From an uncultured Flavobacteriales bacterium (GTDB lineage: Bacteria; Bacteroidota; Bacteroidia; Flavobacteriales_F; PHOS-HE28): a stretch of 64,000 nucleotides of DNA. How positions within the stretch are numbered: position 1 is the first letter of the stretch; each line of letters starts with the position of its first letter. Both the position numbers and the translations under genes were made by a program. The stretch covers positions 1 to 64,000 of the forward strand of contig CALMPI010000013.1 of assembly GCA_937872175.1 (NCBI GenBank). Direction: 5' to 3'. The notes under the pieces were generated by a model that was given only the letters and a program-made list of their open reading frames with translations, was not told the origin of the DNA and searched no databases. Positions 1-64,000 of the stretch are shown here, piece after piece.

Positions 1-308
1 GATCGACTTGAGGGTCCATGTGGATCGACCTGAGGGTGCATGTCGATCGACTTGAGGGTCCATGTCGATCGACCTGAGGGTGCATGTCGATCGACTTGAT
101 GCTGCATGTGGATCGACTTGAGGGTCCATGTGGATCGACCTGAGGGTGCATGTCGATCGACTTGAGGGTCCATGTCGATCGACCTGAGGGTGCATGTCGA
201 TCGACTTGATGCTGCATGTGGATCGACTTGAGGGTCCATGTGGATCGACCTGAGGGTGCATGTCGATCGACTTGATGCTGCATGTCGATCGACTTGGTGG
301 TGTGTAGA
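1..308. repeat. 22-bp tandem repeat with 110-bp higher-order period
   Basis: About fourteen 22-bp units, each beginning GATCGAC. Unit variants follow the order A-B-A'-B-C, so five units make a 110-bp block. The block occurs exactly at 1-110 and 111-220; a third copy (221-286) lacks two units and decays after 287. The junction GTCGATCGAC is palindromic. The array runs off the left edge, so its full length is unknown. No stop codon occurs in the minus-strand frame that enters it from position 709. Confidence 0.95.
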
Positions 309-709
309 GGTGGACCCGGGCCGTGAAGCGGTGCGCTGGTAAGGGGCTGCCAGTGGCCGGTGGGGCGGCGGCGGCGGCGGCAGGGGGGGCGCAGGTGCAC
401 GGCCACCTTGTCCAGCAGGCGCATGCAGGGGGTGACGGGCACCACCAGGGCCACCAGCACGGGGGCGGGTGCGGCGGGCTGGCGCAGCAGCTGGAGGCGC
501 ACGGCGTTGGGCAGCGGGAAGGCCTGGAAGCGGTCGCCGCCATCGATGCGCAGGCGGTGGGGGGCGAGCACGCGGCGCTGCACGGCCTGGGCCCATTCCT
601 TGGCGCGGCCCAGCAGTTCGCGGGCGTGCTGGGGCAATCCATGGTCCGCAATTGTGCCCTGCGCACCGGCCTGGACCACGCCGCCCACCACACCCGCGAC
701 ACGCCGCAC
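1..709 (-). CDS. possible partial gene of unknown function, running off the left edge
   Basis: A minus-strand frame is open from an in-frame stop near 736 to the window edge. It has no ATG; a GTG at 709 is the first reasonable start. The first roughly 130 codons have strongly G/C third positions, as in real genes here, and encode a plausible soluble segment (HARELLGRAKEWAQ, FQAFPLPNAVRLQLLR, PVLVALVVPVTP). The frame then passes through a proline- and arginine-rich stretch into the 22-bp repeat, where it would encode a 22-residue repeat. I do not recognise the family. It could be a decayed gene or chance openness in GC-rich DNA, because plus-strand frames are also open here. Confidence 0.3.
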   Translation of the reverse strand, partial: MRRVAGVVGGVVQAGAQGTIADHGLPQHARELLGRAKEWAQAVQRRVLAPHRLRIDGGDRFQAFPLPNAVRLQLLRQPAAPAPVLVALVVPVTPCMRLLDKVAVHLRPPCRRRRRPTGHWQPLTSAPLHGPGPPLHTTKSIDMQHQVDRHAPSGRSTWTLKSIHMQHQVDRHAPSGRSTWTLKSIDMHPQVDPHGPSSRSTCSIKSIDMHPQVDRHGPSSRSTCTLRSIHMDPQVD

Positions 710-732
710 CTTGGCCGTGGCATGATCGCACC

Positions 733-820
733 TTGATCATGGTACGGGTACACCTTGATCACGGTCGGGGTACACCGTGACAACGGTCGGGGTACACCGT
801 GGCCACGGTCGGGGTGCACA
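733..820. repeat. four 22-nt degenerate tandem units
   Basis: Four adjacent 22-nt units (733-754, 755-776, 777-798, 799-820) share the core ACGGTCGGGGTACACC with a few changes. The length equals the unit length of the array at 1-308, although the sequences are unrelated. Confidence 0.85.
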
Positions 821-901
821 GCCGCAGGGCCCCCTGCGGCAGACCCTGCGGAGGCCCGGATGCCGGCAACGCCATCGCCGGCGGATGCCCATCTTGCGCC
901 C

Positions 902-1111
902 ATGCACGCCGCCGGACCCTGGATGGAGCCCTTGATCGTACCCGACGACCCGCGCCGGCCCTGCCTGGTGCAGGCGTGGCATGCCCAGCGGAAGGAACGC
1001 AGGCTGTTCGTGGTGAAGAGCGTGCGGGGCCGCTGGGTCTTTGCCGACCGCAGCTGGTTGAGCGAGGAATGGACCGTGCTCCGATGGGCGTACGTCAACG
1101 AGCCGGATTGA
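902..1111 (+). CDS. small hypothetical protein, 69 aa
   Basis: Unrecognised small protein. It is rich in Trp and Arg (KERRLFVVKSVRGRWVFADR, then SEEWTVLRWAYVNEPD), with no signal peptide or membrane segment. ATG at 902 is the first start after the upstream 22-nt repeat; an internal ATG at 923 would give 62 aa. It ends 39 nt before the SDR gene. The ordered composition downstream of residue 8 and the change from repeat to codon-biased DNA support a real gene, but the family is unknown. Confidence 0.45.
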   Translation: MHAAGPWMEPLIVPDDPRRPCLVQAWHAQRKERRLFVVKSVRGRWVFADRSWLSEEWTVLRWAYVNEPD

Positions 1112-1150
1112 GATCCCCGACCTTCGCCATCCGCCATCATCTTCCGCCCC

Positions 1151-1927
1151 ATGCCCAAGACCCTCCTCATCACCGGCGCCACCAGCGGTTTTGGTGAGGC
1201 CACCGCCCGGCGCTTCGCCGCCGAGGGCCACCGCGTGATCATCACCGGCCGCCGCAAGGAACGGCTGGAGGCCCTGCGCAAGGAGCTCGAAGGCCTGCAT
1301 GGCGCTCTGGGCGGCCACGACCGGGTGCACGCCCTCCACTTCGACGTGCGCGACCACGACGCCACGGTGCGCGCCATCGCCGCGCTGCCCGCGGCCTGGA
1401 GCAGCATCGACGTGCTGGTGAACAACGCCGGCCTCGCCGCCGGCCTCGACCCCATCCAGGAAGGCAGCCTGCAGGACTGGGAGCGCATGCTGGACACCAA
1501 CGTGAAGGGCCTGCTGCACGTGACGCGCGCCGTGCTGCCCGGCATGATCGCCCGCAAGGCCGGCCACATCATCAACATCGGCAGCACCGCCGGCAAGGAG
1601 GTGTATCCCAAGGGCAACGTGTACTGCGCCAGCAAGCACGCGGTGGACGCCCTCACCAAGGCCATGCGCCAGGACCTGCTGCCCCACGGCATCAAGGTGA
1701 CGCAGATCGCGCCGGGCCTGGCCGAGACGGAGTTCAGCGTGGTGCGCTTCCACGGCGATGCCGAGCGCGCGAAGCAGGTGTACCAGGGCCTTCAACCGCT
1801 GCGCCCCGAGGACATCGCCGAGCTGGTGCATTACGTCACCACCCTGCCGCCGCACGTGTGCATCAACGACCTGGTGGTGACCCCCACGGCGCAGGCCAGC
1901 AGCATGGTGGTGCAGCGCATAGCCTGA
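1151..1927 (+). CDS. short-chain dehydrogenase/reductase (YdfG-like)
   Basis: Classical SDR oxidoreductase of 258 aa, the usual length for the family. The Rossmann nucleotide motif TGATSGFG lies at residues 8-15, NNAG at 91-94, the catalytic Ser near 145 (INIGS) and the YCASK Tyr/Lys pair at 158-162, so the active site is complete. Arginines after the second strand (GRRKERLEAL) favour NADP(H). The closest well-known relatives are YdfG-type 3-hydroxy acid dehydrogenases (L-allo-threonine and 3-hydroxypropionate class), but substrate cannot be read from sequence. It is cytosolic, with no signal peptide. A weak GACCTTCG box lies about 20 nt upstream. It stands alone ahead of a CACATG-rich spacer. 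Confidence 0.92.
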   Translation: MPKTLLITGATSGFGEATARRFAAEGHRVIITGRRKERLEALRKELEGLHGALGGHDRVHALHFDVRDHDATVRAIAALPAAWSSIDVLVNNAGLAAGLDPIQEGSLQDWERMLDTNVKGLLHVTRAVLPGMIARKAGHIINIGSTAGKEVYPKGNVYCASKHAVDALTKAMRQDLLPHGIKVTQIAPGLAETEFSVVRFHGDAERAKQVYQGLQPLRPEDIAELVHYVTTLPPHVCINDLVVTPTAQASSMVVQRIA

Positions 1928-1930
1928 TCC

Positions 1931-1987
1931 CATGTGCACATGTGCACATGAACACACGGGCACATGAACACACGGGCACATGCGCAT
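1931..1987. repeat. intergenic CACATG/GGGCACATG repeats
   Basis: Short spacer made of repeated CACATG and ACACGGGCACATG units, beginning with the palindrome CATGTGCACATG. The same kind of CATGTGC-rich spacer recurs at 5972-6081 and 21308-21345. Confidence 0.7.
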
Positions 1988-1997
1988 TTCGTTCGCC

Positions 1998-2005
1998 TAC
2001 CTTCG
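1998..2005 (+). promoter_or_regulatory. -7 box TACCTTCG upstream of the DUF2911 gene
   Basis: TACCTTCG matches the Bacteroidota -7 consensus TAnnTTTG at 7 of 8 positions and ends 17 nt before the ATG at 2023. Confidence 0.6.
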
Positions 2006-2022
2006 CCGCACATCCCCATCCG

Positions 2023-2571
2023 ATGAAGAACTGGTTGAAATGGATCCTGCTGAGCCTGGCCGTGCTGCTGATGCTGGCCTTCGCCGGATTCCAGTTCATG
2101 AAGTTCAACACCAAGAAGGCGAGCCCCGAGGACCGCATCGTGTTCACGCAGGGCGACCTGACGCTGGAGGTGTTCTACAACCGGCCCTCGAAGAAGGGGC
2201 GCGTGATCTTCGGCGAACTGGTGCCCTACGATGAGGTGTGGCGCACGGGCGCCAACGAGGCCACCACCTTTACCATCAACAAGCCGATCACCATTGATGG
2301 CAAGGTGCTGAAGGCCGGGGCGTATACGCTGTGGACCGTGCCCGGGCGTGAGTCCTGGACGGTGATCTGGAACGACCGCATGTATCCCTGGGGGGTGGAC
2401 TTCGATCAGAAGGCGCAACGCCGGCCCGAACACGATGCCCTGCAGGTGCAGGTGCCCGTGGAACGGCTGGCCGAACCGGTGGAGCAGTTCACCATCGCAG
2501 TGCAGGAGTCGCCGCTGGCGTTGACCCTGAGCTGGGACGACGTGCGGGTGACCGTGCCCCTGGCCCACTGA
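2023..2571 (+). CDS. DUF2911 domain membrane-anchored protein
   Basis: 182-aa protein with one N-terminal membrane segment (about residues 4-24, WLKWILLSLAVLLMLAF), which serves as an anchor or uncleaved signal, followed by a DUF2911 domain. Recognisable family features are the early VFYNRPSKKGR stretch, GELVPYDEVWRTGANEATTF (residues about 65-84) and AGAYTLWTVPG. The family is common in Bacteroidota; its biochemical function is not established, and it probably acts in the periplasm. Start chosen at 2023 because the -7 box at 1998-2005 precedes it and because in-frame upstream codons cross the CACATG repeat. Upstream of lpxD and on the same strand. Confidence 0.88.
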   Translation: MKNWLKWILLSLAVLLMLAFAGFQFMKFNTKKASPEDRIVFTQGDLTLEVFYNRPSKKGRVIFGELVPYDEVWRTGANEATTFTINKPITIDGKVLKAGAYTLWTVPGRESWTVIWNDRMYPWGVDFDQKAQRRPEHDALQVQVPVERLAEPVEQFTIAVQESPLALTLSWDDVRVTVPLAH

Positions 2572-2590
2572 GGGAGACCCGGGCGCGGCC

Positions 2591-2598
2591 TACTTTTG
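2591..2598 (+). promoter_or_regulatory. -7 box TACTTTTG of lpxD, near-leaderless
   Basis: Exact match to TAnnTTTG, ending 6 nt before the lpxD ATG at 2605. Transcription would begin at or within a few nt of the start codon. Confidence 0.7.
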
Positions 2599-2604
2599 CG
2601 GGCC

Positions 2605-3660
2605 ATGCAGTTCTCCGCCGGTCAGATCGCCGAGTTCCTCCAGGGGGAGGTGGACGGTGACGCGCAGGTGCTGGTGAGCGACATCAGCAAGATCGAGGAG
2701 GGCCGTCTGGGCACCTTGAGCTTCCTGGCCAACCCGAAGTACACCGAGCATGTGTACACCACGGCGGCCAGCGTGGTGCTGGTGGAGAAGGGCTTCCATC
2801 CCACGCGCCCCATCCCCAAGCATGTGACGCTGATCCGCGTGGCCGACCCGCGCGCCAGCTTCTCGCGCCTGCTGCAGATGCACGACGCGCACCAGTACGA
2901 GAAGAAGGGCTACGAGCAGCCCAGCTACATCAGCCCGAAGGCCACCATCGGCAAGGACGTCTACATCGGCACCTTCACCCACATCGGCGACGGCGTGGTG
3001 ATCGGCGACGGGGTGAAGATCCTGCCCAACTGCACCATCGGCGAGAACGTGAGCATCGGTGCGGGCACGCGCATCCACGCCAACGTGGCGGTGTACGGGC
3101 GCAGCGTGATCGGCCGCAACTGCATCATCCACAGCGGCACGGTGATCGGCTCGGACGGCTTCGGCTTCACGGTGAACGCCGCGGGCGAGCAGGAGAAGAT
3201 CCCGCAGATCGGCAACGTGGTGATCGAGGACGAGGTGGAGATCGGCGCCAACTGCACGATCGACCGGGCGACGCTGGGCAGCACCCTCATCCGCCGGGGC
3301 GCCAAGTTGGACAACCTGATCCAGGTGGGGCACAACGCGGAGATCGGCGCGCATACGGTGGTGGTGTCGCAAACGGGCATCGCGGGCAGCAGCCGGGTGG
3401 GCGCCTACGCCATGATCGGCGGGCAGGTGGGCATCGCCGGGCACCTCACGGTGGGCGACCGGGTGAAGGTGGCCGCGCAGAGCGGCATCGGGGAGAACAT
3501 CCCGGACGGGATGACGGTGCAGGGCAGTCCGGCCTTCGCCATCGGCCCCTACAAGCGCAGCTACGTGGTGTTCCGCAACCTGCCCGAGCTGCAGCGGCGC
3601 GTGGCCGAGCTGGAGAAGGCGCTGGCGGAGCTGCGCCGGGCGGCCGGCGGGGACGCCTGA
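2605..3660 (+). CDS. lpxD: UDP-3-O-acylglucosamine N-acyltransferase LpxD
   Basis: Adds the N-linked 3-hydroxyacyl chain to UDP-3-O-acylglucosamine, the third step of lipid A synthesis, in the cytosol as a trimer. 351 aa, the normal length. The N-terminal uridine-binding domain (about 1-105) is followed by left-handed beta-helix hexapeptide repeats (about 110-310) and a C-terminal helix. The catalytic-His segment [10 protein letters not shown] lies near residue 240. ATG at 2605 is preferred over a TTG three codons upstream because the -7 box lies immediately before it. First of the lpxD, lpxC-fabZ, lpxA block (74 nt to lpxC). A second LpxD-like gene lies at 7763. Confidence 0.96.
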
Positions 3661-3683
3661 CCCGCCGCTTCGCGGCCGCGCCG

Positions 3684-3691
3684 TAGCTTCG
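3684..3691 (+). promoter_or_regulatory. possible -7 box TAGCTTCG upstream of lpxC-fabZ
   Basis: TAGCTTCG fits TAnnTTTG at 7 of 8 positions, in the 74-nt gap after lpxD. It suggests the second gene can be transcribed on its own. Confidence 0.45.
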
Positions 3692-3734
3692 GCCGGCGAT
3701 CCCGGGGACCGCGACGGCCCGGGCGCGCGAACGC

Positions 3735-5192
3735 ATGAGCGACAAACAACGCACCCTCAAGCAGGCCGTCTCCATCACCGGCGTGGGCCTGCACACCGGC
3801 GAACCGGTGACGCTCACCCTGAATCCGGCCCCCGACGGACACGGGTACAAGTTCCAGCGCATGGACCTGGACGGCGCCCCCGTGATCGAGGCCGACGCCG
3901 ACCTGGTGGTGAGCACCGACCGCGGCACCACCCTGGGGCAGAACGGCGCCAAGGTGAACACCACCGAGCACGTGCTCGCCGCCCTGTACGCCCTGGGGGT
4001 GGACAACTGCCTGCTGCAGCTCACCGGGCCCGAGGTGCCCATCATGGACGGCAGCGCGCTGCCCTTCGTGCTCGCCATCGAGCAGGCGGGCATCGTGGAA
4101 CAGAAGGCCGACAAGGACTGGTACGTGCTGAAGGAGCCCATCTGGTTCGAGACCCAGGAGCGCGGCACCGAAATGCTGGGCGTGCCCACCCCCGGCGGCG
4201 AGTTCCGGCTGACGGTGATGGTGGACTACAACAGCCCGGTGCTCGGCACGCAGCATGCCAGCATGTACCACACCGGCGAGTTCAAGACGGAGATCGCGCC
4301 CTGCCGCACCTTCGTGTTCCTGCGCGAGCTGGAGCAGCTGGCCAAGGCGGGCCTCATCAAGGGCGGCGACCTGGACAACGCCATCGTGATGGAGGACCGC
4401 GAGGGCACCAGCAAGGAGCAACTGCAGGAGCTGGCCCGGCTGCTGGGCAAGGAGTACCGCGACGTGGAGATCCGCCGCAACGGCGTGCTGAACACCACGG
4501 ACCTGAAATTCTTCAACGAGCCGGCCCGCCACAAGCTGATGGACATCGTGGGCGACCTGGCGCTGGTGGGCCGACCGATCAAGGGGCACATCCTGGCCGC
4601 GCGCCCCGGCCACTTCGGCAACACCAGCTTCGCCAAGCGCATCAAGGAGGCCATGCGGCAGGAGAAGAAGGCCGCCGGATTCCAGTACGACCTGTCGCGC
4701 GAGCCGTTGTACGACATCAACGCGATCGCGCGGATGCTGCCGCACCGCTACCCCTTCCTGCTGATCGACAAGATCATGGAGATCACGGACGACACCATCA
4801 TCGGGGTGAAGAACGTGACCATGAACGAGCCCTTCTTCCAGGGCCACTTCCCCGGCAACCCCGTGATGCCCGGGGTGATCCAGATCGAGGCCATGGCCCA
4901 GGTGGGCGGCGTCTTCGCCCTCAGCCAGGTGCCCGATCCGGAGCACTACACCACCTACTTCCTCAAGATCGACGGCGTGCGCTTCAAGCGCAAGGTGATC
5001 CCGGGCGACACGGTCGTCTTCCGCCTGCAGCTGATCACGCCCATCCGGCGGGGCATCGTGCACATGAAGGGCGTGGCCTATGTGAACGGACAGCCCGCGA
5101 TGGAGGCCGAGATGATGGCCCAGATCGCCCGCGACAAGGCCCCCGCCAAGCAGGACACCCCGACGCCGAGGTCCACGGCGGTGAACGCATGA
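3735..5192 (+). CDS. lpxC: bifunctional LpxC deacetylase / FabZ dehydratase
   Basis: 485-aa fusion typical of Bacteroidota. Residues about 1-310 are LpxC, the zinc deacetylase that commits UDP-3-O-acyl-GlcNAc to lipid A. Zinc and catalytic motifs are visible: TTEHVLAALYALG, HKLMDIVGDLAL and KGHILAARPGHFGN. Residues about 330-470 are FabZ, the (3R)-hydroxyacyl-ACP dehydratase of fatty acid synthesis, with LPHRYPFLLIDKI near 335 and the active-site segment GHFPGNPVMPGV. The fusion joins the two pathways that compete for 3-hydroxyacyl-ACP. The C-terminal tail is charged and Pro/Thr-rich. The stop overlaps the lpxA start by 4 nt (ATGA), so translation is probably coupled. Confidence 0.97.
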   Translation: MSDKQRTLKQAVSITGVGLHTGEPVTLTLNPAPDGHGYKFQRMDLDGAPVIEADADLVVSTDRGTTLGQNGAKVNTTEHVLAALYALGVDNCLLQLTGPEVPIMDGSALPFVLAIEQAGIVEQKADKDWYVLKEPIWFETQERGTEMLGVPTPGGEFRLTVMVDYNSPVLGTQHASMYHTGEFKTEIAPCRTFVFLRELEQLAKAGLIKGGDLDNAIVMEDREGTSKEQLQELARLLGKEYRDVEIRRNGVLNTTDLKFFNEPARHKLMDIVGDLALVGRPIKGHILAARPGHFGNTSFAKRIKEAMRQEKKAAGFQYDLSREPLYDINAIARMLPHRYPFLLIDKIMEITDDTIIGVKNVTMNEPFFQGHFPGNPVMPGVIQIEAMAQVGGVFALSQVPDPEHYTTYFLKIDGVRFKRKVIPGDTVVFRLQLITPIRRGIVHMKGVAYVNGQPAMEAEMMAQIARDKAPAKQDTPTPRSTAVNA

Positions 5193-5971
5193 GCATCTCC
5201 CCCCTCGCCTCCGTGCACCCCCACGCGAAGCTCGGCCGCGATGTCGTGGTGGAGCCCTTCGCCACCATCTACGCCGATGTGGTGATCGGCGACGGCACCT
5301 GGATCGGGCCCAACGCGGTGCTGATGGACGGCGCCCGCATCGGCAGCCGCTGCCGCATCTTCCCCGGTGCGGTCATCGGGGCCATCCCCCAGGACCTCAA
5401 GTTCGCCGGCGAGGTCACCACCGCCGAGGTGGGCGACGGCACCACCATCCGCGAGTGCGTCACCATCAACCGCGGCACGGCCGATCGCCAGCGCACCGCC
5501 GTGGGCAGCAACTGCCTGCTGATGGCCTATGTGCACCTGGCGCATGACTGCATCCTGGGCAACAACATCGTCATCGCCAACAGCGTGAACCTCGCCGGCC
5601 ATGTCACCATCGACGACTGGGCCATCCTGGAAGGCAACGTCGCCGTGCAGCAGTTCCTCCACATCGGCGCCCACAGCTTCATCGCCGGCGCCAGCCTGGT
5701 GCGAAAGAACGTGCCGCCCTTCGTGAAGGCCGCGCGCGAACCCCTGAGCTACGTGGGCGTCAACGTGGTGGGCCTGCGGCGTCGCGGCTACGACGACGAG
5801 CAGGTGGCCCGCATCGAGGACATCTACCGGGAGATCTTCGTGCGCAACAGCAACGTGGAGCGCGCCGTGCAGAGCGTGGAGCAGACCCTGCCCCGCAGCC
5901 CCGAGCGCGGCCAGATCCTCGACTTTATCCGCAACAGCCCCAAAGGCATCATGCGCGGGCTGGCCGAATGA
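5189..5971 (+). CDS. lpxA: UDP-N-acetylglucosamine acyltransferase LpxA
   Basis: First enzyme of lipid A synthesis: O-acylates UDP-GlcNAc from 3-hydroxyacyl-ACP. 260 aa, family-normal. N-terminal left-handed beta-helix of hexapeptide repeats (about 5-185) with the catalytic-His segment YVHLAHDCILGNN (around 112-124), then the helical C-terminal domain. The DGARIGSRC and GAIPQDLKF segments are typical. The start overlaps the lpxC-fabZ stop by 4 nt. lpxB is not in this window. Confidence 0.97.
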   Translation: MSISPLASVHPHAKLGRDVVVEPFATIYADVVIGDGTWIGPNAVLMDGARIGSRCRIFPGAVIGAIPQDLKFAGEVTTAEVGDGTTIRECVTINRGTADRQRTAVGSNCLLMAYVHLAHDCILGNNIVIANSVNLAGHVTIDDWAILEGNVAVQQFLHIGAHSFIAGASLVRKNVPPFVKAAREPLSYVGVNVVGLRRRGYDDEQVARIEDIYREIFVRNSNVERAVQSVEQTLPRSPERGQILDFIRNSPKGIMRGLAE

Positions 5972-6081
5972 CCATGTGCCCATGTGCGCATGCGTCCTCC
6001 CGCCTGTCACACGCACCATGTGCGCATGGTCCGTTAAGGCCATGACCACATGGTCACATGGTCACATGGTCACTTGAGCAC
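5972..6081. repeat. CATGTGC/CACATGGT-rich spacer
   Basis: The 110 nt between lpxA and the ABC gene consist largely of CATGTGC, GCGCATG and tandem CACATGGT units (three near 6052-6073). It resembles the spacer at 1931-1987. Function unknown. Confidence 0.65.
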
Positions 6082-6717
6082 ATGGAAGTAGCCCTCCGCT
6101 CCGTCACCCGGTCCTTCGGCCGCGAGGTGGTGTTCCGCGGGGTGGACCATGTGTTCGCGCCGGGCAGCCGCACGGCCTTGCTGGGCCCGAACGGCAGTGG
6201 CAAGAGCACGCTGCTCCAGGTGATCGGCGGCGCGCTATCGGCCACCTCGGGCACGGTGACCCACCAGCTGAACGGGCGAGTGATCGATCCGGAGGCGGTT
6301 TACCGCCACGTGGCCTTCGCCACGCCCTACCTGGGCCTGTACGAGGACCTGAGCCTGCGGGACACGCTGGCCTTCCACCGGCGGTTCAAGCCCTTCAGAC
6401 CTGGCCTTGCCGATGAGGACGTGGCCCGCACCGCCTACCTGCACCAGGAGATGGACAAGCCCGTGCGGCAGTTCAGCAGCGGCATGAAGCAACGCCTCAA
6501 GCTGGTGCTGGCCGTGATGAGCGATGTGCCCCTGCTGCTGTTGGACGAGCACACCAGCAACCTCGACGCACGCGGCGCGGCCTGGTCCGTCGACCTGCTG
6601 CAGGAGCACCTCGATGGGCGCACCCTGGTGGTGGCCAGCAACCGGGTGGAGGTAGAGACCGCCCTCTGCTCCGCGCACCTGGACGTGCTGGCGTGGAAGC
6701 CCGCCCCGCGCGGCTGA
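6082..6717 (+). CDS. ABC transporter ATP-binding protein
   Basis: 211-aa ATPase subunit. Walker A GPNGSGKST (about residues 34-42), signature FSSGMKQRLKL, Walker B VPLLLLDEHTSNLD. The usual H-loop histidine is replaced (VVASNRVEVE). As I recall, Asn at this site occurs in a Bacteroidota group of small, CcmA-like ABC ATPases, so it need not mean inactivity. No permease gene is adjacent, so the substrate is unknown. ATG at 6082 was chosen because the upstream in-frame start at 6058 lies inside the CACATGGT repeat. Confidence 0.88.
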   Translation: MEVALRSVTRSFGREVVFRGVDHVFAPGSRTALLGPNGSGKSTLLQVIGGALSATSGTVTHQLNGRVIDPEAVYRHVAFATPYLGLYEDLSLRDTLAFHRRFKPFRPGLADEDVARTAYLHQEMDKPVRQFSSGMKQRLKLVLAVMSDVPLLLLDEHTSNLDARGAAWSVDLLQEHLDGRTLVVASNRVEVETALCSAHLDVLAWKPAPRG

Positions 6718-7053
6718 TCCGCGGACGGCTGGCGAACGGCTCCGCTCCCGCGATCCCGCAGGGGCCGGGTGTTCGGAAATGGAGTTCACCCCCTGTTCCT
6801 GAACCCCGCCGGGGACATCCACGCGCTGATCGGTCCATGACCCCGGAAGGGTCTCAGCCGTCAGATCCCATATCCAGAACGGTTCCGACCCCGGAGGGGT
6901 CGCAGGCACAACTGGCCCTGCCTCGCGGGATGGGCCTATCACCGGTACCCGAGGACGAGGTCCGTTCACCCCGGACCGCGGACCTGCGCCTTCGTCCCGA
7001 TCCCCTATTTTCGCGCCCGCCTTCCGGAAGCGAAGGCCGCATCCCACCCCGCC
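6718..7053. other. intergenic region with REP-like GACCCC hairpins
   Basis: 336 nt without a convincing gene. It contains three related palindromes: AACCCCGCCGGGG near 6803, GACCCCGGAAGGGTC near 6839 and the perfect GACCCCGGAGGGGTC near 6888. No poly-T tail follows, so these look more like dispersed REP-type hairpins than terminators. The efp promoter box lies at the right end. Confidence 0.5.
7006..7013 (+). promoter_or_regulatory. -7 box TATTTTCG of efp
   Basis: Matches TAnnTTTG at 7 of 8 positions, 40 nt upstream of the efp ATG. Confidence 0.55.
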
Positions 7054-7617
7054 ATGGCCACCACTTCTGACGTCAACATCGGTTCCTACATCCGCCACAA
7101 CGGCGACATCTGCCAGATCATGGAGTGGCAGCATCGCACGCCGGGCAACCTGCGGGCCTTCTACCAGGGCAAGATGCGCAACCTGCGCAACGGCAAGCTG
7201 GCCGAGAACCGCTGGCGCAGCGGCGAAACGATCGAGGTGCTGCGCGTGGAGGTGCACGAACTTCAATACCTCTACCGCGAAGGCGACAACCTGGTCTGCA
7301 TGGACCAGAAGACCTACGATCAGAAGTACATCCCCGTGGGCCTCTTCGGCGACGCACTGGGCTTCATGAAGGAGGAGATGGTGGTGCAGATCGGCTTCGA
7401 GAGCGAGCAGCCCATCTTCGCCCGTCCGCCCAAGACCGTGGAACTGAAGGTGGTGTACACCGAACCCGCCGTGAAGGGCGACACCGCCAACAAGGTGCTC
7501 AAGCCCGCCAAGCTGGAGACCGGCGTGGAGATCAACGTGCCCATCTTCGTGGAGGAAGGCACGGTGGTGCGCATCGACACCGAGACCGGCGAGTACATGG
7601 ACCGCGTCAAGAAGTAG
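7054..7617 (+). CDS. efp: translation elongation factor P
   Basis: Relieves ribosome stalling at polyproline. 187 aa with the three beta-barrel domains: KOW-like N-terminal (1-65), central OB (66-130) and C-terminal OB ending in GEYMDRVKK. The signature TYTEP-like segment is present as VVYTEPAVKGDTANKVLKPA. The domain I loop that carries the modified Lys34 in E. coli reads TPGNLRAFYQGK: Asn sits where Lys or Arg is usually modified. I recall this loop in other Bacteroidota, so it is probably a lineage variant and not a defect. A strong palindrome overlaps the stop codon. Confidence 0.97.
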   Translation: MATTSDVNIGSYIRHNGDICQIMEWQHRTPGNLRAFYQGKMRNLRNGKLAENRWRSGETIEVLRVEVHELQYLYREGDNLVCMDQKTYDQKYIPVGLFGDALGFMKEEMVVQIGFESEQPIFARPPKTVELKVVYTEPAVKGDTANKVLKPAKLETGVEINVPIFVEEGTVVRIDTETGEYMDRVKK

Positions 7618-7639
7618 TGTCGACGTTCACGTCGACACT
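7616..7639. promoter_or_regulatory. 24-nt palindrome at the efp 3' end
   Basis: Arms 7616-7626 and 7629-7639 (AGTGTCGACGT / ACGTCGACACT) are perfectly complementary with a 2-nt centre. A partial third copy, TTCACGTCGACG, lies at 7650-7661. No T-run follows, so an operator or a transcript-end hairpin are both possible. Confidence 0.5.
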
Positions 7640-7749
7640 GCGTGTTCGTTCACGTCGACGCGACCCACCCGAACAGGACGACAACCGGACCCCGCCCCTG
7701 CGCCCGCAGCCGGCGGGGTCCGCGTTTCCGGCCCTGAAGGCCCTGCGGT

Positions 7750-7757
7750 TACCTTCG
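7750..7757 (+). promoter_or_regulatory. -7 box TACCTTCG of the second lpxD, near-leaderless
   Basis: The box ends 5 nt before ATG 7763. It argues that 7763 is the start and not the GTG at 7757, which lies inside the box. Confidence 0.65.
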
Positions 7758-7762
7758 TGCCG

Positions 7763-8686
7763 ATGGACCTGTCCGAGCCCCGCACCGCCGCCGATCTGGC
7801 CGCCCTGCTGGGCGTGCGCGTGGCGGGCGATGCCTCCCGCGCCGTCACCGGCATCAACGAGATCAACCGCGTGCGCCCCGGCGACCTGGTGTACGTGGAC
7901 CACCCCAAGTGGTACGCGAAGGCCCTGGAGAGCGCCGCCACCACCATCCTCATCGACAAGGAGGTGGAGGCTCCGCCGGGCAAGGCCCTGCTGATCAGCA
8001 CCGACCCCTGCGGCGACTACAACCGGCTCGTGCTGCACTTCAGCCCCCGCAAGGCCTGGAGCGAGGCGCGCCCCGTGGTGGGCGCCGGCACGGAGGTGCA
8101 CCCCACCGCGGTGCTGGGCCCTGATGTCCACATCGGCGCGGACTGCCGCATCATGCCCGGCGTGGTGATCTACGGCCCGGCGCAGCTCGGCGACCGCGTG
8201 ACGGTGCACGCCAACGCGGTGATCGGCGCCGACCCCTTCTACTACAAGAAGCGCCCCACCGGCTACGACAAGATGGTGCCGTGCGGCAGCGTGGTGATCG
8301 AGGATGACGTGGAGATCGGTGCGCTGTGCACCATCGACCGGGGTGTGAGCGCCGACACGCGGATCGGTGCCGGCACCAAGATGGACAACCACGTGCAGGT
8401 GGGGCACGACACGCTGATCGGCCGGCGCTGCCTGATCGCCGCACACGTGGCCATCGCCGGCGCGGTGGTGATCGAGGACGAGGTGACGCTGTGGGGCCAG
8501 GTGGGCATCCCCAGCAAGCTGCGCGTGGGCAAGGGCGCCGTGCTGCTGGGGCAGAGCGGCATCATGAGCGATGTGGAGGGCGGCCGCAGCTACCTGGGCT
8601 CGCCGGCCACCGAGGCCCGCCAGAAGCTGCGCGAGATCGCCCTGAGCCAGCGCCTGCCCGACATCGCCCGCAAGCTGGGGCTGTGA
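7763..8686 (+). CDS. LpxD-like hexapeptide acyltransferase (second copy)
   Basis: 307-aa paralogue of LpxD. N-terminal uridine-binding-like domain (about 1-95), then hexapeptide left-handed beta-helix with VQVGHDTLIGRR, equivalent to the catalytic-His segment of LpxD, and FYYKKRPTGYDKM in place of the usual FGF loop. In Bacteroidota such a copy often sits next to efp and is annotated UDP-3-O-(3-hydroxymyristoyl)glucosamine N-acyltransferase. Whether it acts on lipid A or another UDP-sugar is not shown. Two nt separate its stop from the phosphatase gene. Confidence 0.9.
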   Translation: MDLSEPRTAADLAALLGVRVAGDASRAVTGINEINRVRPGDLVYVDHPKWYAKALESAATTILIDKEVEAPPGKALLISTDPCGDYNRLVLHFSPRKAWSEARPVVGAGTEVHPTAVLGPDVHIGADCRIMPGVVIYGPAQLGDRVTVHANAVIGADPFYYKKRPTGYDKMVPCGSVVIEDDVEIGALCTIDRGVSADTRIGAGTKMDNHVQVGHDTLIGRRCLIAAHVAIAGAVVIEDEVTLWGQVGIPSKLRVGKGAVLLGQSGIMSDVEGGRSYLGSPATEARQKLREIALSQRLPDIARKLGL

Positions 8687-8688
8687 GC

Positions 8689-9912
8689 ATGACCCGCCTC
8701 GACCGCCTCACCGAGCGCCTCGGCCTGAAGGAGTTCCAGCTCAAGGCCCTCCTGGAGGTCACCAAGGCCATCAACGGCAACGTGGACCGTGCCGGCCTGC
8801 TGCGCCTGTACGGCGGCATCGTCCACCAGGAGCTGGGCATCACCCGCCTGCTGCTCTACGAGCGCAGCGACCGCTGGCAGCTGGCCCTGAGCCATGGCGT
8901 GGGCCACGCCACACCGACCATCGACCTGGACGCGCTGGCCACCGCAGGCGAGGGCATCCACCTCACCACCGCCCAGGAGGAGGACCGCTTCGCAGGCTTC
9001 GATGTGGTGGTGCCCGTGTTCCACGAGCAGCGGCCGCTGGCCTACCTCTTCATCGGCGACCTGGACGAGGACGAGCAGCGCATGAGCCCCTCGGTGAAGC
9101 ACCTCAACTTCATCCAGACGCTCACCAACCTGATCGTGGTGGCGCTGGAGAACAAGCGCCTCGCCGCCCAGGCCCTCCAGCAGGAACGCGACAAGCGCGA
9201 GCTGGAGCTCGCCGCCGAGATGCAGGGCATGCTGGTGCCGCAGGAACTGCCGCGCACCGACCGCTTCGAGGCCGCCGCCTGGTACCTGCCCCACCGCCAG
9301 GTGGGCGGCGACCACTACGATGTGGTGCACCGCGGCGACCGCATGGTGCTCGTGGTGGCCGACGTCAGCGGAAAGGGCATGGCCGCCGCCCTGTTGATGA
9401 GCAACTTCCAGGCGACGCTGCGCGCGCTGGTGGAGTACTCCAACGACCCGCTGGACGAGCTGGTGCGCGACCTCAACGACAAGGTGTACGGCAACGCCCG
9501 CGGCGAGCGCTTCATCACCTGCTTCCTGGCCGACCTCGACCTGCCCACCGGCGCCATGCGCTATGTGAACGCCGGGCACAACCCGGTGCTGCTGCGCACC
9601 GCCGAGGGCTTCACGGAGCTCTCCACCGGCAGCATCGCGCTGGGCATGATGCCGAAGCTGCCCTTCCTGCAGGTGGGCACCACCACCCTGCCGCCCGGCA
9701 GCCTGCTGCTGGCCTACACCGATGGCCTCGTGGAGCAGGAGGACGTGCACGGGCATGCCTTCGAGCTGGACCAGGTGCGCCGCGCGGTGGACGAGGTGCG
9801 CCACGCCGGGCCGGGCGCCGTCATCGAGGCCGTGGTGGCCCGCTTCGAGGCGCACCGGGGCGGGCAGCCCTATCTGGACGACATCGCGCTGCTCAGCTGC
9901 GCCCTGCGCTGA
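8689..9912 (+). CDS. GAF-like / SpoIIE PP2C serine phosphatase
   Basis: 407-aa cytosolic regulator. Residues about 15-165 resemble a GAF sensory domain, a coiled segment follows (ALQQERDKRELELAAEMQ, about 162-180), and residues about 190-405 are a SpoIIE/RsbU-type PP2C phosphatase. Metal-binding motifs are intact: GGDHYDVV, VADVSGKGMAAALLMSN, NAGHNPVLL, YTDGLVEQED and DDIALLSC. Such enzymes usually dephosphorylate an anti-sigma antagonist or control partner switching. No partner gene is visible nearby. It follows lpxD2 by 2 nt, so it is co-transcribed. Its 3' end overlaps the convergent O-antigen ligase by 20 bp. Confidence 0.9.
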   Translation: MTRLDRLTERLGLKEFQLKALLEVTKAINGNVDRAGLLRLYGGIVHQELGITRLLLYERSDRWQLALSHGVGHATPTIDLDALATAGEGIHLTTAQEEDRFAGFDVVVPVFHEQRPLAYLFIGDLDEDEQRMSPSVKHLNFIQTLTNLIVVALENKRLAAQALQQERDKRELELAAEMQGMLVPQELPRTDRFEAAAWYLPHRQVGGDHYDVVHRGDRMVLVVADVSGKGMAAALLMSNFQATLRALVEYSNDPLDELVRDLNDKVYGNARGERFITCFLADLDLPTGAMRYVNAGHNPVLLRTAEGFTELSTGSIALGMMPKLPFLQVGTTTLPPGSLLLAYTDGLVEQEDVHGHAFELDQVRRAVDEVRHAGPGAVIEAVVARFEAHRGGQPYLDDIALLSCALR

Positions 9913-11350
9913 GCGCTTCGGGTCGGCGCTTCGGATACCGCAGGTCGAACATCACCACCAGGGCGGTGAACATCCAGAAGGGCACGGCGGCCTTGTCGGT
10001 GTCCAGGAAGTTGTTCAGCGCTCCGTGCAGGTAATAGGTCACCAGGCCCAGGAAGGCCACCACCATCAGGGTGCGGTCCGGACCGGCGGGCATGCGCGGA
10101 TACAGCCGCATCACCGTGAACACGGTGACGGCCACCAGCAGCACCATCAGCAGCATGCCGGGCACGCCCTGTTCGGCCAGCGGGCCGAGGTACTCGCTGT
10201 GGGCGTTGCCGCCCGTGCCGAAGTTGGTGCTGATGATGGTGCGGTCCTCGCTGGCCTGGAAGGGCGCGTACTGGAACATGTAGGTGCCGGGCCCCCAGCC
10301 GAACACGGGCCGTTCCTCCCACATGCGCAGGGCGGAGTTCCACCGGTTGAGGCGCTCCAGGTTGCTGGCGTCGCTGCTGATGTTGCTGATGCTCTGCACG
10401 TGCTCGCCGAGGTCGTCACTGCTCTCCTCGCGGTTGCGCTCCAGCGCCACGGTGATGCGGTCGGCGTTCACCGCATAGAGCGCGCCGCCGGAGACCAGCA
10501 CCAGCAGCAGGGCCCAGGGAGGGATCCGCAGGCGCAGCACCATCCACATGCCCAGGGCGCCCACCAGGCTCACCCAGGCCGCGCGGGTGTAGCTGAACAC
10601 CAGGCCGGTGGCGAAGAGCACCAGCATCACCGCCGCGTAACCCCGCAGGGTGCGCGGGGCATTCCGCATGAACGGCGCGGCGGCCAGGAAGGGCAGGAAG
10701 AAGGCGATGATGGCCCCGTAGCTCGTGTGGTCCTTGAAGAAGGGCGTCATCACCCAGTGCGCGGGGTCCTGCTCGAAGTGGTGCTGCGCATGGTTGATCA
10801 CCGTGTAGACGATCACACCGGCCATGGCGGTGATGAACAGCCACATCATGCGCGTCATGTTGCGGCCGTCCTCGAACAGCCGGGTGGCCATGAAGTAGCA
10901 GGTGGTGACGAACCACAGGCGGGCCAGCAGGAACTTGAAGCTCACCACCGGCATCGCGCTGGGCACGATGCAGGCCAGCATCCAGACCAGCTGGGCGATG
11001 ATGATGCCGGTGATGGGATGGCGCAGCACGCCGGGCGCGATCACCCCTTTCTCCAGGCCGACCTTGAGGAGAAAGAGCACGGTAAGGCCCACCATCAGCG
11101 GTTCGGTGGGCAGGCTGATGCCGATGCCGCCGAGGTCGAGCTGCTCGAGATTGATGGAGAGCGGTGTGGCGAACACGATGAACAGGAGCAGCTTGTCCGC
11201 CGCGGCCACCATGGCCCACACCGCGATCAAGGCCGCGGGCAGCAGCGCCAGCCAGGGCATGTCGTTGGCCGTCAGCAGCAGGTTGAACAGCACGAAGACG
11301 GTGCACACCACCGTGATCCACTGCCGCTTCAGCACCTGCACCATGGTCAT
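9893..11350 (-). CDS. O-antigen ligase family membrane protein
   Basis: 485-aa polytopic inner-membrane protein with roughly 10-12 segments and a large periplasmic loop around residues 290-370 containing NRWNSALRMWEERPVFGWGPG. This WxxR...P..G.G.G.. pattern is typical of the Wzy_C / O-antigen ligase (WaaL-like) superfamily. It may ligate or polymerise surface polysaccharide. Last gene of the minus-strand polysaccharide block; its start overlaps the upstream Wzz-like gene by 4 bp. Confidence 0.87.
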   Translation of the reverse strand: MTMVQVLKRQWITVVCTVFVLFNLLLTANDMPWLALLPAALIAVWAMVAAADKLLLFIVFATPLSINLEQLDLGGIGISLPTEPLMVGLTVLFLLKVGLEKGVIAPGVLRHPITGIIIAQLVWMLACIVPSAMPVVSFKFLLARLWFVTTCYFMATRLFEDGRNMTRMMWLFITAMAGVIVYTVINHAQHHFEQDPAHWVMTPFFKDHTSYGAIIAFFLPFLAAAPFMRNAPRTLRGYAAVMLVLFATGLVFSYTRAAWVSLVGALGMWMVLRLRIPPWALLLVLVSGGALYAVNADRITVALERNREESSDDLGEHVQSISNISSDASNLERLNRWNSALRMWEERPVFGWGPGTYMFQYAPFQASEDRTIISTNFGTGGNAHSEYLGPLAEQGVPGMLLMVLLVAVTVFTVMRLYPRMPAGPDRTLMVVAFLGLVTYYLHGALNNFLDTDKAAVPFWMFTALVVMFDLRYPKRRPEALSAGRS

Positions 11351-12285
11351 GGACGGTGGCGGAGCGCCAGCAGCACGTAGGCCAGGAACAGGGCGCTGGC
11401 GGTGGTGATGAGGACGATGAGCCAGCGCACGGGGAAGACCTTCTTGTCGGCCACCTCGGGGTAGCCCACCACGTTGGTGTAGGTGAGCACCTTGTTCACG
11501 TCGGTGCGGGCCTTCTCCACCTCGTTGAGGCGGGCCACGTAGCTATCGCGGAAGGTGGTGCTGAGCTCGGTGAGCTGGCGGAACTCGCCGCCCTTTTCCC
11601 CCAGCGCCTTCAGCAGGGCACGGGCCTCCTCACGCGCGGCGGCGGAGGCGCCGCCGCTCTGCATCCGCAGGTAGCCCCGCGTCACCTCCTCGGTCTGCGC
11701 GGCATAGTCCAGCAGGCCTGTCTCACGGCGCAGCTCGGCCAGCCGGGTCTCCACGCTGTCCAACTTATGCTTCGCGATGGCCATCTCGCGCTCGGAGATG
11801 GCCAGCAGTTCGTAGGACTTCTCGCGTTGCAGCCGGCGGGCCAGCAGGTCGGTCTGCCGCAGGATCTCCTGCACCATGTCCCGCGCCAGCTGCGGGTCCT
11901 CGTCCGTCACCTCGATCTGCACGCTCTCGAACCGGGTCTTGCCGATCTCCACCCGGTCGTGGTACTCGGCATCCAGGTAGAACCGGCCCGGTGGCTGGGC
12001 GATGTCGATGTCGTAGTGACGGGCCAGGTCGAACCGCTGGATGAGGCTGTCGCGGATGCTGTTGCTCTCCAGCAGCTGCAGCAGCTGGTCGGACCGGGTC
12101 TCCACGCTGTAGCTGGTGAGGTTCACCGGGTACACGGTGGCGCTGGAGCGGTAGCGCGGTGCGATGAAGGCGGGTCCGCTCAACACGCCGCTGAGGACCA
12201 CCGCCAGGACGCCGGTGATCGCCAGGGTGCGCCAGCCGCGCCGCAGGACGGTGAGCGCGTGGGAAAGGTCGAGCTCAGTGGCCAT
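11347..12285 (-). CDS. Wzz-like chain-length / polysaccharide copolymerase protein
   Basis: 312 aa. N-terminal membrane helix (about 20-42), a large periplasmic region with long alpha-helices (about 130-270, LLARRLQREKSYELLAISERE) and a C-terminal helix (about 286-306) preceded by VADKKVFPVRW. This is the layout of Wzz-type proteins that set polysaccharide length. There is no cytosolic tyrosine-kinase domain. It overlaps neighbours on both sides (4 bp and 11 bp), so the block is one operon. Confidence 0.82.
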   Translation of the reverse strand: MATELDLSHALTVLRRGWRTLAITGVLAVVLSGVLSGPAFIAPRYRSSATVYPVNLTSYSVETRSDQLLQLLESNSIRDSLIQRFDLARHYDIDIAQPPGRFYLDAEYHDRVEIGKTRFESVQIEVTDEDPQLARDMVQEILRQTDLLARRLQREKSYELLAISEREMAIAKHKLDSVETRLAELRRETGLLDYAAQTEEVTRGYLRMQSGGASAAAREEARALLKALGEKGGEFRQLTELSTTFRDSYVARLNEVEKARTDVNKVLTYTNVVGYPEVADKKVFPVRWLIVLITTASALFLAYVLLALRHRP

Positions 12286-13297
12286 GGCGGGTCTTGATCT
12301 TGCGGACGTTCTCCTGCACCACGATCAGCAGCAGGGCCAGCAGGAAGGCGCTGATGGTGCTGACGGCGACCACGAGCCAGCGCACGGGGTAGCTCTTCTT
12401 GTCGGCGGGCTGGGCCTGGTTCACCACGAACTTGTGGGGCAGGTCGCTCTCGTGGTCGGCCTGGGCCTGCTCCAGCTTCATGCGCATCACGCTGAGGCGC
12501 TTCACCTCGTTGAACTGGCGGTCCTGCAGGGTGACGTAAGCGCCTCCGAACTGCGCCAGCACCTTGAAGCGCTCCTCGAACTCGCGCACCGCCCGCTGGT
12601 CGCCCTTCACGATGGCGGCGCCCAGGTACTCGTTGTAGCGCTCGGTCTGGGTGTGGTAATCGTGCACGCCCAATTGCCGCAGCACGCGCATGCTGTCCTC
12701 GATGGCGGCGATCTCGCGCTCGAGCTTCCCGACCTTCTCAGCCACCAGTTGCAGGCCCTTTTCGGCGCGCTCCCGCACCATGTCCTTCCACACGCTGTCC
12801 ACCTGGGCGGCGATGTAGTTGGCGATGAGGGCGGCGGTGTCGGGTTGCGGGTGCAGCACCTCCACGCGCACGCTGCCGAACTTGGTGTACTCGAAGGTGA
12901 TGTGGTCCCTGAAGGCCTCGCGCAGGTCGGTGTTGCGCGTGCGGCTGTCCGGCTTGATCCGGTAGGCCCGCATCAGGTCGAAGGTGGTGGAGGTGCGCTC
13001 GCGGATCAGGTCGCTGTTGAGCACCTGCAGCAGCTGCTCGGCGTCCTCGGCATCGCCCAAGGCGAGGATGTCGTCGCGTCCGGTGCTCTGCTCCGTCAGC
13101 AGGGCCTTGCTCACCGAGTTGGTGATGGCCGGGAAGAGGATCACCTCGCTCTTGTACAAGGGCCGGATGATGAAGGCGGCGGCCACCCCGGCCACCAACC
13201 CCAGCAGGGTGATGCCGAGGATGAGGCGGCGGCGTTCCCAGAGGAAGAGCACCAGGTCGAAACTGTCGTCCGGCCTGGCGCTGCGGGCGTCGGTCAT
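12275..13297 (-). CDS. second Wzz-like chain-length protein
   Basis: 340 aa, same architecture as its downstream neighbour: N-terminal helix about 28-50 (RLILGITLLGLVAGVAAAF), long periplasmic coiled coils (about 185-280), motif ADKKSYPVRW and C-terminal helix about 305-327. Pairwise similarity is mainly in the membrane-proximal motifs, so the two may form a hetero-oligomer or act on different chains. Start at 13297; a longer open frame upstream overlaps the flippase gene and is not supported. Confidence 0.82.
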   Translation of the reverse strand: MTDARSARPDDSFDLVLFLWERRRLILGITLLGLVAGVAAAFIIRPLYKSEVILFPAITNSVSKALLTEQSTGRDDILALGDAEDAEQLLQVLNSDLIRERTSTTFDLMRAYRIKPDSRTRNTDLREAFRDHITFEYTKFGSVRVEVLHPQPDTAALIANYIAAQVDSVWKDMVRERAEKGLQLVAEKVGKLEREIAAIEDSMRVLRQLGVHDYHTQTERYNEYLGAAIVKGDQRAVREFEERFKVLAQFGGAYVTLQDRQFNEVKRLSVMRMKLEQAQADHESDLPHKFVVNQAQPADKKSYPVRWLVVAVSTISAFLLALLLIVVQENVRKIKTRHGH

Positions 13298-13320
13298 GGA
13301 AGGGGCGGTGAAAAGGAGGC

Positions 13321-14778
13321 CTAAAGTACGGGTTCGCTCCCGGCCACCGGCTTCAGTGCGCGGAGGTCGGCGGCGCGCACGGTGCGGGTGGCGAAGGCCA
13401 GCAGCAGGGCCGCGATGGGCACGGCCAGCAGCACGGTGGGCGGCGCGGCGTCCACCGCGCCCAGGCCCAGGGCCACGGCGGCCAGCCCGGCGGCGTACAG
13501 GAGGGGACCGCCCCACGCCGATGCGCCACGGGGCAGCCCGAAGCGGCGGGCGGCCAGCACCGCCTGGGCGATGGCCATGGCGGCCTGGGTGAGGAGGCTG
13601 GCCCAGGCGGCCCCCAGCCCCTGGTGCCGCGGGATCAGCCACAGGTTGAGCGCAAGATTGACCACCATGCCCGCGGCCGCCAGCCGGTTCAGCGTGCGCA
13701 GGTCGCCGCCGGCGGTGAGCAGCGTACCGAAGACGTAGGTGGTGCACACCGCCACGAAGGAGACGCCGAGCACCGCCAGCACCGCCGCGCTCTCGCCCAC
13801 GTGCGCCGTGTAGCGCAGGGCCATCACCTCGGGTGCCAGCAGCACGGCCAGCATGGCCAGCGCCACCGTGCCCGCCCACACCAGGCGGAAGGCCAGCCCG
13901 GCCAGGGGCGCCACCGGATCGCCGGTGCCGAGCAGGCGGCTGAACATGGGCAGCAGCAGGCCGGCCAGCAGGTAGCCCAGCATGTTGAAGGCCTCGAAGA
14001 AGCGGAAGGCCTGCGCATAAATGCCGGCCTGCAACGGACCGTCGGGCAGCAGGCGCTCCAGCATCACGGTGTCCGTGCGGTAGTAGAAGGTCATCAGCAG
14101 CACCAGCAGGGCGTAGGGGAAGCTGCGGCGCAGCAGGGCGCCCGCCTCACGCCCCGGCCAGCGGGGACGCAGGCTGCGGGTGCGCTGCCGCACCAGGGCC
14201 CAGGCCACGCCCACGGCCACCACGTACACGGCGGTCTGCGCCTGCACGAACCAGAGGATCGGAAGCGGCGCACCGGGACCGCGGCCCCACAGCAGCCAGC
14301 CCATCAGGGCGATCAGCAGGGCGCGGTCCAGCACGCTCAGCAGGCTGTCCTGCGCGTACCGCTGGCCGGCGGCCACGGCGCCGCGCAGGAAGAGCAGCAG
14401 GGCCGCCAGGGCCTGGTTCACGATCAGCCAGCCCAGCACGTGCAGCTGGGTGCCCGCATAGCCCAGCACGAGCGCCGCCACGAGGGTCACCACGGCGTAC
14501 AGCACCACCAGGGCGGCGCGCACGCCCAGCAGGGCGGGCAGTTCGGTGGCCATGACGCCCGGATCGCGGGCCAGCCGCCGCGTGGTGTGGTTGGTGAGGC
14601 CCAGGTCCAGCAGGATGTTGAGCAGGAAGCTCAGGCTCAGCAAGGCGGCGTAGGTGCCGTAGGCCGCGGCCCCCACGCGCTCCTGCACGGCGGCGTCGAT
14701 GCCCAGGATGTAGAAGGGCTTCACCAGCAGGTTGAGCACCACCACCAGGGCCAGGTTGCGCAGAAAGCGGCCTTGCAT
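13321..14778 (-). CDS. polysaccharide flippase (Wzx / MATE-like)
   Basis: 485-aa polytopic protein with about 12-14 hydrophobic segments over its whole length and the typical N-terminal LLVKPFYILGI...YGTYAALLSLSFL pattern of polysaccharide_synt/MVF flippases. It would move undecaprenyl-linked oligosaccharide across the inner membrane. First gene of the flippase, Wzz, Wzz, ligase operon; no glycosyltransferases are adjacent, so the unit's synthesis genes are elsewhere. Confidence 0.88.
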   Translation of the reverse strand: MQGRFLRNLALVVVLNLLVKPFYILGIDAAVQERVGAAAYGTYAALLSLSFLLNILLDLGLTNHTTRRLARDPGVMATELPALLGVRAALVVLYAVVTLVAALVLGYAGTQLHVLGWLIVNQALAALLLFLRGAVAAGQRYAQDSLLSVLDRALLIALMGWLLWGRGPGAPLPILWFVQAQTAVYVVAVGVAWALVRQRTRSLRPRWPGREAGALLRRSFPYALLVLLMTFYYRTDTVMLERLLPDGPLQAGIYAQAFRFFEAFNMLGYLLAGLLLPMFSRLLGTGDPVAPLAGLAFRLVWAGTVALAMLAVLLAPEVMALRYTAHVGESAAVLAVLGVSFVAVCTTYVFGTLLTAGGDLRTLNRLAAAGMVVNLALNLWLIPRHQGLGAAWASLLTQAAMAIAQAVLAARRFGLPRGASAWGGPLLYAAGLAAVALGLGAVDAAPPTVLLAVPIAALLLAFATRTVRAADLRALKPVAGSEPVL

Positions 14779-15193
14779 CGCGGCGAAGGTGCGAAAGGCG
14801 GGGCAAGCAGCTTCAGGTCATCCCGCGCACAGGCCACCAAGCGACCCTGCACCCACGGGCCGTCACGCTCGCGCATCTCATTCCCGGCGTGCCGCGGGAC
14901 CGCATGACGCGATGAGGGGTCGCCCATCCCCGGACCGTGCATCCCTTGCCTCCGCACCGTCACGGCGAGGCGTTGCGTGAGCTAGTGTGTGGAGCGCCGT
15001 GGCGGTCTCCCGCGAGCGGACGGGAACTCCATCGCCCCGCCAGGTGAAGGGCATATGAAGTTTTCAACCGGCAGCACCAACTGGCTTGTCGTCGACTATT
15101 TTCGACCTGCCATGCCTGCCGTGAAGCATACCCCAGTGAACACGGACCACACGGATCGCCACTATTGGCGTGCGCTGCACGTGGACGGCTTGT

Positions 15194-15324
15194 GGCCGGA
15201 AGCTGGCAGCCTGCGGCTGGAGGCTGGAAGCTGGAAGCTGGGGGCTGGAGGCTGGCGGCTGGCGGCTGGAGGCTGGCGGCTGGAGGCTGGAGGCCGACAA
15301 GCCGACAAGCCGACAAGCCGACAG
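15194..15324. repeat. GGCTGGA-type tandem repeat followed by four GCCGACAA units
   Basis: About thirteen degenerate 7-mers (GGCTGGA, AGCTGGA, GGCTGGC) and then four 8-bp units (15293-15324). The same order, ending GGAGGCCGACA, recurs at 17595-17650. A relative lies at 59440-59518. Confidence 0.85.
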
Positions 15325-15373
15325 ATCCTCGATCGAACAAGGTAGACCCGGCACATCCATCCCGAATAAAAGA

Positions 15374-15401
15374 AGCCCCCGGCGCGCAAACACCGAGGGC
15401 T
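15374..15401. terminator. hairpin, possible terminator (copy A)
   Basis: Arms AGCCCCCGG and CCGAGGGCT with one mismatch. On the minus strand it is followed by CTTCTTTTATT, a fair terminator tail. A near-identical copy sits at 17699-17726. Confidence 0.5.
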
Positions 15402-15696
15402 CTGGTCGCTCATGTCCCACTCAACCCACTGGTATAGGTAAACGAAACTGAGCAGCGCGAAGATAAGGTGCCCCATGGCCATGAAGGCAGCACCGGCCGT
15501 CGATCGGCGGTCTTGACAATGGGCCCACCCGCCAGGGATACGGCGGGGTACGCCAGCGGGGCCGCAACGCTGGGGCGTACCTCTCACAGCGGTGACCGGA
15601 CCGATGCACCGGGGAACAAGGCCACCACAGCGTGGCGCCCGGCGCTTCACCGACAACGAACAAGACCTGCTCTGGGCCAAGACCCAGAGACGAACG

Positions 15697-16719
15697 ATGC
15701 TTCCTCACGCGATGAACGACAGGTGGCCCGGCAGAGGCTCCAGCTTGCTGCTGGGCTGCTTGTTGTTCGTTGCCCCTCCGCGCTGTGAAGCGCAGACCAA
15801 CCTCGTACCCAATGGATCTTTTGAAGAAACAGATAGCTGCCTCGAGATCAACACCTGGTACTACCCGGAGACCGGCCCTCTCGGCTGGTTCTCCACCGCT
15901 GGCTCGGGGGACTACTACCTGAGTTGCCTGCCTTACGGCGCCTTCAACGGGATGCCGTTGAGCGCGTGGGCTTTCCAATATCCACAGGATGGGTCGGCGT
16001 ATGTGGGTGTTGCAACCTACAGTGTGAACGCACAGTCACGAGAGTACTTCACCATTGAATTGGCTGAACCGCTGACCGTGGGATCCACCTATTACGCGAG
16101 CTTCTATGCCAGCGCTTCATGGAATGGCTGGGAGGAGTATCCACAGTACTACATAGCCTCAAGTAAGATAGGGATGCGGTTCACCATGGAAGCGCAGCAA
16201 TGGGAGTTCGGCGACCCGTTGCCTGAGTTCACGAACGCGGCACAGGTGTACTATCCCGCCATCCTATCCGATACGGTGAACTGGGTGCTGGTGAGCGGCA
16301 GTTTCGTGGCGGATAGCGCCTACCGCTATGTGTCGATCGGCAATCACTTTGACAACGCCCACACGGATACGTTGCATCTTGGTACTTCCATCCAATATGC
16401 AAAGGCTCATACGCTCATCGACAACGTGTGCGTGAGCACAGATCCGTTGGGCTGCCCGCTAGCGAACAGTGTCGCGGAGGCTGCTGCTGATCAGATCGTA
16501 CTTTTCCCGAATCCCGTGGATGATGTAGTGCGGATCCGCGGCGTGGAAGCTGGGTTGCGGATCACCATACACGATGTGTGTGGGCGGCTGCTGTGGCAGG
16601 ATAGGGGCACAGGAGGTGTATTACACTGGGAAGTGGGAGACAGCGCTCCCGGCCTGTACATGTTGCGGGTTGAGCAAACCGGAGGATATCGTTCGTTCAA
16701 GTTCGTCGTGAAAGAATAG
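15697..16719 (+). CDS. secreted T9SS cargo protein with LVPNxSFE domain
   Basis: 340 aa. Signal peptide (about 1-30, LLLGCLLFVAPPRCEAQ), then an N-terminal beta-rich domain beginning NLVPNGSFEETDSC and ending ...TLIDNVCV (about 33-245), and a T9SS type A sorting domain from VLFPNPVDD to the C-terminus FKFVVKE (about 268-340). It would cross the outer membrane through T9SS and be surface-anchored. The N-terminal domain is shared with 17934-18890 and with the OmpA-family protein at 56527-57714. Function unknown. GC content is lower than in housekeeping genes nearby. Start at 15697; an ATG at 15712 is possible. Confidence 0.82.
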   Translation: MLPHAMNDRWPGRGSSLLLGCLLFVAPPRCEAQTNLVPNGSFEETDSCLEINTWYYPETGPLGWFSTAGSGDYYLSCLPYGAFNGMPLSAWAFQYPQDGSAYVGVATYSVNAQSREYFTIELAEPLTVGSTYYASFYASASWNGWEEYPQYYIASSKIGMRFTMEAQQWEFGDPLPEFTNAAQVYYPAILSDTVNWVLVSGSFVADSAYRYVSIGNHFDNAHTDTLHLGTSIQYAKAHTLIDNVCVSTDPLGCPLANSVAEAAADQIVLFPNPVDDVVRIRGVEAGLRITIHDVCGRLLWQDRGTGGVLHWEVGDSAPGLYMLRVEQTGGYRSFKFVVKE

Positions 16720-16760
16720 TTGAGGTCCGGTCTTTCGAGAAACTGAAACAACGAAAGACC

Positions 16761-17420
16761 ATGAAAACGAGAAAATCGATAAGGCCTTTGGCATTTGCCA
16801 TGGTCACATTATTCTTGGTGCCTTTGCAGGCACAGGTGACGCAGCTTGGGAATTTCCCTGGAACCCTCCTTCCGCCCGACTACGTAGGCTGGAACGGATC
16901 CACCACCATTCCCTTGGAGGTACGCCACAACGGCAACCAGCCCATCGAGTTCTGGACGGATAGCATCCAACGGGTGGAACTGAACCCGACGGAGAGCTAC
17001 GTGGTGAACTCCAGCTTTGGGGCCAAGACGGCCAACGGGTGGATGTTGCTGAGCCCGGACATCGCCAACTTCCTGAGCGGGGCCAACGGGCCGTACAGCC
17101 TGCTGCACCTGGCTGCGGCCACCAACAACGCCCAGACCAGCAGCGACCGGCCCTGGATGAACGTGGGCATGACGCTCACGGGCAACAGCGACCACAGCTA
17201 CGTGGGGCAGAAGGCCAGGGCGGCGGACAAGACGGACATGGTGATCCACTGGAGCGACAACCCGGCCACCTGGTACGGCCCGGACCGCTTGCGCTTCCTG
17301 TTCACCAGCGGCTACAGCAGCTCCAGCGCTTCCGGGGCCTACAGCGAAGAAGGTTTGGAGGGCATGCGGCTGTATCCGGTGACGCCGGATGAGGTGAATG
17401 TCGGCCTCGGGGATTGGTGA
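16761..17420 (+). CDS. truncated copy of a T9SS fibre-like protein
   Basis: 219 aa with signal peptide (LAFAMVTLFLVPLQAQ, about 10-25). Residues from about 79 on are encoded by a 399-bp block almost identical to 19112-19510 in the large gene downstream (399 bp, one mismatch seen). The large gene continues for hundreds of residues, but this copy stops six codons after the block (GLGDW). It lacks the fibre repeats, chaperone domain and sorting domain. It is probably a decaying partial duplicate, although secretion as a short protein is possible. Confidence 0.7.
   Translation: MKTRKSIRPLAFAMVTLFLVPLQAQVTQLGNFPGTLLPPDYVGWNGSTTIPLEVRHNGNQPIEFWTDSIQRVELNPTESYVVNSSFGAKTANGWMLLSPDIANFLSGANGPYSLLHLAAATNNAQTSSDRPWMNVGMTLTGNSDHSYVGQKARAADKTDMVIHWSDNPATWYGPDRLRFLFTSGYSSSSASGAYSEEGLEGMRLYPVTPDEVNVGLGDW
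16997..17395 (+). repeat. 399-bp duplicated block, copy 1
   Basis: Matches 19112-19510 at constant offset 2115 with one difference (T at 17018 against C at 19133). Sequences on either side are unrelated or only weakly similar. Confidence 0.95.
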
Positions 17421-17594
17421 ACGCAAACCTTACTGGTCATGGGCATTCTGATAGTAAACCTATCACAGTTGAAATCCGCAATTTTTCAACAGAAGGCACC
17501 AACGCGTCGATCTCGAATTACATTGGTTCCGCCATGCAGCAACTACTTCCAATCAGGATCGTCGCAGACCGCATGGCGGGCTGCATGCGTGGGG

Positions 17595-17650
17595 TTGGCG
17601 GCTGGTGGCCTGAGGCTGGAGGCTGGAGGCTGGAGGCTGGAGGCCGACAG
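17595..17650. repeat. GGCTGGA-type tandem repeat ending GCCGACA (copy B)
   Basis: Same units and same end as 15194-15324, but with one GCCGACA instead of four. Confidence 0.8.
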
Positions 17651-17698
17651 AACATGGACCAATGAAGGTAAGTGGCCCCACCACTGCCACCACGAAGA

Positions 17699-17726
17699 AG
17701 CCCCCGGCGCGTGAACACCGAGGGCT
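17699..17726. terminator. hairpin, possible terminator (copy B)
   Basis: Arms AGCCCCCGG and CCGAGGGCT around a 10-nt loop. The flanks GAAG and TGGTCGCTCA are shared with copy A. Confidence 0.5.
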
Positions 17727-17933
17727 TTGGTCGCTCAACATTCACCCCCTAAGGAATAGGAACATGAACACGAGCTAGCACAAAAGTACCGACCCGGGCC
17801 GGAACAGCCGCACGCCGGCCCGCGGCGGTGAGCACCCGCAGCACCAGGTGCTGTGCGCGAAGGCAGCGCGACCAAGGGTCGGGCACGTCCTTCCTGTGCC
17901 GAAAGAGGCGGAGTGAAGAACAAGTAGTTGAAC

Positions 17934-18890
17934 ATGCAGCGAGCTTTCCTTCTTCACTTGATGAACCTGGCCCTCGCCGCGATGGCGACGGCCCAGAACC
18001 ACGTGCCCAACCCCAGCTTCGAGGACACCACGGCCTGCAACACGCCGACGCAGTGCACCTTGCTAAAGGCCACCGGGTGGTACAACCCCAACACGGCCAC
18101 GCCGGATGTGTGGGATTGCGACCTGAACCGCAGCTGTGGCGCGGACATGGAGCCCAACGGACCCAATGGACCGGCCTACCAATACGCCCGCACCGGCACA
18201 CGGTTGGCCGGGATCTACGCGTGGTATGGTGCCGGTAGCTCGAACACCAGGGAGTACCTGATGTGCGGTCTGTCGTCGCCCTTGGCCGTTGGTCAGGCCT
18301 ATATCGTTTCCATGTGGTATGCGCGGCGCCGGACTTTCAGCCTGGCCGTGGATCACCTGGGGGTATGGTTCGGGGCCGACAGCCTGCACGAGCCACACCC
18401 CAACTGGTTGCACGTAACGCCGCAGCTGAAGCTTCGGGACCCGAACAGTGCCTTCCTGGTGGAAGACGACCTGTGGACGGAGCTCCGGGACACGCTGGTG
18501 GCCGAGGGTGGGGAGACCTGGATGGTCGTGGGTCATTTCGCCGAGGCCGACTCGGTGGTCGGTCTGGTGGTGGATCCCTTGGACCCGGATACCTGGGCGT
18601 ACTACTACGTGGATGACCTGAGTGTGGAACCGATCGGCGGGGAGAACAGCGTCCTGGAGCACGAACTCGTCCTGCGGCCCTTGGTGGGCGGCGTGGGGAT
18701 CCGGTGGCCAGCAGGTCCTCCGATCGAGCGTGTGGAGCTGCTGGACACCGGTGGGCGCTTGATCCTCCAGGTGCAGCCTGGTGCTGGTGATCAGGAGCTG
18801 ATCGTTGATCTCCAAGGGTTGAGCGCCGGGGTCTACCTGGTGCGTTGCACGGGGGGGAGCGAACAGACAGTGGCACGGTTCATCAAGTAA
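17934..18890 (+). CDS. secreted protein with LVPNxSFE domain
   Basis: 318 aa. Signal peptide (about 1-20, LLHLMNLALAAMATAQ), then NHVPNPSFEDTTAC...YYYVDDLSVE (about 21-235), the same domain type as in 15697-16719 and 56527-57714. The C-terminal 75 residues (from VLRPLVGGVGIRW to VARFIK) have the look of a degenerate T9SS sorting domain, with LLDTGGRLIL and GVYLVRCTGG. ATG at 17934 is preferred over a TTG two codons upstream. 33 nt separate it from the next gene. Function unknown. Confidence 0.8.
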   Translation: MQRAFLLHLMNLALAAMATAQNHVPNPSFEDTTACNTPTQCTLLKATGWYNPNTATPDVWDCDLNRSCGADMEPNGPNGPAYQYARTGTRLAGIYAWYGAGSSNTREYLMCGLSSPLAVGQAYIVSMWYARRRTFSLAVDHLGVWFGADSLHEPHPNWLHVTPQLKLRDPNSAFLVEDDLWTELRDTLVAEGGETWMVVGHFAEADSVVGLVVDPLDPDTWAYYYVDDLSVEPIGGENSVLEHELVLRPLVGGVGIRWPAGPPIERVELLDTGGRLILQVQPGAGDQELIVDLQGLSAGVYLVRCTGGSEQTVARFIK

Positions 18891-18923
18891 GGAGGAGGGT
18901 TCGGGCACGAATGCCTGAACACG

Positions 18924-20657
18924 ATGAAACACAGAACATGGCTCATGGCCCTGTGCCTGAGCGTGACCGTGGTGCGGTCACAGACCTACTGGGAGACGAC
19001 CGGTAATACCGGCATGGACCCGGTGACGAACTTCATTGGGAACACGGACAATCAACCGATGAACGTGCGTACCGATGACGACTGGCGATTGCGGGTGAAC
19101 AAGACGCAGAACTACGTGGTGAACTCCAGCTTCGGGGCCAAGACGGCCAACGGGTGGATGTTGCTGAGCCCGGACATCGCCAACTTCCTGAGCGGGGCCA
19201 ACGGGCCGTACAGCCTGCTGCACCTGGCTGCGGCCACCAACAACGCCCAGACCAGCAGCGACCGGCCCTGGATGAACGTGGGCATGACGCTCACGGGCAA
19301 CAGCGACCACAGCTACGTGGGGCAGAAGGCCAGGGCGGCGGACAAGACGGACATGGTGATCCACTGGAGCGACAACCCGGCCACCTGGTACGGCCCGGAC
19401 CGCTTGCGCTTCCTGTTCACCAGCGGCTACAGCAGCTCCAGCGCTTCCGGGGCCTACAGCGAAGAAGGTTTGGAGGGCATGCGGCTGTATCCGGTGACGC
19501 CGGATGAGGTCCACGTGGGCATCGGGGACTTCTACGCGGCCAATCTGTCCGACCCGACCATCACTGAACCCGAAGAGCGGGTGGATGTGGTTGACGGTCG
19601 GGTGCGGATCCGCCAGTTGCCGAACGAGGCGGTGATGGACACTACGGACCAATTCGTGGTGGTGAACGAGGATGGGGTGCTGGGCTGGCAGAACATCGCC
19701 GCGCTGCCGGACAATTGCGAGTGGACGATGAGCACGGGATCGCAGCATGTGTGGACGGCTGTGGGTCCTACGGATCCCGCTTGTCCAGATGGTGATGAGA
19801 ATGTGGGGATCGGTACGAACAGCCTGAGCGACGGCACCAAGCTCAACGTTCTGGAGAACACACCGCATTCGAGCCTGGCGAACCGGGGCCTCTTTGTGCG
19901 TACGGAGATCCCTTCGGGCTCCAGCGGTGCCGGAGCCACCTGCGTGGGTGCGCGTGCCGAGGCGGCGAACGCAGCGACGAACGTGGGCCTGCAAGGGGCG
20001 GCGACATCATCCAGTGCATTAGCCGCAGGCAGCAACTACGGGGTCGAAGGCGCTGCGACCGGCTCAGGTACGGTAACGAACAACCATGCCGGGCACTTCA
20101 CGGCCACCGTGGCGAACGGTGCGGCTGTCACTTCGAACCGTGGGCTGTTCTCCACCGCGACGAACAACAACGGCAGTGCGTTGAACCACGGCGGGGAATT
20201 CCATGCGTACAGCTCGGGAACGAGTGCGACGAACCGCGGCGTGGAGACCTATGTTCAAGGCACCGGGTCAAGCCAGAACAACATCGGCGTTCGGACCTAC
20301 GTGTACAGCACAGGCAGCAGCTCCACGAACCATGGGGTGTGGAGCCGGGTGGATGGGGCCAGTTCAAGCACGAACATCGCGGTGTATGGCCAGGTGGGTG
20401 ACACCTTGACCAATCACTGGGCAGGGTACTTCCAAGGTCGTGTTCAGGTGACCGGCAGCATGTGGAACAACGGACCTTCATCTTCTCGGACGCCGACATC
20501 AAGACCAATGTGGAGGACATCGAAGGGCCGGATGCGGCCGATCTGCTGGGACAGCTCGTACCACGGACATACACCTACCAAAGCGCTCAGTATCCGCGAT
20601 TGTACCTCCCAAGCGGACAGCAGTATGGCTTCATGGCGCAGGAAGTGGCGCAGGTGA
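18924..20657 (+). CDS. T9SS fibre-like protein, N-terminal part, frameshifted
   Basis: Signal peptide (about 1-20), the NVVNSSFGAKTANGWM-type domain that is also found in 16761-17420, then a repetitive beta region (about 330-515) with units such as NRGVETYVQGTGS and NHGVWSRVDGAS, typical of fibre or adhesin shafts. At about 20470 the frame is lost: the last 65 codons (after SMWNNG) are out of register, and the expected continuation FIFSDADIKTNVEDIEG occurs in the frame starting at 20462. A missing base after AACAACGG explains it. The intact gene would span 18924-21190, about 755 aa. It could be a real mutation, phase variation or a sequencing error. Confidence 0.8.
   Translation: MKHRTWLMALCLSVTVVRSQTYWETTGNTGMDPVTNFIGNTDNQPMNVRTDDDWRLRVNKTQNYVVNSSFGAKTANGWMLLSPDIANFLSGANGPYSLLHLAAATNNAQTSSDRPWMNVGMTLTGNSDHSYVGQKARAADKTDMVIHWSDNPATWYGPDRLRFLFTSGYSSSSASGAYSEEGLEGMRLYPVTPDEVHVGIGDFYAANLSDPTITEPEERVDVVDGRVRIRQLPNEAVMDTTDQFVVVNEDGVLGWQNIAALPDNCEWTMSTGSQHVWTAVGPTDPACPDGDENVGIGTNSLSDGTKLNVLENTPHSSLANRGLFVRTEIPSGSSGAGATCVGARAEAANAATNVGLQGAATSSSALAAGSNYGVEGAATGSGTVTNNHAGHFTATVANGAAVTSNRGLFSTATNNNGSALNHGGEFHAYSSGTSATNRGVETYVQGTGSSQNNIGVRTYVYSTGSSSTNHGVWSRVDGASSSTNIAVYGQVGDTLTNHWAGYFQGRVQVTGSMWNNGPSSSRTPTSRPMWRTSKGRMRPICWDSSYHGHTPTKALSIRDCTSQADSSMASWRRKWRR
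19112..19510 (+). repeat. 399-bp duplicated block, copy 2
   Basis: Partner of 16997-17395. It lies in the complete-length fibre gene, so this is probably the donor. Confidence 0.95.
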
Positions 20658-21190
20658 TCCCGGCCGTCGTGAGCAGCACCATTGTCCCCGCTGAGCTGGA
20701 CAGCATGGGCAACATGGTGCATCCGGAAATGGATGTGGAGGGCATCAATTACACGGCGCTCATCCCGATCATGATCGCCGGTTACCAGCAACAGCAAGCC
20801 ACCATCAACTCCTTGCAGGACCAGCTCGCTACGGTCCAACAAGACCTCGCCACCTGCTGCGCGGCCCACGGCAGCACGGATGGGCGCAGCATGAGCCTTG
20901 GGACGGGCGCAGGGGCAGGAGAGGCCCTGCGCACAGACCTGATCATCGTGCCCAACCCGGTGGCGGATCACACCCAGCTGCGGTACACGGTGGCCACGCC
21001 GGGCCGCACGCGGCTGGAGGTGAGCGATGCCAGTGGCAAGCGGCTGGAGGTGCTGGAGGAGGCCGTGCGGGAGGCCGGTGCCTACACCCACGACTGGACC
21101 ACCACGGATCTGGCGCCCGGCACCTACCACGTCACGCTTTACCTCAACGACAGCTTCGTGGTGAAGAAGGCCGTGAAGGTGGCGCGATAG
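20462..21190 (+). CDS. C-terminal part of the fibre protein: S74-type chaperone and T9SS sorting domain
   Basis: 242 codons in the second frame. Residues about 4-75 (FIFSDADIKTNVEDIEG, LLGQLVPRTYTYQ, YGFMAQEVAQVIPAVV) match the intramolecular chaperone / peptidase_S74 family, which trimerises fibre proteins and is often self-cleaved. A coiled coil follows (QQQATINSLQDQLATVQQDL, about 110-135), then a T9SS sorting domain (LIIVPNPVADHTQL to VVKKAVKVAR). The GTG at 20462 is a formal start only; this is almost certainly the other half of 18924-20657. Confidence 0.8.
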   Translation: MEQRTFIFSDADIKTNVEDIEGPDAADLLGQLVPRTYTYQSAQYPRLYLPSGQQYGFMAQEVAQVIPAVVSSTIVPAELDSMGNMVHPEMDVEGINYTALIPIMIAGYQQQQATINSLQDQLATVQQDLATCCAAHGSTDGRSMSLGTGAGAGEALRTDLIIVPNPVADHTQLRYTVATPGRTRLEVSDASGKRLEVLEEAVREAGAYTHDWTTTDLAPGTYHVTLYLNDSFVVKKAVKVAR

Positions 21191-21212
21191 GCGTGTGCAC
21201 AACATGGGTCAG

Positions 21213-21242
21213 GGGCCGCTTCGCGTTCGCGGGGCGGCCCTT
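21213..21242 (+). terminator. possible terminator hairpin after the fibre gene
   Basis: GGGCCGC (21213-21219) pairs with GCGGCCC (21234-21240), followed by only two T. It lies 23 nt after the stop. Confidence 0.4.
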
Positions 21243-21251
21243 GGCGTTCGG

Positions 21252-21309
21252 GCACGACCTGTCCCGCCTTAGCGGGATGAGCACGACTTGTCCCGCCCCA
21301 GCGGGATGC
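21252..21309. repeat. two tandem 29-bp units each with a TCCCGC/GCGGGA hairpin
   Basis: Units 21252-21280 and 21281-21309 differ at about four positions; both keep the perfect 6-bp stem TCCCGC-nnnn-GCGGGA. A CACATG-rich stretch follows to 21345. Confidence 0.75.
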
Positions 21310-21358
21310 CCACATGGGCACATGCGCAGATGCTCATGCCCTGATGCGTTCCGCCCCT

Positions 21359-22579
21359 TCACCGCCCGCCCCGCGCCCTCCGCTTCCGCTCGGCCACGAT
21401 CAGCTTCAGCTCGCGGCCCATCTGCCCCGCCGCGCTGGTGTTCTCCTGCGCCCGACGGATGAGGTAGGGCAGCACCTCGCGCACCGGTCCGTACGGCACG
21501 TACTTGGCCACACGGTAGCCGGCATCGGCCATGTTGTAGCTGATGTTGTCGCTCATGCCCAGCAGCTGGGCGAAGCACACGCGCGGGTCGTTCGGCGCCA
21601 GTCCCCGCGCCTGCATCAGCCCGGCCATCAGCAGGGTGCTGCGTTCGTTGTGCGTGCCCACCATCACGGCCACATGGTCCAGCCGGTCGGCGCAAAAGCG
21701 TAGGGCCTCGTCGTAGTCGCGGTCCACCGCCGCCTTGTCCGCGTGGATGGGGGAGGGGAGGCCGCGCTCGGCGGCGCGTTCGCGCTCCTTCTCCATGTAG
21801 GCGCCGCGCACCAGCTTGAGGCCGATGTGGTGGCCGGCGGCATTCGCCCGCTCCACCGCCGCCTTCAGGAAGTCCAGCCGGTCGTGCCGGTACAGCTGCA
21901 CGGTGTTGTACACGATGGCCCGTTCCCGGTTGAAGCGCTGCATCATGCGCTCCACCAGCGCATCGATCGCGGGCTGCAACCAGCTCTCCTCGGCATCCAC
22001 CAGCACGGGGATGCCGGCGGTGGCGGCGGCCTGGCAGATGCGCTCCATACGCCCCTGCACCAGCGTCCATTCACGGGCCTCCCCGGGGCTCAGCGCGCGC
22101 CCTTCGCTCACCGCCTCCCAGATGGCCAGCGGCGCGATGCCGCTCGGCTTGAAGACGCTGAAGGGGATGTCCGTGCGCCGCGCCGCCATGGCGATGGTGC
22201 GCAGGATCTCGTCCGTGGTGTGGTCCAGCGAGGCGTCGTCCTCCTGGCCCTCCACGCTGTAGTCCAGGATGGTGCCCAGGCCGCCATCGCCCAGCTTCTG
22301 CGCGGTCGCCAGGCTCTCCTCGATGGTCTCGCCGCCGCAGAAGTGCTTGAAGATCGTGGCCTTGATGAGCCCCTTGATCGGCAGGTGCAGCCGCATGGCC
22401 AGCTGGCTCATCACCCGGCCGGTGGCGTTCATCCACGGCACCCCGATGATGCGGAAGAGCCAGTAGGCGCGCAGCAGCCCGTGGTCCGTGTACTGGCGGA
22501 AGGCGATGCGCGTGTCGGTGAGGTCGGGCAGGGTGCCGGGCCGGGCGGCCCGCGGCGGATCGGACAGGGTGTTCCCCAT
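21359..22579 (-). CDS. proline dehydrogenase
   Basis: 406-aa monofunctional proline dehydrogenase (PutA/PRODH domain). It oxidises proline to pyrroline-5-carboxylate with FAD, passing electrons to the membrane quinone pool. The barrel holds the family motifs KLVRGAYMEKERERA (near 270), VGTHNERS (near 320), LLGMSDNISYN and YVPYGPVREVLPYLIRRAQEN (near 345-385). Start at ATG 22579 (MGNTLSDPP); a longer open frame upstream overlaps divergent aroB. A -7 box lies 51 nt upstream. Confidence 0.94.
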   Translation of the reverse strand: MGNTLSDPPRAARPGTLPDLTDTRIAFRQYTDHGLLRAYWLFRIIGVPWMNATGRVMSQLAMRLHLPIKGLIKATIFKHFCGGETIEESLATAQKLGDGGLGTILDYSVEGQEDDASLDHTTDEILRTIAMAARRTDIPFSVFKPSGIAPLAIWEAVSEGRALSPGEAREWTLVQGRMERICQAAATAGIPVLVDAEESWLQPAIDALVERMMQRFNRERAIVYNTVQLYRHDRLDFLKAAVERANAAGHHIGLKLVRGAYMEKERERAAERGLPSPIHADKAAVDRDYDEALRFCADRLDHVAVMVGTHNERSTLLMAGLMQARGLAPNDPRVCFAQLLGMSDNISYNMADAGYRVAKYVPYGPVREVLPYLIRRAQENTSAAGQMGRELKLIVAERKRRARGGR

Positions 22580-22600
22580 GGCGCGCTGGCCGGAGTTCCG

Positions 22601-22608
22601 TTCCTTTG
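22601..22608 (+). promoter_or_regulatory. possible -7 box TTCCTTTG toward aroB
   Basis: 7 of 8 matches to TAnnTTTG, 32-65 nt upstream of the two candidate aroB starts. Confidence 0.4.
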
Positions 22609-22630
22609 AAAAGGCGCCCCGGAGCGGGTG

Positions 22631-22638
22631 CGAAAGTA
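22631..22638 (-). promoter_or_regulatory. -7 box TACTTTCG toward proline dehydrogenase
   Basis: Read on the minus strand, 7 of 8 matches to TAnnTTTG, 51 nt upstream of ATG 22579. The two divergent boxes share a roughly 95-nt control region. Confidence 0.55.
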
Positions 22639-22673
22639 GGATGGCACGCTCGCACCCGGACACCCGTTCCGTC

Positions 22674-23765
22674 ATGGCCGCCGGTCGTCCGGTGCTGCTC
22701 GGCCCTGGAGCCCTGGCCGCCCTCGACATCTGGCTGACGAAGGAGGCCAAGGGTGCGCAACGCGTGGTGGTGGGCGATGAGAACACGCTGCGGCACTGCC
22801 TGCCTGAGCTGCTGGCGCTGGTGCCGGCCCTGCGGGAGGCCCCGCCCATCGCGGTGCCCCCGGGCGAGGGCAGCAAGAGCCTCGGCGCCTGCCACGCCCT
22901 GTGGAGCCACCTGGCCCACCTGGGCATCGAACGCGGCGCCGTGCTGGTGGCCCTCGGCGGCGGGGTGGTCACCGACCTGGCCGGCTTCGTGGGGGGCACT
23001 TACAAACGGGGCCTGCGCGTGGTGAACGTGCCCACCAGCCTCATGGGCATGGTGGACGCCGCCATCGGGGGCAAGACCGCCATCGACCTGGACGGTGTGA
23101 AGAACCTGGTGGGCGTGCTGCGCCAGCCCGAAGCGGTGGTCGTGCACCCGCCCTTCCTGCGCACCCTGGGCAAGCGCGAGCTGCTCAACGGCGTGGCCGA
23201 GATGCTCAAGCACGGGCTGGTGGCCGATGCCGCGCACTGGCAGGCGCTGGTGGATGCGCCGTGGCACGACCTGCGGGCGTTGACGCCGCTGGTGGAACAG
23301 AGCGCGGCCATCAAGTGCGCCGTGGTGAGCGACGACCCCGAAGAGCACGGCCCCCGGCGCCTGCTCAACTTCGGCCACACCATCGGCCATGCGGTGGAGG
23401 CCTTCAGCTGGGAAGGTCCACAGCGCGGCCTGCTGCATGGCGAGGCCGTGGTGGTGGGCATGCTCTGCGCCACCTGGCTCAGCTGGCGCCTGGAGCTGTT
23501 GGACCGCCCGAGCTGCGACGCCATCACCGCCGTGCTGATGGAGCGTTACCGCCCGTTCCTGTTGAACACGGCCGATCACCACCGCATCCTGGAGCTGATG
23601 GCGCACGACAAGAAGAACCGCGATGGCGGCTTCCGCTTCACCCTGCTGGAGGCCATCGGTCGCGGCCGCGCCGGCGTGCCCGTGGATGCCGCCCAGGTGG
23701 CCGCGGCGCTGGACCACTACCGCCTCCTCGTGCACGATGCCGATCCTCAGCGTCGCAGCGCCTGA
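22674..23765 (+). CDS. aroB: 3-dehydroquinate synthase
   Basis: Second step of the shikimate pathway (DAHP to 3-dehydroquinate, NAD and Zn dependent, cytosol). 363 aa. NAD-binding GGGVVTDLAGFVGGTYKRG (about 98-116), VDAAIGGKTAIDLDGVKNLVG (about 126-146) and the zinc-ligand region LLNFGHTIGHAVEAFS are intact. ATG 22641, in frame, would add 11 residues and cannot be excluded. It overlaps aroA by 29 bp. Confidence 0.94.
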   Translation: MAAGRPVLLGPGALAALDIWLTKEAKGAQRVVVGDENTLRHCLPELLALVPALREAPPIAVPPGEGSKSLGACHALWSHLAHLGIERGAVLVALGGGVVTDLAGFVGGTYKRGLRVVNVPTSLMGMVDAAIGGKTAIDLDGVKNLVGVLRQPEAVVVHPPFLRTLGKRELLNGVAEMLKHGLVADAAHWQALVDAPWHDLRALTPLVEQSAAIKCAVVSDDPEEHGPRRLLNFGHTIGHAVEAFSWEGPQRGLLHGEAVVVGMLCATWLSWRLELLDRPSCDAITAVLMERYRPFLLNTADHHRILELMAHDKKNRDGGFRFTLLEAIGRGRAGVPVDAAQVAAALDHYRLLVHDADPQRRSA

Positions 23766-24957
23766 ACGCCCGGTCCGGGCCACCGTCCGCCTGCCGCGCA
23801 GCAAGAGCATGGCCAACCGCGCGCTGGTGGCCGCGGCCCTTGCCGGTGACCTCGCCGCAGTGTTGGAACCCGGCGATGCCGACGACACGCGCCTGCTGCA
23901 CGCCCTGCTGCGCGAACGCCCGGCCGTGATGCCCTGCGGCCTCGGCGGCACCACGTTGCGCTTCGCCCTCGCCTGGGCCGCCGTGCAGGAAGGCGAGGAG
24001 CGCCTGGTGACCGGTGATCGCGCCTTGCTGGAGCGACCGCACGCACCACTGGTGAAGGCGCTCACCGCGCTGGGCGCCGAGGTGAACGGCCTGCCGAACG
24101 GCTTCCATGTCGTAGGCCGTCGCCTGCGTGGTGGTGTGGTCAGCTTCGATTCGCCGGTCAGCAGCCAGTACCTCAGCGCGCTGATGCTTGTGGCCCCGCT
24201 GATGGAGGAAGGCCTGGAGATCCGCTGGCAGGGCACGCAGCTGAGCCGGCCCTACGTGGCGATGACGGCGCAGGTGATGCGCCACTTCGGCGCCACGGTG
24301 GAGGTGGGCGATGCGCACATCCGTGTGACGCCGGGCGGGTACGTACCGAAGCCCTTCGACGTGCCGCTCGACTGGAGCGCCGCGGCTTTCTGGTTCCAGG
24401 TGGTGGCGCTCGCGCGCGATGCGGAGGTGCTGCTCGAAGGCCTGGCCGATGACGGCCTGCAGGGCGATGCCGCAGCGGTGCGGCTGTGGCAGGAGCTGGT
24501 GTCCACTTCGATCACGCCGCAGGGCCCGCTGTTGCGCACGCGGCGGAGCAAGGACCTCCCCGACGCGCAGGCGGACCTCGCGGCCACGCCCGACCTGTTC
24601 CCACCGCTGGCGCTGACCCACGCCGGGCTGGGCACGGCCGTCACCCTCACCGGCCTGCACAACCTGCACCTGAAGGAGAGCAATCGCCTGGCCGCCGCGG
24701 AGGCCGTGCTGCAGGTGTTGGACCGGCAGGCCCATCGCACCGGTCCGGGCGAGCTGCGCATCGCGCGTTCGGTGAAGCTGCGCCGACCGGGCGCGCATGT
24801 GTTCGATCCGCTGGGCGACCATCGCATGGCCATGGCCCTGGCGCCGCTGGCGCTGGTGGCGGGGCCGCTGCGGATCGAAGACCCCGACGTGGTGCGCAAG
24901 AGCTACCCGGGTTTCTGGGACGATCTGCGCGCGGCCGGGTTCCGCGTGGAGGGATGA
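23737..24957 (+). CDS. aroA: 3-phosphoshikimate 1-carboxyvinyltransferase (EPSP synthase)
   Basis: Joins PEP and shikimate-3-phosphate, the step before chorismate. 406 aa, a little shorter than the roughly 430 aa average. Substrate motifs: PRSKSMANRALVAAAL (about 20-35), GLGGTTLRFA (about 68-77), SSQYLSALML, LKESNRLAAAEAVLQ and DHRMAMALAPLAL. ATG 23737 lies inside the 3' end of aroB, implying coupled translation. The GNAGT motif of other EPSP synthases is GLGGT here, as in several Bacteroidota. Confidence 0.94.
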   Translation: MPILSVAAPERPVRATVRLPRSKSMANRALVAAALAGDLAAVLEPGDADDTRLLHALLRERPAVMPCGLGGTTLRFALAWAAVQEGEERLVTGDRALLERPHAPLVKALTALGAEVNGLPNGFHVVGRRLRGGVVSFDSPVSSQYLSALMLVAPLMEEGLEIRWQGTQLSRPYVAMTAQVMRHFGATVEVGDAHIRVTPGGYVPKPFDVPLDWSAAAFWFQVVALARDAEVLLEGLADDGLQGDAAAVRLWQELVSTSITPQGPLLRTRRSKDLPDAQADLAATPDLFPPLALTHAGLGTAVTLTGLHNLHLKESNRLAAAEAVLQVLDRQAHRTGPGELRIARSVKLRRPGAHVFDPLGDHRMAMALAPLALVAGPLRIEDPDVVRKSYPGFWDDLRAAGFRVEG

Positions 24958-25012
24958 GCGTCCGATCCCGTGGATTTGCCCATCCCGGCGCTGGAGAGCA
25001 TCTTCGTGGACC

Positions 25013-28000
25013 ATGCCCCTTCCCTGCGTTCGCCTGAGCATCGTCCTGGTCGCGGCGTTCAGGGCGACCCTGGTGCTGGGCATCGGCCAGGTGGCCGATG
25101 AACCGGTGGAAGCGATGCGCTTCGATGTCCTGGGCATCAACGAAGGCCTGTCCCAAGGACTTGTATCGTCCGTGGCCCAGGATACCAGCGGCTTTCTCTG
25201 GCTCACCTCGAAGGATGGCCTGAACCGGTACGACGGCTATCGGTTCACCACCTTCCGCCACCATCCCGGGGACAGCACCAGCCTGTCGGACAACAACGTG
25301 CAAACGGTGATGGTGGACAGCCGTGGGCGCCTTTGGGCCGGCCTGCAGAACCGCCGTGTGGAGCTCTTTGATCCGCGCAAGGAACGGTTCATGCACTTCC
25401 GGGCGGATTCGGTGCGGGACATGGACCACATCATCTCCGACCACTGGCAGGTGTTCGCCGTGGAGGAGGATCCGGCGGGCAACATCTGGGTGGATCTGGA
25501 GGGGCAGGGCATGGTCATCATCACCGACCGGCGCCCGGCCCATGAACTGATGGCCCCTGGTGCCGCACCGCCCCGCATGCTGAAGGCCCGGGATGTACTG
25601 CCGGAGCTTGAATGGGAGCTTGACCGCCACAAGCTCCTCTTCGATCGCCACGGCGGCCTGTGGATCCTGGGCAGCGACCACATCGCCGTGTACGACGTGG
25701 ATCTGAACACCTGGGCGGCGAAGCTCCGCTTCCGCCGCACGTTCGAGCGCTCCCATGGCCTGATGTTCCGCGATCCGCGATCGGATGACATGATCTGGAT
25801 GCGGCTCACCACCACCGAGGTCCTCGACGCCCGCACGGGCGCCACCAAGGAGCGGATCGATGCGCTGCCGGGGCTCCGCTACAACGGGTTCTGCACTTCG
25901 GACGACGGCAAGCGGCTGCTCTTTTCCATGTTCCCGCCGATGCTGATGATCGCCGATGGCTCGGAGCGGTCGCCCTATCCGGCGGAGCCCCACGCCATCG
26001 GGGAGATCGGCCGCATGTACGCGGACCTCACCTCCCACCTCATCGATCGCTCCGGGACCCATTGGATGGGCACCAGCGGATACGGTGTCCTGCGACGCAC
26101 ACGAACCCAACAGGCCTTCCAGCTGGTGAAGGGCCGCGAGGGCAATGCCATGAGCATGCACTATCTGGCCGAGGACCTGGGAGGCCGCGTGCTCTTCTCG
26201 GGCCCCGAGGTCGAATGGCTGGACCCGGGGACGTGGGAGCGGCGGAGCGCACACGTGCGCGATCGGCTCACCAGGCGCGGCTTCACCGAGATGTCGCCGG
26301 CGCGTGTGCAGGGCCGCGACGGCCGCTATTGGCTCTCCTGCCTCATCGGTTCGCGCTGCCACCTCTACACCTGGGATCCCCGCACCGATGCCTTGATGGA
26401 CCACGGCTCCTACGATGGGCCCTTGATCTGGCAGTTCCAACCCCTGTTCCAGGCGCCGGACAGCAGCATCTGGTACGGCACCACGCTCGGAGGCCAGCAC
26501 ATGGTGTGCCGCCTGAACGAGGAGGACCCCTTGAACAGTACCTGCTACCGCTTCGATCTGCCCTATCGCCACCATGGCATCCAGTTCATCAGCAGCCATC
26601 ATTTCAGCGGGGACGGGGCCATATGGCTCGGCACCTGCGAGGGGGTGTTCCGCCTGGACCCGGCCAGCGGGGAGTGGCTTCGGTACCATCACCGCGATGG
26701 GGACAGCACTTCGCTGGCTTCGGACATGGTCTTCTCCCTTTGCCCCGACCCTGACGAGCCCGAGCGCTTCCTGTGGGTGGGCACCAACGGGGCCGGCATG
26801 GACCGATTGGACATGGCCACGGGCGTTTGCACGCATCATGGGACGGCCCAGGGGATCCCCAACATGGTCATCTACGGCATTCAGTCCGATGCGCATGGTC
26901 ACCTGTGGCTGTCGACCAATCAGGGCCTGTGCCAGTTCGACCCGGACCAAGGGGCCAGGCGCGTCTTCACCGACCGCGACGGCCTGCAGAGCAACGAATT
27001 CAACCGCTACGCCAGCTGCCGCACGCGGTCCGGACGCCTGTTCTTCGGCGGCGTGGTGGGCTTCAACCACTTCGATCCCGAAGAGTTCCACAGTGTCTCG
27101 GCGCCTTCGCCCGTGCGCTTCACCGAGGTGCGCGTGATGAACCGACGGGTCGGCATCGGTGATGGGCCGGATGCCCTGCTCGATGTGGCCCCACAATATG
27201 CCAGCCTCCTCACGCTGGACCACACCGCGCGCATGGTCACCTTCCGCTTCGCCTGCCTCGACCTCACCAACCCCGCCAGCAACCGCTTCCGGTATCGCCT
27301 GAAGGGCTTCGACCGCGAGTGGGTGGACAACGGCACGGCGAACGAGGTCACCTTCACCAACCTCGATGCGGGGTCCTATGTGCTGGAGGTGCAGGGCATG
27401 AACAGCGCCGGGGTCTGGAACACCAACGGAGCGCGCCTCTCCCTGGTCCTGCTGCCGCCCTGGTGGGCCACCTGGTGGTTCCGTGGTGCCGTGGCGCTCC
27501 TGCTGGGGTTCGTCGCCTACCGCGCCTACCGCGGGCGGATGAAGGCGCTGAAGATGGACCGCGAGGTCGCCCGCCTGGAGACACAGGCCCTGCGCAGCCA
27601 GATGAACCCGCACTTCATCTTCAATGCGCTCAACTCCATCAACGCCGTCATCCGGCGCAGCGACATGGACCGCGCCAGCGGCTTCGTCACCCGCTTCGCC
27701 CGCGTGATGCGCGGCGTGCTGGAACACAGCCGCCACGGCGAGGTGTCGTTGCGCGAGGACCTCGGCACCCTGCAAGCCTATCTCGAGCTCGAGCGGCAGC
27801 GCTGCGACGAACGCTTCGACTTCGAGATCACCGTGGCGCCCGACATCGACCCCGATGACGTGATGGTGCCCCCCCTGGTGGTGCAGCCCTTCGTGGAGAA
27901 CGCCATCTGGCACGGCATGGCCGGCAAGGTCGACAAGGGCCACATCCGGCTTCATGTCCAACGGCGTGACGACCACATCACCTACACCATCGAGGACGAT

Positions 28001-28198
28001 GGAGCGGGGCGTCATGCGCCCAAGGTGGCCGCCGATCCGGAGGCCCCGGTGAAGAAGACCAGCCTGGGCACCACCATCACCCGCGAGCGCCTCGACCTGG
28101 TGCAGCGGCAGCACGGGGGCAAGGCCGGCTTCGCGTACGAGGACCTGAACCCCGGGACCCGCGTCACCGTCACCATGCCCGAACTGAAGGCACGGTGA
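25013..28198 (+). CDS. beta-propeller sensor histidine kinase (LytS/YpdA-type)
   Basis: 1061 aa. Signal peptide (about 1-25); periplasmic two-component-regulator propeller repeats (about 35-690; GFLWLTSKDGLNRYDG, GRLWAGLQNRRVELFD, DGAIWLGTCEGVFRLD); Y_Y_Y domain (about 750-800; RFRYRLKGFDREWVDNG); one membrane helix (about 816-841); cytosolic His_kinase domain with phospho-acceptor in SQMNPHFIFNAL (His near 866) and ATPase domain (FVENAIWHGMAGK near 960). It senses an external ligand and probably signals to a LytTR regulator, which is not adjacent: the next gene is secreted cargo. A TGGATTTG box at 24971-24978 is a possible promoter. Start ATG 25013 gives the signal peptide. Confidence 0.9.
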   Translation: MPLPCVRLSIVLVAAFRATLVLGIGQVADEPVEAMRFDVLGINEGLSQGLVSSVAQDTSGFLWLTSKDGLNRYDGYRFTTFRHHPGDSTSLSDNNVQTVMVDSRGRLWAGLQNRRVELFDPRKERFMHFRADSVRDMDHIISDHWQVFAVEEDPAGNIWVDLEGQGMVIITDRRPAHELMAPGAAPPRMLKARDVLPELEWELDRHKLLFDRHGGLWILGSDHIAVYDVDLNTWAAKLRFRRTFERSHGLMFRDPRSDDMIWMRLTTTEVLDARTGATKERIDALPGLRYNGFCTSDDGKRLLFSMFPPMLMIADGSERSPYPAEPHAIGEIGRMYADLTSHLIDRSGTHWMGTSGYGVLRRTRTQQAFQLVKGREGNAMSMHYLAEDLGGRVLFSGPEVEWLDPGTWERRSAHVRDRLTRRGFTEMSPARVQGRDGRYWLSCLIGSRCHLYTWDPRTDALMDHGSYDGPLIWQFQPLFQAPDSSIWYGTTLGGQHMVCRLNEEDPLNSTCYRFDLPYRHHGIQFISSHHFSGDGAIWLGTCEGVFRLDPASGEWLRYHHRDGDSTSLASDMVFSLCPDPDEPERFLWVGTNGAGMDRLDMATGVCTHHGTAQGIPNMVIYGIQSDAHGHLWLSTNQGLCQFDPDQGARRVFTDRDGLQSNEFNRYASCRTRSGRLFFGGVVGFNHFDPEEFHSVSAPSPVRFTEVRVMNRRVGIGDGPDALLDVAPQYASLLTLDHTARMVTFRFACLDLTNPASNRFRYRLKGFDREWVDNGTANEVTFTNLDAGSYVLEVQGMNSAGVWNTNGARLSLVLLPPWWATWWFRGAVALLLGFVAYRAYRGRMKALKMDREVARLETQALRSQMNPHFIFNALNSINAVIRRSDMDRASGFVTRFARVMRGVLEHSRHGEVSLREDLGTLQAYLELERQRCDERFDFEITVAPDIDPDDVMVPPLVVQPFVENAIWHGMAGKVDKGHIRLHVQRRDDHITYTIEDDGAGRHAPKVAADPEAPVKKTSLGTTITRERLDLVQRQHGGKAGFAYEDLNPGTRVTVTMPELKAR

Positions 28199-28204
28199 GC
28201 GAAC

Positions 28205-28212
28205 TACCTTGG
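28205..28212 (+). promoter_or_regulatory. -7 box TACCTTGG of the BNR-repeat cargo gene
   Basis: 7 of 8 matches to TAnnTTTG; ends 16 nt before ATG 28229. Confidence 0.5.
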
Positions 28213-28228
28213 CCTTTCCACACTCCAC

Positions 28229-30991
28229 ATGAACAAGCTCATCCTGGCCGCCGCCGCCCTTTGGGCCGTGGTGCTCACCCTGCCCGAACCCGCCACCACC
28301 ACATCGGGTGGGCCTCTGAGCCTGGGTAACCCCGGTTCGCCCGGCAGCCTGCGCGACTGGCAGCTCGAACGCCTGCGCGACCCCGCCACCGGCGAGCTGC
28401 CGCCCGACATCCGCCGACGCGAGCTCGCCTTCGCCGCCACCCGGCCCCAGCGCACGCAGAAGAGCCTGAGCTGGTCCTTCCTCGGTCCGCGCGATCGCGG
28501 CGGCCGCACCCGCGCCCTCGCCGTCGACGTCACCGACACCACCATCTGGCTGGCCGGCAGCGTCACCGGTGGCCTCTGGCGCAGCACCGACGCCGGCCTC
28601 AGCTGGACGCGCACCAGCCCGCTGGACGCCATGACCGGCGTGAGCAGCCTGGCGCAGGACACCCGCCCCGGCCATGAGCAGACCTGGTACTTCGGCACCG
28701 GCGAGAACTACGGCGTGATGAGCCACGCCAGCTTCAGCAGCCTGCTGGCCGGCGACGGCATCTTCAAGAGCACCGACGGCGGGCAGAACTGGACCCACCT
28801 CGCCAGCACCATCGCCGGCGACCACGAGACCTACACGCGCAACGGCAGCTTCAAGCAGGTGAACCAGATCGTGATCGACCCCACCCGCAACGACAGCGAC
28901 GTGGTGCTGGCCGCCGTGTACAACGGCATCTTCCGCAGCAACGACGGCGGCGCGAGCTGGCACGCGGTGCTCGGCCTGGACCCGAACAACAGCAACACCT
29001 CGCTGTACACCGATGTGCGGGTGAGCCCCACCGGCGTGTACTACGCCTACCTGGGCAACAACAGCGCCTTCGAGGGCATGTGGCGCAGCACCGACGGCCT
29101 CAGCTGGACGAACATCACTCCGAGCAACATGAACGGCAACAAGGAGCGCTGGGTGATGGCGATCGATCCGCAGGACGAGAACGTGGTGTACTGGTTCGGC
29201 GAAACGCCCAACGCCGGCGTGCAGGGGCATGGCCTGTGGAAGTATACCTACCTGAGCGGCACCGGCGCGGGCGCGGGCGGCCAGTGGGAGAACCGCACCT
29301 TCAACCTTCCCAACGGCAGCTGCACGGGCTACTTCACGTTCAACTTCGCGCCCATCAACACCCAGGGCGGCTACGACATGTGCATCGCCGTGCACCCCGC
29401 ACAGCCCGATGTGGTCTACCTTGGTGGCACCAACATCTACCGCAGCACCGATGCCTTCGCCACGCCGACCAACACCGAATGGGTGGGCGGATACCGCTGC
29501 AACCCCAACGATCCGAAGGACTACGTGTATCCCGGGCATCACCCGGACCAGCACTGGATGACCTTCATGCCCGGCAATCCGGGCACGATGCTGAGCGGGA
29601 GCGATGGCGGCGTGAGCGTCTGCTTCGACGCCCTGGCCGACAGCATGGTGTGGCACACGCGCAACGACGGGTACATCAGCAGCCAGTTCTACACGGTGCA
29701 CATCGAGGAGGGCGCCGCCACCAGCCCCTTCATCCTGGGCGGCACGCAGGACAACGGCTGCTGGCTGGCCATCAGCACCGACCCCGCCGAGAACTTCCGC
29801 TACGTGCACATCGACGACGGCGCCTTCTGTGCCATCCCGGAGGGCCGCTCGTTCATGCTCACCAGCAGCCAGAGCGGGCGCATCTACAAGAAGCAGATCA
29901 CCGATCAGGGCGACATCCTGGCCTACGAGCGCATCGACCCCGTGGGCGGCACCAGCAACTACAACTTCATCAACGCCTTCATCCTGCACCCCGCCGACAA
30001 CGACCAGCTGTACGTGGTGGGCGGCTCCAAGCTGTGGCGCAACACCGGCCTGACGGCGATCCCCTACACCGACGAGTGGTACGAGAAGGACACGATGAAC
30101 TGGGAGGACCTGCCCGCCAGCACGGTCGCCGGCCTGCGCATCGCCAGCCTCGACATCAGCCTCGACGCGCCGAACACGATGCTGTACGCCACCACCGCTG
30201 GACGGATCTTCCGCCTGGACAGCCTCGATGCGACGCCCGTGCGCACCGACATCACCCCGGCCGGCAACGTGTGGAGCGGCCGGTACGTGAGCTGCGTGGC
30301 GCCGAACGACTTCAACGGGGATGAATGGCTGGCCACGCTGAGCAATTACGGCACCCGCAGTGTGTGGCACAGCACCGACGGTGGCGGGACCTGGACCAGC
30401 GTGAGCGGCAACCTGGAGGAGAACCCCGACGGCACCGGCAGCGGACCCGCCGTGTTCTGGGCCATGATCTACCCCACCTGGAACGGGACCGACGACCGTT
30501 ACTTCGTGGGCACCAGCACCGGCCTGTACAGCACCACCCAGCTCGACGGCGACAACACGGTGTGGGAACAGGAGGGTCCCGCGACCATCGGCAACGTGCC
30601 GGTGAACATGGTGACCGCCCGCGGAAGCGATGGGCGCATCGTCGTCGGCACCCACGGCAACGGCGTGTACGTGGCCAGCCTGCCCGCCGCACCGGTGCAC
30701 GTGCCCACCGTGGAAGGCCCCGGCCTCAGCGATCCCTTCCCCAACCCGGCCGACGACCGCACGGCGCTGCAGTTCCATCTGCCCGGCACCGATCGCGTGC
30801 ACATCACCGTGTTCGACCTGCGAGGTGGCCGCGTGCTGCACCGCGACCTCGGCACCCTGGGCCCCGGCAACCACACCTGGCACTGGGACCTGCGCAACGG
30901 CCTGGGGGCTCGCGTGGGCATTGGCACCTATCTGGTGCAGGTACGCACATCCGCCGGCGCGGCCCCGGTCCGGCGGGTGGTGGTGCGTTGA
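28229..30991 (+). CDS. secreted VPS10/BNR-repeat protein with T9SS sorting domain
   Basis: 920 aa. Signal peptide (about 1-20), then repeated Asp-box/BNR units ([44 protein letters not shown]) that make one or two large beta-propellers of the sialidase / sortilin-VPS10 kind, and a T9SS type A sorting domain from [13 protein letters not shown] to RRVVVR (about 835-920). There is no sialidase catalytic signature, so binding or peptidase-like roles are equally possible. Surface or extracellular. Confidence 0.87.
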
Positions 30992-31016
30992 GGGTACAGG
31001 GCGGCCGATTACTTTG
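30988..31016 (+). promoter_or_regulatory. promoter of fhs: TTG, 19 nt, TACTTTG
   Basis: TTG at 30988-30990, a 19-nt spacer and TACTTTG at 31010-31016, close to the Bacteroidota -33/-7 layout. ATG lies 18 nt further on. The -33 box overlaps the stop codon of the upstream gene. Confidence 0.6.
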
Positions 31017-31034
31017 CGGGCCACCCCATCCACC

Positions 31035-32711
31035 ATGCCCTTCCCCTCCGACCTCGAGATCGCCCAGAACGCGCAGCTGAAGCCCATCGCCCAGATCGCC
31101 CAGAAGCTGGGCATCGACCCGGAGGTGATCGAGCCCTACGGTCGCACCAAGGCCAAGCTGCCGCTCACGCTCATCGATGAGAAGAAGCTCGCCAAGGGCA
31201 AGCTCATCCTGGTCACCGCGCTGAGCCCCACGCCGGCCGGCGAAGGCAAGACCACCACCAGCATCGGCCTGCACGAAGGGCTGAGCAAGCTCGGCAAGAA
31301 GAGCGTGGTGGTGCTGCGCGAGCCTTCGCTCGGTCCGGTCTTCGGCATGAAGGGCGGTGCGGCCGGAGGCGGCTATGCGCAGGTGGTGCCCATGGAGGAC
31401 ATCAACCTCCACTTCACCGGCGACTTCAGCGCCATCGAGAAGGCCAACAACCTGCTCGCCGCGCTCATCGACAACAACCTGCAGAACCGCAAGCGATCGC
31501 TCGGCATCGATCCGCGCACCATCGCCTGGAAGCGCGTGATGGACATGAACGACCGCGCGCTGCGCGACATCACCATCGGCCTGGGCGGCACCGGCAACGG
31601 CGTGCCCCGGCAGGACGGCTTCAACATCACGCCCGCCAGCGAGGTGATGGCCATCCTCTGCCTCGCCACCAGCTTCGAGGACCTGAAGAAGCGCCTGGGT
31701 GACATCTACGTGGGCCAGCGCTGGGACCGCACGCCCGTGTATGCACGCGACCTGAAGGCTGAGGCCGCCATGGCCATCCTGCTGAAGGACGCCATCAAGC
31801 CCAACCTGGTGCAGACCCTGGAAGGCAACCCCGCCATCCTGCACGGCGGTCCCTTCGCCAACATCGCGCAGGGCGTGAACAGCGTGCTGGCCACCAAGAT
31901 GGGCCTGAGCCTCGGCGATTACGTGGTGACCGAAGCCGGTTTCGGTGCCGACCTGGGTGCCGAGAAGTTCTTCGACATCAAGTGCCGCGCGGCCGGCCTG
32001 AAACCCAGTGCAGCGGTGATCGTGGCCACGGTGCGTGCCCTGCGCTACCACGGTGGCGTGGACGTGAAGGAGGTGAACACTGCCGCGCCCGACAAGCTGA
32101 AGGCCGGCCTTGCCAACCTGGGCCGCCACATCGAGAACGTCGTCAAGTTCGGCGTGAAGGCCGTGGTGGCCATCAACCACTTCCCCACGGACACCGAGGA
32201 GGAGATCGCGATGATCAAGGCCTACTGTGCCGAGCGTGGCGCCGAGGCCGTGCTGGCGCAGGGCTTCGCGAAGGGCGGCGATGGCATGACCGACCTCGCC
32301 AATGCCGTGCTGCGTGTTGTGGATGAAGGCAAGAGCGACTTCAAGCCGCTCTACGACCTGGCGCTCCCCATCAAGGAGAAGATCGCCACCATTGCCCGCG
32401 AGATCTACCGCGCCGATGGGGTCGACTACAGCAACGATGCGGAAACGGCCTTGCGCCGCATCGACAAGCTCGGCCTCAACCACGTGCCCATCTGCATGGC
32501 CAAAACGCAGTACAGCTTCAGCGACAACGTGGCCCTGCGCGCCGCACCCACCGGCTTCCGCATCACCGTGCGCGACATCGAGATCAGCGCCGGCGCCGGT
32601 TTCGTGGTGCCCATCTGTGGCGAGATCATGCGCATGCCCGGCCTCCCCGAAGTGCCCGCCAGCGAAGGCATGGACATCGATGCCGAGGGCAGGATAACGG
32701 GCTTGAGCTGA
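31035..32711 (+). CDS. fhs: formate-tetrahydrofolate ligase
   Basis: Makes 10-formyl-THF from formate, THF and ATP in one-carbon metabolism. 558 aa, family-normal. The ATP-binding loop [15 protein letters not shown] lies near residues 60-74. Other signature segments are [22 protein letters not shown] (split here as [10 protein letters not shown] and GGAAGGG) and [20 protein letters not shown] 31035 follows the promoter; longer frames upstream overlap the cargo gene. A 31-bp copy of its 3' end reappears at 34554-34584. Confidence 0.97.
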
Positions 32712-32924
32712 GGGGGCGGCAGCCTCAGCACTGGCCAAGGACCTGGTTGGCGAAGTGCCCATCGGATGCTGGTCACGGCTGTTCGAGGCCTTCACCAATT
32801 GGTGTGGCAGGCAGGGGGGGCGCAGCGTACCACTGTGCAACACCAAATGGATCGCGGGCGAAGCACGCTCCCAAGCAACGCACCCGCCCGATCACCGTCT
32901 TGCTTTACACCACACGGTTGGATC

Positions 32925-34499
32925 ATGGGTCATCGCCTCCTCATCTCGCTGCTTGTTCTGATCGGCCTGCGCACCGCAAGCGCCCAGGAGTTCATTCTGC
33001 ATCATCTGCCGAACGACTCCATCTCCTCGACGGATCCGTTCGTACGGATACTGCCCAGTGGCGAGCTCTGGATGGCTTGGGGCAGTTGGGATACACGGTC
33101 CAACCCCATGGGTTCGCGGCTGCACGTGCGCAAGTACGACCCGGTGGGTCAATTGCTCGCATCGAACGATCTGCTCTTTCCGTTGGAAGCCCCCTCGTTG
33201 TGGTTGGAAGGGGCTGCTGTTCTACCAGATGGTGGCCTGGCCCTTGTTGGCCGTTTTGCGTGGAAGGCCCTTTTCGTGCGCGTGGATGCCAATGCACAAC
33301 TGGCCGCGGCCAAACGCTACTCGTACGGGACGAACGAACTGTTCGGGGATGTGGCCGCTCTCGCGAATGGCGATCTGTTGCTTGTCGGCTCGTGCAGTGT
33401 ATGGACGGCGCGATGGCCGTGGGTCCTACGCACCGACCAGGATGGAGTGGTACAAGCGGCCTGGAGCGATCGGTTCATCGGCCAAGGTGGCTACCACCAG
33501 AAGGTCCGGAACACAGCTGACGGCGGGACCCTGTTGGTCGGTCAGCACATTGCTGGCAATGCCTTCTCGGCCATGCACGTGGTGAAGATGGACAGCGTGG
33601 GCCAGGTGGAATGGGGGCGCTTGTTCACAGGCCCGAAGCTCTGGCCCAAGGAGGTGCTTCCGCAGCCGGATGGTGGGTGGGTGGTGATGGCCGGTCAGCA
33701 GGTGCAGGACAGCATGATCCATGGCGCGCCTGTCCTTTTCCGATTGGCCGAGGATGGAACGGTTGGTCCCAACACGCGGCTCTGGGCGGCACCCGTGGCA
33801 AGCACCTTCCAGGCCGCCAGGAGCATGTGTCGAACGCCCGATGGTTCCCTGCTCGTATGCACAGGGGTGAACGCCTTTTCAGGTAGCGCCATGTTCACCA
33901 TCAACAACAGCGGCGTGGTGGCACCATGGGCGCGCTCGGTGTCCAACAGTGCATTGCTTCTTCAGGTGAACGCACTGTCCCTCGACGATGGGGACCTGTT
34001 GCTGTACGGCACTCGATTCGACCCCACCATCGATACCTACGCGCCGCTCTTCGCCCGCTGGGATACGGCGAGTGCGTTCCCTTGCGGAAGTGGCAGCGTT
34101 CCGGTCGTTCCCGACAGCATCGTGCATGGGCTCAGCACCACGATGGAGCATCTCGCGCTCAGTCCGATCGTGGAGGACATCACCTCCCAGATCGTTCTGG
34201 ACGCCATCACCTGGACCGTGATCGACCCCTGCGCGATCAGCACCGAGGTGCGCGAGCCGCCTGCGGTGGCCGCCGGACTCAGCGTGTTCCCCAACCCTGC
34301 CGTCGATCGCCTGCACGTAGAGGGCATTTCCAATGCGCATGAGCTGCTCTTGCTGGACGGGCAGGGCGCCACGGTATACCGCTGGGCACCGCCGTTCGCC
34401 CATGCGCTGGAGCTGCCCGCTGTTCCGGACGGGCTCTACCTGCTGCGGGCCACCCTGGGATCGGGGCACCGGTCGGCCCGGGTGGTGGTGCAGCACTGA
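32925..34499 (+). CDS. secreted T9SS cargo protein, beta-propeller-like
   Basis: 524 aa. Signal peptide (about 1-20, LLISLLVLIGLRTASAQ), then repeating strands with LPSGELWMAWG, LPDGGLALVG, LANGDLLLVG, TADGGTLLVG and QPDGGWVVMAG every 45-60 residues, which indicates a propeller. The C-terminus (VFPNPAVDRLHVEG to SARVVVQH) is a T9SS type A sorting domain. Ligand unknown. It lies between fhs and a 31-bp duplicate of the fhs 3' end and has lower GC than fhs, so it may be an insertion at this locus. Confidence 0.84.
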   Translation: MGHRLLISLLVLIGLRTASAQEFILHHLPNDSISSTDPFVRILPSGELWMAWGSWDTRSNPMGSRLHVRKYDPVGQLLASNDLLFPLEAPSLWLEGAAVLPDGGLALVGRFAWKALFVRVDANAQLAAAKRYSYGTNELFGDVAALANGDLLLVGSCSVWTARWPWVLRTDQDGVVQAAWSDRFIGQGGYHQKVRNTADGGTLLVGQHIAGNAFSAMHVVKMDSVGQVEWGRLFTGPKLWPKEVLPQPDGGWVVMAGQQVQDSMIHGAPVLFRLAEDGTVGPNTRLWAAPVASTFQAARSMCRTPDGSLLVCTGVNAFSGSAMFTINNSGVVAPWARSVSNSALLLQVNALSLDDGDLLLYGTRFDPTIDTYAPLFARWDTASAFPCGSGSVPVVPDSIVHGLSTTMEHLALSPIVEDITSQIVLDAITWTVIDPCAISTEVREPPAVAAGLSVFPNPAVDRLHVEGISNAHELLLLDGQGATVYRWAPPFAHALELPAVPDGLYLLRATLGSGHRSARVVVQH

Positions 34500-34553
34500 G
34501 CCATGCATCGGATCATGGTCACGTTGGCCGGATCGCCCGAAGCGTCCCAGCGC

Positions 34554-34584
34554 CGAAGGCATGGACATCGATGCCGAGGGCAGG
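34554..34584 (+). repeat. 31-bp exact copy of the fhs 3' end
   Basis: Identical to 32663-32693 inside fhs. The upstream 15 nt (CCCGAAGCGTCCCAG) are also similar to fhs. It directly abuts the esterase remnant. Confidence 0.85.
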
Positions 34585-34958
34585 TACAGCCGATCCGTGA
34601 AGGGGTTCGGGAAGGGAGGAGGCAGGCTGTCCTCAGCGTGCGGCCTGGCACCGGTGCCGATGCACAGGGGATGCGCCTCGAAGAACGACCACAGCTCGGC
34701 ACTGGCCTGGATGTCCTCGTTGGTCTGCCCAAGCAACGGCTCCAGGAAGGGGATCTCCACGCCGGGCCAGGTGTGCCCGGCCCCGATCAGCCGGAACAAG
34801 CGCACATCGGCCCCGCACACGCAGCCGGTGATGTCCACCCGTTCCACCGTGCTGCTATCATCGCTCACCAGGTCGGGCAGCACTTGCTCCACCACATGGC
34901 CGGCGGATCCACCGGGGGAGGACCGCTCCCGAGCATGCGAATGAGCGGGATATCCCAT
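34585..34958 (-). pseudogene. C-terminal remnant of a PHB-depolymerase-like esterase with T9SS domain
   Basis: A minus-strand frame encodes VDITGCVCGADVRLFRLIG, then GAGHTWPGVEIPF, GQTNEDIQASAELWSFF and AHPLC. This is the end of LpqC/PHB-depolymerase family alpha/beta hydrolases, including the catalytic His in GHTWPG. FPNPFTDRLYL, the start of a T9SS sorting domain, follows and then breaks at the fhs fragment. The N-terminal two thirds with the nucleophile Ser are absent upstream. It is therefore truncated at both ends. Confidence 0.7.
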
Positions 34959-34961
34959 GCA

Positions 34962-35010
34962 CGGCCCCCGGTCGGAGGATGATGCGGACAGTACCTCCGG
35001 CCGGGGGCCG
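34962..35010. terminator. strong inverted repeat
   Basis: 17-nt arms 34962-34978 and 34994-35010 (CGGCCCCCGG... / ...CCGGGGGCCG) pair with a single G-T wobble around a 15-nt loop. It lies between the esterase remnant and the 3' end of the collagen-like gene, so it probably ends transcription of the latter. Confidence 0.65.
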
Positions 35011-35030
35011 CGCGGATCGATGCGGCCGGC

Positions 35031-36503
35031 TTATTCCGTGTACTCCAGCACGAACCCGTAGATCCGCATCGAGCCGCTGTTCGTGTCGGTGGCCGAACTG
35101 CCGCGCCGGCGCATGGTCATGGTCAGCACCCGTGCGCCGCTCGCGAAATTGCCACCGGCCGCAAGGCCTTCCATCAGCACATCGGCGCTCGTGGGGCCCG
35201 GCACCACCAGGCCGCCACCGCCGGGCATCAGGTTCATCGTGGCCCCGAGCGCATAGCCGCGCGAGAACCAGCTGCAGTCGTAGGTGCCGCCCGCTTCATC
35301 GCCGCTGTAGTACACCCGCAGGAGCACGTTCGTCGCGTTGAAGCCCTCGGGCAGCGGCAGGGTGAAGTTGATGTCGCCCGTCACCCCGTCGGAGAAGTTC
35401 AGGCAGGGGTAGCCCAGCGCATCGGCGGACAGCGAGGCCTCCCCGTTGCCGAACGAGGCATCGATCATGGACGGCATGATCTCGATGCGATGCGTCCTGC
35501 CCTGCCAGCTGGCCGCGCCGTTCGCATCGCTCGTCAGCACCTTGCCGCTTCCTTCGGTGCCATCCGTCAGTTTGAAGGAGCCGTTCACATCAAGTGTCGC
35601 CTGCGGGAACTGCTGGCTGATGCCCACGTTGCCACCGGGCTCCACCGTGACGCGGGCTCCGACGTTGGTCTCGTTGATGTTGAAGCTGTTCGGCCAGATG
35701 CTCAGGTCCCAGCCCGGCTGGATGATGGCCCCGTCCATGTTGAGCGAACCCTCGAGGCGCTGATCGCCGATGACATGCAGCGGCCAGGCCGGTGTGGTCG
35801 TTCCAACACCCACGTTCGTTCCATCGTCGTACACCAGCGAATTGCCGCCCGCATCCGGCGCCGTGAACTTCACCAGGTGATTGATGTCGCCGCTGATGTT
35901 CGCCGATCCCGGCGGTCCCTGCGGGCCCTGGGCCCCATCGGCGCCATCGGCCCCGGCGGGACCTGCCGGACCTTGGGCACCGTCCGCGCCATCGGCACCC
36001 GCCGGACCTGGCGGACCAGGAGGTCCGGCCGGACCTTGGGCTCCGTCCGCGCCATCCGCCCCGGCGGGGCCGGGATCACCCTGCGGACCTTGTGGACCGG
36101 CAGGACCCGGGATGCTGCTGCCGCTCTCCTTCGCGTACAGCGCGTAGGGCACGCTGAGCAGTTGCGAGGTCCCCAGCACACTGCCGTTCAGGGAGGTGCG
36201 GGCGAAGTACGGACCGGCCGACCAGTCGATGGTGGCGAAGGTGCCGTTGAGCACGGTGCCACCGCCGATGTTCACGTTCACCAGGCCGTAGTCGTTGCTC
36301 ACCACCGCGTGGTCCTCGGCGTAGACCGTGGGTCCGTTCACCGAGCCCTGCACGATGTCGATGGTCAGCGTACCCGCCGTGTTGGCCTGGGCGTTGCCGT
36401 TCGCATCGCGCAGGATGGATTGATAGCGGATCAGCTCCGGCGACTGGCCGAAGCCCATCTGCGCGGTGAGCACCGCCGCAAGGAAAAGGGTCGTGTTCTT
36501 CAT
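35031..36503 (-). CDS. secreted collagen-like (GXY repeat) protein
   Basis: 490 aa. Signal peptide (about 1-19), N-terminal beta domain (about 20-125, ending [13 protein letters not shown], common to Bacteroidota fibre proteins), a collagen-like stretch of about 23 GXY triplets (about 130-200, [19 protein letters not shown]), a fibre or trimer region ([24 protein letters not shown]) and a C-terminal globular domain (about 340-490) without an evident sorting domain. Probably a trimeric surface filament. It is transcribed 12 nt downstream of a small T9SS gene, a pairing often seen in this phylum. Confidence 0.85.
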
Positions 36504-36515
36504 GGTCGTTCAGGT

Positions 36516-37010
36516 CTAGCGGATCACGTTGATCTTGAAGGTCTCCTTCGGGCCTCCCCCTGCATCGTGAAGGCGCAGGTAGTAGGTCCCCGTCCGATAA
36601 GCGGTCATGTCCAGCTCCATGGTGGAGCCCTGTACCCGTTCGGTGCGCACCAACCGGCCTTCAGCGTCCATCAGCTCCAGGCCGGCCGCCTGTTCGGGAT
36701 GATCGAGCACCACATGCAAGGTCGATCGCACGGGATTGGGGAACACGTGGATCCCGGCACCCGCCTCGATGGCGCCGCTCACTTCGGTGGTGACCACCGC
36801 CCAGGGTTGTTCGAACCCCTGGGTGAGCACCTGGGTCCCATCCGTCACGGTCTCCAAGATGGGCTCCCCGATGGTCCAGCTCATCCGATCGTTGCCGACC
36901 GTTCCTTCTCCGTTGCCGGTGGAGAACAGCTCTTGTGCGTTCAGGGCCCCGGAAACCGTCGCTCCGGCGAGCAGCGCGAGCATCGCTCGTCCTCGTTCAT
37001 GTGTGTTCAT
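36516..37010 (-). CDS. small T9SS sorting-domain protein
   Basis: 164 aa. Signal peptide (about 1-25), a short beta domain (SWTIGEPILETVTDGTQVL, QGFEQPW) and a T9SS type A sorting domain from VFPNPVRSTLHV to FKINVIR (about 88-164). Small proteins of this type commonly precede collagen-like or fibre genes in Bacteroidota. Its ATG overlaps the stop of a small upstream frame (ATGA), suggesting an older operon that may have been cut by the CRISPR island. Confidence 0.82.
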   Translation of the reverse strand: MNTHERGRAMLALLAGATVSGALNAQELFSTGNGEGTVGNDRMSWTIGEPILETVTDGTQVLTQGFEQPWAVVTTEVSGAIEAGAGIHVFPNPVRSTLHVVLDHPEQAAGLELMDAEGRLVRTERVQGSTMELDMTAYRTGTYYLRLHDAGGGPKETFKINVIR

Positions 37011-37216
37011 GGGTCGTTGTTCGGGATGTTCACCGGCACCGCTGCACATCCACCGGCTTCCCTGGAGCAGGCGGGCATGATCGCCAGCCCTCCCGACCCC
37101 AGGTACCGCAGTGTGCCATTGGCGCCGGTCCAAAGCACGTGGCGTGGATCCCTCGGCGCAATCATTGAGCTCAATGGATCCCACGCGCAGCGCCCGGTCG
37201 CGCTCATTGGGTCCAA
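37007..37216 (-). CDS. possible remnant of an upstream gene
   Basis: A short frame whose stop overlaps the next ATG by 4 nt. The segment DPRHVLWTGANGTLRYLG then GSGGLAIMPACS looks protein-like, but no family is recognisable and no good start exists; TTG 37216 is formal. It may be the 3' end of a gene disrupted when the adjoining DNA was rearranged. An AATTG-free palindrome, CATTGAGCTCAATG, lies at 37163-37176. Confidence 0.3.
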   Translation of the reverse strand: MDPMSATGRCAWDPLSSMIAPRDPRHVLWTGANGTLRYLGSGGLAIMPACSREAGGCAAVPVNIPNNDP

Positions 37217-37282
37217 TGATGGTGGGTGGTGCTCTGGATCACGGAGCCCACATCGACCCGGTGATCCAGGTCAGCGCATCGT

Positions 37283-37457
37283 TCATCGCGACCCGCGACC
37301 TCCGCCCGCCCACAGCCCCAGCGCCACCACCATCGGCAGCAGCCACGCATCGCGCGCCAGGTAGCGCGGGTCCACCACGCTGAGGCTGGCGCACGCCCAC
37401 GCGCCGATGAGCACCACGGCGAAGGCGAGGGCCACCGCCATGCGCACCGGAGCGGCG
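37283..37457 (-). pseudogene. detached 3' end of the membrane protein gene at 50284-51666
   Basis: In the frame of the membrane gene, 37457-37301 encodes the same residues (MAVALAFAVVLIGAWACAS to GLWAGG) and then ends GRGSR followed by a stop at 37283. This is likely the original C-terminus. The rest of the gene lies 13 kb away on the far side of the CRISPR island. Confidence 0.8.
37301..37457. repeat. 157-bp direct repeat, left copy, flanking the CRISPR-Cas island
   Basis: Identical over all 157 bp to 50341-50497, same orientation. Flanking bases differ immediately on both sides (GACC and TGCT here, CGCG and GTCC on the right). Confidence 0.97.
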
Positions 37458-37510
37458 TGCTTGCCGCGCGAAGCGTGGACGCAGAGCCATAACGGACCAT
37501 GCAAGGCCTG

Positions 37511-37588
37511 TAGCCGGGTTGCAGCCCGGTGGTCGATCCTCATGGTTCGGGTGAGCTACCTTGGGCCACCGGGCTGCAACCCGGCTTT
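37511..37588. repeat. REPIN-like inverted repeat abutting the array
   Basis: Arms 37511-37532 and 37567-37588 are inverted copies (21 of 22 match), each itself a near-palindrome around GGGTTGCAGCCC. The 34-nt centre holds TACCTTGG (37557-37564), a -7-like box facing the array. The right arm overwrites the first nine bases of the first CRISPR repeat. Confidence 0.75.
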
Positions 37589-40500
37589 CAGGTCAAGATC
37601 TTTGACGAGCTGTGACACCTGTGGCCGGGGAAGGATGTACGGATGACCTGTTGTGAAAGGCTTTCAGGTCAAGATCTTTGACGAGCTGTGACACCTGGTA
37701 GATGGTTCCGTTGCTGATAGCCCAAGTTGTGAAAGGCTTTCAGGTCAAGATCTTTGACGAGCTGTGACACCGATCACGTTGTCCCATCCGTGAACTTGGC
37801 AGTTGTGAAAGGCTTTCAGGTCAAGATCTTTGACGAGCTGTGACACCCCATCTGATCGCCGGTGACCGCATCTGGCAGTTGTGAAAGGCTTTCAGGTCAA
37901 GATCTTTGACGAGCTGTGACACCGCTTCCAGTCGTTCCTCGATAGCCTTGCGGTTGTGAAAGGCTTTCAGGTCAAGATCTTTGACGAGCTGTGACACCCC
38001 AAGGGGGCACGTAGTCGTTCATCGTGACGTTGTGAAAGGCTTTCAGGTCAAGATCTTTGACGAGCTGTGACACCGAAAGCGAGATCCGAACGCACACCAC
38101 CATCGTTGTGAAAGGCTTTCAGGTCAAGATCTTTGACGAGCTGTGACACCATCCGGCCCCGTCCGGTTGCGCAGCACTTCGTTGTGAAAGGCTTTCAGGT
38201 CAAGATCTTTGACGAGCTGTGACACCCGTGCTCCTTCAGCACCTCCACCAACAGGCGTTGTGAAAGGCTTTCAGGTCAAGATCTTTGACGAGCTGTGACA
38301 CCGCCGTCCGTACTACGCATTGCGCAGTGCAGTTGTGAAAGGCTTTCAGGTCAAGATCTTTGACGAGCTGTGACACCTACCTACTCCAATCCGTCGCCCA
38401 TGATCGCGTTGTGAAAGGCTTTCAGGTCAAGATCTTTGACGAGCTGTGACACCCAATTGGCCGCCATGCTGCTTTGCATCATGTTGTGAAAGGCTTTCAG
38501 GTCAAGATCTTTGACGAGCTGTGACACCTGTATGGCACAACGGAGCGCCCAAACGAACGTTGTGAAAGGCTTTCAGGTCAAGATCTTTGACGAGCTGTGA
38601 CACCAAGTATGCCGATGCCATGGGCAGGCTGTGGGTTGTGAAAGGCTTTCAGGTCAAGATCTTTGACGAGCTGTGACACCCGGGGATGTCCAGGCCGAAG
38701 ACGTCCAAGGGTTGTGAAAGGCTTTCAGGTCAAGATCTTTGACGAGCTGTGACACCCTTCCGCCTTCACGTTGCGTGCTGGTGTGGGTTGTGAAAGGCTT
38801 TCAGGTCAAGATCTTTGACGAGCTGTGACACCACGAGCCTTTCGATCAGGTCGCGCAGCTCCGTTGTGAAAGGCTTTCAGGTCAAGATCTTTGACGAGCT
38901 GTGACACCCTGTTCGCTCTTGTGGCCGCTGCCACGCTTGTTGTGAAAGGCTTTCAGGTCAAGATCTTTGACGAGCTGTGACACCGACGCTGACGTGCCGT
39001 AGCGATGACTTCCCGTTGTGAAAGGCTTTCAGGTCAAGATCTTTGACGAGCTGTGACACCTGACCCTCGCCGAGGTGGGCCGCACCGGCGGTTGTGAAAG
39101 GCTTTCAGGTCAAGATCTTTGACGAGCTGTGACACCCAACCCCCGGTCCTGTCCGGGCTAAATACTGTTGTGAAAGGCTTTCAGGTCAAGATCTTTGACG
39201 AGCTGTGACACCCCGAACATCCACGCCGACCTGTGTAGCCGTGTTGTGAAAGGCTTTCAGGTCAAGATCTTTGACGAGCTGTGACACCTCGCTACCTGTC
39301 CACCTTCTTTGAACAGGTGTTGTGAAAGGCTTTCAGGTCAAGATCTTTGACGAGCTGTGACACCCTTGCTAACGCGAGGGCCTTTGGCGAGCGTGTTGTG
39401 AAAGGCTTTCAGGTCAAGATCTTTGACGAGCTGTGACACCAACGTCCATCGGTATCAGCTTGGAATACAGGTTGTGAAAGGCTTTCAGGTCAAGATCTTT
39501 GACGAGCTGTGACACCGAGATCGTGCGGCAGCGCAAGTTGTCCAGCGTTGTGAAAGGCTTTCAGGTCAAGATCTTTGACGAGCTGTGACACCGATCTGGC
39601 CAAGCTGAACTACCGCAAGGCGGTTGTGAAAGGCTTTCAGGTCAAGATCTTTGACGAGCTGTGACACCCGCACCGAGCAGCTCCACCGATACCAGCAGTT
39701 GTGAAAGGCTTTCAGGTCAAGATCTTTGACGAGCTGTGACACCTGGCCGGGCCTAACGACGACCTGCCCTTCTGTTGTGAAAGGCTTTCAGGTCAAGATC
39801 TTTGACGAGCTGTGACACCACGGCCGATCGGCAGTTGAGTATCCGGGTTGTTGTGAAAGGCTTTCAGGTCAAGATCTTTGACGAGCTGTGACACCGACAG
39901 CACACCCGTAACACTTTGACCATGTGTTGTGAAAGGCTTTCAGGTCAAGATCTTTGACGAGCTGTGACACCCGCCGCTGGATCGTCCATGCCCGCGCAGG
40001 CGTTGTGAAAGGCTTTCAGGTCAAGATCTTTGACGAGCTGTGACACCGCGGCCGCGTGCAGCTCAACGGGGTGCGCCGTTGTGAAAGGCTTTCAGGTCAA
40101 GATCTTTGACGAGCTGTGACACCTTAGCCTTTAGCCTACCGGGCAGAGTGATGTTGTGAAAGGCTTTCAGGTCAAGATCTTTGACGAGCTGTGACACCTT
40201 ATCCCATAGGCGTTTGCCGATCCAGCTGTTGTGAAAGGCTTTCAGGTCAAGATCTTTGACGAGCTGTGACACCAGGTATCCTTTGCCGAGCACGTCGATG
40301 TTGGTTGTGAAAGGCTTTCAGGTCAAGATCTTTGACGAGCTGTGACACCACCCCCGGCGTAGTGGCCGGACGGTAGAGCGTTGTGAAAGGCTTTCAGGTC
40401 AAGATCTTTGACGAGCTGTGACACCTAACGCACGACAACTATGCCGCGTTGGCTCGTTGTGAAAGGCTTTCAGGTCAAGATCTTTGACGAGCTGTGACAC

Positions 40501-43500
40501 CCCTTCCAGCGGCGAAACCTCGGGCTGGAGTGTTGTGAAAGGCTTTCAGGTCAAGATCTTTGACGAGCTGTGACACCAATGGGATAGCATGAACGCGGAG
40601 CCGACGGTTGTGAAAGGCTTTCAGGTCAAGATCTTTGACGAGCTGTGACACCGGTGAACGTGAGGCTGTGGGTGATCAGATTGTTGTGAAAGGCTTTCAG
40701 GTCAAGATCTTTGACGAGCTGTGACACCCGGGCCTGCGTCAACCCTCCTGCGTTGGTGTTGTGAAAGGCTTTCAGGTCAAGATCTTTGACGAGCTGTGAC
40801 ACCCATCGGCTGCGAACGCGAGGCCGAGTACGTGTTGTGAAAGGCTTTCAGGTCAAGATCTTTGACGAGCTGTGACACCCAGCAGTTCGGAGCGCTCGGC
40901 GGTGGTCATGTTGTGAAAGGCTTTCAGGTCAAGATCTTTGACGAGCTGTGACACCTCCTTGGCCGTCCGCATCCACCAGGAGCGCGGTTGTGAAAGGCTT
41001 TCAGGTCAAGATCTTTGACGAGCTGTGACACCGCCTTCGTAGAGGATCGTGGTATCCCCCTGTTGTGAAAGGCTTTCAGGTCAAGATCTTTGACGAGCTG
41101 TGACACCCCTTCTTCGGTCTGCCACGCTGGGCGCTCAGTTGTGAAAGGCTTTCAGGTCAAGATCTTTGACGAGCTGTGACACCGGTCGCTCACATCGTGA
41201 CAGTCCATGATGTGTTGTGAAAGGCTTTCAGGTCAAGATCTTTGACGAGCTGTGACACCTCCAATGCCACGATAAGACCCCATGGACGTGTTGTGAAAGG
41301 CTTTCAGGTCAAGATCTTTGACGAGCTGTGACACCGGCCGCGCGCTCTTCCAGCCGTTGGGCTTTGTTGTGAAAGGCTTTCAGGTCAAGATCTTTGACGA
41401 GCTGTGACACCTTCGTGGGCCAGGGCATCGCCGCAGGCATGTTGTGAAAGGCTTTCAGGTCAAGATCTTTGACGAGCTGTGACACCCGACCCCGACAGCC
41501 TTGCCGCCGTCATCGGTTGTGAAAGGCTTTCAGGTCAAGATCTTTGACGAGCTGTGACACCCCCGTGGAGCTGCCCGCGTGGGGCCAGACCGTTGTGAAA
41601 GGCTTTCAGGTCAAGATCTTTGACGAGCTGTGACACCATGATGAAACCGCCGACGGCCGCAGGGAGTGTTGTGAAAGGCTTTCAGGTCAAGATCTTTGAC
41701 GAGCTGTGACACCCAGCAACACCTATGTGAACGTCACGGGCCTGTTGTGAAAGGCTTTCAGGTCAAGATCTTTGACGAGCTGTGACACCGCAGCGAAAGC
41801 GTGCTGCCGCTCACCGTGCGTTGTGAAAGGCTTTCAGGTCAAGATCTTTGACGAGCTGTGACACCTCGATGATGCTGCCGGAATAGCCTTGCGGCGTTGT
41901 GAAAGGCTTTCAGGTCAAGATCTTTGACGAGCTGTGACACCCCGACCATGTGCCGTCCCCGTTGTCCCTGAGTTGTGAAAGGCTTTCAGGTCAAGATCTT
42001 TGACGAGCTGTGACACCAGCATCAATGGCATCGTGGCCTGTATCGATGTTGTGAAAGGCTTTCAGGTCAAGATCTTTGACGAGCTGTGACACCTGCAGCC
42101 AGCGCACCGGCGCTTCCGCCGCGTTGTGAAAGGCTTTCAGGTCAAGATCTTTGACGAGCTGTGACACCGGACCGGCCTGCGGTACTTGGGCCAGTACTGT
42201 TGTGAAAGGCTTTCAGGTCAAGATCTTTGACGAGCTGTGACACCCGGGGGGCCGGTAACACGGCGCAGCGTCTCGTTGTGAAAGGCTTTCAGGTCAAGAT
42301 CTTTGACGAGCTGTGACACCTCAGCGGCCAGCGTGTCGTTGTTCTTCTCTGTTGTGAAAGGCTTTCAGGTCAAGATCTTTGACGAGCTGTGACACCTGGA
42401 CGGCACCTGGCCGCTGAGCGTGTTCGTTGTGAAAGGCTTTCAGGTCAAGATCTTTGACGAGCTGTGACACCGGTACCAATGCTCGTTACCGCTTGCCATC
42501 TGTTGTGAAAGGCTTTCAGGTCAAGATCTTTGACGAGCTGTGACACCACCTGGATGCCGCCTTCGGCGTGTGTTGGGTTGTGAAAGGCTTTCAGGTCAAG
42601 ATCTTTGACGAGCTGTGACACCACGCGGCCGTGCAGGTTCGAGCCCTGCCCTGTTGTGAAAGGCTTTCAGGTCAAGATCTTTGACGAGCTGTGACACCAC
42701 CATGGGTGGCCGGCCCAACTACGAGCTCGTTGTGAAAGGCTTTCAGGTCAAGATCTTTGACGAGCTGTGACACCTCCGTTGAGGTAGGGGGTGATGCGGC
42801 GTTGGTTGTGAAAGGCTTTCAGGTCAAGATCTTTGACGAGCTGTGACACCGGTACTCGGGCATCATCTCGCTCCAGCTCAGTTGTGAAAGGCTTTCAGGT
42901 CAAGATCTTTGACGAGCTGTGACACCGGAGACTTCCTGGAAAACGACGCCAGCACAGTTGTGAAAGGCTTTCAGGTCAAGATCTTTGACGAGCTGTGACA
43001 CCCTTGTCGGCATCCTTGACGCCCATGCGCTCGTTGTGAAAGGCTTTCAGGTCAAGATCTTTGACGAGCTGTGACACCGGCTGTCGTCGTGGACACTTGC
43101 AGATAACGGTTGTGAAAGGCTTTCAGGTCAAGATCTTTGACGAGCTGTGACACCGCGATGAAGGCGAAGCTGCCCCCCATCCTGGTTGTGAAAGGCTTTC
43201 AGGTCAAGATCTTTGACGAGCTGTGACACCGTGATGTACTGGTGGACGGCGATGTGCATGGTTGTGAAAGGCTTTCAGGTCAAGATCTTTGACGAGCTGT
43301 GACACCGGTGGCTACATCGGTAAGCTCCACGGTCCAGTTGTGAAAGGCTTTCAGGTCAAGATCTTTGACGAGCTGTGACACCGGTCGCCCCGGCGGGGGT
43401 GCAACGCCACGTGTTGTGAAAGGCTTTCAGGTCAAGATCTTTGACGAGCTGTGACACCATTCGCCCTTGCTCCTCGCAGTGCACAGCAGTTGTGAAAGGC

Positions 43501-44745
43501 TTTCAGGTCAAGATCTTTGACGAGCTGTGACACCCCCTGCCTGTCAGGGTCGCCCATATACCCGTTGTGAAAGGCTTTCAGGTCAAGATCTTTGACGAGC
43601 TGTGACACCACGGCGGCCACGTTGTTACGAACCACCATGTTGTGAAAGGCTTTCAGGTCAAGATCTTTGACGAGCTGTGACACCCCCCTTCCGGGACAGC
43701 CAATCGTGGATGGCGTTGTGAAAGGCTTTCAGGTCAAGATCTTTGACGAGCTGTGACACCCTCTAGCCGGTACGTCGTGTTCCGCGTTTTGTTGTGAAAG
43801 GCTTTCAGGTCAAGATCTTTGACGAGCTGTGACACCAGCAGTCGTCCTCCATCACCAGGGCGTAGGTTGTGAAAGGCTTTCAGGTCAAGATCTTTGACGA
43901 GCTGTGACACCCAGCACCAGCAGCCAGCACTGCACCGGCCAGTTGTGAAAGGCTTTCAGGTCAAGATCTTTGACGAGCTGTGACACCATCACGGCGGGGT
44001 CGCCGCTGGCTGAATGAGTTGTGAAAGGCTTTCAGGTCAAGATCTTTGACGAGCTGTGACACCTCCCCTGACGATAGGCCGACATGAAGGCGGGTTGTGA
44101 AAGGCTTTCAGGTCAAGATCTTTGACGAGCTGTGACACCTGCGGGCTTGGAATGTCAGCACGGCGCGCCGTTGTGAAAGGCTTTCAGGTCAAGATCTTTG
44201 ACGAGCTGTGACACCGTGACCCTTCTGCAGGACGAGGAGGAGCCCGTTGTGAAAGGCTTTCAGGTCAAGATCTTTGACGAGCTGTGACACCGGTCAGGCG
44301 CGTCGTAGCTCAGCTGGTCCAGTTGTGAAAGGCTTTCAGGTCAAGATCTTTGACGAGCTGTGACACCCGTCCCCTTCGTCGTCGCCATCGTCGCCGGTTG
44401 TGAAAGGCTTTCAGGTCAAGATCTTTGACGAGCTGTGACACCAAACGACCTCGCTAGGCATGTCGCTTCAATGTTGTGAAAGGCTTTCAGGTCAAGATCT
44501 TTGACGAGCTGTGACACCGTCGGCCAGTTTATCGGTCGGTCGTATCCCGTTGTGAAAGGCTTTCAGGTCAAGATCTTTGACGAGCTGTGACACCCAAGCC
44601 ATGAACGAACGAAAGTCCGAGCTGTTGTGAAAGGCTTTCAGGTCAAGATCTTTGACGAGCTGTGACACCCTCGAACGAAATGCCTAGCGGGGGCGATGTG
44701 TTGTGAAAGGCTTTCAGGTCAAGATCTTTGACGAGCTGTGACACC
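37574..44745 (+). CRISPR. type II-C CRISPR array, 95 repeats, 94 spacers
   Basis: Repeats are 46 nt, beginning GTTGTGAAAGGC and ending CTGTGACACC. Starts counted from 37650 to 44700 give 94 intact repeats, plus a first one (37574-37619) that is degenerate in its first nine bases. Spacers are 30 nt except nineteen of 29 nt and one of 31 nt. No base change was noticed in intact repeats. Orientation with GTTGTG at the 5' end matches the tracrRNA anti-repeat at 50244-50261, so crRNAs read left to right. Repeat positions 2-4 (TTG) and 24-31 (GATCTTTG), 19 nt apart, resemble a Bacteroidota promoter. A terminator follows at 44820. No AT-rich leader is evident on either side. Confidence 0.98.
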
Positions 44746-44819
44746 ACGCACCGTCGGAACCGCTACAGCCACGCGGTTTCCGGCCAACAGGGACGATGGG
44801 GAAAACGGCACAGCCGAAA

Positions 44820-44847
44820 GGCCCTCTGCGATGCAGGGGGCCTTTTT
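44820..44847. terminator. bidirectional terminator between the array and cas2
   Basis: GGCCCTCTGC / GCAGGGGGCC (one G-T wobble, 3-nt loop) followed by TTTTT on the plus strand. On the minus strand it lies 12 nt after the cas2 stop and is followed by CTTTCGG. The array transcript and the cas operon converge here. Confidence 0.8.
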
Positions 44848-44858
44848 CGTGGGGGCCA

Positions 44859-45191
44859 TCAGAACATCTCCAGCTGCTGGGGCGTGTCCGGGGCGTCCAT
44901 CTTCTTCTTGCCCTCGAAGAACTGGATCATGCCGAACTGCTTGTCCGTGAGGGTGAACAGGATGACCTCGCCGGCCGGTGGCAACAGGGCCTTCACCCGG
45001 CGGATGTGCACCTCCGCGTTCTCCGCGCTGTTGCAGTGCCGCACGTAGATGCTGTACTGCATCATGGTGAAGCCATCGGCCTTGATCTCCTTGCGGAACC
45101 GCGCGTGGTTGCGGCGGTCCTGGCGCGTCTCGGTGGGCAGGTCGAAGAAGACAAAGACCCACATGATCCGGTATTCATCCAGGCGGCCCAT
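44859..45191 (-). CDS. cas2: CRISPR-associated endonuclease Cas2
   Basis: 110 aa, ferredoxin fold. Metal-site Asp in VFVFFDLPT (Asp17), then RFRKEIKADGFTMMQYSIYVR and the C-terminal strand FTLTDKQFGMIQFFEG. The homodimer bridges Cas1 dimers in the adaptation complex. 18 nt downstream of cas1 and last of the cas9-cas1-cas2 operon. Confidence 0.96.
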   Translation of the reverse strand: MGRLDEYRIMWVFVFFDLPTETRQDRRNHARFRKEIKADGFTMMQYSIYVRHCNSAENAEVHIRRVKALLPPAGEVILFTLTDKQFGMIQFFEGKKKMDAPDTPQQLEMF

Positions 45192-45209
45192 GGCCGGTTC
45201 ATCCGTGGA

Positions 45210-46115
45210 TCATGGCCGCTCGGGATAGAGCACCTTGCGCTGCTCGCCTTGAAAGCACTGGGCCAGGGTGGCGGTGGTGCGTTGGGCGGCCACCAGCAGG
45301 GGGCTCCGCTTCCCGTCGATGAGCACGTCCATGGCAGGCAGCGACAGCAGCCGCCCTTTGAGCGCGTTGGTCAGTTCCGAACCATCCAGCCGCTCGGTCA
45401 CCACCATCTGCCACACCAGCCGGTCCACCCACGGGCGGTAGGGTTCCATGATGTCGTCGGCCAGGCAATAGGCGTTGTACTTGTTGCGGTGGTGGATACC
45501 GTAGGTGGGCAGCAGCCCGCTGCCCACCAGGTTGCGGGCCACCACCGCCCGCAGGATGGCATAGCCGTAGTTGAGCAGGTTGTTGGGCGGCGGACCGGTG
45601 CGGTGCCGCACGAACTGGATCGCCGGAGGGAACAGGAAGCGCCAGTAATGGGCCGCACCGCGCGCCTCCAGGTTGTCCGGATCGCCGCTGCGCACGTTGC
45701 GGGCATGCTCGCGCAGCGTGTCCCCGGGGGTGCCGGCCTCCTCCAGCACATCGGCCTGGTTGCGCAGCTTGGCCTGCACGGTCTGCATCCACAGGTTCTT
45801 GCGCAGCGGCTCGCTGGCTTCGATCTGGGCCTTGAACAGCTCGGTCTGCGTGGTGTGGCCGTCCAGGTTCAGCAGCAGGCCGGTGGGCATGTGCTGCTCG
45901 TTGCAGGTGATCACCGCCACGTTGTTCGCCAGCAAAGCCGCAAGCAGCATCTGGGTGATGACCACGCGCTCATGGTCCAGGATCAGCACCCCGATGTCCT
46001 CGATGGGTACGGACTTGTCCTCCAGGCCCAGCTCCTTGGGGTAGTGCAGCACCAGTTGCTGCTCGCGGCGCCGGAGCGTACACGGGTTGCCGATATGCAG
46101 GGTGCGCTTGATCAA
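45210..46115 (-). CDS. cas1: CRISPR-associated endonuclease Cas1 (type II-C)
   Basis: Spacer integrase, 301 aa. N-terminal beta domain (about 1-95) and helical catalytic domain. Metal ligands are visible at Glu150 (LEARGAAHYW), His208/209 (YGIHHRNKYNAY) and Asp220-Glu224 (LADDIMEPYRP). The start overlaps the cas9 stop by 4 bp. With cas2 and cas9 this is the minimal type II-C set; there is no csn2 and no cas4. Confidence 0.97.
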   Translation of the reverse strand: MIKRTLHIGNPCTLRRREQQLVLHYPKELGLEDKSVPIEDIGVLILDHERVVITQMLLAALLANNVAVITCNEQHMPTGLLLNLDGHTTQTELFKAQIEASEPLRKNLWMQTVQAKLRNQADVLEEAGTPGDTLREHARNVRSGDPDNLEARGAAHYWRFLFPPAIQFVRHRTGPPPNNLLNYGYAILRAVVARNLVGSGLLPTYGIHHRNKYNAYCLADDIMEPYRPWVDRLVWQMVVTERLDGSELTNALKGRLLSLPAMDVLIDGKRSPLLVAAQRTTATLAQCFQGEQRKVLYPERP

Positions 46116-49100
46116 AACGATAGAGCTTCAACCCTACCTAGGCGATCGAGCCGCACCGGAAGGCACACTTGGGAAACCTTGGTTCGTGGACTATCCCTGT
46201 CTTCAAACTCGGATGCGTTCTGGCTCCCGTACTCTGTCACCTCTTTTCCAAGGTTGACAGGGCTCGAAATACTTGCGGCAAGGAAGTAGAACTGCTTTCC
46301 CGACATCTGTGTCATCCGCATGATGCGCTCGCCCACATACTCCGTGTCCTTCCAGTCGATCGACCGCGCATCCTCCCCCGGTCTGGGCACATAGACCAGG
46401 TCATTTTTCCGCAGCAGGAAGTGACGGTGGCCGGGTCGGGCATCCACCAGGTCCAGGCCCTTGAGCCTCCGCTCCACAGCGTCGAAGAAGGGGACCACCT
46501 CGAACGCCCGCTCACCGGTGGCCTCGTTCACGAAGACGGCCAGGGCATGGTTCTCGCCCTTTTCCACGTGCAGCTTGCGGTTGGTGTCGCCGTGGCGCAG
46601 GAAGCGTGTGCGGCCCATCGCCTCGCCCACGAGGGCCTCGTCCATGCGACAGCGCACCTTGCGCACGGGCACTTTCAGACCCTGGTTCAAGAGGTAGAGG
46701 GCCTCTTCCGTGAAGGCCTTCTTCGGGTCGTTGCCGTGGGCCTTGAGGTGCTCGCGCACCACGTGCTGCGCGCGCTTGTCGATGATCTTCTCCACCATCT
46801 TCTCGGTGAACGTCGGTCCCAGGTTGCGGGTGATCGTGTACTTGGGCACCAACACGGTGAGGGCCTCCACGCGTTCGTTCCGGGCGTTCACCAGCGGGTC
46901 CTTCCGGAGGGCCTTTTTCATCCGCTCCACGTTGCCCTCGTACTTCGCGAGGTGGGCATGCAGCCACTGTGCTTCGTGCGCATGGGCCAGGAAACGTTCG
47001 TCGTAGCCGGGCTCGCCGGGTCCTTTGGGGCTCACTGCGCCCAGGGGGTCCGGCCGTTCGCTGAGGTGGGCGATGATGTCCTTCAGCGGCCATTTGCGCT
47101 GTTCGCGCACCTCGCCCAAGGGCTGCTCGTTGTGGAGCGGGCCTCGGACGGCACGCAGATCGCCCTTGGTCTGTTTGCGCAGGGCGGTTGTACCGGTCTT
47201 CGGGTCCACCAAATGACGGGTGTGATTGGCTGCCTTGGTGAGCAGGCGCTGCCGGTTCTTGATGCTGGGGATGGTGCGATCCAGCTGCTCCTTCACCAGG
47301 CGGCGCAGGTCGGGGTGGGGCAGGGGGTACCAGGTGGGCCGCTTCATGGCCTCTTTCTCCGCATCGCTCAGCTTGAGTTGGTTCATGGTGCTGAGCCGTT
47401 GGATGTAGCCCTGTCGGGTGAGCGCTACGGTGAGGGCATCCAGCGCATGATGCCGGTGGTCGATGCGCTTGTCGTAGCCTTCGATGCGCCAGTCCCCATG
47501 GCCATTGCGACCGGGAACCGGCTCCACCAAGGTGCGGCCTGTAATGCGTTCCAGTCGTTCAAAGCGGGGGAGGAGCACCTCCTTGAAGACCTTGTCCAGC
47601 CCCCATTCGTTCTTGAGCGTGTCCGTGATGATGCCCAACGTGCTGTGGACCGGGCACACGGGCTGGAGCAGTTCGGTGAGCTTGGTGCCGATGTACCGCG
47701 TCTCCTGCAGCTGTCGATTGATGAAGCTCTCCGGGACTTCCTCGGCGAGCAAGTACTTCTTCTTGGTGCGCCCGATACGCAGGCTGTTGACGCGGTCCAC
47801 GTACGCCTCCCAGGCCCCGGTCCCCTTGGCCTTCATGTACAAGGCGGCCAGCTGCTTGTCCTTGTTCGCGTTCTCCTCCCGCAGGCAGAGCACCCGGTTC
47901 TGGATGCTATCGTCGAAGTACAGGGCCCGTGGGATGATGTGGTCGACGTCGGTGTCCCGCGTGTCGAAGAGCTGTGTCCGTTCAATGGGGTTGCCGCTGT
48001 AGATGCAGCGATGCTCCTGTTGCACCCAGAGCTCGTAGCGTTCGATGTCCTTTCGGCTTGGCTTGGGCCGGTTGAACTCGTGCACCAGGCGTTCGAGCAC
48101 CTCCTTGCGTTCCTTGTCGCGTTTGCGGTTGTTGTCGAAGCTCCGTTTGCGCTGCTCCTGGTTCTGGCGCAGTTCCCGTGCCAGCTCCACACGGATGCTC
48201 GTCGGTCTGCCGTGGGTCGTCCAGATGTCGCGCACGATCATCCGGGCCTCATTGATCACTTGTTCCACGACCGGGTTGCGGAGGAATCCGCGGGGCATGG
48301 TTCTGATCTCTTCGGGCTTCTCATACGGCTTGCCGCCCGTGCTGCGGTGATCGCCGTACAGCACGGAGGCCGCCAGCCAATACGGCAACCCTTGGAAGTG
48401 GTGGGGTGCGGTATACGCAGTGAGGCGGACACGCACCTCGTTGGGCAACCGGTCGATCTCCTCGCCAGTGGCCACCTTGTCGATCACGTCCTGGATGCGC
48501 CGCTGATCCCGAACGGGAACGTCCTCCCAGCGCCACACATCGCCATTGCCCATCAGGGGGAGCAGGCGCATGGCGGCGCGTGCCGAGACGGCCCCGTGCT
48601 TGCGGTCAAAGCGAACCTTGGCGAGCGCATCCAGCTCATCACCGGGGATCCCATCAATGGCGGCCAGGGTTTGGCGGCGATGCTCCTCCGTGGGGATGGA
48701 GTAGAGGATGTGCCAGATCCGGAACAACAAGGTTCCCTGAAGCCCGGCGGCACGGGAGGCCTCATGGACCAAGCGGTCCCAGATCGCCGATGCCTTCAGC
48801 CTGGGCCGCAGGGCGGCCAGGGTTTGGTGGCCGGGCAAGGCGGCGCGCAGGTTGTTCTCCATTGGTTCGTCCTTGCGACCGATGCACTTCAGCAGGTTCT
48901 CAGGCTTCAGCTCCTTGTGCTCCAGCAGGTGCTTCAGCACCGTGTTCCGTTCAGCCGCGCTCAGGTCGTGTTCCTTCCCGTAGCGATCGATCAGGCGGAT
49001 ATTGTTCACCTGTTGCAGGATCCGGAACAGCTGGTGGATCGGCGAGCTGACCGGCATGACCGGTTTCTGCGGCTCGAAGCGGCATTGCCCCTTGCTGCTC

Positions 49101-50143
49101 CGCTGGCTCTTCAGCGGTCGTTGGAAGTAGATGACATGGTCACGGATAAAGGTTCCGAGGTCCCGGTTCAACCACTTTTTCTGTTCCACCTCGTTGCGTG
49201 GGATCAGGGCCAGGACCACCCGGTCGCGCAGGACCGGATCCGCAAGCCGGGCATGGGCTTTCACTTGTCTCGCCCAGATCTGATCGAATTCGTTCTTGTA
49301 AGTGTCCCGCAGGACGATACGTTCACGGATCCTGTAGAACGGGTCGTCCTTCAAGGCGTGGAGAAAGAACTGGCCTGGGGTCAGGCCGCTCGCATCGATC
49401 GCCTGGTTCAAGCTCTCCATGCCTTTACGCCAGTCGGTCTTCACGGGAAGCCGGAATTCGATGGAGGTCCCACGCTTCGTTTCCTTCGTGGTGATCTCCA
49501 GTTCCTGGTCGGACCCCTCCATCTCCTTCATGGTGGCGATGGTGGCGGTGCCTTCTCGTCCATCGGCAAGGGTGACCAGGTACTTTACTTTCCTTCCCTT
49601 CGCGTCATCCACTTCCACCTTGGCGACATGGACGCGTTCGATGCTCTTGCCATCATCCTTATCGGCTTCCGGTGCAGCGCCGTCCTGTTCATCCATGAGG
49701 TCCCCGATGTCCTTGTATCCGCGCCGCTGGTTCATGTGGTAGAGGATCCTGCCCAGCTCCGGGAGTGCAACAGGATGGTCCACCGCCATGGCCCGCAGGC
49801 CGTACAATTGAAGGCTTGTCAGCAACGGTAATACCTCACTTCCTTGTTCACCAAGGGTTTCCGGCCATGCACCGATCAGGTGCAGTGCCTGAACGAGCTT
49901 GGCGCGCCTAAGCTTGTAGCGCTGATGATTACGTCGCATGCTTCGCTTCTGCCTTCGGGTCGCGTTCTTCGTGATGCGCTTGCCTTCCTGGTATTCCTTC
50001 AGTTCAGGGCCCATGGGGATGATCCGGCTGCCCATGGCATGGATGCGCTCCAGACGATCCGCGTTCATTTCGACCACGGCCCAGCCGACGCTGTTGCTTC
50101 CCACGTCAAGCCCTACGATCAGCTCGTTGCTCTTCTCCATCAT
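46112..50143 (-). CDS. cas9: CRISPR effector Cas9 (type II-C)
   Basis: 1343 aa, longer than small II-C proteins (about 1000-1100) but in the range of long Bacteroidota forms. RuvC-I LIVGLDVGSNSVGWAVV (Asp13), arginine-rich bridge helix (about 57-90; NATRRQKRSMRRNHQRYKLR), RuvC-II IRVELARELRQN (Glu653), HNH DVDHIIPRALYFDD (His735), RuvC-III DHRHHALDALTVAL (895-908). All catalytic residues are present, so it should cut both strands. Two adjacent ATGs (50143 and 50140) follow a TATTTACA stretch; an upstream frame to 50209 overlaps the tracrRNA promoter region and is less likely. PAM not inferable. Confidence 0.98.
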   Translation of the reverse strand: MMEKSNELIVGLDVGSNSVGWAVVEMNADRLERIHAMGSRIIPMGPELKEYQEGKRITKNATRRQKRSMRRNHQRYKLRRAKLVQALHLIGAWPETLGEQGSEVLPLLTSLQLYGLRAMAVDHPVALPELGRILYHMNQRRGYKDIGDLMDEQDGAAPEADKDDGKSIERVHVAKVEVDDAKGRKVKYLVTLADGREGTATIATMKEMEGSDQELEITTKETKRGTSIEFRLPVKTDWRKGMESLNQAIDASGLTPGQFFLHALKDDPFYRIRERIVLRDTYKNEFDQIWARQVKAHARLADPVLRDRVVLALIPRNEVEQKKWLNRDLGTFIRDHVIYFQRPLKSQRSSKGQCRFEPQKPVMPVSSPIHQLFRILQQVNNIRLIDRYGKEHDLSAAERNTVLKHLLEHKELKPENLLKCIGRKDEPMENNLRAALPGHQTLAALRPRLKASAIWDRLVHEASRAAGLQGTLLFRIWHILYSIPTEEHRRQTLAAIDGIPGDELDALAKVRFDRKHGAVSARAAMRLLPLMGNGDVWRWEDVPVRDQRRIQDVIDKVATGEEIDRLPNEVRVRLTAYTAPHHFQGLPYWLAASVLYGDHRSTGGKPYEKPEEIRTMPRGFLRNPVVEQVINEARMIVRDIWTTHGRPTSIRVELARELRQNQEQRKRSFDNNRKRDKERKEVLERLVHEFNRPKPSRKDIERYELWVQQEHRCIYSGNPIERTQLFDTRDTDVDHIIPRALYFDDSIQNRVLCLREENANKDKQLAALYMKAKGTGAWEAYVDRVNSLRIGRTKKKYLLAEEVPESFINRQLQETRYIGTKLTELLQPVCPVHSTLGIITDTLKNEWGLDKVFKEVLLPRFERLERITGRTLVEPVPGRNGHGDWRIEGYDKRIDHRHHALDALTVALTRQGYIQRLSTMNQLKLSDAEKEAMKRPTWYPLPHPDLRRLVKEQLDRTIPSIKNRQRLLTKAANHTRHLVDPKTGTTALRKQTKGDLRAVRGPLHNEQPLGEVREQRKWPLKDIIAHLSERPDPLGAVSPKGPGEPGYDERFLAHAHEAQWLHAHLAKYEGNVERMKKALRKDPLVNARNERVEALTVLVPKYTITRNLGPTFTEKMVEKIIDKRAQHVVREHLKAHGNDPKKAFTEEALYLLNQGLKVPVRKVRCRMDEALVGEAMGRTRFLRHGDTNRKLHVEKGENHALAVFVNEATGERAFEVVPFFDAVERRLKGLDLVDARPGHRHFLLRKNDLVYVPRPGEDARSIDWKDTEYVGERIMRMTQMSGKQFYFLAASISSPVNLGKEVTEYGSQNASEFEDRDSPRTKVSQVCLPVRLDRLGRVEALSF

Positions 50144-50229
50144 TGTAAATAGTTCAGGCCTAGCTGACCATCGGAACGTTGCTGAACCGGTTCGACAGCT
50201 GAGCGGCATGAAGATATACGACCGTACTC

Positions 50230-50237
50230 TATCTTCG
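50230..50237 (+). promoter_or_regulatory. -7 box TATCTTCG of tracrRNA
   Basis: 7 of 8 matches to TAnnTTTG, placed so that transcription begins just before the anti-repeat. It diverges from cas9. Confidence 0.6.
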
Positions 50238-50241
50238 CAGC

Positions 50242-50333
50242 GACCTGAAGTCTTTCACAATAAGGATCATTCCGTTGTGAGAACTAAGCTTCAAGGCTTA
50301 TCCGCGGCCCCGAAAGGGGTCGCGGTCTTTTTT
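50242..50333 (+). ncRNA. tracrRNA
   Basis: About 92 nt. The anti-repeat GACCTGAAGTCTTTCACAAT (50242-50261) is complementary, with a small bulge, to the 5' half of the CRISPR repeat (GTTGTGAAAGGCTTTCAGGTC region). AAGGATCATTCCGTTGTG follows, forming the short stem of II-C tracrRNAs, then a second stem (AAGCTTCAAGGCTT) and a strong terminator hairpin (50302-50325) with six T at 50328-50333. The ends are inferred. The terminator also lies antisense inside the last codons of the neighbouring membrane gene. Confidence 0.88.
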
Positions 50334-51666
50334 CCCCGCGTCCGCCCGCCCACAGCCCCAGCGCCACCACCATCGGCAGCAGCCACGCATCGCGCGCCAG
50401 GTAGCGCGGGTCCACCACGCTGAGGCTGGCGCACGCCCACGCGCCGATGAGCACCACGGCGAAGGCGAGGGCCACCGCCATGCGCACCGGAGCGGCGGTC
50501 CCCCGGCGGAGCAGGAGCAGCAGGCCGCCGATCGCGGACAGCCCGAGCAGCAGCGCATGCACCCGGTCGAACACGCTGCTGTTCAGGCGACCCCTCGCCG
50601 TGGTCTGCCAGGTGCGGCGGAAGGCGTGCAGCTCGTGCGGCAGGTGCTGTTCCACCATGCGGTAGGGTGGCGTCGACGCATCGCCGAACCAGGGGCTCAT
50701 CACCCCGTCGGCCAGGGCCGTGGCCGTGAGCTGTTCCGCCGTGGAGCCGATGCTGGCCCGCAGATGCCCCGCGAGGTAGCGCGGCTCGGTGAGCGTGCCG
50801 CGCACGATGCGGCCGTACTCCTCCCGCGTGGCCTCCCAGCCGCCCTGGCGCTGCAACGGGCTCTCCGGGTACCACAGGAAAGCGCGGCTCGTGGCCGGCA
50901 GGCTGTCCAGGTAGGCGCAGATGCCGTAGCGCTCGGTGGGGCAGTGCTCCTGCAGCCAGGGTTGCAGGAGGCCGGCATCCACCAGGCGGCCCATCAGGAA
51001 GACGTGGCTGGCGCGGCTCACCTGCGGCGCGCCGGTGAGCAGTCCGTTCGCCGCGTAGAGGCCGGCCCATGCACAGCCCGTGAGGGCCACCGCATGCACC
51101 GCCGCACGCCGTCGCGGGCGCGGGGCCAGCAGCACCGCCACGCCGCCCACCACGGGCAGGATCACCAGGTTGCTCAGGTGGCACCAGCACGCCAGCAGCA
51201 CGAGCGCGACATCGAACGCGCGCCATGGCCACCGTTCGTTGCGGAGGATGAGGAAGGCCATGCTCACGGCACCCACGGCCGTCAGGACATCGGGCATCAC
51301 CTGTCCCGCGAACCAGCCCAACCCGGTGAACGGACCGAGCAGCACGCACAGCACCACGGTGGCGACCGCCGCGCGGGTGGGTGGAAGCAAAAGATCCGCG
51401 ATGCGGTGGATGGCGAGCGCACACAGCAGCGCCTGCACGACCACCACGGGCCAGAGCGTGGCACCGCCGAAGCTCAGTCCCCGGATGAAGAGGCCATACC
51501 AGAAGGGGCGATCGATCGGTACCAGGCCCTCGAACGCGCTGGCCAGGTAGGTGCCCGTGTCGGCATACACCAGCGGATAGCCGTTCACCAGCGGCACAAT
51601 GAGCACGCCCAGAGCGCCGAGCAACACGGCCAGGCCGTTGGTGAGGTGCGGTGGACGTGCGGACAT
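50284..51666 (-). CDS. polytopic membrane protein, possible GT-C-type transferase, with altered C-terminus
   Basis: 460 aa, about 9-11 membrane helices. A conserved first periplasmic loop NGYPLVYADTGTYLASAF with acidic residues, shared with the next gene, resembles the layout of GT-C lipid-sugar glycosyltransferases, but the family is not identified. The last 17 residues (after GLWAGGR) are translated from the antisense of the tracrRNA terminator. The probable natural end, GRGSR, is at 37283 beyond the CRISPR island. 16 nt downstream of its paralogue, in one operon with the cyclase. Confidence 0.8.
   Translation of the reverse strand: MSARPPHLTNGLAVLLGALGVLIVPLVNGYPLVYADTGTYLASAFEGLVPIDRPFWYGLFIRGLSFGGATLWPVVVVQALLCALAIHRIADLLLPPTRAAVATVVLCVLLGPFTGLGWFAGQVMPDVLTAVGAVSMAFLILRNERWPWRAFDVALVLLACWCHLSNLVILPVVGGVAVLLAPRPRRRAAVHAVALTGCAWAGLYAANGLLTGAPQVSRASHVFLMGRLVDAGLLQPWLQEHCPTERYGICAYLDSLPATSRAFLWYPESPLQRQGGWEATREEYGRIVRGTLTEPRYLAGHLRASIGSTAEQLTATALADGVMSPWFGDASTPPYRMVEQHLPHELHAFRRTWQTTARGRLNSSVFDRVHALLLGLSAIGGLLLLLRRGTAAPVRMAVALAFAVVLIGAWACASLSVVDPRYLARDAWLLPMVVALGLWAGGRGEKRPRPLSGPRISLEA
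50341..50497. repeat. 157-bp direct repeat, right copy
   Basis: Identical to 37301-37457. It begins 7 nt after the tracrRNA terminator T-run and lies inside the 3' part of the membrane protein gene. Confidence 0.97.
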
Positions 51667-51682
51667 CCGCCGCGAAGATGGG

Positions 51683-53002
51683 CTAAGCTGCGTTGCGGCC
51701 CTTCGCGGCCATCACCATCACCGCGGCGAAGGGGAGCAGACCGCTCACGCGCGCCAGAAAGCGCTGGTCCGGCAGGCTGAGCATGGCGCAGCTGGAAGCG
51801 GCGAAGAGCACGGCCACCACGGTGAAGAGCAGCAGCAACCGGTGTTCTGCGGTACGCGAGCGGATCGCCAAGGCCACGAGCAGCAACACCGACAGGCCGA
51901 GCACCAGGATGTGGAGCGTGTTCACCGCACGCAGGTCGAGCGTGCCTTCGCCATGCTGCCGGGCGCCGAGGTAGGCTGGAAGCTCGCGCGGCACGAACTG
52001 CTGGATCGCCAGGTAGGGCGGGCTCACCGGCTTGCGGTACCACGGCTGCGGCAGTTCGTCGAGGCCGACGCGGCCGAGCTGCATCCATCCATCGCGCCAG
52101 CTGGCACGCCACAGCGCGCCACGCACGGCGTCGTCCTGCAGCAGCACGTCGTTGATGGCCCGGGCTTCAGGCAGGTACGCGTCCCATCCGCCCGCCCGCG
52201 TCACCGCACCATCGGGTCCCCACAACAGGGCCCTGCTGTCGGCGGGCGCCGGGACATCGCACAACGACCAGTGCGCGGTGGGGCAGTGGCGTGCGAGCGC
52301 TGTGGGCAGCGCGCCGGCATCCACCACACGGCCCAGCAGGAACAGCGACGTGCCACGGGAGAGCTCCCACCCACGACCTGCCCATCGGTTGCTCGCCGCC
52401 AGCGCGAACACGGACAGGACCACCGCGCCCAGGGCGAAGGTGGTTCCGGTGAACGGCGGGCGCGTGCGAAGCAGCAGCCGGTGAAGCCCCCACGCGATCC
52501 CCAGTGTGGCGGGCACGATCACCAGGTGGGAGAAGTGGGTGACGCCCGCCAGCACGAGCACCGAGGCATGCAGCAGGCGCCACGGCCACGCGAGGCGCGC
52601 GAGCACCAGGAGGCCGGCGGCAACGATCGCCAGCGGCGTAAAGGCATCCGGCAGCAACCGCCCGGAATACCAGCCGAGGCCGGTGGTGGCGCTGAGCAAT
52701 GCTGTGGTGGCGAGGAAGAGACCCCACCGCCGGTCCACCACCACCTGCCACGCGTGCGCGAGCACCACCGCGGTGAGCAGCGCCTGCGCGATCGCCACAC
52801 CCCACAGGCTGAGCCCGTCGCCGCTGAAGAGGCGGCAGAAGAGCCCGTAGCCGATGGGACGGTCCGCGGGGATGCCCATCTGGAAGCCGCTGGTGAGGTA
52901 GGTGCCCGTGTCGGCATACACCAGCGGATAGCCATTGTACAAGGCCGGGCCCAGCAGCAACAGGGCGGCGGGCGGGACGATCCGGACCAGCGCACTGCTC
53001 AT
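51683..53002 (-). CDS. polytopic membrane protein, paralogue of the downstream gene
   Basis: 439 aa with about 9-11 helices. Shares NGYPLVYADTGTYL, DRPIGYGLF, the TGLGWYSGRLLPDAFTPL region and the C-terminal pattern SLPDQRFLARVSGLLPF with the protein at 50284-51666, so the pair arose by duplication. Function unknown; the acidic first loop hints at GT-C-like chemistry. Its ATG overlaps the cyclase stop by 4 bp, implying a functional link with that regulator. Confidence 0.8.
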   Translation of the reverse strand: MSSALVRIVPPAALLLLGPALYNGYPLVYADTGTYLTSGFQMGIPADRPIGYGLFCRLFSGDGLSLWGVAIAQALLTAVVLAHAWQVVVDRRWGLFLATTALLSATTGLGWYSGRLLPDAFTPLAIVAAGLLVLARLAWPWRLLHASVLVLAGVTHFSHLVIVPATLGIAWGLHRLLLRTRPPFTGTTFALGAVVLSVFALAASNRWAGRGWELSRGTSLFLLGRVVDAGALPTALARHCPTAHWSLCDVPAPADSRALLWGPDGAVTRAGGWDAYLPEARAINDVLLQDDAVRGALWRASWRDGWMQLGRVGLDELPQPWYRKPVSPPYLAIQQFVPRELPAYLGARQHGEGTLDLRAVNTLHILVLGLSVLLLVALAIRSRTAEHRLLLLFTVVAVLFAASSCAMLSLPDQRFLARVSGLLPFAAVMVMAAKGRNAA

Positions 53003-56000
53003 GCCGGTGCGGTGGCAAGGTGACCGGCACGCCAGGCCAGCAGTTCGGCGTTGGGCACGCGGCCCGCCGCGTCCGCGCTCCAGCCAGCCTGCAGTCGGTC
53101 CACGAAGAACATCTGCACCTCGCCCTTGCCCTTCACGGCGAGCGGACCGCGTGGGGCGACGTCCACGAAGCGCTGCACGAGCGCATAGGTGGCCGCGCTG
53201 ATGTTGATGCGGCCCGCCTCGCTGAGACCCTCCAGGCGGCTGGCGAGGTTCACCGTATCGCCCCAGATGTCATAGGCGAACTTCTTCTCGCCCACCACGC
53301 CGGCGATCAGCGGTCCGCTGTGCAGGCCGATGCGGATGGCCCACGGAGCACGGCCTTCCTGAAGGCGTTCGGCGTTGATGCGGTCCACCGCGTCCAGCAT
53401 CTCCAACGCGGTGAGCACGGCGTCGAGCGCATGGGTGGGGCTGGCCTCCGGCACACCGGCGGCGCACATGTAGGCATCGCCGATGGTCTTGATCTTCTCC
53501 AGCCCGTGCGTGTCGGTGATGCGGTCGAAGGCGCGGAAGAAACGGTCCAGGTCGGCCACGATGCCCGTGGGCTCGCTCTCGCCGCTTATCTCCGTGAAGC
53601 CCTGGAAGTCGCTGAAGAGCACGGTGCACGCGGCATGCGAGCGGGCCTGGGCTTCGCCCTTCTCCTTCAGCTCGTTGGCGGTGGCCTCCGGCAGGATGTT
53701 CAACAGCAACTCCTCGCTGCGGTGCTTCTCGGCCGCCAGTTCGCGGGTGCGCTCGTCCACCATGCGCTCCAGGCGATGCTGTTCGCGCAGCAGGCGGCGC
53801 TCGCGCAGCTTCACCACGGCCCACAGCAGCAGGGCCAGCACCACGGCGCAGCCGGCCAGGAAGGGCCAGGTGCGCCACAGCGGCGGCCGGATGGTGAAGG
53901 CGAAGCGCACCGGCCCCGTGTTCCAGATGCCGCTCGCGTTGCGCGCCAGCACCAGGAAGGTGTACTCGCCCGGAGGGAGATTGCTGTACGTCACCCGGTC
54001 CATGGCGGTGATGGGCGACCAGTCCGGATCGTGGCCCTCCAGCATGTAGCGGTAGCGCACCTTCTCCGGGTAGGCCAGGCTGATGCCCGTGAATGCGAAG
54101 GTGAGGTGGTTGCGGTCCGGCGGAAGACGAAGCCCCAGCGGCAGCCCGTCGTCGCTGAGGCTGTCGCACCACGGCCGCCAGTTCGTCCGCTCGAAGAAGA
54201 GCAGCAGGTCGGTGAGGTGCGTGCGCGGCTCGGCGGGGTCCTCGCGCACCCGCCGTGGGTCGTAGCGTGTGGCACCGCGCACCGTGCCGAACCACAGGGT
54301 GCTGTCCCGGTCCAGCAGGCACGCGTTGCGGAAGGTCTCCACACCGATGAAGCCTTCCTCCGTGCCGTAGTGGTCCACCTCCAGCACCTGCTCCTGCAGC
54401 ATGTCCAGCTGAAGCAGGTCGATGCCGCGGCGCGTGCCCACCCACACGTTCTCGGATGCGTCCAGCAGCACCTGCTCCACGGTGGGCGAACGCAGGCCCG
54501 TGACCGAGCCCATGCCGCCGGCGGTGGACAGGCTGTCCCAACGCGTGCCGTTCACACGGTACAACCCGTTCTCCTCGGTGCCGATCCACAGGTTGCCCTT
54601 GCTGTCGCGCACCACGTTGCTCATGGCCACGGGTGGTCCCGGCACCGGCTCCAGGCGCCAGGGCACGCGGCGCGTGGGCAGGCGGAAGAGCCCTTCCGCC
54701 GTGCTCACCCACGCCGTGTCACCGCCTGAGGCGATGCCCGTCACCGCAGGCTGCGGACCGTCCACATGCATCAGGTGGCCATCGCCGGGATCGCCCCAGA
54801 GGCCGCGGTCCGTGCCCGCCCAAAGCCGCCCTTCATCGTCATGCAGCAGGGCGTTCACGCGTCCCGGTGGGCCGTCGGCCAGGCGCACGAAGCGTTCGCC
54901 CGCACGGCGGAAAAGGCCCTGGGTGGCGGTGCCCACCACCAGCGCTCCGCCCGGTGCGTCGGTGATGCACAGCACGAAGGGGTCGGCGAGGCCCTCGGGT
55001 TCGGCGAACAGGCGCAGGCCCTGCGCATCCCAGCGCGCGAGCCCTCCGCCCACCGAGCCGAGCCACAGTTCGTTGGTGCTGCTGCGGTGGATGGCGCTCA
55101 CGATCTGCGAGCGCAGCCCGTCCTGTTCGGTGAAGTGCAGGAAGGCATCGCTGGTGAACTGCGACAGCCCACCGAAGGCCGTGCCCGCCCACACCGTGCC
55201 GCTGCGGTCCTCGTGCAGACAGCGCACCAGGTCGTGGCCCAGGCCGTTGCGCTCGGTGATGGTGCGCAGGATGGGTACGCCGTTGCGGGTGCTCACGTGG
55301 GCGATCCCGGCGGGCGTGCCCAGCCACAGGTCGCCGGTGCGCGTGCGCAGCGCACAGAGGATCCGCTGGTCGTGCAGGGGCAGGGGTGCACCGCGCGTGG
55401 GGCTCGCCGTCGGGTCGAGGCGCTTCAAGCCAGGGTCCAGCAGGCGATACCCGGACGGGGTGCCCACCACCAGGCCCAGGCTGTCGGCGAAGAGGGCCGT
55501 GATGCGGCGTTCCGGCAGCTCGGCCTCCTCACCGGCCAGCGTCCATCGGCCGTCGCGCCGCACCACGAGCCCGCTGTCCGTGCCGGCCACCAGGGCGCCG
55601 TCCGGCATCCGCACCAGGGTGTTGAGCCGGGCCTGGCCCATGGGCAGCGGTACGGCGGTGGCGGCACCGCTGCGGCCGAGCCGCACCAACCCTCCGGCCA
55701 ACGCGACCCAGGTGTGGCCCTCCATGTCGGTGGCGAAGGCGCGCACCGCTCCGGTCGCCGGCAGCGGGCCCCAAGGCCGCACCGCGCCGCGCTCCCAGAT
55801 GGCCACCGCTCCCGTGCGCATGCCGATCCACACCCGGCCATCGGGCGCGCCGTGCAAGGCGGTGACGTGCTGGCTGGGCAGGCCTTCGGCGCGGCCGATG
55901 GTGCGGAACCGCGTGCCGTCGCTGCGGGCCGCCCCCTCATCGGTGGCCACCCACAGGAAGCCGTCGGGGTCCTCGCACACCGCGCTGATGCGGGCGCTGG

Positions 56001-56097
56001 GCAACCCCTGTTCCAGGGAGAAGGTGCGGAGGTCGGTGCGTTGCGCAAGGGCCGCCCCGCAGGCGAAGAGCAGGGCGAGGGCGGCGGCGCGGGGCAT
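52999..56097 (-). CDS. beta-propeller membrane sensor with class III nucleotide cyclase
   Basis: 1032 aa. Signal peptide (about 1-18, LALLFACGAALAQ), periplasmic propeller repeats (about 20-610; GFLWVATDEGAARSDG, GRVWIGMRTGAVAIW, GNLWIGTEENGLYRVN), Y_Y_Y domain (about 675-720), one membrane helix (about 739-760), a coiled coil and a class III adenylate/guanylate cyclase domain (about 820-1000). Metal Asp residues lie in VLFSDFQGFTEIS and IKTIGDAYMCAAG; YDIWGDTVNLASRLE holds the purine and transition-state region. It probably makes cAMP or cGMP in response to an external signal. The propeller/Y_Y_Y front end is the same kind as in the histidine kinase at 25013. Near-leaderless promoter. Confidence 0.9.
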   Translation of the reverse strand: MPRAAALALLFACGAALAQRTDLRTFSLEQGLPSARISAVCEDPDGFLWVATDEGAARSDGTRFRTIGRAEGLPSQHVTALHGAPDGRVWIGMRTGAVAIWERGAVRPWGPLPATGAVRAFATDMEGHTWVALAGGLVRLGRSGAATAVPLPMGQARLNTLVRMPDGALVAGTDSGLVVRRDGRWTLAGEEAELPERRITALFADSLGLVVGTPSGYRLLDPGLKRLDPTASPTRGAPLPLHDQRILCALRTRTGDLWLGTPAGIAHVSTRNGVPILRTITERNGLGHDLVRCLHEDRSGTVWAGTAFGGLSQFTSDAFLHFTEQDGLRSQIVSAIHRSSTNELWLGSVGGGLARWDAQGLRLFAEPEGLADPFVLCITDAPGGALVVGTATQGLFRRAGERFVRLADGPPGRVNALLHDDEGRLWAGTDRGLWGDPGDGHLMHVDGPQPAVTGIASGGDTAWVSTAEGLFRLPTRRVPWRLEPVPGPPVAMSNVVRDSKGNLWIGTEENGLYRVNGTRWDSLSTAGGMGSVTGLRSPTVEQVLLDASENVWVGTRRGIDLLQLDMLQEQVLEVDHYGTEEGFIGVETFRNACLLDRDSTLWFGTVRGATRYDPRRVREDPAEPRTHLTDLLLFFERTNWRPWCDSLSDDGLPLGLRLPPDRNHLTFAFTGISLAYPEKVRYRYMLEGHDPDWSPITAMDRVTYSNLPPGEYTFLVLARNASGIWNTGPVRFAFTIRPPLWRTWPFLAGCAVVLALLLWAVVKLRERRLLREQHRLERMVDERTRELAAEKHRSEELLLNILPEATANELKEKGEAQARSHAACTVLFSDFQGFTEISGESEPTGIVADLDRFFRAFDRITDTHGLEKIKTIGDAYMCAAGVPEASPTHALDAVLTALEMLDAVDRINAERLQEGRAPWAIRIGLHSGPLIAGVVGEKKFAYDIWGDTVNLASRLEGLSEAGRINISAATYALVQRFVDVAPRGPLAVKGKGEVQMFFVDRLQAGWSADAAGRVPNAELLAWRAGHLATAPA

Positions 56098-56104
56098 TCG
56101 CTCG

Positions 56105-56112
56105 GAAAGGTA
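56105..56112 (-). promoter_or_regulatory. -7 box TACCTTTC of the cyclase operon
   Basis: Read on the minus strand, 7 of 8 matches to TAnnTTTG; ends 7 nt before ATG 56097, so the mRNA is probably leaderless. Confidence 0.6.
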
Positions 56113-56168
56113 GCGGCCCCAAGCCAACGGCATGCCAGCCCCCGTTTGGGATCCGCCGTTCTTCGGTT

Positions 56169-56176
56169 TACCTTTC
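56169..56176 (+). promoter_or_regulatory. -7 box TACCTTTC of the small DNA-binding-like gene
   Basis: 7 of 8 matches to TAnnTTTG, 28 nt upstream of ATG 56205. It is divergent from the cyclase promoter about 57 nt away. Confidence 0.55.
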
Positions 56177-56204
56177 AGCGTCCCCAACCAAAACCCGTCC
56201 TGAC

Positions 56205-56453
56205 ATGAACATCACCTTCAATGAACTGCGCAGGATCAAGGACCGGCTGCCCGACGGCAGCATCCACCGCATCGCCCGCGAGCTGGACATGAACGTGGAG
56301 ACGGTGTGGAACTACTTCGGGGGCTACAGCCATCCGCAGGGCCGCCCCATGGGCGTGCACCTGGAGCCGGGCGCCGACGGGGGCGTGGTGTCGCTGGACG
56401 ACACGCGCATCCTCGACATCGCGCAGCGGATCCTGAAGGAGGAGCCTGCGTAG
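56205..56453 (+). CDS. small HTH-like DNA-binding protein
   Basis: 82 aa. FNELRRIKDRLPDGSIHRIA and RELDMNVETVWNYF form a helix-turn-helix-like segment (about 5-40), followed by GVVSLDDTRILDIAQRILKE. Similar small proteins are widespread in Bacteroidota and annotated as DNA-binding; the target is unknown. Own promoter visible; the divergent neighbour is the cyclase operon. Confidence 0.75.
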   Translation: MNITFNELRRIKDRLPDGSIHRIARELDMNVETVWNYFGGYSHPQGRPMGVHLEPGADGGVVSLDDTRILDIAQRILKEEPA

Positions 56454-56526
56454 GCGTGTGCCATGCCCGCTGCGAAGCGGGAAGGGTGAGGGACCTCCGG
56501 GTCCCTTTCTCTTTTCGCGGGTGCCG

Positions 56527-57714
56527 CTACCGCTCCAGCACGGTGAACTCCACGCGGCGGTTCTTCGCGCGGCCCTCCTCGGTGGCGTTGTCCGCCACGG
56601 GCCTGCTCTTGCCGTAGCCCTTCCAGCTCAGCCGCGCGGCGTCCACCTTCTCCTTCACCAGGTGGTCCACCACGGCCTTCGCCCGGTCGTTGCTCAGGCG
56701 GATGTTGTAAGCCTCGCTGCCCTGGTCGTCCGTGTGCGCGCCGATCTCGATCCGCATGTGCGGGTAGTCGGTGAGCAGGTGCACCACCTTCTCCAGTTCG
56801 GCGTGGCTCTCGGGCTTCAGCTCGGCCTTGTCGAAGTCGAAGAAGATGTGGTCCAGCACGATGCTCTTGCCCACCTCGGGCTCCACGCGGGGCAGCTCCA
56901 CCTGGGCCGTGCCGGCGTGGTCGGCCACGCGCACCTTCGGCGGCGGCGGCACGCTCTCCTTCGGCCTGGGGCTCAGCGTGCTGCCCGGCGGCGCCACCCG
57001 CACGTTCACATCGTCCACGAAGTAGTAGGCGCCGCGCTCGCCCTCGGGGAAGCGTTCATGCTGCGTGGCCTCGTCGCTGTAGAAGTTGCCGACGAGCAGG
57101 AAGCGCTCACCGCCGGTGGCCTCGATCACGCCGCTCACCTTGTGCCAGCCGCTCTTCCTCACCAGCTTGTCCTCGTTCACCGACGGGGTGATGTGCAGCG
57201 GCAGGCAGTCGCGCGAGCTCACGGGTTCCGGCGCCAGCAGCAGGCCGATGTTGTTGCTCGCCTCGTTGCTGAAGCTGGCGCGCATCACCCAGCACTCGGC
57301 CACATAGTGCACCCCGGCCTCCAGCGGCGCGGTCAGCTCGATCTGCAGGTACTCGTGCCAGTGCGTGGGCGTGTTGCCCCGGCCCCAGGTCTTGATGCCC
57401 GCCATGGCCTCCCCGCCGTGCGGACGCGCGCGTCCCCCGGTGCGTTTGCCGGGGTGGCTCCAGCAGCCCGGGTCGCTCTGCAGGCTGAAGTGGTCCGGCG
57501 TGGTCTCCGTCGGGCTCGTCCACCCCACCATCACCTCCTCGTTGAACTTGCGGGCGTCCTGCGTCCAGGCGCATTGCAGCCGCTTGGTCTCCTCGAAGCC
57601 GGGGTTGGGGACGAGGTTCGGCATCGTGTCGGCGTTCAGCGTGCGTTGCAGACCGGTCTGTGCCAGCATCGGCGCGGCGGCCAGCAGAGCGGGAAGGAGG
57701 GCGGTACGGACCAT
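56527..57714 (-). CDS. OmpA-family protein with LVPNxSFE domain
   Basis: 395 aa. Signal peptide (about 1-18), N-terminal domain NLVPNPGFEETKRLQC...AYYFVDDVNVRV (about 32-240), related to those in 15697-16719 and 17934-18890, a Pro-rich linker (KESVPPPPKVRV), and a C-terminal OmpA peptidoglycan-binding domain (about 285-395; IFFDFDKAELKPESHAELE, IEIGAHTDDQGSEAYN, LSNDRAKAVVDHLV, NRRVEFTVLE). It is a periplasmic or outer-membrane protein tied to peptidoglycan, possibly presenting the N-terminal domain outside. Confidence 0.9.
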   Translation of the reverse strand: MVRTALLPALLAAAPMLAQTGLQRTLNADTMPNLVPNPGFEETKRLQCAWTQDARKFNEEVMVGWTSPTETTPDHFSLQSDPGCWSHPGKRTGGRARPHGGEAMAGIKTWGRGNTPTHWHEYLQIELTAPLEAGVHYVAECWVMRASFSNEASNNIGLLLAPEPVSSRDCLPLHITPSVNEDKLVRKSGWHKVSGVIEATGGERFLLVGNFYSDEATQHERFPEGERGAYYFVDDVNVRVAPPGSTLSPRPKESVPPPPKVRVADHAGTAQVELPRVEPEVGKSIVLDHIFFDFDKAELKPESHAELEKVVHLLTDYPHMRIEIGAHTDDQGSEAYNIRLSNDRAKAVVDHLVKEKVDAARLSWKGYGKSRPVADNATEEGRAKNRRVEFTVLER

Positions 57715-57783
57715 GTGGCGAAACTACCCGGGCCCACGGGGCGCTTCCTGGCGGTTCCGGCGGTGATCATGAACAACCCTTCG

Positions 57784-57913
57784 TGAGTGGCGAGTGGCGA
57801 GTAGCGAGTGGCTGCGCGCAGGCCCAACGCGCCGAGTGGCGAGTGCTGCGCGCAGGCCTGCGCGCCGATGTGGCCGGAGCACTGTCCTGTGTCACTCGCC
57901 ACTCGCCACTCAC
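57784..57913. repeat. perfect 20-bp inverted repeat of GAGTGGC units
   Basis: Left arm 57784-57803 (GTGAGTGGCGAGTGGCGAGT) and right arm 57894-57913 are exact reverse complements; the units are tandem 7-mers. Inside lie two copies of CTGCGCGCAGGC. Between OmpA and MATE promoters. Confidence 0.85.
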
Positions 57914-57929
57914 CACTCACCACTCCCCC

Positions 57930-57937
57930 TAGCTTCG
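57930..57937 (+). promoter_or_regulatory. possible -7 box TAGCTTCG of the MATE gene
   Basis: 7 of 8 matches to TAnnTTTG, 58 nt upstream of ATG 57996. Confidence 0.45.
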
Positions 57938-57995
57938 CCACCCTTCGGGCAACGCCTTCCGCCACGTTCCCGTCATCCGCCCCCTTGCCCGTCCC

Positions 57996-59381
57996 ATGGC
58001 CCGCCTCTTCGACCTGATCCGTGAAAGCCTGCGCGGCGAGGAGCAGGACTACACCAGCATGGGCGTGCGCCGTGCCATCGTGCTGCTGAGCATCCCCATG
58101 ATCATGGAGATGGGCATGGAGGCGCTCTTCGCCCTGGTGGACACCTACTTCGTGAGCAAGCTGGGCGTCGTGGGCACGGCCACCATCACGCTCACGGAGA
58201 CCTGCATGGTGCCGGTGTACTCGATCGCCTGGGGGCTGGGCATGGGCATCACCGCCGTGGTGGCGCGGCGCACCGGCGAGAAGGACCGGGACGGCACGCG
58301 TGCGGCGGCGGGACAGAGCTTCCTCATCGCCCTGGTGTGCGGTCTGTTGCTGGCCGTGCCCGCCGTGCTGTTCGCCGGGCCGCTCCTGCGGATGATGGGC
58401 GCCGCGCCGGATGTGCTCGTGGTGGCGGTGCCCTACGCACGGCTCATGTTCGCCAGCAACCTGGTGGTCACCCTGCTCTTCGCGCTGAACGCCGTGTTCC
58501 GTGGCGCAGGGAACCCCGGCATCGCCCTGCGCACACTGGCCATCGCCAACGGCATCAACATCGTCCTCGACCCGCTGTTCATCTTCGGCCTGGGCTTTTT
58601 TCCGGAGCTCGGGGTGCAGGGCGCCGCCGTGGCCACCACCATCGGACGCAGTTGCGGGGTGCTCTACTTGTGCTGGAACTTCTTCCGCAGGGAGGGCACG
58701 CTGGCCGTCACCCTGCCCGACCTGCGTCCGGTGCGTGAGGTGATCAAGGGCATTGTGAAGGTCTCGCTCGGGGGCGTCGGCCAGTTCCTCATCGCCAGCC
58801 TCAGCTGGGTCTTTCTGGTGCGCATCGTGGCCGACTTCGGCACCGAGGCCGTGGGCGGTTACGGCGTGGCCGTCCGAATCATCATCGTCGCCCTGCTGCC
58901 GGCCTGGGGCATGGCGAACGCCGCGGCCACCCTTGTGGGGCAGAACCTCGGCGCCGGACAGCCCGAACGGGCCCAGCGCAGCGCCTGGCTCTGCGGCCAC
59001 TACAACATGGTGTTCATGGTGCTGGTCACCGTCTTCTTCTGGGCCGCCGCGCCGTGGATCGTGTCGTTCTTCGATCAGGGCCCGGAGGCCGACGGCTACT
59101 CCATCCTGGCCATGCGCGTGATCAGCCTGGGCTACTTCTTCTACGGCTACGGCATGGTGCTGGCGCAGGCGCTGAACGGGGCGGGCGACAGCCTCACGCC
59201 CACCTGGCTCAACGTGATCTGTTTCTGGGCGATGGAGATCCCCATGGCCTATCTGCTGGCCATCACCTTCGGGCTCGGGCCGCTGGGCGTGTTCGCCTCG
59301 GTGGCCATCTGCGAGAGCGTCCTGGCCATCCTCAGCGCCGTGGTCTTCCAACGCGGACGCTGGAAACAGGTGAAGGTCTAG
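57996..59381 (+). CDS. MATE family efflux transporter
   Basis: 461-aa inner-membrane protein with about 12 helices in two homologous halves (internal pairs: IPMIMEMGMEALFALVDTYF and VSLGGVGQFLIASLSWVFLV). NorM/DinF-type antiporter family; exports drugs or metabolites with Na+ or H+. Substrate unknown. No regulator adjacent. Confidence 0.92.
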   Translation: MARLFDLIRESLRGEEQDYTSMGVRRAIVLLSIPMIMEMGMEALFALVDTYFVSKLGVVGTATITLTETCMVPVYSIAWGLGMGITAVVARRTGEKDRDGTRAAAGQSFLIALVCGLLLAVPAVLFAGPLLRMMGAAPDVLVVAVPYARLMFASNLVVTLLFALNAVFRGAGNPGIALRTLAIANGINIVLDPLFIFGLGFFPELGVQGAAVATTIGRSCGVLYLCWNFFRREGTLAVTLPDLRPVREVIKGIVKVSLGGVGQFLIASLSWVFLVRIVADFGTEAVGGYGVAVRIIIVALLPAWGMANAAATLVGQNLGAGQPERAQRSAWLCGHYNMVFMVLVTVFFWAAAPWIVSFFDQGPEADGYSILAMRVISLGYFFYGYGMVLAQALNGAGDSLTPTWLNVICFWAMEIPMAYLLAITFGLGPLGVFASVAICESVLAILSAVVFQRGRWKQVKV

Positions 59382-59439
59382 CGAAGCTCAACGCTCAAAG
59401 CACAAAGCTGAAAGAGGAAAGCTGAAAGTCGATCGACCG

Positions 59440-59518
59440 GAAACTGGAGGCTTGAAGCTGGCGGCTTGAAGCTGGCGGCTGGTGGCCAGAAGCGTGCAGC
59501 TGGAGGCCGGTGGCTGTC
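59440..59518. repeat. GGCTGGA/GGCTTGAAGCTGGC repeat (relative of 15194 and 17595)
   Basis: Degenerate 7-mers and two 14-bp copies of GGCTTGAAGCTGGC, ending GGCTGTCGGCTTGTGG. It lies in the gap between the convergent MATE and deiodinase-like genes. Confidence 0.7.
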
Positions 59519-59528
59519 GGCTTGTGGA

Positions 59529-60296
59529 TTACTCCGCCTTGAACTTCTTCGGCCTGCCCTCCGCATACCACCGCAGCAGCGTGTCCACGATGTACTCCAC
59601 TTTGCGGCTGTCCGCCCAGGTGCCGCGGAACACCAAGTTCCCGTCCCGGTCGATGATGTAGGCCGCGTTGGGCGCCCGTCCGTAGCTGTCCAGCACGGCG
59701 TCGTTCAGCCCGTCCACCAGCACGGGGATCTTCACGGTGTTGCCCAGTTCCTGCGCGTAGGCCAGCTTCTCGTGCTCGCTCTTGGGTGCGGGGTAGTCGC
59801 GGTAGCTTTTCTGGTCGCCGGGATGCAGCTCGCGGCCGTAGATCATGAACAGGCGCACCTGCGTGCTGTCGTACTTGCGCTGGAGCGCATCCCACAAGGG
59901 TAGCTGGAAGCGCGCCGGCGGGTTGGTGATGCTGCCGAACATGAACACCCGCACCTTGCCGGCGTCGTCGCTCAGGCGGTAGCGCGCACCGGTCTGTGCA
60001 ATGGGCAGCTCGAAGTCCTTCGTCCGCGTGGCCACCCCGGCCCCTTCGCTGTGCGTGCGGATGTCGTCGATCGTGGCCCGGATCACCTTGTCGAAGTTCA
60101 TCCGCCAGATGCTCACCATCCGTCGCATGCCCTTGATCTCCTGCTTGCTGTAGCTGTTCAGGTAGAAATCCAGGTCGTCGTGGAACACCAGCGCGCTGTC
60201 GGTCACGTAAGGCTTGGGGTCCCAGTTGGCCACGATCTGGGCCCGCAGGACCGGCACCGGCACAAGGAGGAGCAGAACGGGGAGGAGGCGCCGCAT
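59529..60296 (-). CDS. deiodinase-like thioredoxin-fold protein lacking the redox residue
   Basis: 255 aa. Signal peptide (about 1-19, LLPVLLLLVPVPVLRAQ). The central part VFMFGSITNPPARFQLP (about 115-130), followed by LFMIYGRELHPGD and VLVDGLNDAVLDSYG, resembles iodothyronine deiodinase / redoxin family proteins. Animal enzymes have Sec (bacterial ones usually Cys) between T and PP; here it is Asn. It is therefore unlikely to be a classical redox enzyme. Exported, periplasmic or lipoprotein-like. Start at 60296 is supported by a -7 box 10 nt upstream. Confidence 0.7.
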   Translation of the reverse strand: MRRLLPVLLLLVPVPVLRAQIVANWDPKPYVTDSALVFHDDLDFYLNSYSKQEIKGMRRMVSIWRMNFDKVIRATIDDIRTHSEGAGVATRTKDFELPIAQTGARYRLSDDAGKVRVFMFGSITNPPARFQLPLWDALQRKYDSTQVRLFMIYGRELHPGDQKSYRDYPAPKSEHEKLAYAQELGNTVKIPVLVDGLNDAVLDSYGRAPNAAYIIDRDGNLVFRGTWADSRKVEYIVDTLLRWYAEGRPKKFKAE

Positions 60297-60306
60297 GGAT
60301 GGGGGC

Positions 60307-60314
60307 GAAAGGTA
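60307..60314 (-). promoter_or_regulatory. -7 box TACCTTTC upstream of the deiodinase-like gene
   Basis: 7 of 8 matches to TAnnTTTG; ends 10 nt before ATG 60296. Confidence 0.55.
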
Positions 60315-60392
60315 GCGGCGGGGCGGGGGACCTGCCATGAGCCCCGTGCAGGTCGGTCCAGGTCCCTGGAGGCACAGGGCAGCCGAACCCGC

Positions 60393-62105
60393 TCACTCCA
60401 CCACCATGCTCCCGTGGTAGATCCGGTCGCCCTTGCTCAAGGTCACCTTGTACAGCCCGGGCGCCACGCCGGACACGTCCATCCGGGGGTCGCCGCCGCT
60501 CATGTCCAGCTGCCGGGCACGCACCAGCCGGCCGCTGCTGTCGAAGACGCTCAACAGGAGGTCCACTTCATTCCGCAGTCCGGTGGGCACCTTGATCCGG
60601 AACGAGCCCTGGTTGGGGTTGGCGTAGAGGAGCAGTTCATCCAGCTCCCAGGGGGGTATGCCATCCAACGCATTCACCTTGGCGATGAAAACATCCTGGT
60701 CAAGAGAATTACCGACCAGCGCCATGCCATCGAACCACGCAGTGCCACGGAACTGGCCGCAGACCACAGGTTGTTCATCCGGGTCAAGGACCAAAGACCA
60801 TCCCTCTAGTGGAACATTCGGTTGCAAAGGTGAGTAACTGTCGATCTCCGTGCGCACCAATTCGATGCAACGACCGTCCGCATCAACATGAGCTAGAAGC
60901 ATCGATGCCCACTCGAACCCAGCAATCACCGATGTACATCCCCCGATATCGATACTGTCTCCAACGTTCCCCGCACGCAATCGACCAAGAAGGTAGACAT
61001 CGTCTGATGTCCCAATGGCCATGTCCATTGGTGCCAAGTTGGGACCATACCCTCCCCCTGTGGTCGTTGACCGGATATACTCACCATTCGGATCAAAGCG
61101 GACCATGAAGAGCGGATCATCACCCACCAAGGTATCCATCCCTAAAACCATCGTATCCAAATACATCTTGTCACCGACCACGACAACCCCATGGTCATTT
61201 ACGGCCATCGCCGAAACATACGCTGTCGGTCCAGCAGTAAGGGATTCTCCATACGCCTTACCCCACAGGGCCCTCCCGAGATAGTTGAATTTGGCCAAGA
61301 CCAGTTTTCGCACGCTCACATCTACGAACACGGTATCGAACTGGAGCTGACCACCAAAGTTCGAGTAAGTGCGCCCATGCACGTAGAAGCCATCATCAAC
61401 CGGCTCCATAAGGGTCACCGAACCTTCTGGATAGGTCGGCATCTGTACCGCCCATTCACATGTTCCCGAAGAACTGAACTTCAGAATGGATTCCCCTTCC
61501 AGGATGACAACTCCATCCACGATGGTGGCGCCTCCGGAATACATGATCAGGATGTCTCCGTCCGGGGTGCTCTCCATGTCACGAACGTGATCATCTTCCT
61601 CACTACCGAAGCTACGAGCCCAATTGCAAACACCATCAGCGTTATAGGAGGCCAGGAAGACTTGGGCTCCGCTGGTATCATCGCTGACATTGTACGGGCC
61701 AAAGTCCCAGCTTGAACACATCGTTCCGGAGAAGTACACCGCGCTTCCTGCTGGGTGGACAGCCACGTATGGCGCTCCAAAGTCATTGCCTGTCCCACAA
61801 CTGGTCTGTGAGACACGCACGGGTTGCTCCAACCAGACCACCTCACCCATCCTGTTCATCTTCATGAAGGGGATGCAAGGCAAAGCGGAGAGGCTGTCAG
61901 TGCCGAACATCATACTGGAAAAGTCCCCGGTCATGTACAAGTTCCCCACCCCATCCTGCGCGATGCGTCCTTGATCCTGCCCGGAACCCTGCCCGAAGGT
62001 CTTCGCCCACTGCCATTCCTGCGCGGTCGCAACGACACTCGCTGCCACCCAAAGCGCAGCGGACAGGGAAATTCGCGGGCTCATGAGCCGGACCATGGGA
62101 AGCAT
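60393..62105 (-). CDS. secreted T9SS cargo protein with SBBP-like repeats
   Basis: 570 aa. Signal peptide (about 8-30, ISLSAALWVAASVVATAQ), then repeats of the W-A-K-x-F-G / G-N-L-Y-M-T-G-D-F type (EWQWAKTFGQGSGQDQGR, NWARSFGSEEDDHVRDM, ALWGKAYGESLTAG), typical of beta-propeller-like surface proteins, and a C-terminal T9SS sorting domain (LLYANPNQGSFRIKV to IYHGSMVVE). Middle codons are clearly less GC-rich than in neighbours. A start at 62084 is also possible. Function unknown. Confidence 0.83.
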   Translation of the reverse strand: MLPMVRLMSPRISLSAALWVAASVVATAQEWQWAKTFGQGSGQDQGRIAQDGVGNLYMTGDFSSMMFGTDSLSALPCIPFMKMNRMGEVVWLEQPVRVSQTSCGTGNDFGAPYVAVHPAGSAVYFSGTMCSSWDFGPYNVSDDTSGAQVFLASYNADGVCNWARSFGSEEDDHVRDMESTPDGDILIMYSGGATIVDGVVILEGESILKFSSSGTCEWAVQMPTYPEGSVTLMEPVDDGFYVHGRTYSNFGGQLQFDTVFVDVSVRKLVLAKFNYLGRALWGKAYGESLTAGPTAYVSAMAVNDHGVVVVGDKMYLDTMVLGMDTLVGDDPLFMVRFDPNGEYIRSTTTGGGYGPNLAPMDMAIGTSDDVYLLGRLRAGNVGDSIDIGGCTSVIAGFEWASMLLAHVDADGRCIELVRTEIDSYSPLQPNVPLEGWSLVLDPDEQPVVCGQFRGTAWFDGMALVGNSLDQDVFIAKVNALDGIPPWELDELLLYANPNQGSFRIKVPTGLRNEVDLLLSVFDSSGRLVRARQLDMSGGDPRMDVSGVAPGLYKVTLSKGDRIYHGSMVVE

Positions 62106-62355
62106 GCGGTCGTAAGCGCTGAACGAAGGCCTCGAGCCACACCTCGAAGCTACGGGTTCGGCCTCGCTCCGGTGTTGACCCGCTGGGCGAAAGATCCGCG
62201 CTCCTTACAAGGCCAACTGCCAGTGGTGCACGCCGCGGCCCAGGTCCGGGTCGGAGCAGAGCTCATCATTCACTGCACGGAGCAAGGCATGATGGTTCGA
62301 GGGTGACCGAGCATCTCAGCACCCCCTGCGCCGCTGCGTGAGGCACACGGCCCCC

Positions 62356-62931
62356 TCACCAACCCGCCGTGAAGCCCGTCTGGAAGCTCGGATAGTCCTG
62401 CTTCTTGTAGGCCCCCTCGCCGATGTACTTCAGGATCGGTTCGATCTGCTGGGGGGTGAGGTAGCCCTGCACCGGGGCGATCACATCGAGGTTCTCGTTG
62501 AGGTACACCACCGTGGGGTAGGCGATGCGGCCCTCCACGTTGGCGATGGCGTAGGTGAGTTCGTGCGTGCCGTTGCGCCCGCCGCCCGCCGCCGGGTTGT
62601 ACTGCGGGTTCTTGAAGGTCTGGCCCTTGAAGGTCACCGGGTCGCCCCCCTCGGCGTTGAACTTCACGGCGTAGAAGTGGGCGTTGACGTACTCCACCAG
62701 CCTGGCGTCAGTGAAGGTGCGGCTGGCCAGCATCTTGCAGGGGCCGCACCAGTTGGTGTACACGTCCACCAGGATGGGCTTGGGCACCTTCTTGGTGGCC
62801 GCCTGGGCCTGCTCCAGGCTCAGCCAGTTGATGGCGGCGCCGGCGGACGGGGCGGTGGTGGTGGTGCCCTGGGCGGACACCGTGCCGTGGATCAGGACGG
62901 GCACCAGGAGGGCGAGGAGGGGGGAGCGCAT
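62356..62931 (-). CDS. secreted thioredoxin-family protein
   Basis: 191 aa. Signal peptide (about 1-20), then a thioredoxin domain with intact WCGPC at residues 61-65 (VDVYTNWCGPCKML), an insertion rich in Gly/Asn (about 110-130) and the cis-Pro region AYPTVVYLNE. A periplasmic thiol-disulfide exchanger or DUF255-like variant. Likely substrates are exported proteins or cytochrome maturation; none is indicated by context. Confidence 0.88.
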   Translation of the reverse strand: MRSPLLALLVPVLIHGTVSAQGTTTTAPSAGAAINWLSLEQAQAATKKVPKPILVDVYTNWCGPCKMLASRTFTDARLVEYVNAHFYAVKFNAEGGDPVTFKGQTFKNPQYNPAAGGGRNGTHELTYAIANVEGRIAYPTVVYLNENLDVIAPVQGYLTPQQIEPILKYIGEGAYKKQDYPSFQTGFTAGW

Positions 62932-62984
62932 GGAGGAGCGTGTGCGGTTCAGCAAGCGAAGATCATGCCGGATCGGGATACCGG

Positions 62985-64000
62985 TCAATGGACGCCCCGC
63001 ATCAGGCGGCGCACCACGGGGCTGATGGCGATCAGCACCACCCCGGCCACCAGCGCGTAGAGGCCCAGCTGCAGGTAGCCGTCGGTGTAGCTCTGGAGCT
63101 TGGCCATGTTGGTGGCCTCTTCGCCCACCACGCTCATGCCGGCGCCCAGCAGGCCCGCCACGTACTGCCCGTAGGCGCTGGCCAGGAACCACATGCCCAT
63201 CATCAGCCCCTGCACGCTCTGCGGCGACAGCTTGGTCATCAGCGACAGGCCGATGGGGCTCAGGCACAGCTCCCCGAAGGTGATCACGAAGTAGCCTAGC
63301 GTGAAGAGGTCCAGGGAGGTCACCCCGTCCGCGTCGGCGAAGAAGATGGTGGCGTAGAACACGTAGAAGGCCAGCGCCAGCAGCAGGAAGCCCAGGCCGA
63401 ACTTCACCACGCTGTTGGGCTCCAGCTTCCGCTTGGCCAGCCACACCCACAGGATGCCCAGCGGCGCCGCGAAGGCGATCACGAAGAGCGAGTTGGAGCT
63501 GTTGTTCACCACGTTGGGGTCCATGGGGATGCCCAGCAGGCTGTGCTTCAGGTTGTTCAGCGCGAACAGGCTGAGGCTGCCGCCGCTCTGCTCGAAGAAG
63601 GCCCAGAACAGCACCGAGAACAGGATGAACACCAGCGCCGCCAGCAGCCGCTTGTTCTCCGCCGCGCTGAACTTGCGCATCTCCCAGCCCAGGTACACCA
63701 GCGTGGCCGGACCGATGAGGTACATGAACAGGTCGGTGTACGCCGTGTTGGTCACCAGCAGCAGGATGAAGGGGATGGCCACCAGCGAGCCGATGTAGGT
63801 GGCGATCTCGTAGATCTTGCGGCGGTTCACCGGCATGTCCGGGTGCAGCGGGCTCAGGCCGATGGGCCCCAGGCTGCGCTGGGTGTACAGGAAGTTGATG
63901 AGGCTGATGGTCATCACCACGCCCACCAGCGCGAAGGCCCAGCTCCAGCTGTGGTACTTGCCCACGTACACCATCAGGATGCCGCCCAGCAGCGCGCCCA
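62985..64000 (-). CDS. POT-family proton-dependent oligopeptide transporter, C-terminal part
   Basis: The C-terminal roughly 340 residues of a major-facilitator POT (PTR2/DtpT-type) protein; the N-terminus lies beyond the right edge. About eight helices are visible, with the family segment FWAFFEQSGGSLSLFA (E and Q near the substrate site) and GELCLSPIGLSLMTKLSP. Imports di- and tripeptides with protons. The frame is open to position 64000, so the gene continues. Confidence 0.92.
   Translation of the reverse strand, partial: GALLGGILMVYVGKYHSWSWAFALVGVVMTISLINFLYTQRSLGPIGLSPLHPDMPVNRRKIYEIATYIGSLVAIPFILLLVTNTAYTDLFMYLIGPATLVYLGWEMRKFSAAENKRLLAALVFILFSVLFWAFFEQSGGSLSLFALNNLKHSLLGIPMDPNVVNNSSNSLFVIAFAAPLGILWVWLAKRKLEPNSVVKFGLGFLLLALAFYVFYATIFFADADGVTSLDLFTLGYFVITFGELCLSPIGLSLMTKLSPQSVQGLMMGMWFLASAYGQYVAGLLGAGMSVVGEEATNMAKLQSYTDGYLQLGLYALVAGVVLIAISPVVRRLMRGVH

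Follow-up and report, generated by a model that had tools for sequence, protein, structure and literature searches.

Probable homologous recombination around a conserved head domain in a family of putative surface fibre genes of Flavobacteriales

Two near-identical 399-bp blocks in a 64,000-nucleotide stretch of a Flavobacteriales genome (G000:C13:1-64000, hereafter the window) appear to be copies of the conserved head domain of one surface-fibre family, with the order leader, head, neck, stem, S74 chaperone and T9SS tail. Our preferred reading, to which we assign a probability of about three in four, is that these fibres form a mosaic made by homologous recombination, the head serving as hinge, and that this would diversify the exposed surface. 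At the level of sequence, the comparisons showed that homologous recombination, by conversion and crossing-over, keeps many heads near-identical within arrays and across loci. They likewise showed that it brings partner genes, leaders, heads and tails together in new combinations; one and the same head cassette thereby occurs on different tails, at different sites and in different species. We infer that this is ordinary homologous recombination of the RecA type, for which the head is the usual hinge.

The parent assembly (G000, the own genome) comprises 4.30 Mb in 52 contigs, and the relatives compared were 'Flavobacteriales bacterium' MAGs, one genome per species. 'Head', 'neck', 'stem' and 'leader' are our own labels for profile segments and not database names; 'NPSFE', likewise our own, is taken from a shared motif and denotes the partner gene that precedes each fibre gene. 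Sorting domains were called with the T9SS type A model TIGR04183 (cut-off 23 bits) and S74 domains with Peptidase_S74 PF13884 (cut-off 22).

Two fibre units in the window

The features of the window that concern us are as follows (plus strand unless stated).
15043-15470 (no strand assigned): intergenic element before unit 1, with a TTTTCAACC-type motif, a GGCTGGA-type VNTR and a minus-strand hairpin; homologous to elements preceding other fibre units
15697-16719: NPSFE secreted protein 1 (NPSFE1) with a T9SS type A sorting domain (TIGR04183, 28.7 bits; NPSFE profile, 2e-122); frame open from GTG 15592
16761-17420: short fibre gene (219 aa), leader (B type) and head without stem, S74 or T9SS tail, by profile segments
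16997-17395: homogenised head block, copy 1, 1/399 mismatch to copy 2
17414-17927 (no strand assigned): intergenic element before unit 2, beginning at the point where head homology stops
17694-17795 (minus): conserved promoter-like box (TAnnTTTG) and hairpin, a candidate small RNA, from own-genome matches and alignment
17934-18890: NPSFE secreted protein 2 (NPSFE2), a jelly-roll-like N part (model and fold search) and a T9SS tail (TIGR04183, 26.4 bits)
18924-20657: full fibre gene, 5' part, by profile segments: leader (A type), head, neck and stem, with the frame lost before S74
19112-19510: homogenised head block, copy 2, 1/399 mismatch to copy 1
20462-21190: full fibre gene, 3' part, in another frame: S74 chaperone domain (PF13884 match at 20462-21187, 47.4 bits) and T9SS tail (TIGR04183, 27.7 bits)

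The full gene (18924-21190) thus reads leader, head, neck, stem, S74, T9SS type A tail, and the short and the full gene are each preceded by their own NPSFE gene with a T9SS tail. All three type A sorting domains exceed the cut-off, and the T9SS translocon SprA is encoded in the own genome (TIGR04189, 2566 bits). In phage-type S74 (endosialidase-chaperone) fibres the S74 domain lies toward the C-terminal side; it does so here as well, but a T9SS sorting tail then follows.

The structure model of NPSFE (pLDDT 57) is firm only in the T9SS tail, residues 243-320. That tail resembled the CTDs of RemA (Z 9.2, rmsd 2.1, 74 aligned) and mirolase (Z 9.8, rmsd 1.8, 71 aligned), Z-scores equalled by other Ig-like or FnIII-like domains. 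The Foldseek top ranks for NPSFE were CBM4, a phage baseplate tripod and Kgp cleaved-adhesin domains, all with low TM-scores. A PDB sequence search matched T9SS tails for NPSFE and found nothing for the head. NPSFE is probably a jelly-roll protein exported by the T9SS, the jelly-roll reading being based on these low-scoring Foldseek hits. For the short fibre protein, domain scans returned no Pfam or NCBIfam match, hence no sorting domain. A phage origin for it was dropped, as tblastn against 50,697 phage records gave no match, and its structure model (pLDDT 33) was unusable and was discarded.

Long matches of the unit-2 element occurred only at fibre units; its other, short matches fell nearly all in the VNTR part. 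The box and hairpin at 17694-17795 had nine own-genome matches, nine of them at fibre units, and 23 copies were aligned. An Rfam 'sar' hit at 17693-17769 (minus strand) was not accepted (29.5 against a gathering score of 43).

Near-identical heads between diverged partners

Exact comparison bore out the single differing base that an earlier note on this DNA had reported between 16997-17395 and 19112-19510. The sole mismatch in 399 bp, at block position 22 (T/C, TTT/TTC), is synonymous, and the two copies agree without interruption for at most 377 bp (starting at 17019 and at 19134). The blastn match between the two regions, 433 bp at 97.7%, counts weaker similarity at both edges. A chance origin of the identity is excluded by length alone. 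In the flanks, NPSFE1 and NPSFE2 are 46.5% identical in DNA over aligned codons (dS 2.5), and by alignment the leaders of the two genes, B type in the short and A type in the full, are only distantly alike. The upstream gene has its own start and a hydrophobic leader. Its stop codon comes seven codons past the block (AAT GTC GGC CTC GGG GAT TGG, then TGA), one more than the earlier note had counted.

Further copies with different leaders or tails, which that note had proposed looking for, exist both on own contigs and in relatives. Ten places in the own genome encode the head (E ≤ 5.2e-8), and five weaker places match the leader region only. A third copy of the block, 99% identical, lies at C10:4187-4585 (minus strand) within another short gene (226-residue frame) whose flanks differ from those in the window. 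It matches the window full gene at 98.6% over 437 bp, past the block edge, which points to conversion between loci as well. This third copy, with the homogenised heads on different leaders and tails, supports the recombination between cassettes that had been offered as one of two options.

Full-gene orthologues in two sister species, G025 and G033, are 89.5% and 90.0% identical to the window in the block (head dS 0.65 and 0.54) and have the window full gene's leader-head joint. Since orthologous heads differ by ~10%, homogenisation of the window copies came after the species split; since the joint is common to both sisters, the full gene has the older one, and most likely it was the head of the short gene that was later overwritten.

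Low divergence between short and full heads recurred elsewhere. Head dS was 0.05 in the window (computed on 127 codons, edges included), 0.10 on contig C12, 0.08 for short 2 of G022, and 0.06, 0.04 and 0.02 for shorts 1, 2 and 3 of G009. In contrast, dS of the partner NPSFE pairs was 2.5 in the window, 1.45 on C12 and 1.0-2.1 in G009 (G022 lies outside this set). Some short copies have not been homogenised with the full gene of their own locus: dS to the full head was 1.01 for G009 short 4, 0.86 for G022 short 1, and 0.60 and 1.51 in G004, and the short and full heads of C10 are of different types, the short one matching the C10/C40 head type at 53%. Neither is homogenisation peculiar to the head, as S74 (C40/C12) and T9SS tails are also common between genes.

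The other option, a recent duplication creating the truncated copy, did not hold. The short gene's leader, NPSFE gene and downstream sequence are unlike the full gene's, and head-truncated copies are recurrent and older in the genus. One truncation junction, that of the C12 short gene, is common to the own genome and G025, so this short form is older than the species split or moved as a unit. It had also been suggested that the block could be a swappable domain for antigenic change; the data imply neither a host nor an immune system. The block is instead the most conserved, homogenised segment, around which leader, NPSFE, stem and S74 vary, and is best read as a recombination hinge. The spacing of 2115 (3 × 705) was dropped as a clue, because an exchange at homologous codons keeps the reading frame at any spacing.

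Reassortment among genes, sites and species

In the 34 genes with both domains, the head and S74 trees rejected each other (deltaL 1297 and 992; p-AU 3.4e-4 and 3.4e-32). The best match of the window head is G025_C24 (95%) and that of the window S74 is G023_C23 (85%); G025_C24 itself carries an S74 of the type present on own contig C37 (84%). Within the own genome, the C40 fibre joins a C10-like head and neck (91-100% per 30-codon window) to a stem and S74 that match C12 without a difference across 432 aligned bp, a mosaic case with an assembly caveat as the gene lies at a contig end. In G024, two loci ~3 Mb apart have different heads on 3' parts of 1.7 kb that are 98% identical and contain the same in-frame stop.

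Three species carry the window head cassette, each at a different chromosomal site and on a different tail. In the own genome, the window-type NPSFE2 and head occupy the PRODH site. In G025 they lie beside a kinase, in sequence whose homologue in the own genome, from C42:34847 on, is without a fibre. In G033 (C235) they lie at the C36 downstream flank (91.5% over 684 bp), and G023:C23 has a C36-type downstream flank too, with yet another fibre. The PRODH site of G033 (C115) keeps the window-type tail and is collinear with the window from 20639 on, over 8 kb. These site flank matches are one-sided, as breaks in the sister assemblies fall at these places.

Arrays across the genus and how they may have arisen

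The head was present in 28 of 58 genomes searched, 27 of 35 in the genus (own genome counted) and 1 of 23 outside it, and the unit that recurs genus-wide consists of element, NPSFE T9SS gene and fibre. Forty of the 44 fetched loci hold the head. In the 11 loci that have short and full copies together, the head-truncated fibres stand upstream of the full one in every case (19/19 shorts); the longest array, in the single-contig genome G009, has five head pieces and then one full gene. Short ORFs have no stop between start and junction, and they keep start codon, leader and upstream partner gene. Literature searches limited to open-access PMC returned no description of such arrays. A special truncation site was considered, as the ends of 11 of the 19 shorts fall within positions 76-88 of the head profile (length 126). 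These ends are not independent of one another and the others are scattered (45, 57, 95, 96 and 124-126); we therefore claim no site-specific recombination.

Crossing-over between the two blocks of the window would remove 2.1 kb and fuse the partner gene and leader of unit 1 in frame to the existing tail. The computed recombinant ORF has 593 aa against 577 at present, and both stop at the same frame loss; because the window full gene is frame-broken before S74, a crossover here would yield no intact fibre. The benefit of such exchanges may be a varied exposed surface, for adhesion or for evasion of phage or grazers. Since plain tandem duplication would give the arrays the same polarity, we place adaptive switching, as judged from these sequences, at about even odds or less. 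More tentatively, the arrays may constitute a mirror-image orphan-module system, in which 5' cassettes (a regulatory element with the candidate small RNA, a secreted adhesin-like gene, leader and head) lie upstream of one tail and the head is a dedicated hinge that would move whole adhesin/fibre-tip pairs onto an exported tail that stays constant.

The main rival is a neutral form of the same recombination, a serious possibility at well under even odds, in which tandem duplications ending in the head and conversion of alike parts produce concerted evolution with no selection for switching. A tandem duplication that begins before the unit and has its end in the head leaves the truncated copy always upstream, which alone would give 19/19; the short ends in G009 and G022 do look copied as units, and broken tails occur, one nonsense codon being common to two G024 tails. 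However, neither window unit is a tandem copy of the other, as their partner and leader classes differ, reassortment reaches across loci and species, and the NPSFE genes of short units are open with dN/dS of 0.15-0.34 in nine pairs.

It is unlikely that the short genes encode working Sec-exported leader-head proteins, for example partners of the neighbouring NPSFE protein. Their open frames, the persistence of the junction common to C12 and G025, and the 5 synonymous and 0 nonsynonymous differences between the C12 short and full heads would fit such a role, but conversion with full genes can account for the low dN and the sequence past the common junction is not conserved. The window short protein is also without a T9SS tail and so has no evident route to the surface. 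An assembly artefact, a single block placed twice, is very improbable: fibre-bearing contigs C10, C40, C12 and C51 do end at or near repeats, but the third copy on C10 has unique flanks, the copies differ at one base, single-contig G009 has like architecture, and the full gene's leader-head joint recurs in G025 and G033.

Among known systems, the mosaic T9SS surface proteins Kgp and HagA of Porphyromonas gingivalis, which owe their diversity to domain rearrangement and allelic exchange, are closest in substance, exported surface proteins being varied by recombination in both (PMC5266723); the low-confidence NPSFE model may also resemble Kgp cleaved-adhesin domains. As far as the cited account extends (PMC5266723), variation there is among strains at few loci, whereas here partial head copies in arrays upstream of S74 fibres reassort over many loci. 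Orphan Rhs modules are closest in form, with partial copies beside a full gene that recombination can fuse, but in the part of the literature drawn on (PMC3967940) they lie downstream without start or export signals, whereas here the displaced 5' pieces come before the full gene and carry a start and a leader. The fibre arrays are not a member of Rhs/CDI: the displaced ends are 5' and upstream, Pfam and NCBIfam scans of five window proteins found no toxin domain, and no immunity gene was recognised. Silent-cassette systems (vlsE, tprK), in the accounts we drew on, similarly combine multiple partial copies with segmental gene conversion; here, in contrast, the common part is constant and the flanks vary. 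The short copies of the fibre arrays keep start, leader and partner gene.

A T9SS bacterium may thus be able to vary its exposed fibres by drawing on stored 5' cassettes, with the Rhs orphan geometry reversed. Head identity set against partner-gene divergence would serve as a marker for finding similar arrays in long-read data, and if switching proves true, selection for surface variety by phage or grazers would become directly testable in uncultured bacteria.

Recombination and rearrangement at fibre loci

In the related genome G024, two fibre loci lie ~3 Mb apart:
L073:5723-8119, fibre locus
L075:6381-9056, fibre locus
The 3' parts of these two fibres are 98% identical, down to an identical in-frame TAG, and their heads differ. 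Recombination has thus spread a nonsense codon. The locus beside the flippase gene has been rearranged or inverted between the window and its sister species: in the latter (L085 of G026, L087 of G025 and L089 of G033) the flippase gene is adjoined by a fibre 3' end that runs in the opposite orientation, while the same place in the window, at 14805, is taken by the 5' end of the array.

Reading frame of the full fibre gene

The reading frame of the full fibre gene in the window is lost immediately 5' of the S74 domain (20402-20657), through either a real mutation or an assembly error. Sister-species genes with the same S74 type (G026_C73 and G033_C313) keep one continuous frame through this region.

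Repeats, other genes and upstream elements

GGCTGGA-type 7-bp repeats occur at two places in the window:
15195-15299, 7-bp repeats
17594-17650, 7-bp repeats
Scattered copies are also found in the same genome beyond the fibre loci. A further NPSFE-like gene is located at 56530-57723 (-), with no fibre domain found next to it. A transposase-like gene, presumably of IS5 type (L013:11-859), opens the 6.8-kb contig C51, which also bears a fibre unit.

The upstream element of each fibre unit carries a conserved TAnnTTTG-like box on the minus strand, with a hairpin rich in GC ~60 nt after it (23 copies aligned). The window copies are:
17694-17795 (-), box and hairpin
15369-15470 (-), box and hairpin
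All nine box-hairpin matches in the window's own genome fall at fibre units. The pair is a candidate small RNA or leader.

Follow-up and report, generated by a model that had tools for sequence, protein, structure and literature searches.

Repeat-borne promoters are known from type II-C CRISPR arrays, including that of Neisseria meningitidis. In the II-C system of Campylobacter jejuni, every repeat carries a promoter—an extended sigma-70 −10 box (GGTAAAAT) at the repeat end—from which RNA starts inside the spacer, and one tracrRNA/RNase III cut suffices to form the crRNA 3′ end (PMC3656092). Within the Bacteroidota, a TTG in the repeat has been proposed as a −33 element in Flavobacterium columnare (PMC8092290), a proposal repeated for F. 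psychrophilum (PMC10309648). For CRISPR1 of Riemerella anatipestifer, with its 47-nt II-C repeat, no repeat promoter was found and a leader promoter was proposed (PMC5006608). The 47-nt II-C repeat of Bacteroides fragilis was published in the opposite orientation, in a text in which the word promoter is absent (PMC9367070); read on the other strand, that published sequence contains TTG-N19-TATCTTTG, the perfect form of the Bacteroidota −33/−7 pair considered below.

A type II-C locus with 94 identical repeats

The window—the whole 64,000-nt stretch of DNA analysed here, from an uncultured Flavobacteriales bacterium—harbors a complete type II-C locus comprising cas9, cas1 and cas2 as its only cas genes, together with an array and a tracrRNA (Table 1). 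A leader region of 113 nt separates cas2 from the repeats, and the tracrRNA gene lies upstream of cas9 on the plus strand. A strong intrinsic terminator on the plus strand between array and cas2 fits plus-strand transcription of the array towards cas2, beginning at the leader-distal end. Repeat orientation, anti-repeat and terminator agree, which fits an array transcribed opposite to the cas genes and towards the leader.

The open frame of cas9 begins at 50209, adjoining the divergent tracrRNA promoter; by inspection, the true start is probably near 50143, at MEKSNELIVGLDVG (MEKSNELIVG). For cas9 itself no −7-like box scored, and an Rfam search of the window returned no match. The whole CRISPR-Cas locus is flanked by a direct duplication of 166 bp (37292-37457 and 50335-50497; 98% identical) that corresponds to the 3′ end of a membrane-protein-like gene at 50284-51666, an arrangement that would fit insertion or recombination of the locus at the end of this gene. 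At the very start of the window, positions 1-296 form a tandem repeat with a 22-nt unit in 13.5 copies.

Table 1 Features of the CRISPR-Cas locus in the window
Feature	Position	Strand	Remarks
Leader-distal terminal repeat	37583..37619	+	phase start 37574; keeps positions 10-46; TTG lost
CRISPR array	37650..44745	+	94 identical 46-nt repeats, 93 spacers of 29-31 nt each
TTG, candidate −33 box, first full repeat	37651..37653	+	same offset in all 94
GATCTTTG, candidate −7 box, first full repeat	37673..37680	+	same offset in all 94
Predicted start site, first full repeat	37685..37685	+	repeat position 36, a G
GATCTTTG of last, leader-proximal repeat	44723..44730	+	
Intrinsic terminator, leader end of array	44816..44847	+	hairpin −24.4 kcal/mol, z −5.3, then T run
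cas2	44859..45191	−	TIGR01573
cas1, type II	45210..46115	−	TIGR03639
cas9	46112..50209	−	1365 aa as open frame; TIGR01865
TATCTTCG, candidate −7 box of tracrRNA gene	50230..50237	+	its T 12 nt before first anti-repeat base
tracrRNA	50242..50335	+	anti-repeat 50242-50260

Candidate promoter boxes in the repeat and promoters of the genus

A first-pass annotation of this DNA had described, in each 46-nt repeat, TTG at positions 2-4 followed after 19 nt by GATCTTTG at positions 24-31. This description is exact in 94/94 copies, and the 94 instances of TTG-N19-GATCTTTG in the window all lie within repeats, against 0.03 instances expected from shuffling. Because the copies are identical, however, the box match counts as a single observation. 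For a random 46-mer of the genus, the chance of presenting TTG and five of the six −7 bases on one strand is 0.0016, and that of scoring at least as high as the repeat on a genus-derived promoter matrix is 0.011. From the window alone, the probability of the box match is small, yet not negligible.

This matrix was learned from 259 upstream regions. Twenty stretches of DNA (~363 kb) stood in for the whole genome of the window's assembly, and genes in this high-GC genome were called by codon usage. The matrix finds CTAYCTTYGC, with TA at 86% and 94%, TT at 99% and G at 91%; the general Bacteroidota consensus holds in the genus, TTCG being a common form. The −33 element learned for the genus, by comparison, is weak and hardly TTG. 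At the first −7 position, the matrix has T at 86%, C at 10% and G at 4%. Genus promoters thus mostly keep the first T, and the G that replaces it in the window repeat—which otherwise has five of the six bases of TAnnTTTG—is a real defect. The repeat scores 5.8, versus 12-15 for the best promoters of the genus. The window's candidate promoter is weaker than consensus.

In intergenic DNA of the genus, TAnnTTTG is enriched 12.8-fold and GAnnTTTG 2.4-fold (18 intergenic, 21 coding, P=0.004; counted with CRISPR copies excluded, including the repeats at the contig ends L066-L068). TTnnTTTG, the form found in the genus's other long repeat type (L058, L059: TTCCTTTG, without the A), is enriched 3-fold, and GA and TT are the top two enriched departures from TA. 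A further repeat type of the genus, at the contig ends L066 and L068, reads GCTGTGAATTGATACCGAGCAGTGATCTTTGACATC; it accompanies another Cas9 clade and has GATCTTTG at the same position.

Conservation of the −7 box among related repeats

We gathered Cas9 loci from genomes across the phylum (395) and the family (45), plus 80 named loci on genome contigs, and located and oriented their arrays by script. In 80 distinct long Bacteroidota II-C repeats, the interval 18-21 nt after TTG holds TAnnTTTG in perfect form in 27 cases (0.2 expected) and at least five of the six box bases in 49 (3.8 expected, maximum 11), the expectations coming from 2000 shuffles of the 3′ part of the repeat. When the set was thinned to less than 75% mutual identity, 18 of 29 repeats had at least five bases and eight were perfect, compared with shuffle means of 1.4 and 0.1. 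The real motif ranked first among all permutations of its letters in the long repeats, at every threshold. The expectation that positions 24-31 would be conserved in relatives is therefore strongly borne out.

A promoter matrix for Bacteroidales, built from 325 gene upstream regions with arrays masked, accepted 23 of the 29 repeats from this order at P<0.01 and placed TTG and TA as predicted; the reverse strand scored low. Long Bacteroidales repeats read GTTGTGATTTGCTTTCAAATTAGTATCTTTGAACC..., with TTG-N19-TATCTTTG, and other long repeats carry TACCTTTG, TAACTTTG or TATTTTTG. Corresponding matrices for Flavobacteriales/Flavobacteriaceae, Chitinophagales and Fibrobacterota gave no trustworthy motif and lack the strength to assess the TTTA and TTAG variants. 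Since related bacteria keep the signal in otherwise different repeats, each guide RNA probably has its own start within the array.

Not every part of the original annotation fared equally well. Set against the Bacteroidota −33/−7 promoter, the window repeat shows the 19-nt spacing and five of the six −7 bases. TTG is likewise kept in relatives, but the first repeat bases are invariant across these repeats and TTG also occurs in 36-nt repeat types without a −7 box; it is no independent evidence, and only the −7 box counts. Nor do the boxes account for the repeat length of 46 nt, as had been suggested: the 36-nt repeats of three loci (L075, L084, L088) hold both boxes at the same positions, which leaves the length unexplained by the promoter design. 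The design also does not extend to the whole phylum: many Bacteroidota II-C repeats, among them those of the 36-nt Flavobacterium type and of several long types, lack a −7 box, and their arrays must be transcribed in another way.

The box in relation to the tracrRNA and the array ends

In the window, the anti-repeat pairs with repeat positions 2-21 only, and GATCTTTG consequently lies outside the duplex. Positions 2-21 are also those paired in most loci, with positions 28-31 included in only ~17-20% of 87 loci; tracrRNA pairing does not explain the conservation of the box. The tracrRNA genes of the genus themselves have TAnnTTYG, or a one-base variant of it, 12 nt before the anti-repeat.

At its leader-distal end, where the oldest repeat of an array stands, the array closes with a truncated repeat that retains GATCTTTG at 37597-37604 and is the best plus-strand promoter-like site in 36500-37660 (a scan of ~1.1 kb upstream). 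No housekeeping promoter was visible upstream of the array, and the plus strand of 36000-37660 contains no TAnnTTYG. Of 40 truncated leader-distal repeats, 39 keep positions 28 onward; uniform break points would put 11 of the 40 beyond position 28 (P=4e-5). The 5′ part, used by no crRNA, is often lost. Retention of the 3′ part fits a terminal repeat kept as a putative promoter for the first spacer, and trimming from outside that stops early would give a similar picture. Adjoining the terminal repeat of the window, and taking the place of its TTG part, is an inverted-repeat element (37509-37589) with GGGCTGCAACCCGG in its arms at 37514-37527 and 37571-37584, which among the loci collected was present only in copies of the same stretch.

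Repeat boxes and host lineages

Beyond the Bacteroidota, 36-nt repeats of Elusimicrobiota have TACAAT or TATAAT at the 3′ end (L239, L241-L243), and a long repeat of the Bacteroidota type in this phylum (L194, from Endomicrobia; L314) reads TTGCTT-N17-TATATT. These boxes are sigma-70-like, instead of resembling the Bacteroidota type, and those at the 3′ end recall the sigma-70 −10 boxes with which repeats of other II-C systems finish. Fibrobacterota repeats hold TAGTTTTA or TAAATTTA beneath Cas9s of several clades. Four Fibrobacterota loci (L299, L300, L307, L311) combine near-identical 48-nt repeats, with the TAGTTTTA box, with Cas9s belonging to three distant clades, an apparent exchange of cas9 beneath a constant repeat. 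Within the window's own family, GATCTTTG occupies positions 24-31 together with two distant Cas9 clades (L060-L062 and L067; L066 and L068).

The box thus looks to follow the host, and independent pairs on the Cas9 tree point in the right direction, at about 4 to 0, although they are too few (p=0.125). A wider reading would be that the II-C repeat is rebuilt to suit the host's primary sigma factor across Bacteroidia and neighbouring groups, and that a system moving between phyla must change its promoter dialect: TAnnTTTG in Bacteroidales, TAnnTTTA/TTAG in Flavobacteriaceae and Fibrobacterota, GATCTTTG in the window's family and sigma-70 in Elusimicrobiota. We put this forward tentatively, dialects included, with the odds in our view leaning somewhat against it.

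Alternative explanations

Were the array transcribed from a single promoter outside it, the middle of the repeat would have to be conserved for another reason, for example as an internal hairpin or as an integration motif for Cas1-Cas2, which recognise repeat sequence in other systems. The window repeat does hold GTCAA-GATCT-TTGAC, TTTGA can pair with an upstream TCAAA in some repeats, and stems of at least 4 bp occur in 13 of 38 boxed repeats, with 4.9 expected. However, the remaining 25 have no 4-bp stem, strong consensus boxes among them (L139, L141, L159, L176), and a hairpin would neither favour TA four bases before TTTG nor fit a matrix learned from unrelated genes. Base pairing may account for the conservation of the box in part at most and, with no external promoter seen upstream of the window array, we regard this explanation as unlikely.

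A little less probable again is a mixed scenario, in which promoters work in long Bacteroidota repeats, especially those of Bacteroidales, and the box of this genus has decayed to GATCTTTG, leaving the array to an unrecognised external or alternative-sigma promoter. It would account for the G in place of the highly conserved first T, common to all members of the genus clade, for the missing A in the genus's other long repeat type (L058, L059), and for the modest intergenic enrichment of GAnnTTTG beside that of TAnnTTTG. Yet a decaying site would not be found at the same position in repeats of two distant Cas9 clades of the window's family and in four further loci (L075, L084, L088, L179), and the departures from TA most enriched in the genus are precisely GA and TT. 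Chance combined with common descent, such that all long repeats inherit one ancestral sequence, we consider very improbable: the repeats are indeed related and the window's own match has a P of ~0.01, but the box is kept in repeats of less than 70-75% identity while bases 32-41 carry little information, and where indels move the box by 1-2 nt it remains whole (L106, L163, L200).

Proposed mode of transcription

The best explanation as a whole, to which we assign a probability of roughly two in three, is that a promoter inside each repeat starts each short crRNA transcript. The first-pass annotation had arrived at the same reading, which is upheld in part, by conservation in relatives, the transcribed strand, the position outside the tracrRNA pairing and the lack of a visible external promoter. 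RNA polymerase would bind each repeat with its −33 contact at TTG and its −7 contact at GATCTTTG, and would start at about position 36, provided that the box occupies −12 to −5, the placement mapped in F. psychrophilum (PMC9723704); the predicted start follows from this geometry and from the tracrRNA layout of the genus, with 12 nt from T to anti-repeat. Each transcript would comprise 11 nt of repeat end, one ~30-nt spacer and the 5′ pairing part of the next repeat, where the tracrRNA would pair at positions 2-21 and RNase III would cut. Transcription would proceed from leader-distal to leader-proximal and end at the terminator before cas2. The one-base variant in the −7 box probably makes each start weak, but 94 copies together with read-through would nevertheless cover the array in full.

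If each repeat does initiate transcription, the processing-light crRNA pathway of Neisseria and Campylobacter would be widespread in Bacteroidia, its promoters written in a different code. Such repeat promoters would escape standard sigma-70 predictors, and in at least one study a predictor not designed for this phylum led to their rejection. The boxes would further allow Bacteroidota II-C repeats to be oriented directly—the B. fragilis repeat as published being reversed—and the 5′ end of every crRNA to be predicted, and it would become testable how host sigma specificity and CRISPR transfer are linked.

Comparison with known systems

The R. anatipestifer locus resembles that of the window in its long II-C repeat and its complement of cas9, cas1, cas2 and array; the predictor applied there was not made for Bacteroidota (PMC5006608). 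F. columnare and F. psychrophilum likewise have Bacteroidota II-C systems with TTG in the repeat, and their arrays are transcribed towards the leader, the direction predicted for the window. In contrast to the present case, only TTG was proposed for them, with no −7 box in the repeat (PMC8092290, PMC10309648), and among the loci analysed here such a box is absent from the 36-nt repeats (GTTGTGGTTTGATTAAAGATTAGAAAACACGATATT) of the Flavobacteriaceae-like type. The literature searched, which omits most subscription papers, holds no description of paired −33/−7 boxes in II-C repeats; as far as it shows, the novelty lies in the −7 half, the −33 half having been put forward earlier for Flavobacterium.

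With Neisseria and Campylobacter, the locus has in common its assignment to type II-C and, on the reading preferred here, one promoter per repeat. It differs from both in that the candidate box is a Bacteroidota −7 element in mid-repeat, with a predicted start ~11 nt before the spacer. As the Campylobacter RNA starts in the spacer and the start here is predicted within the repeat, 5′ trimming may be needed in this system.
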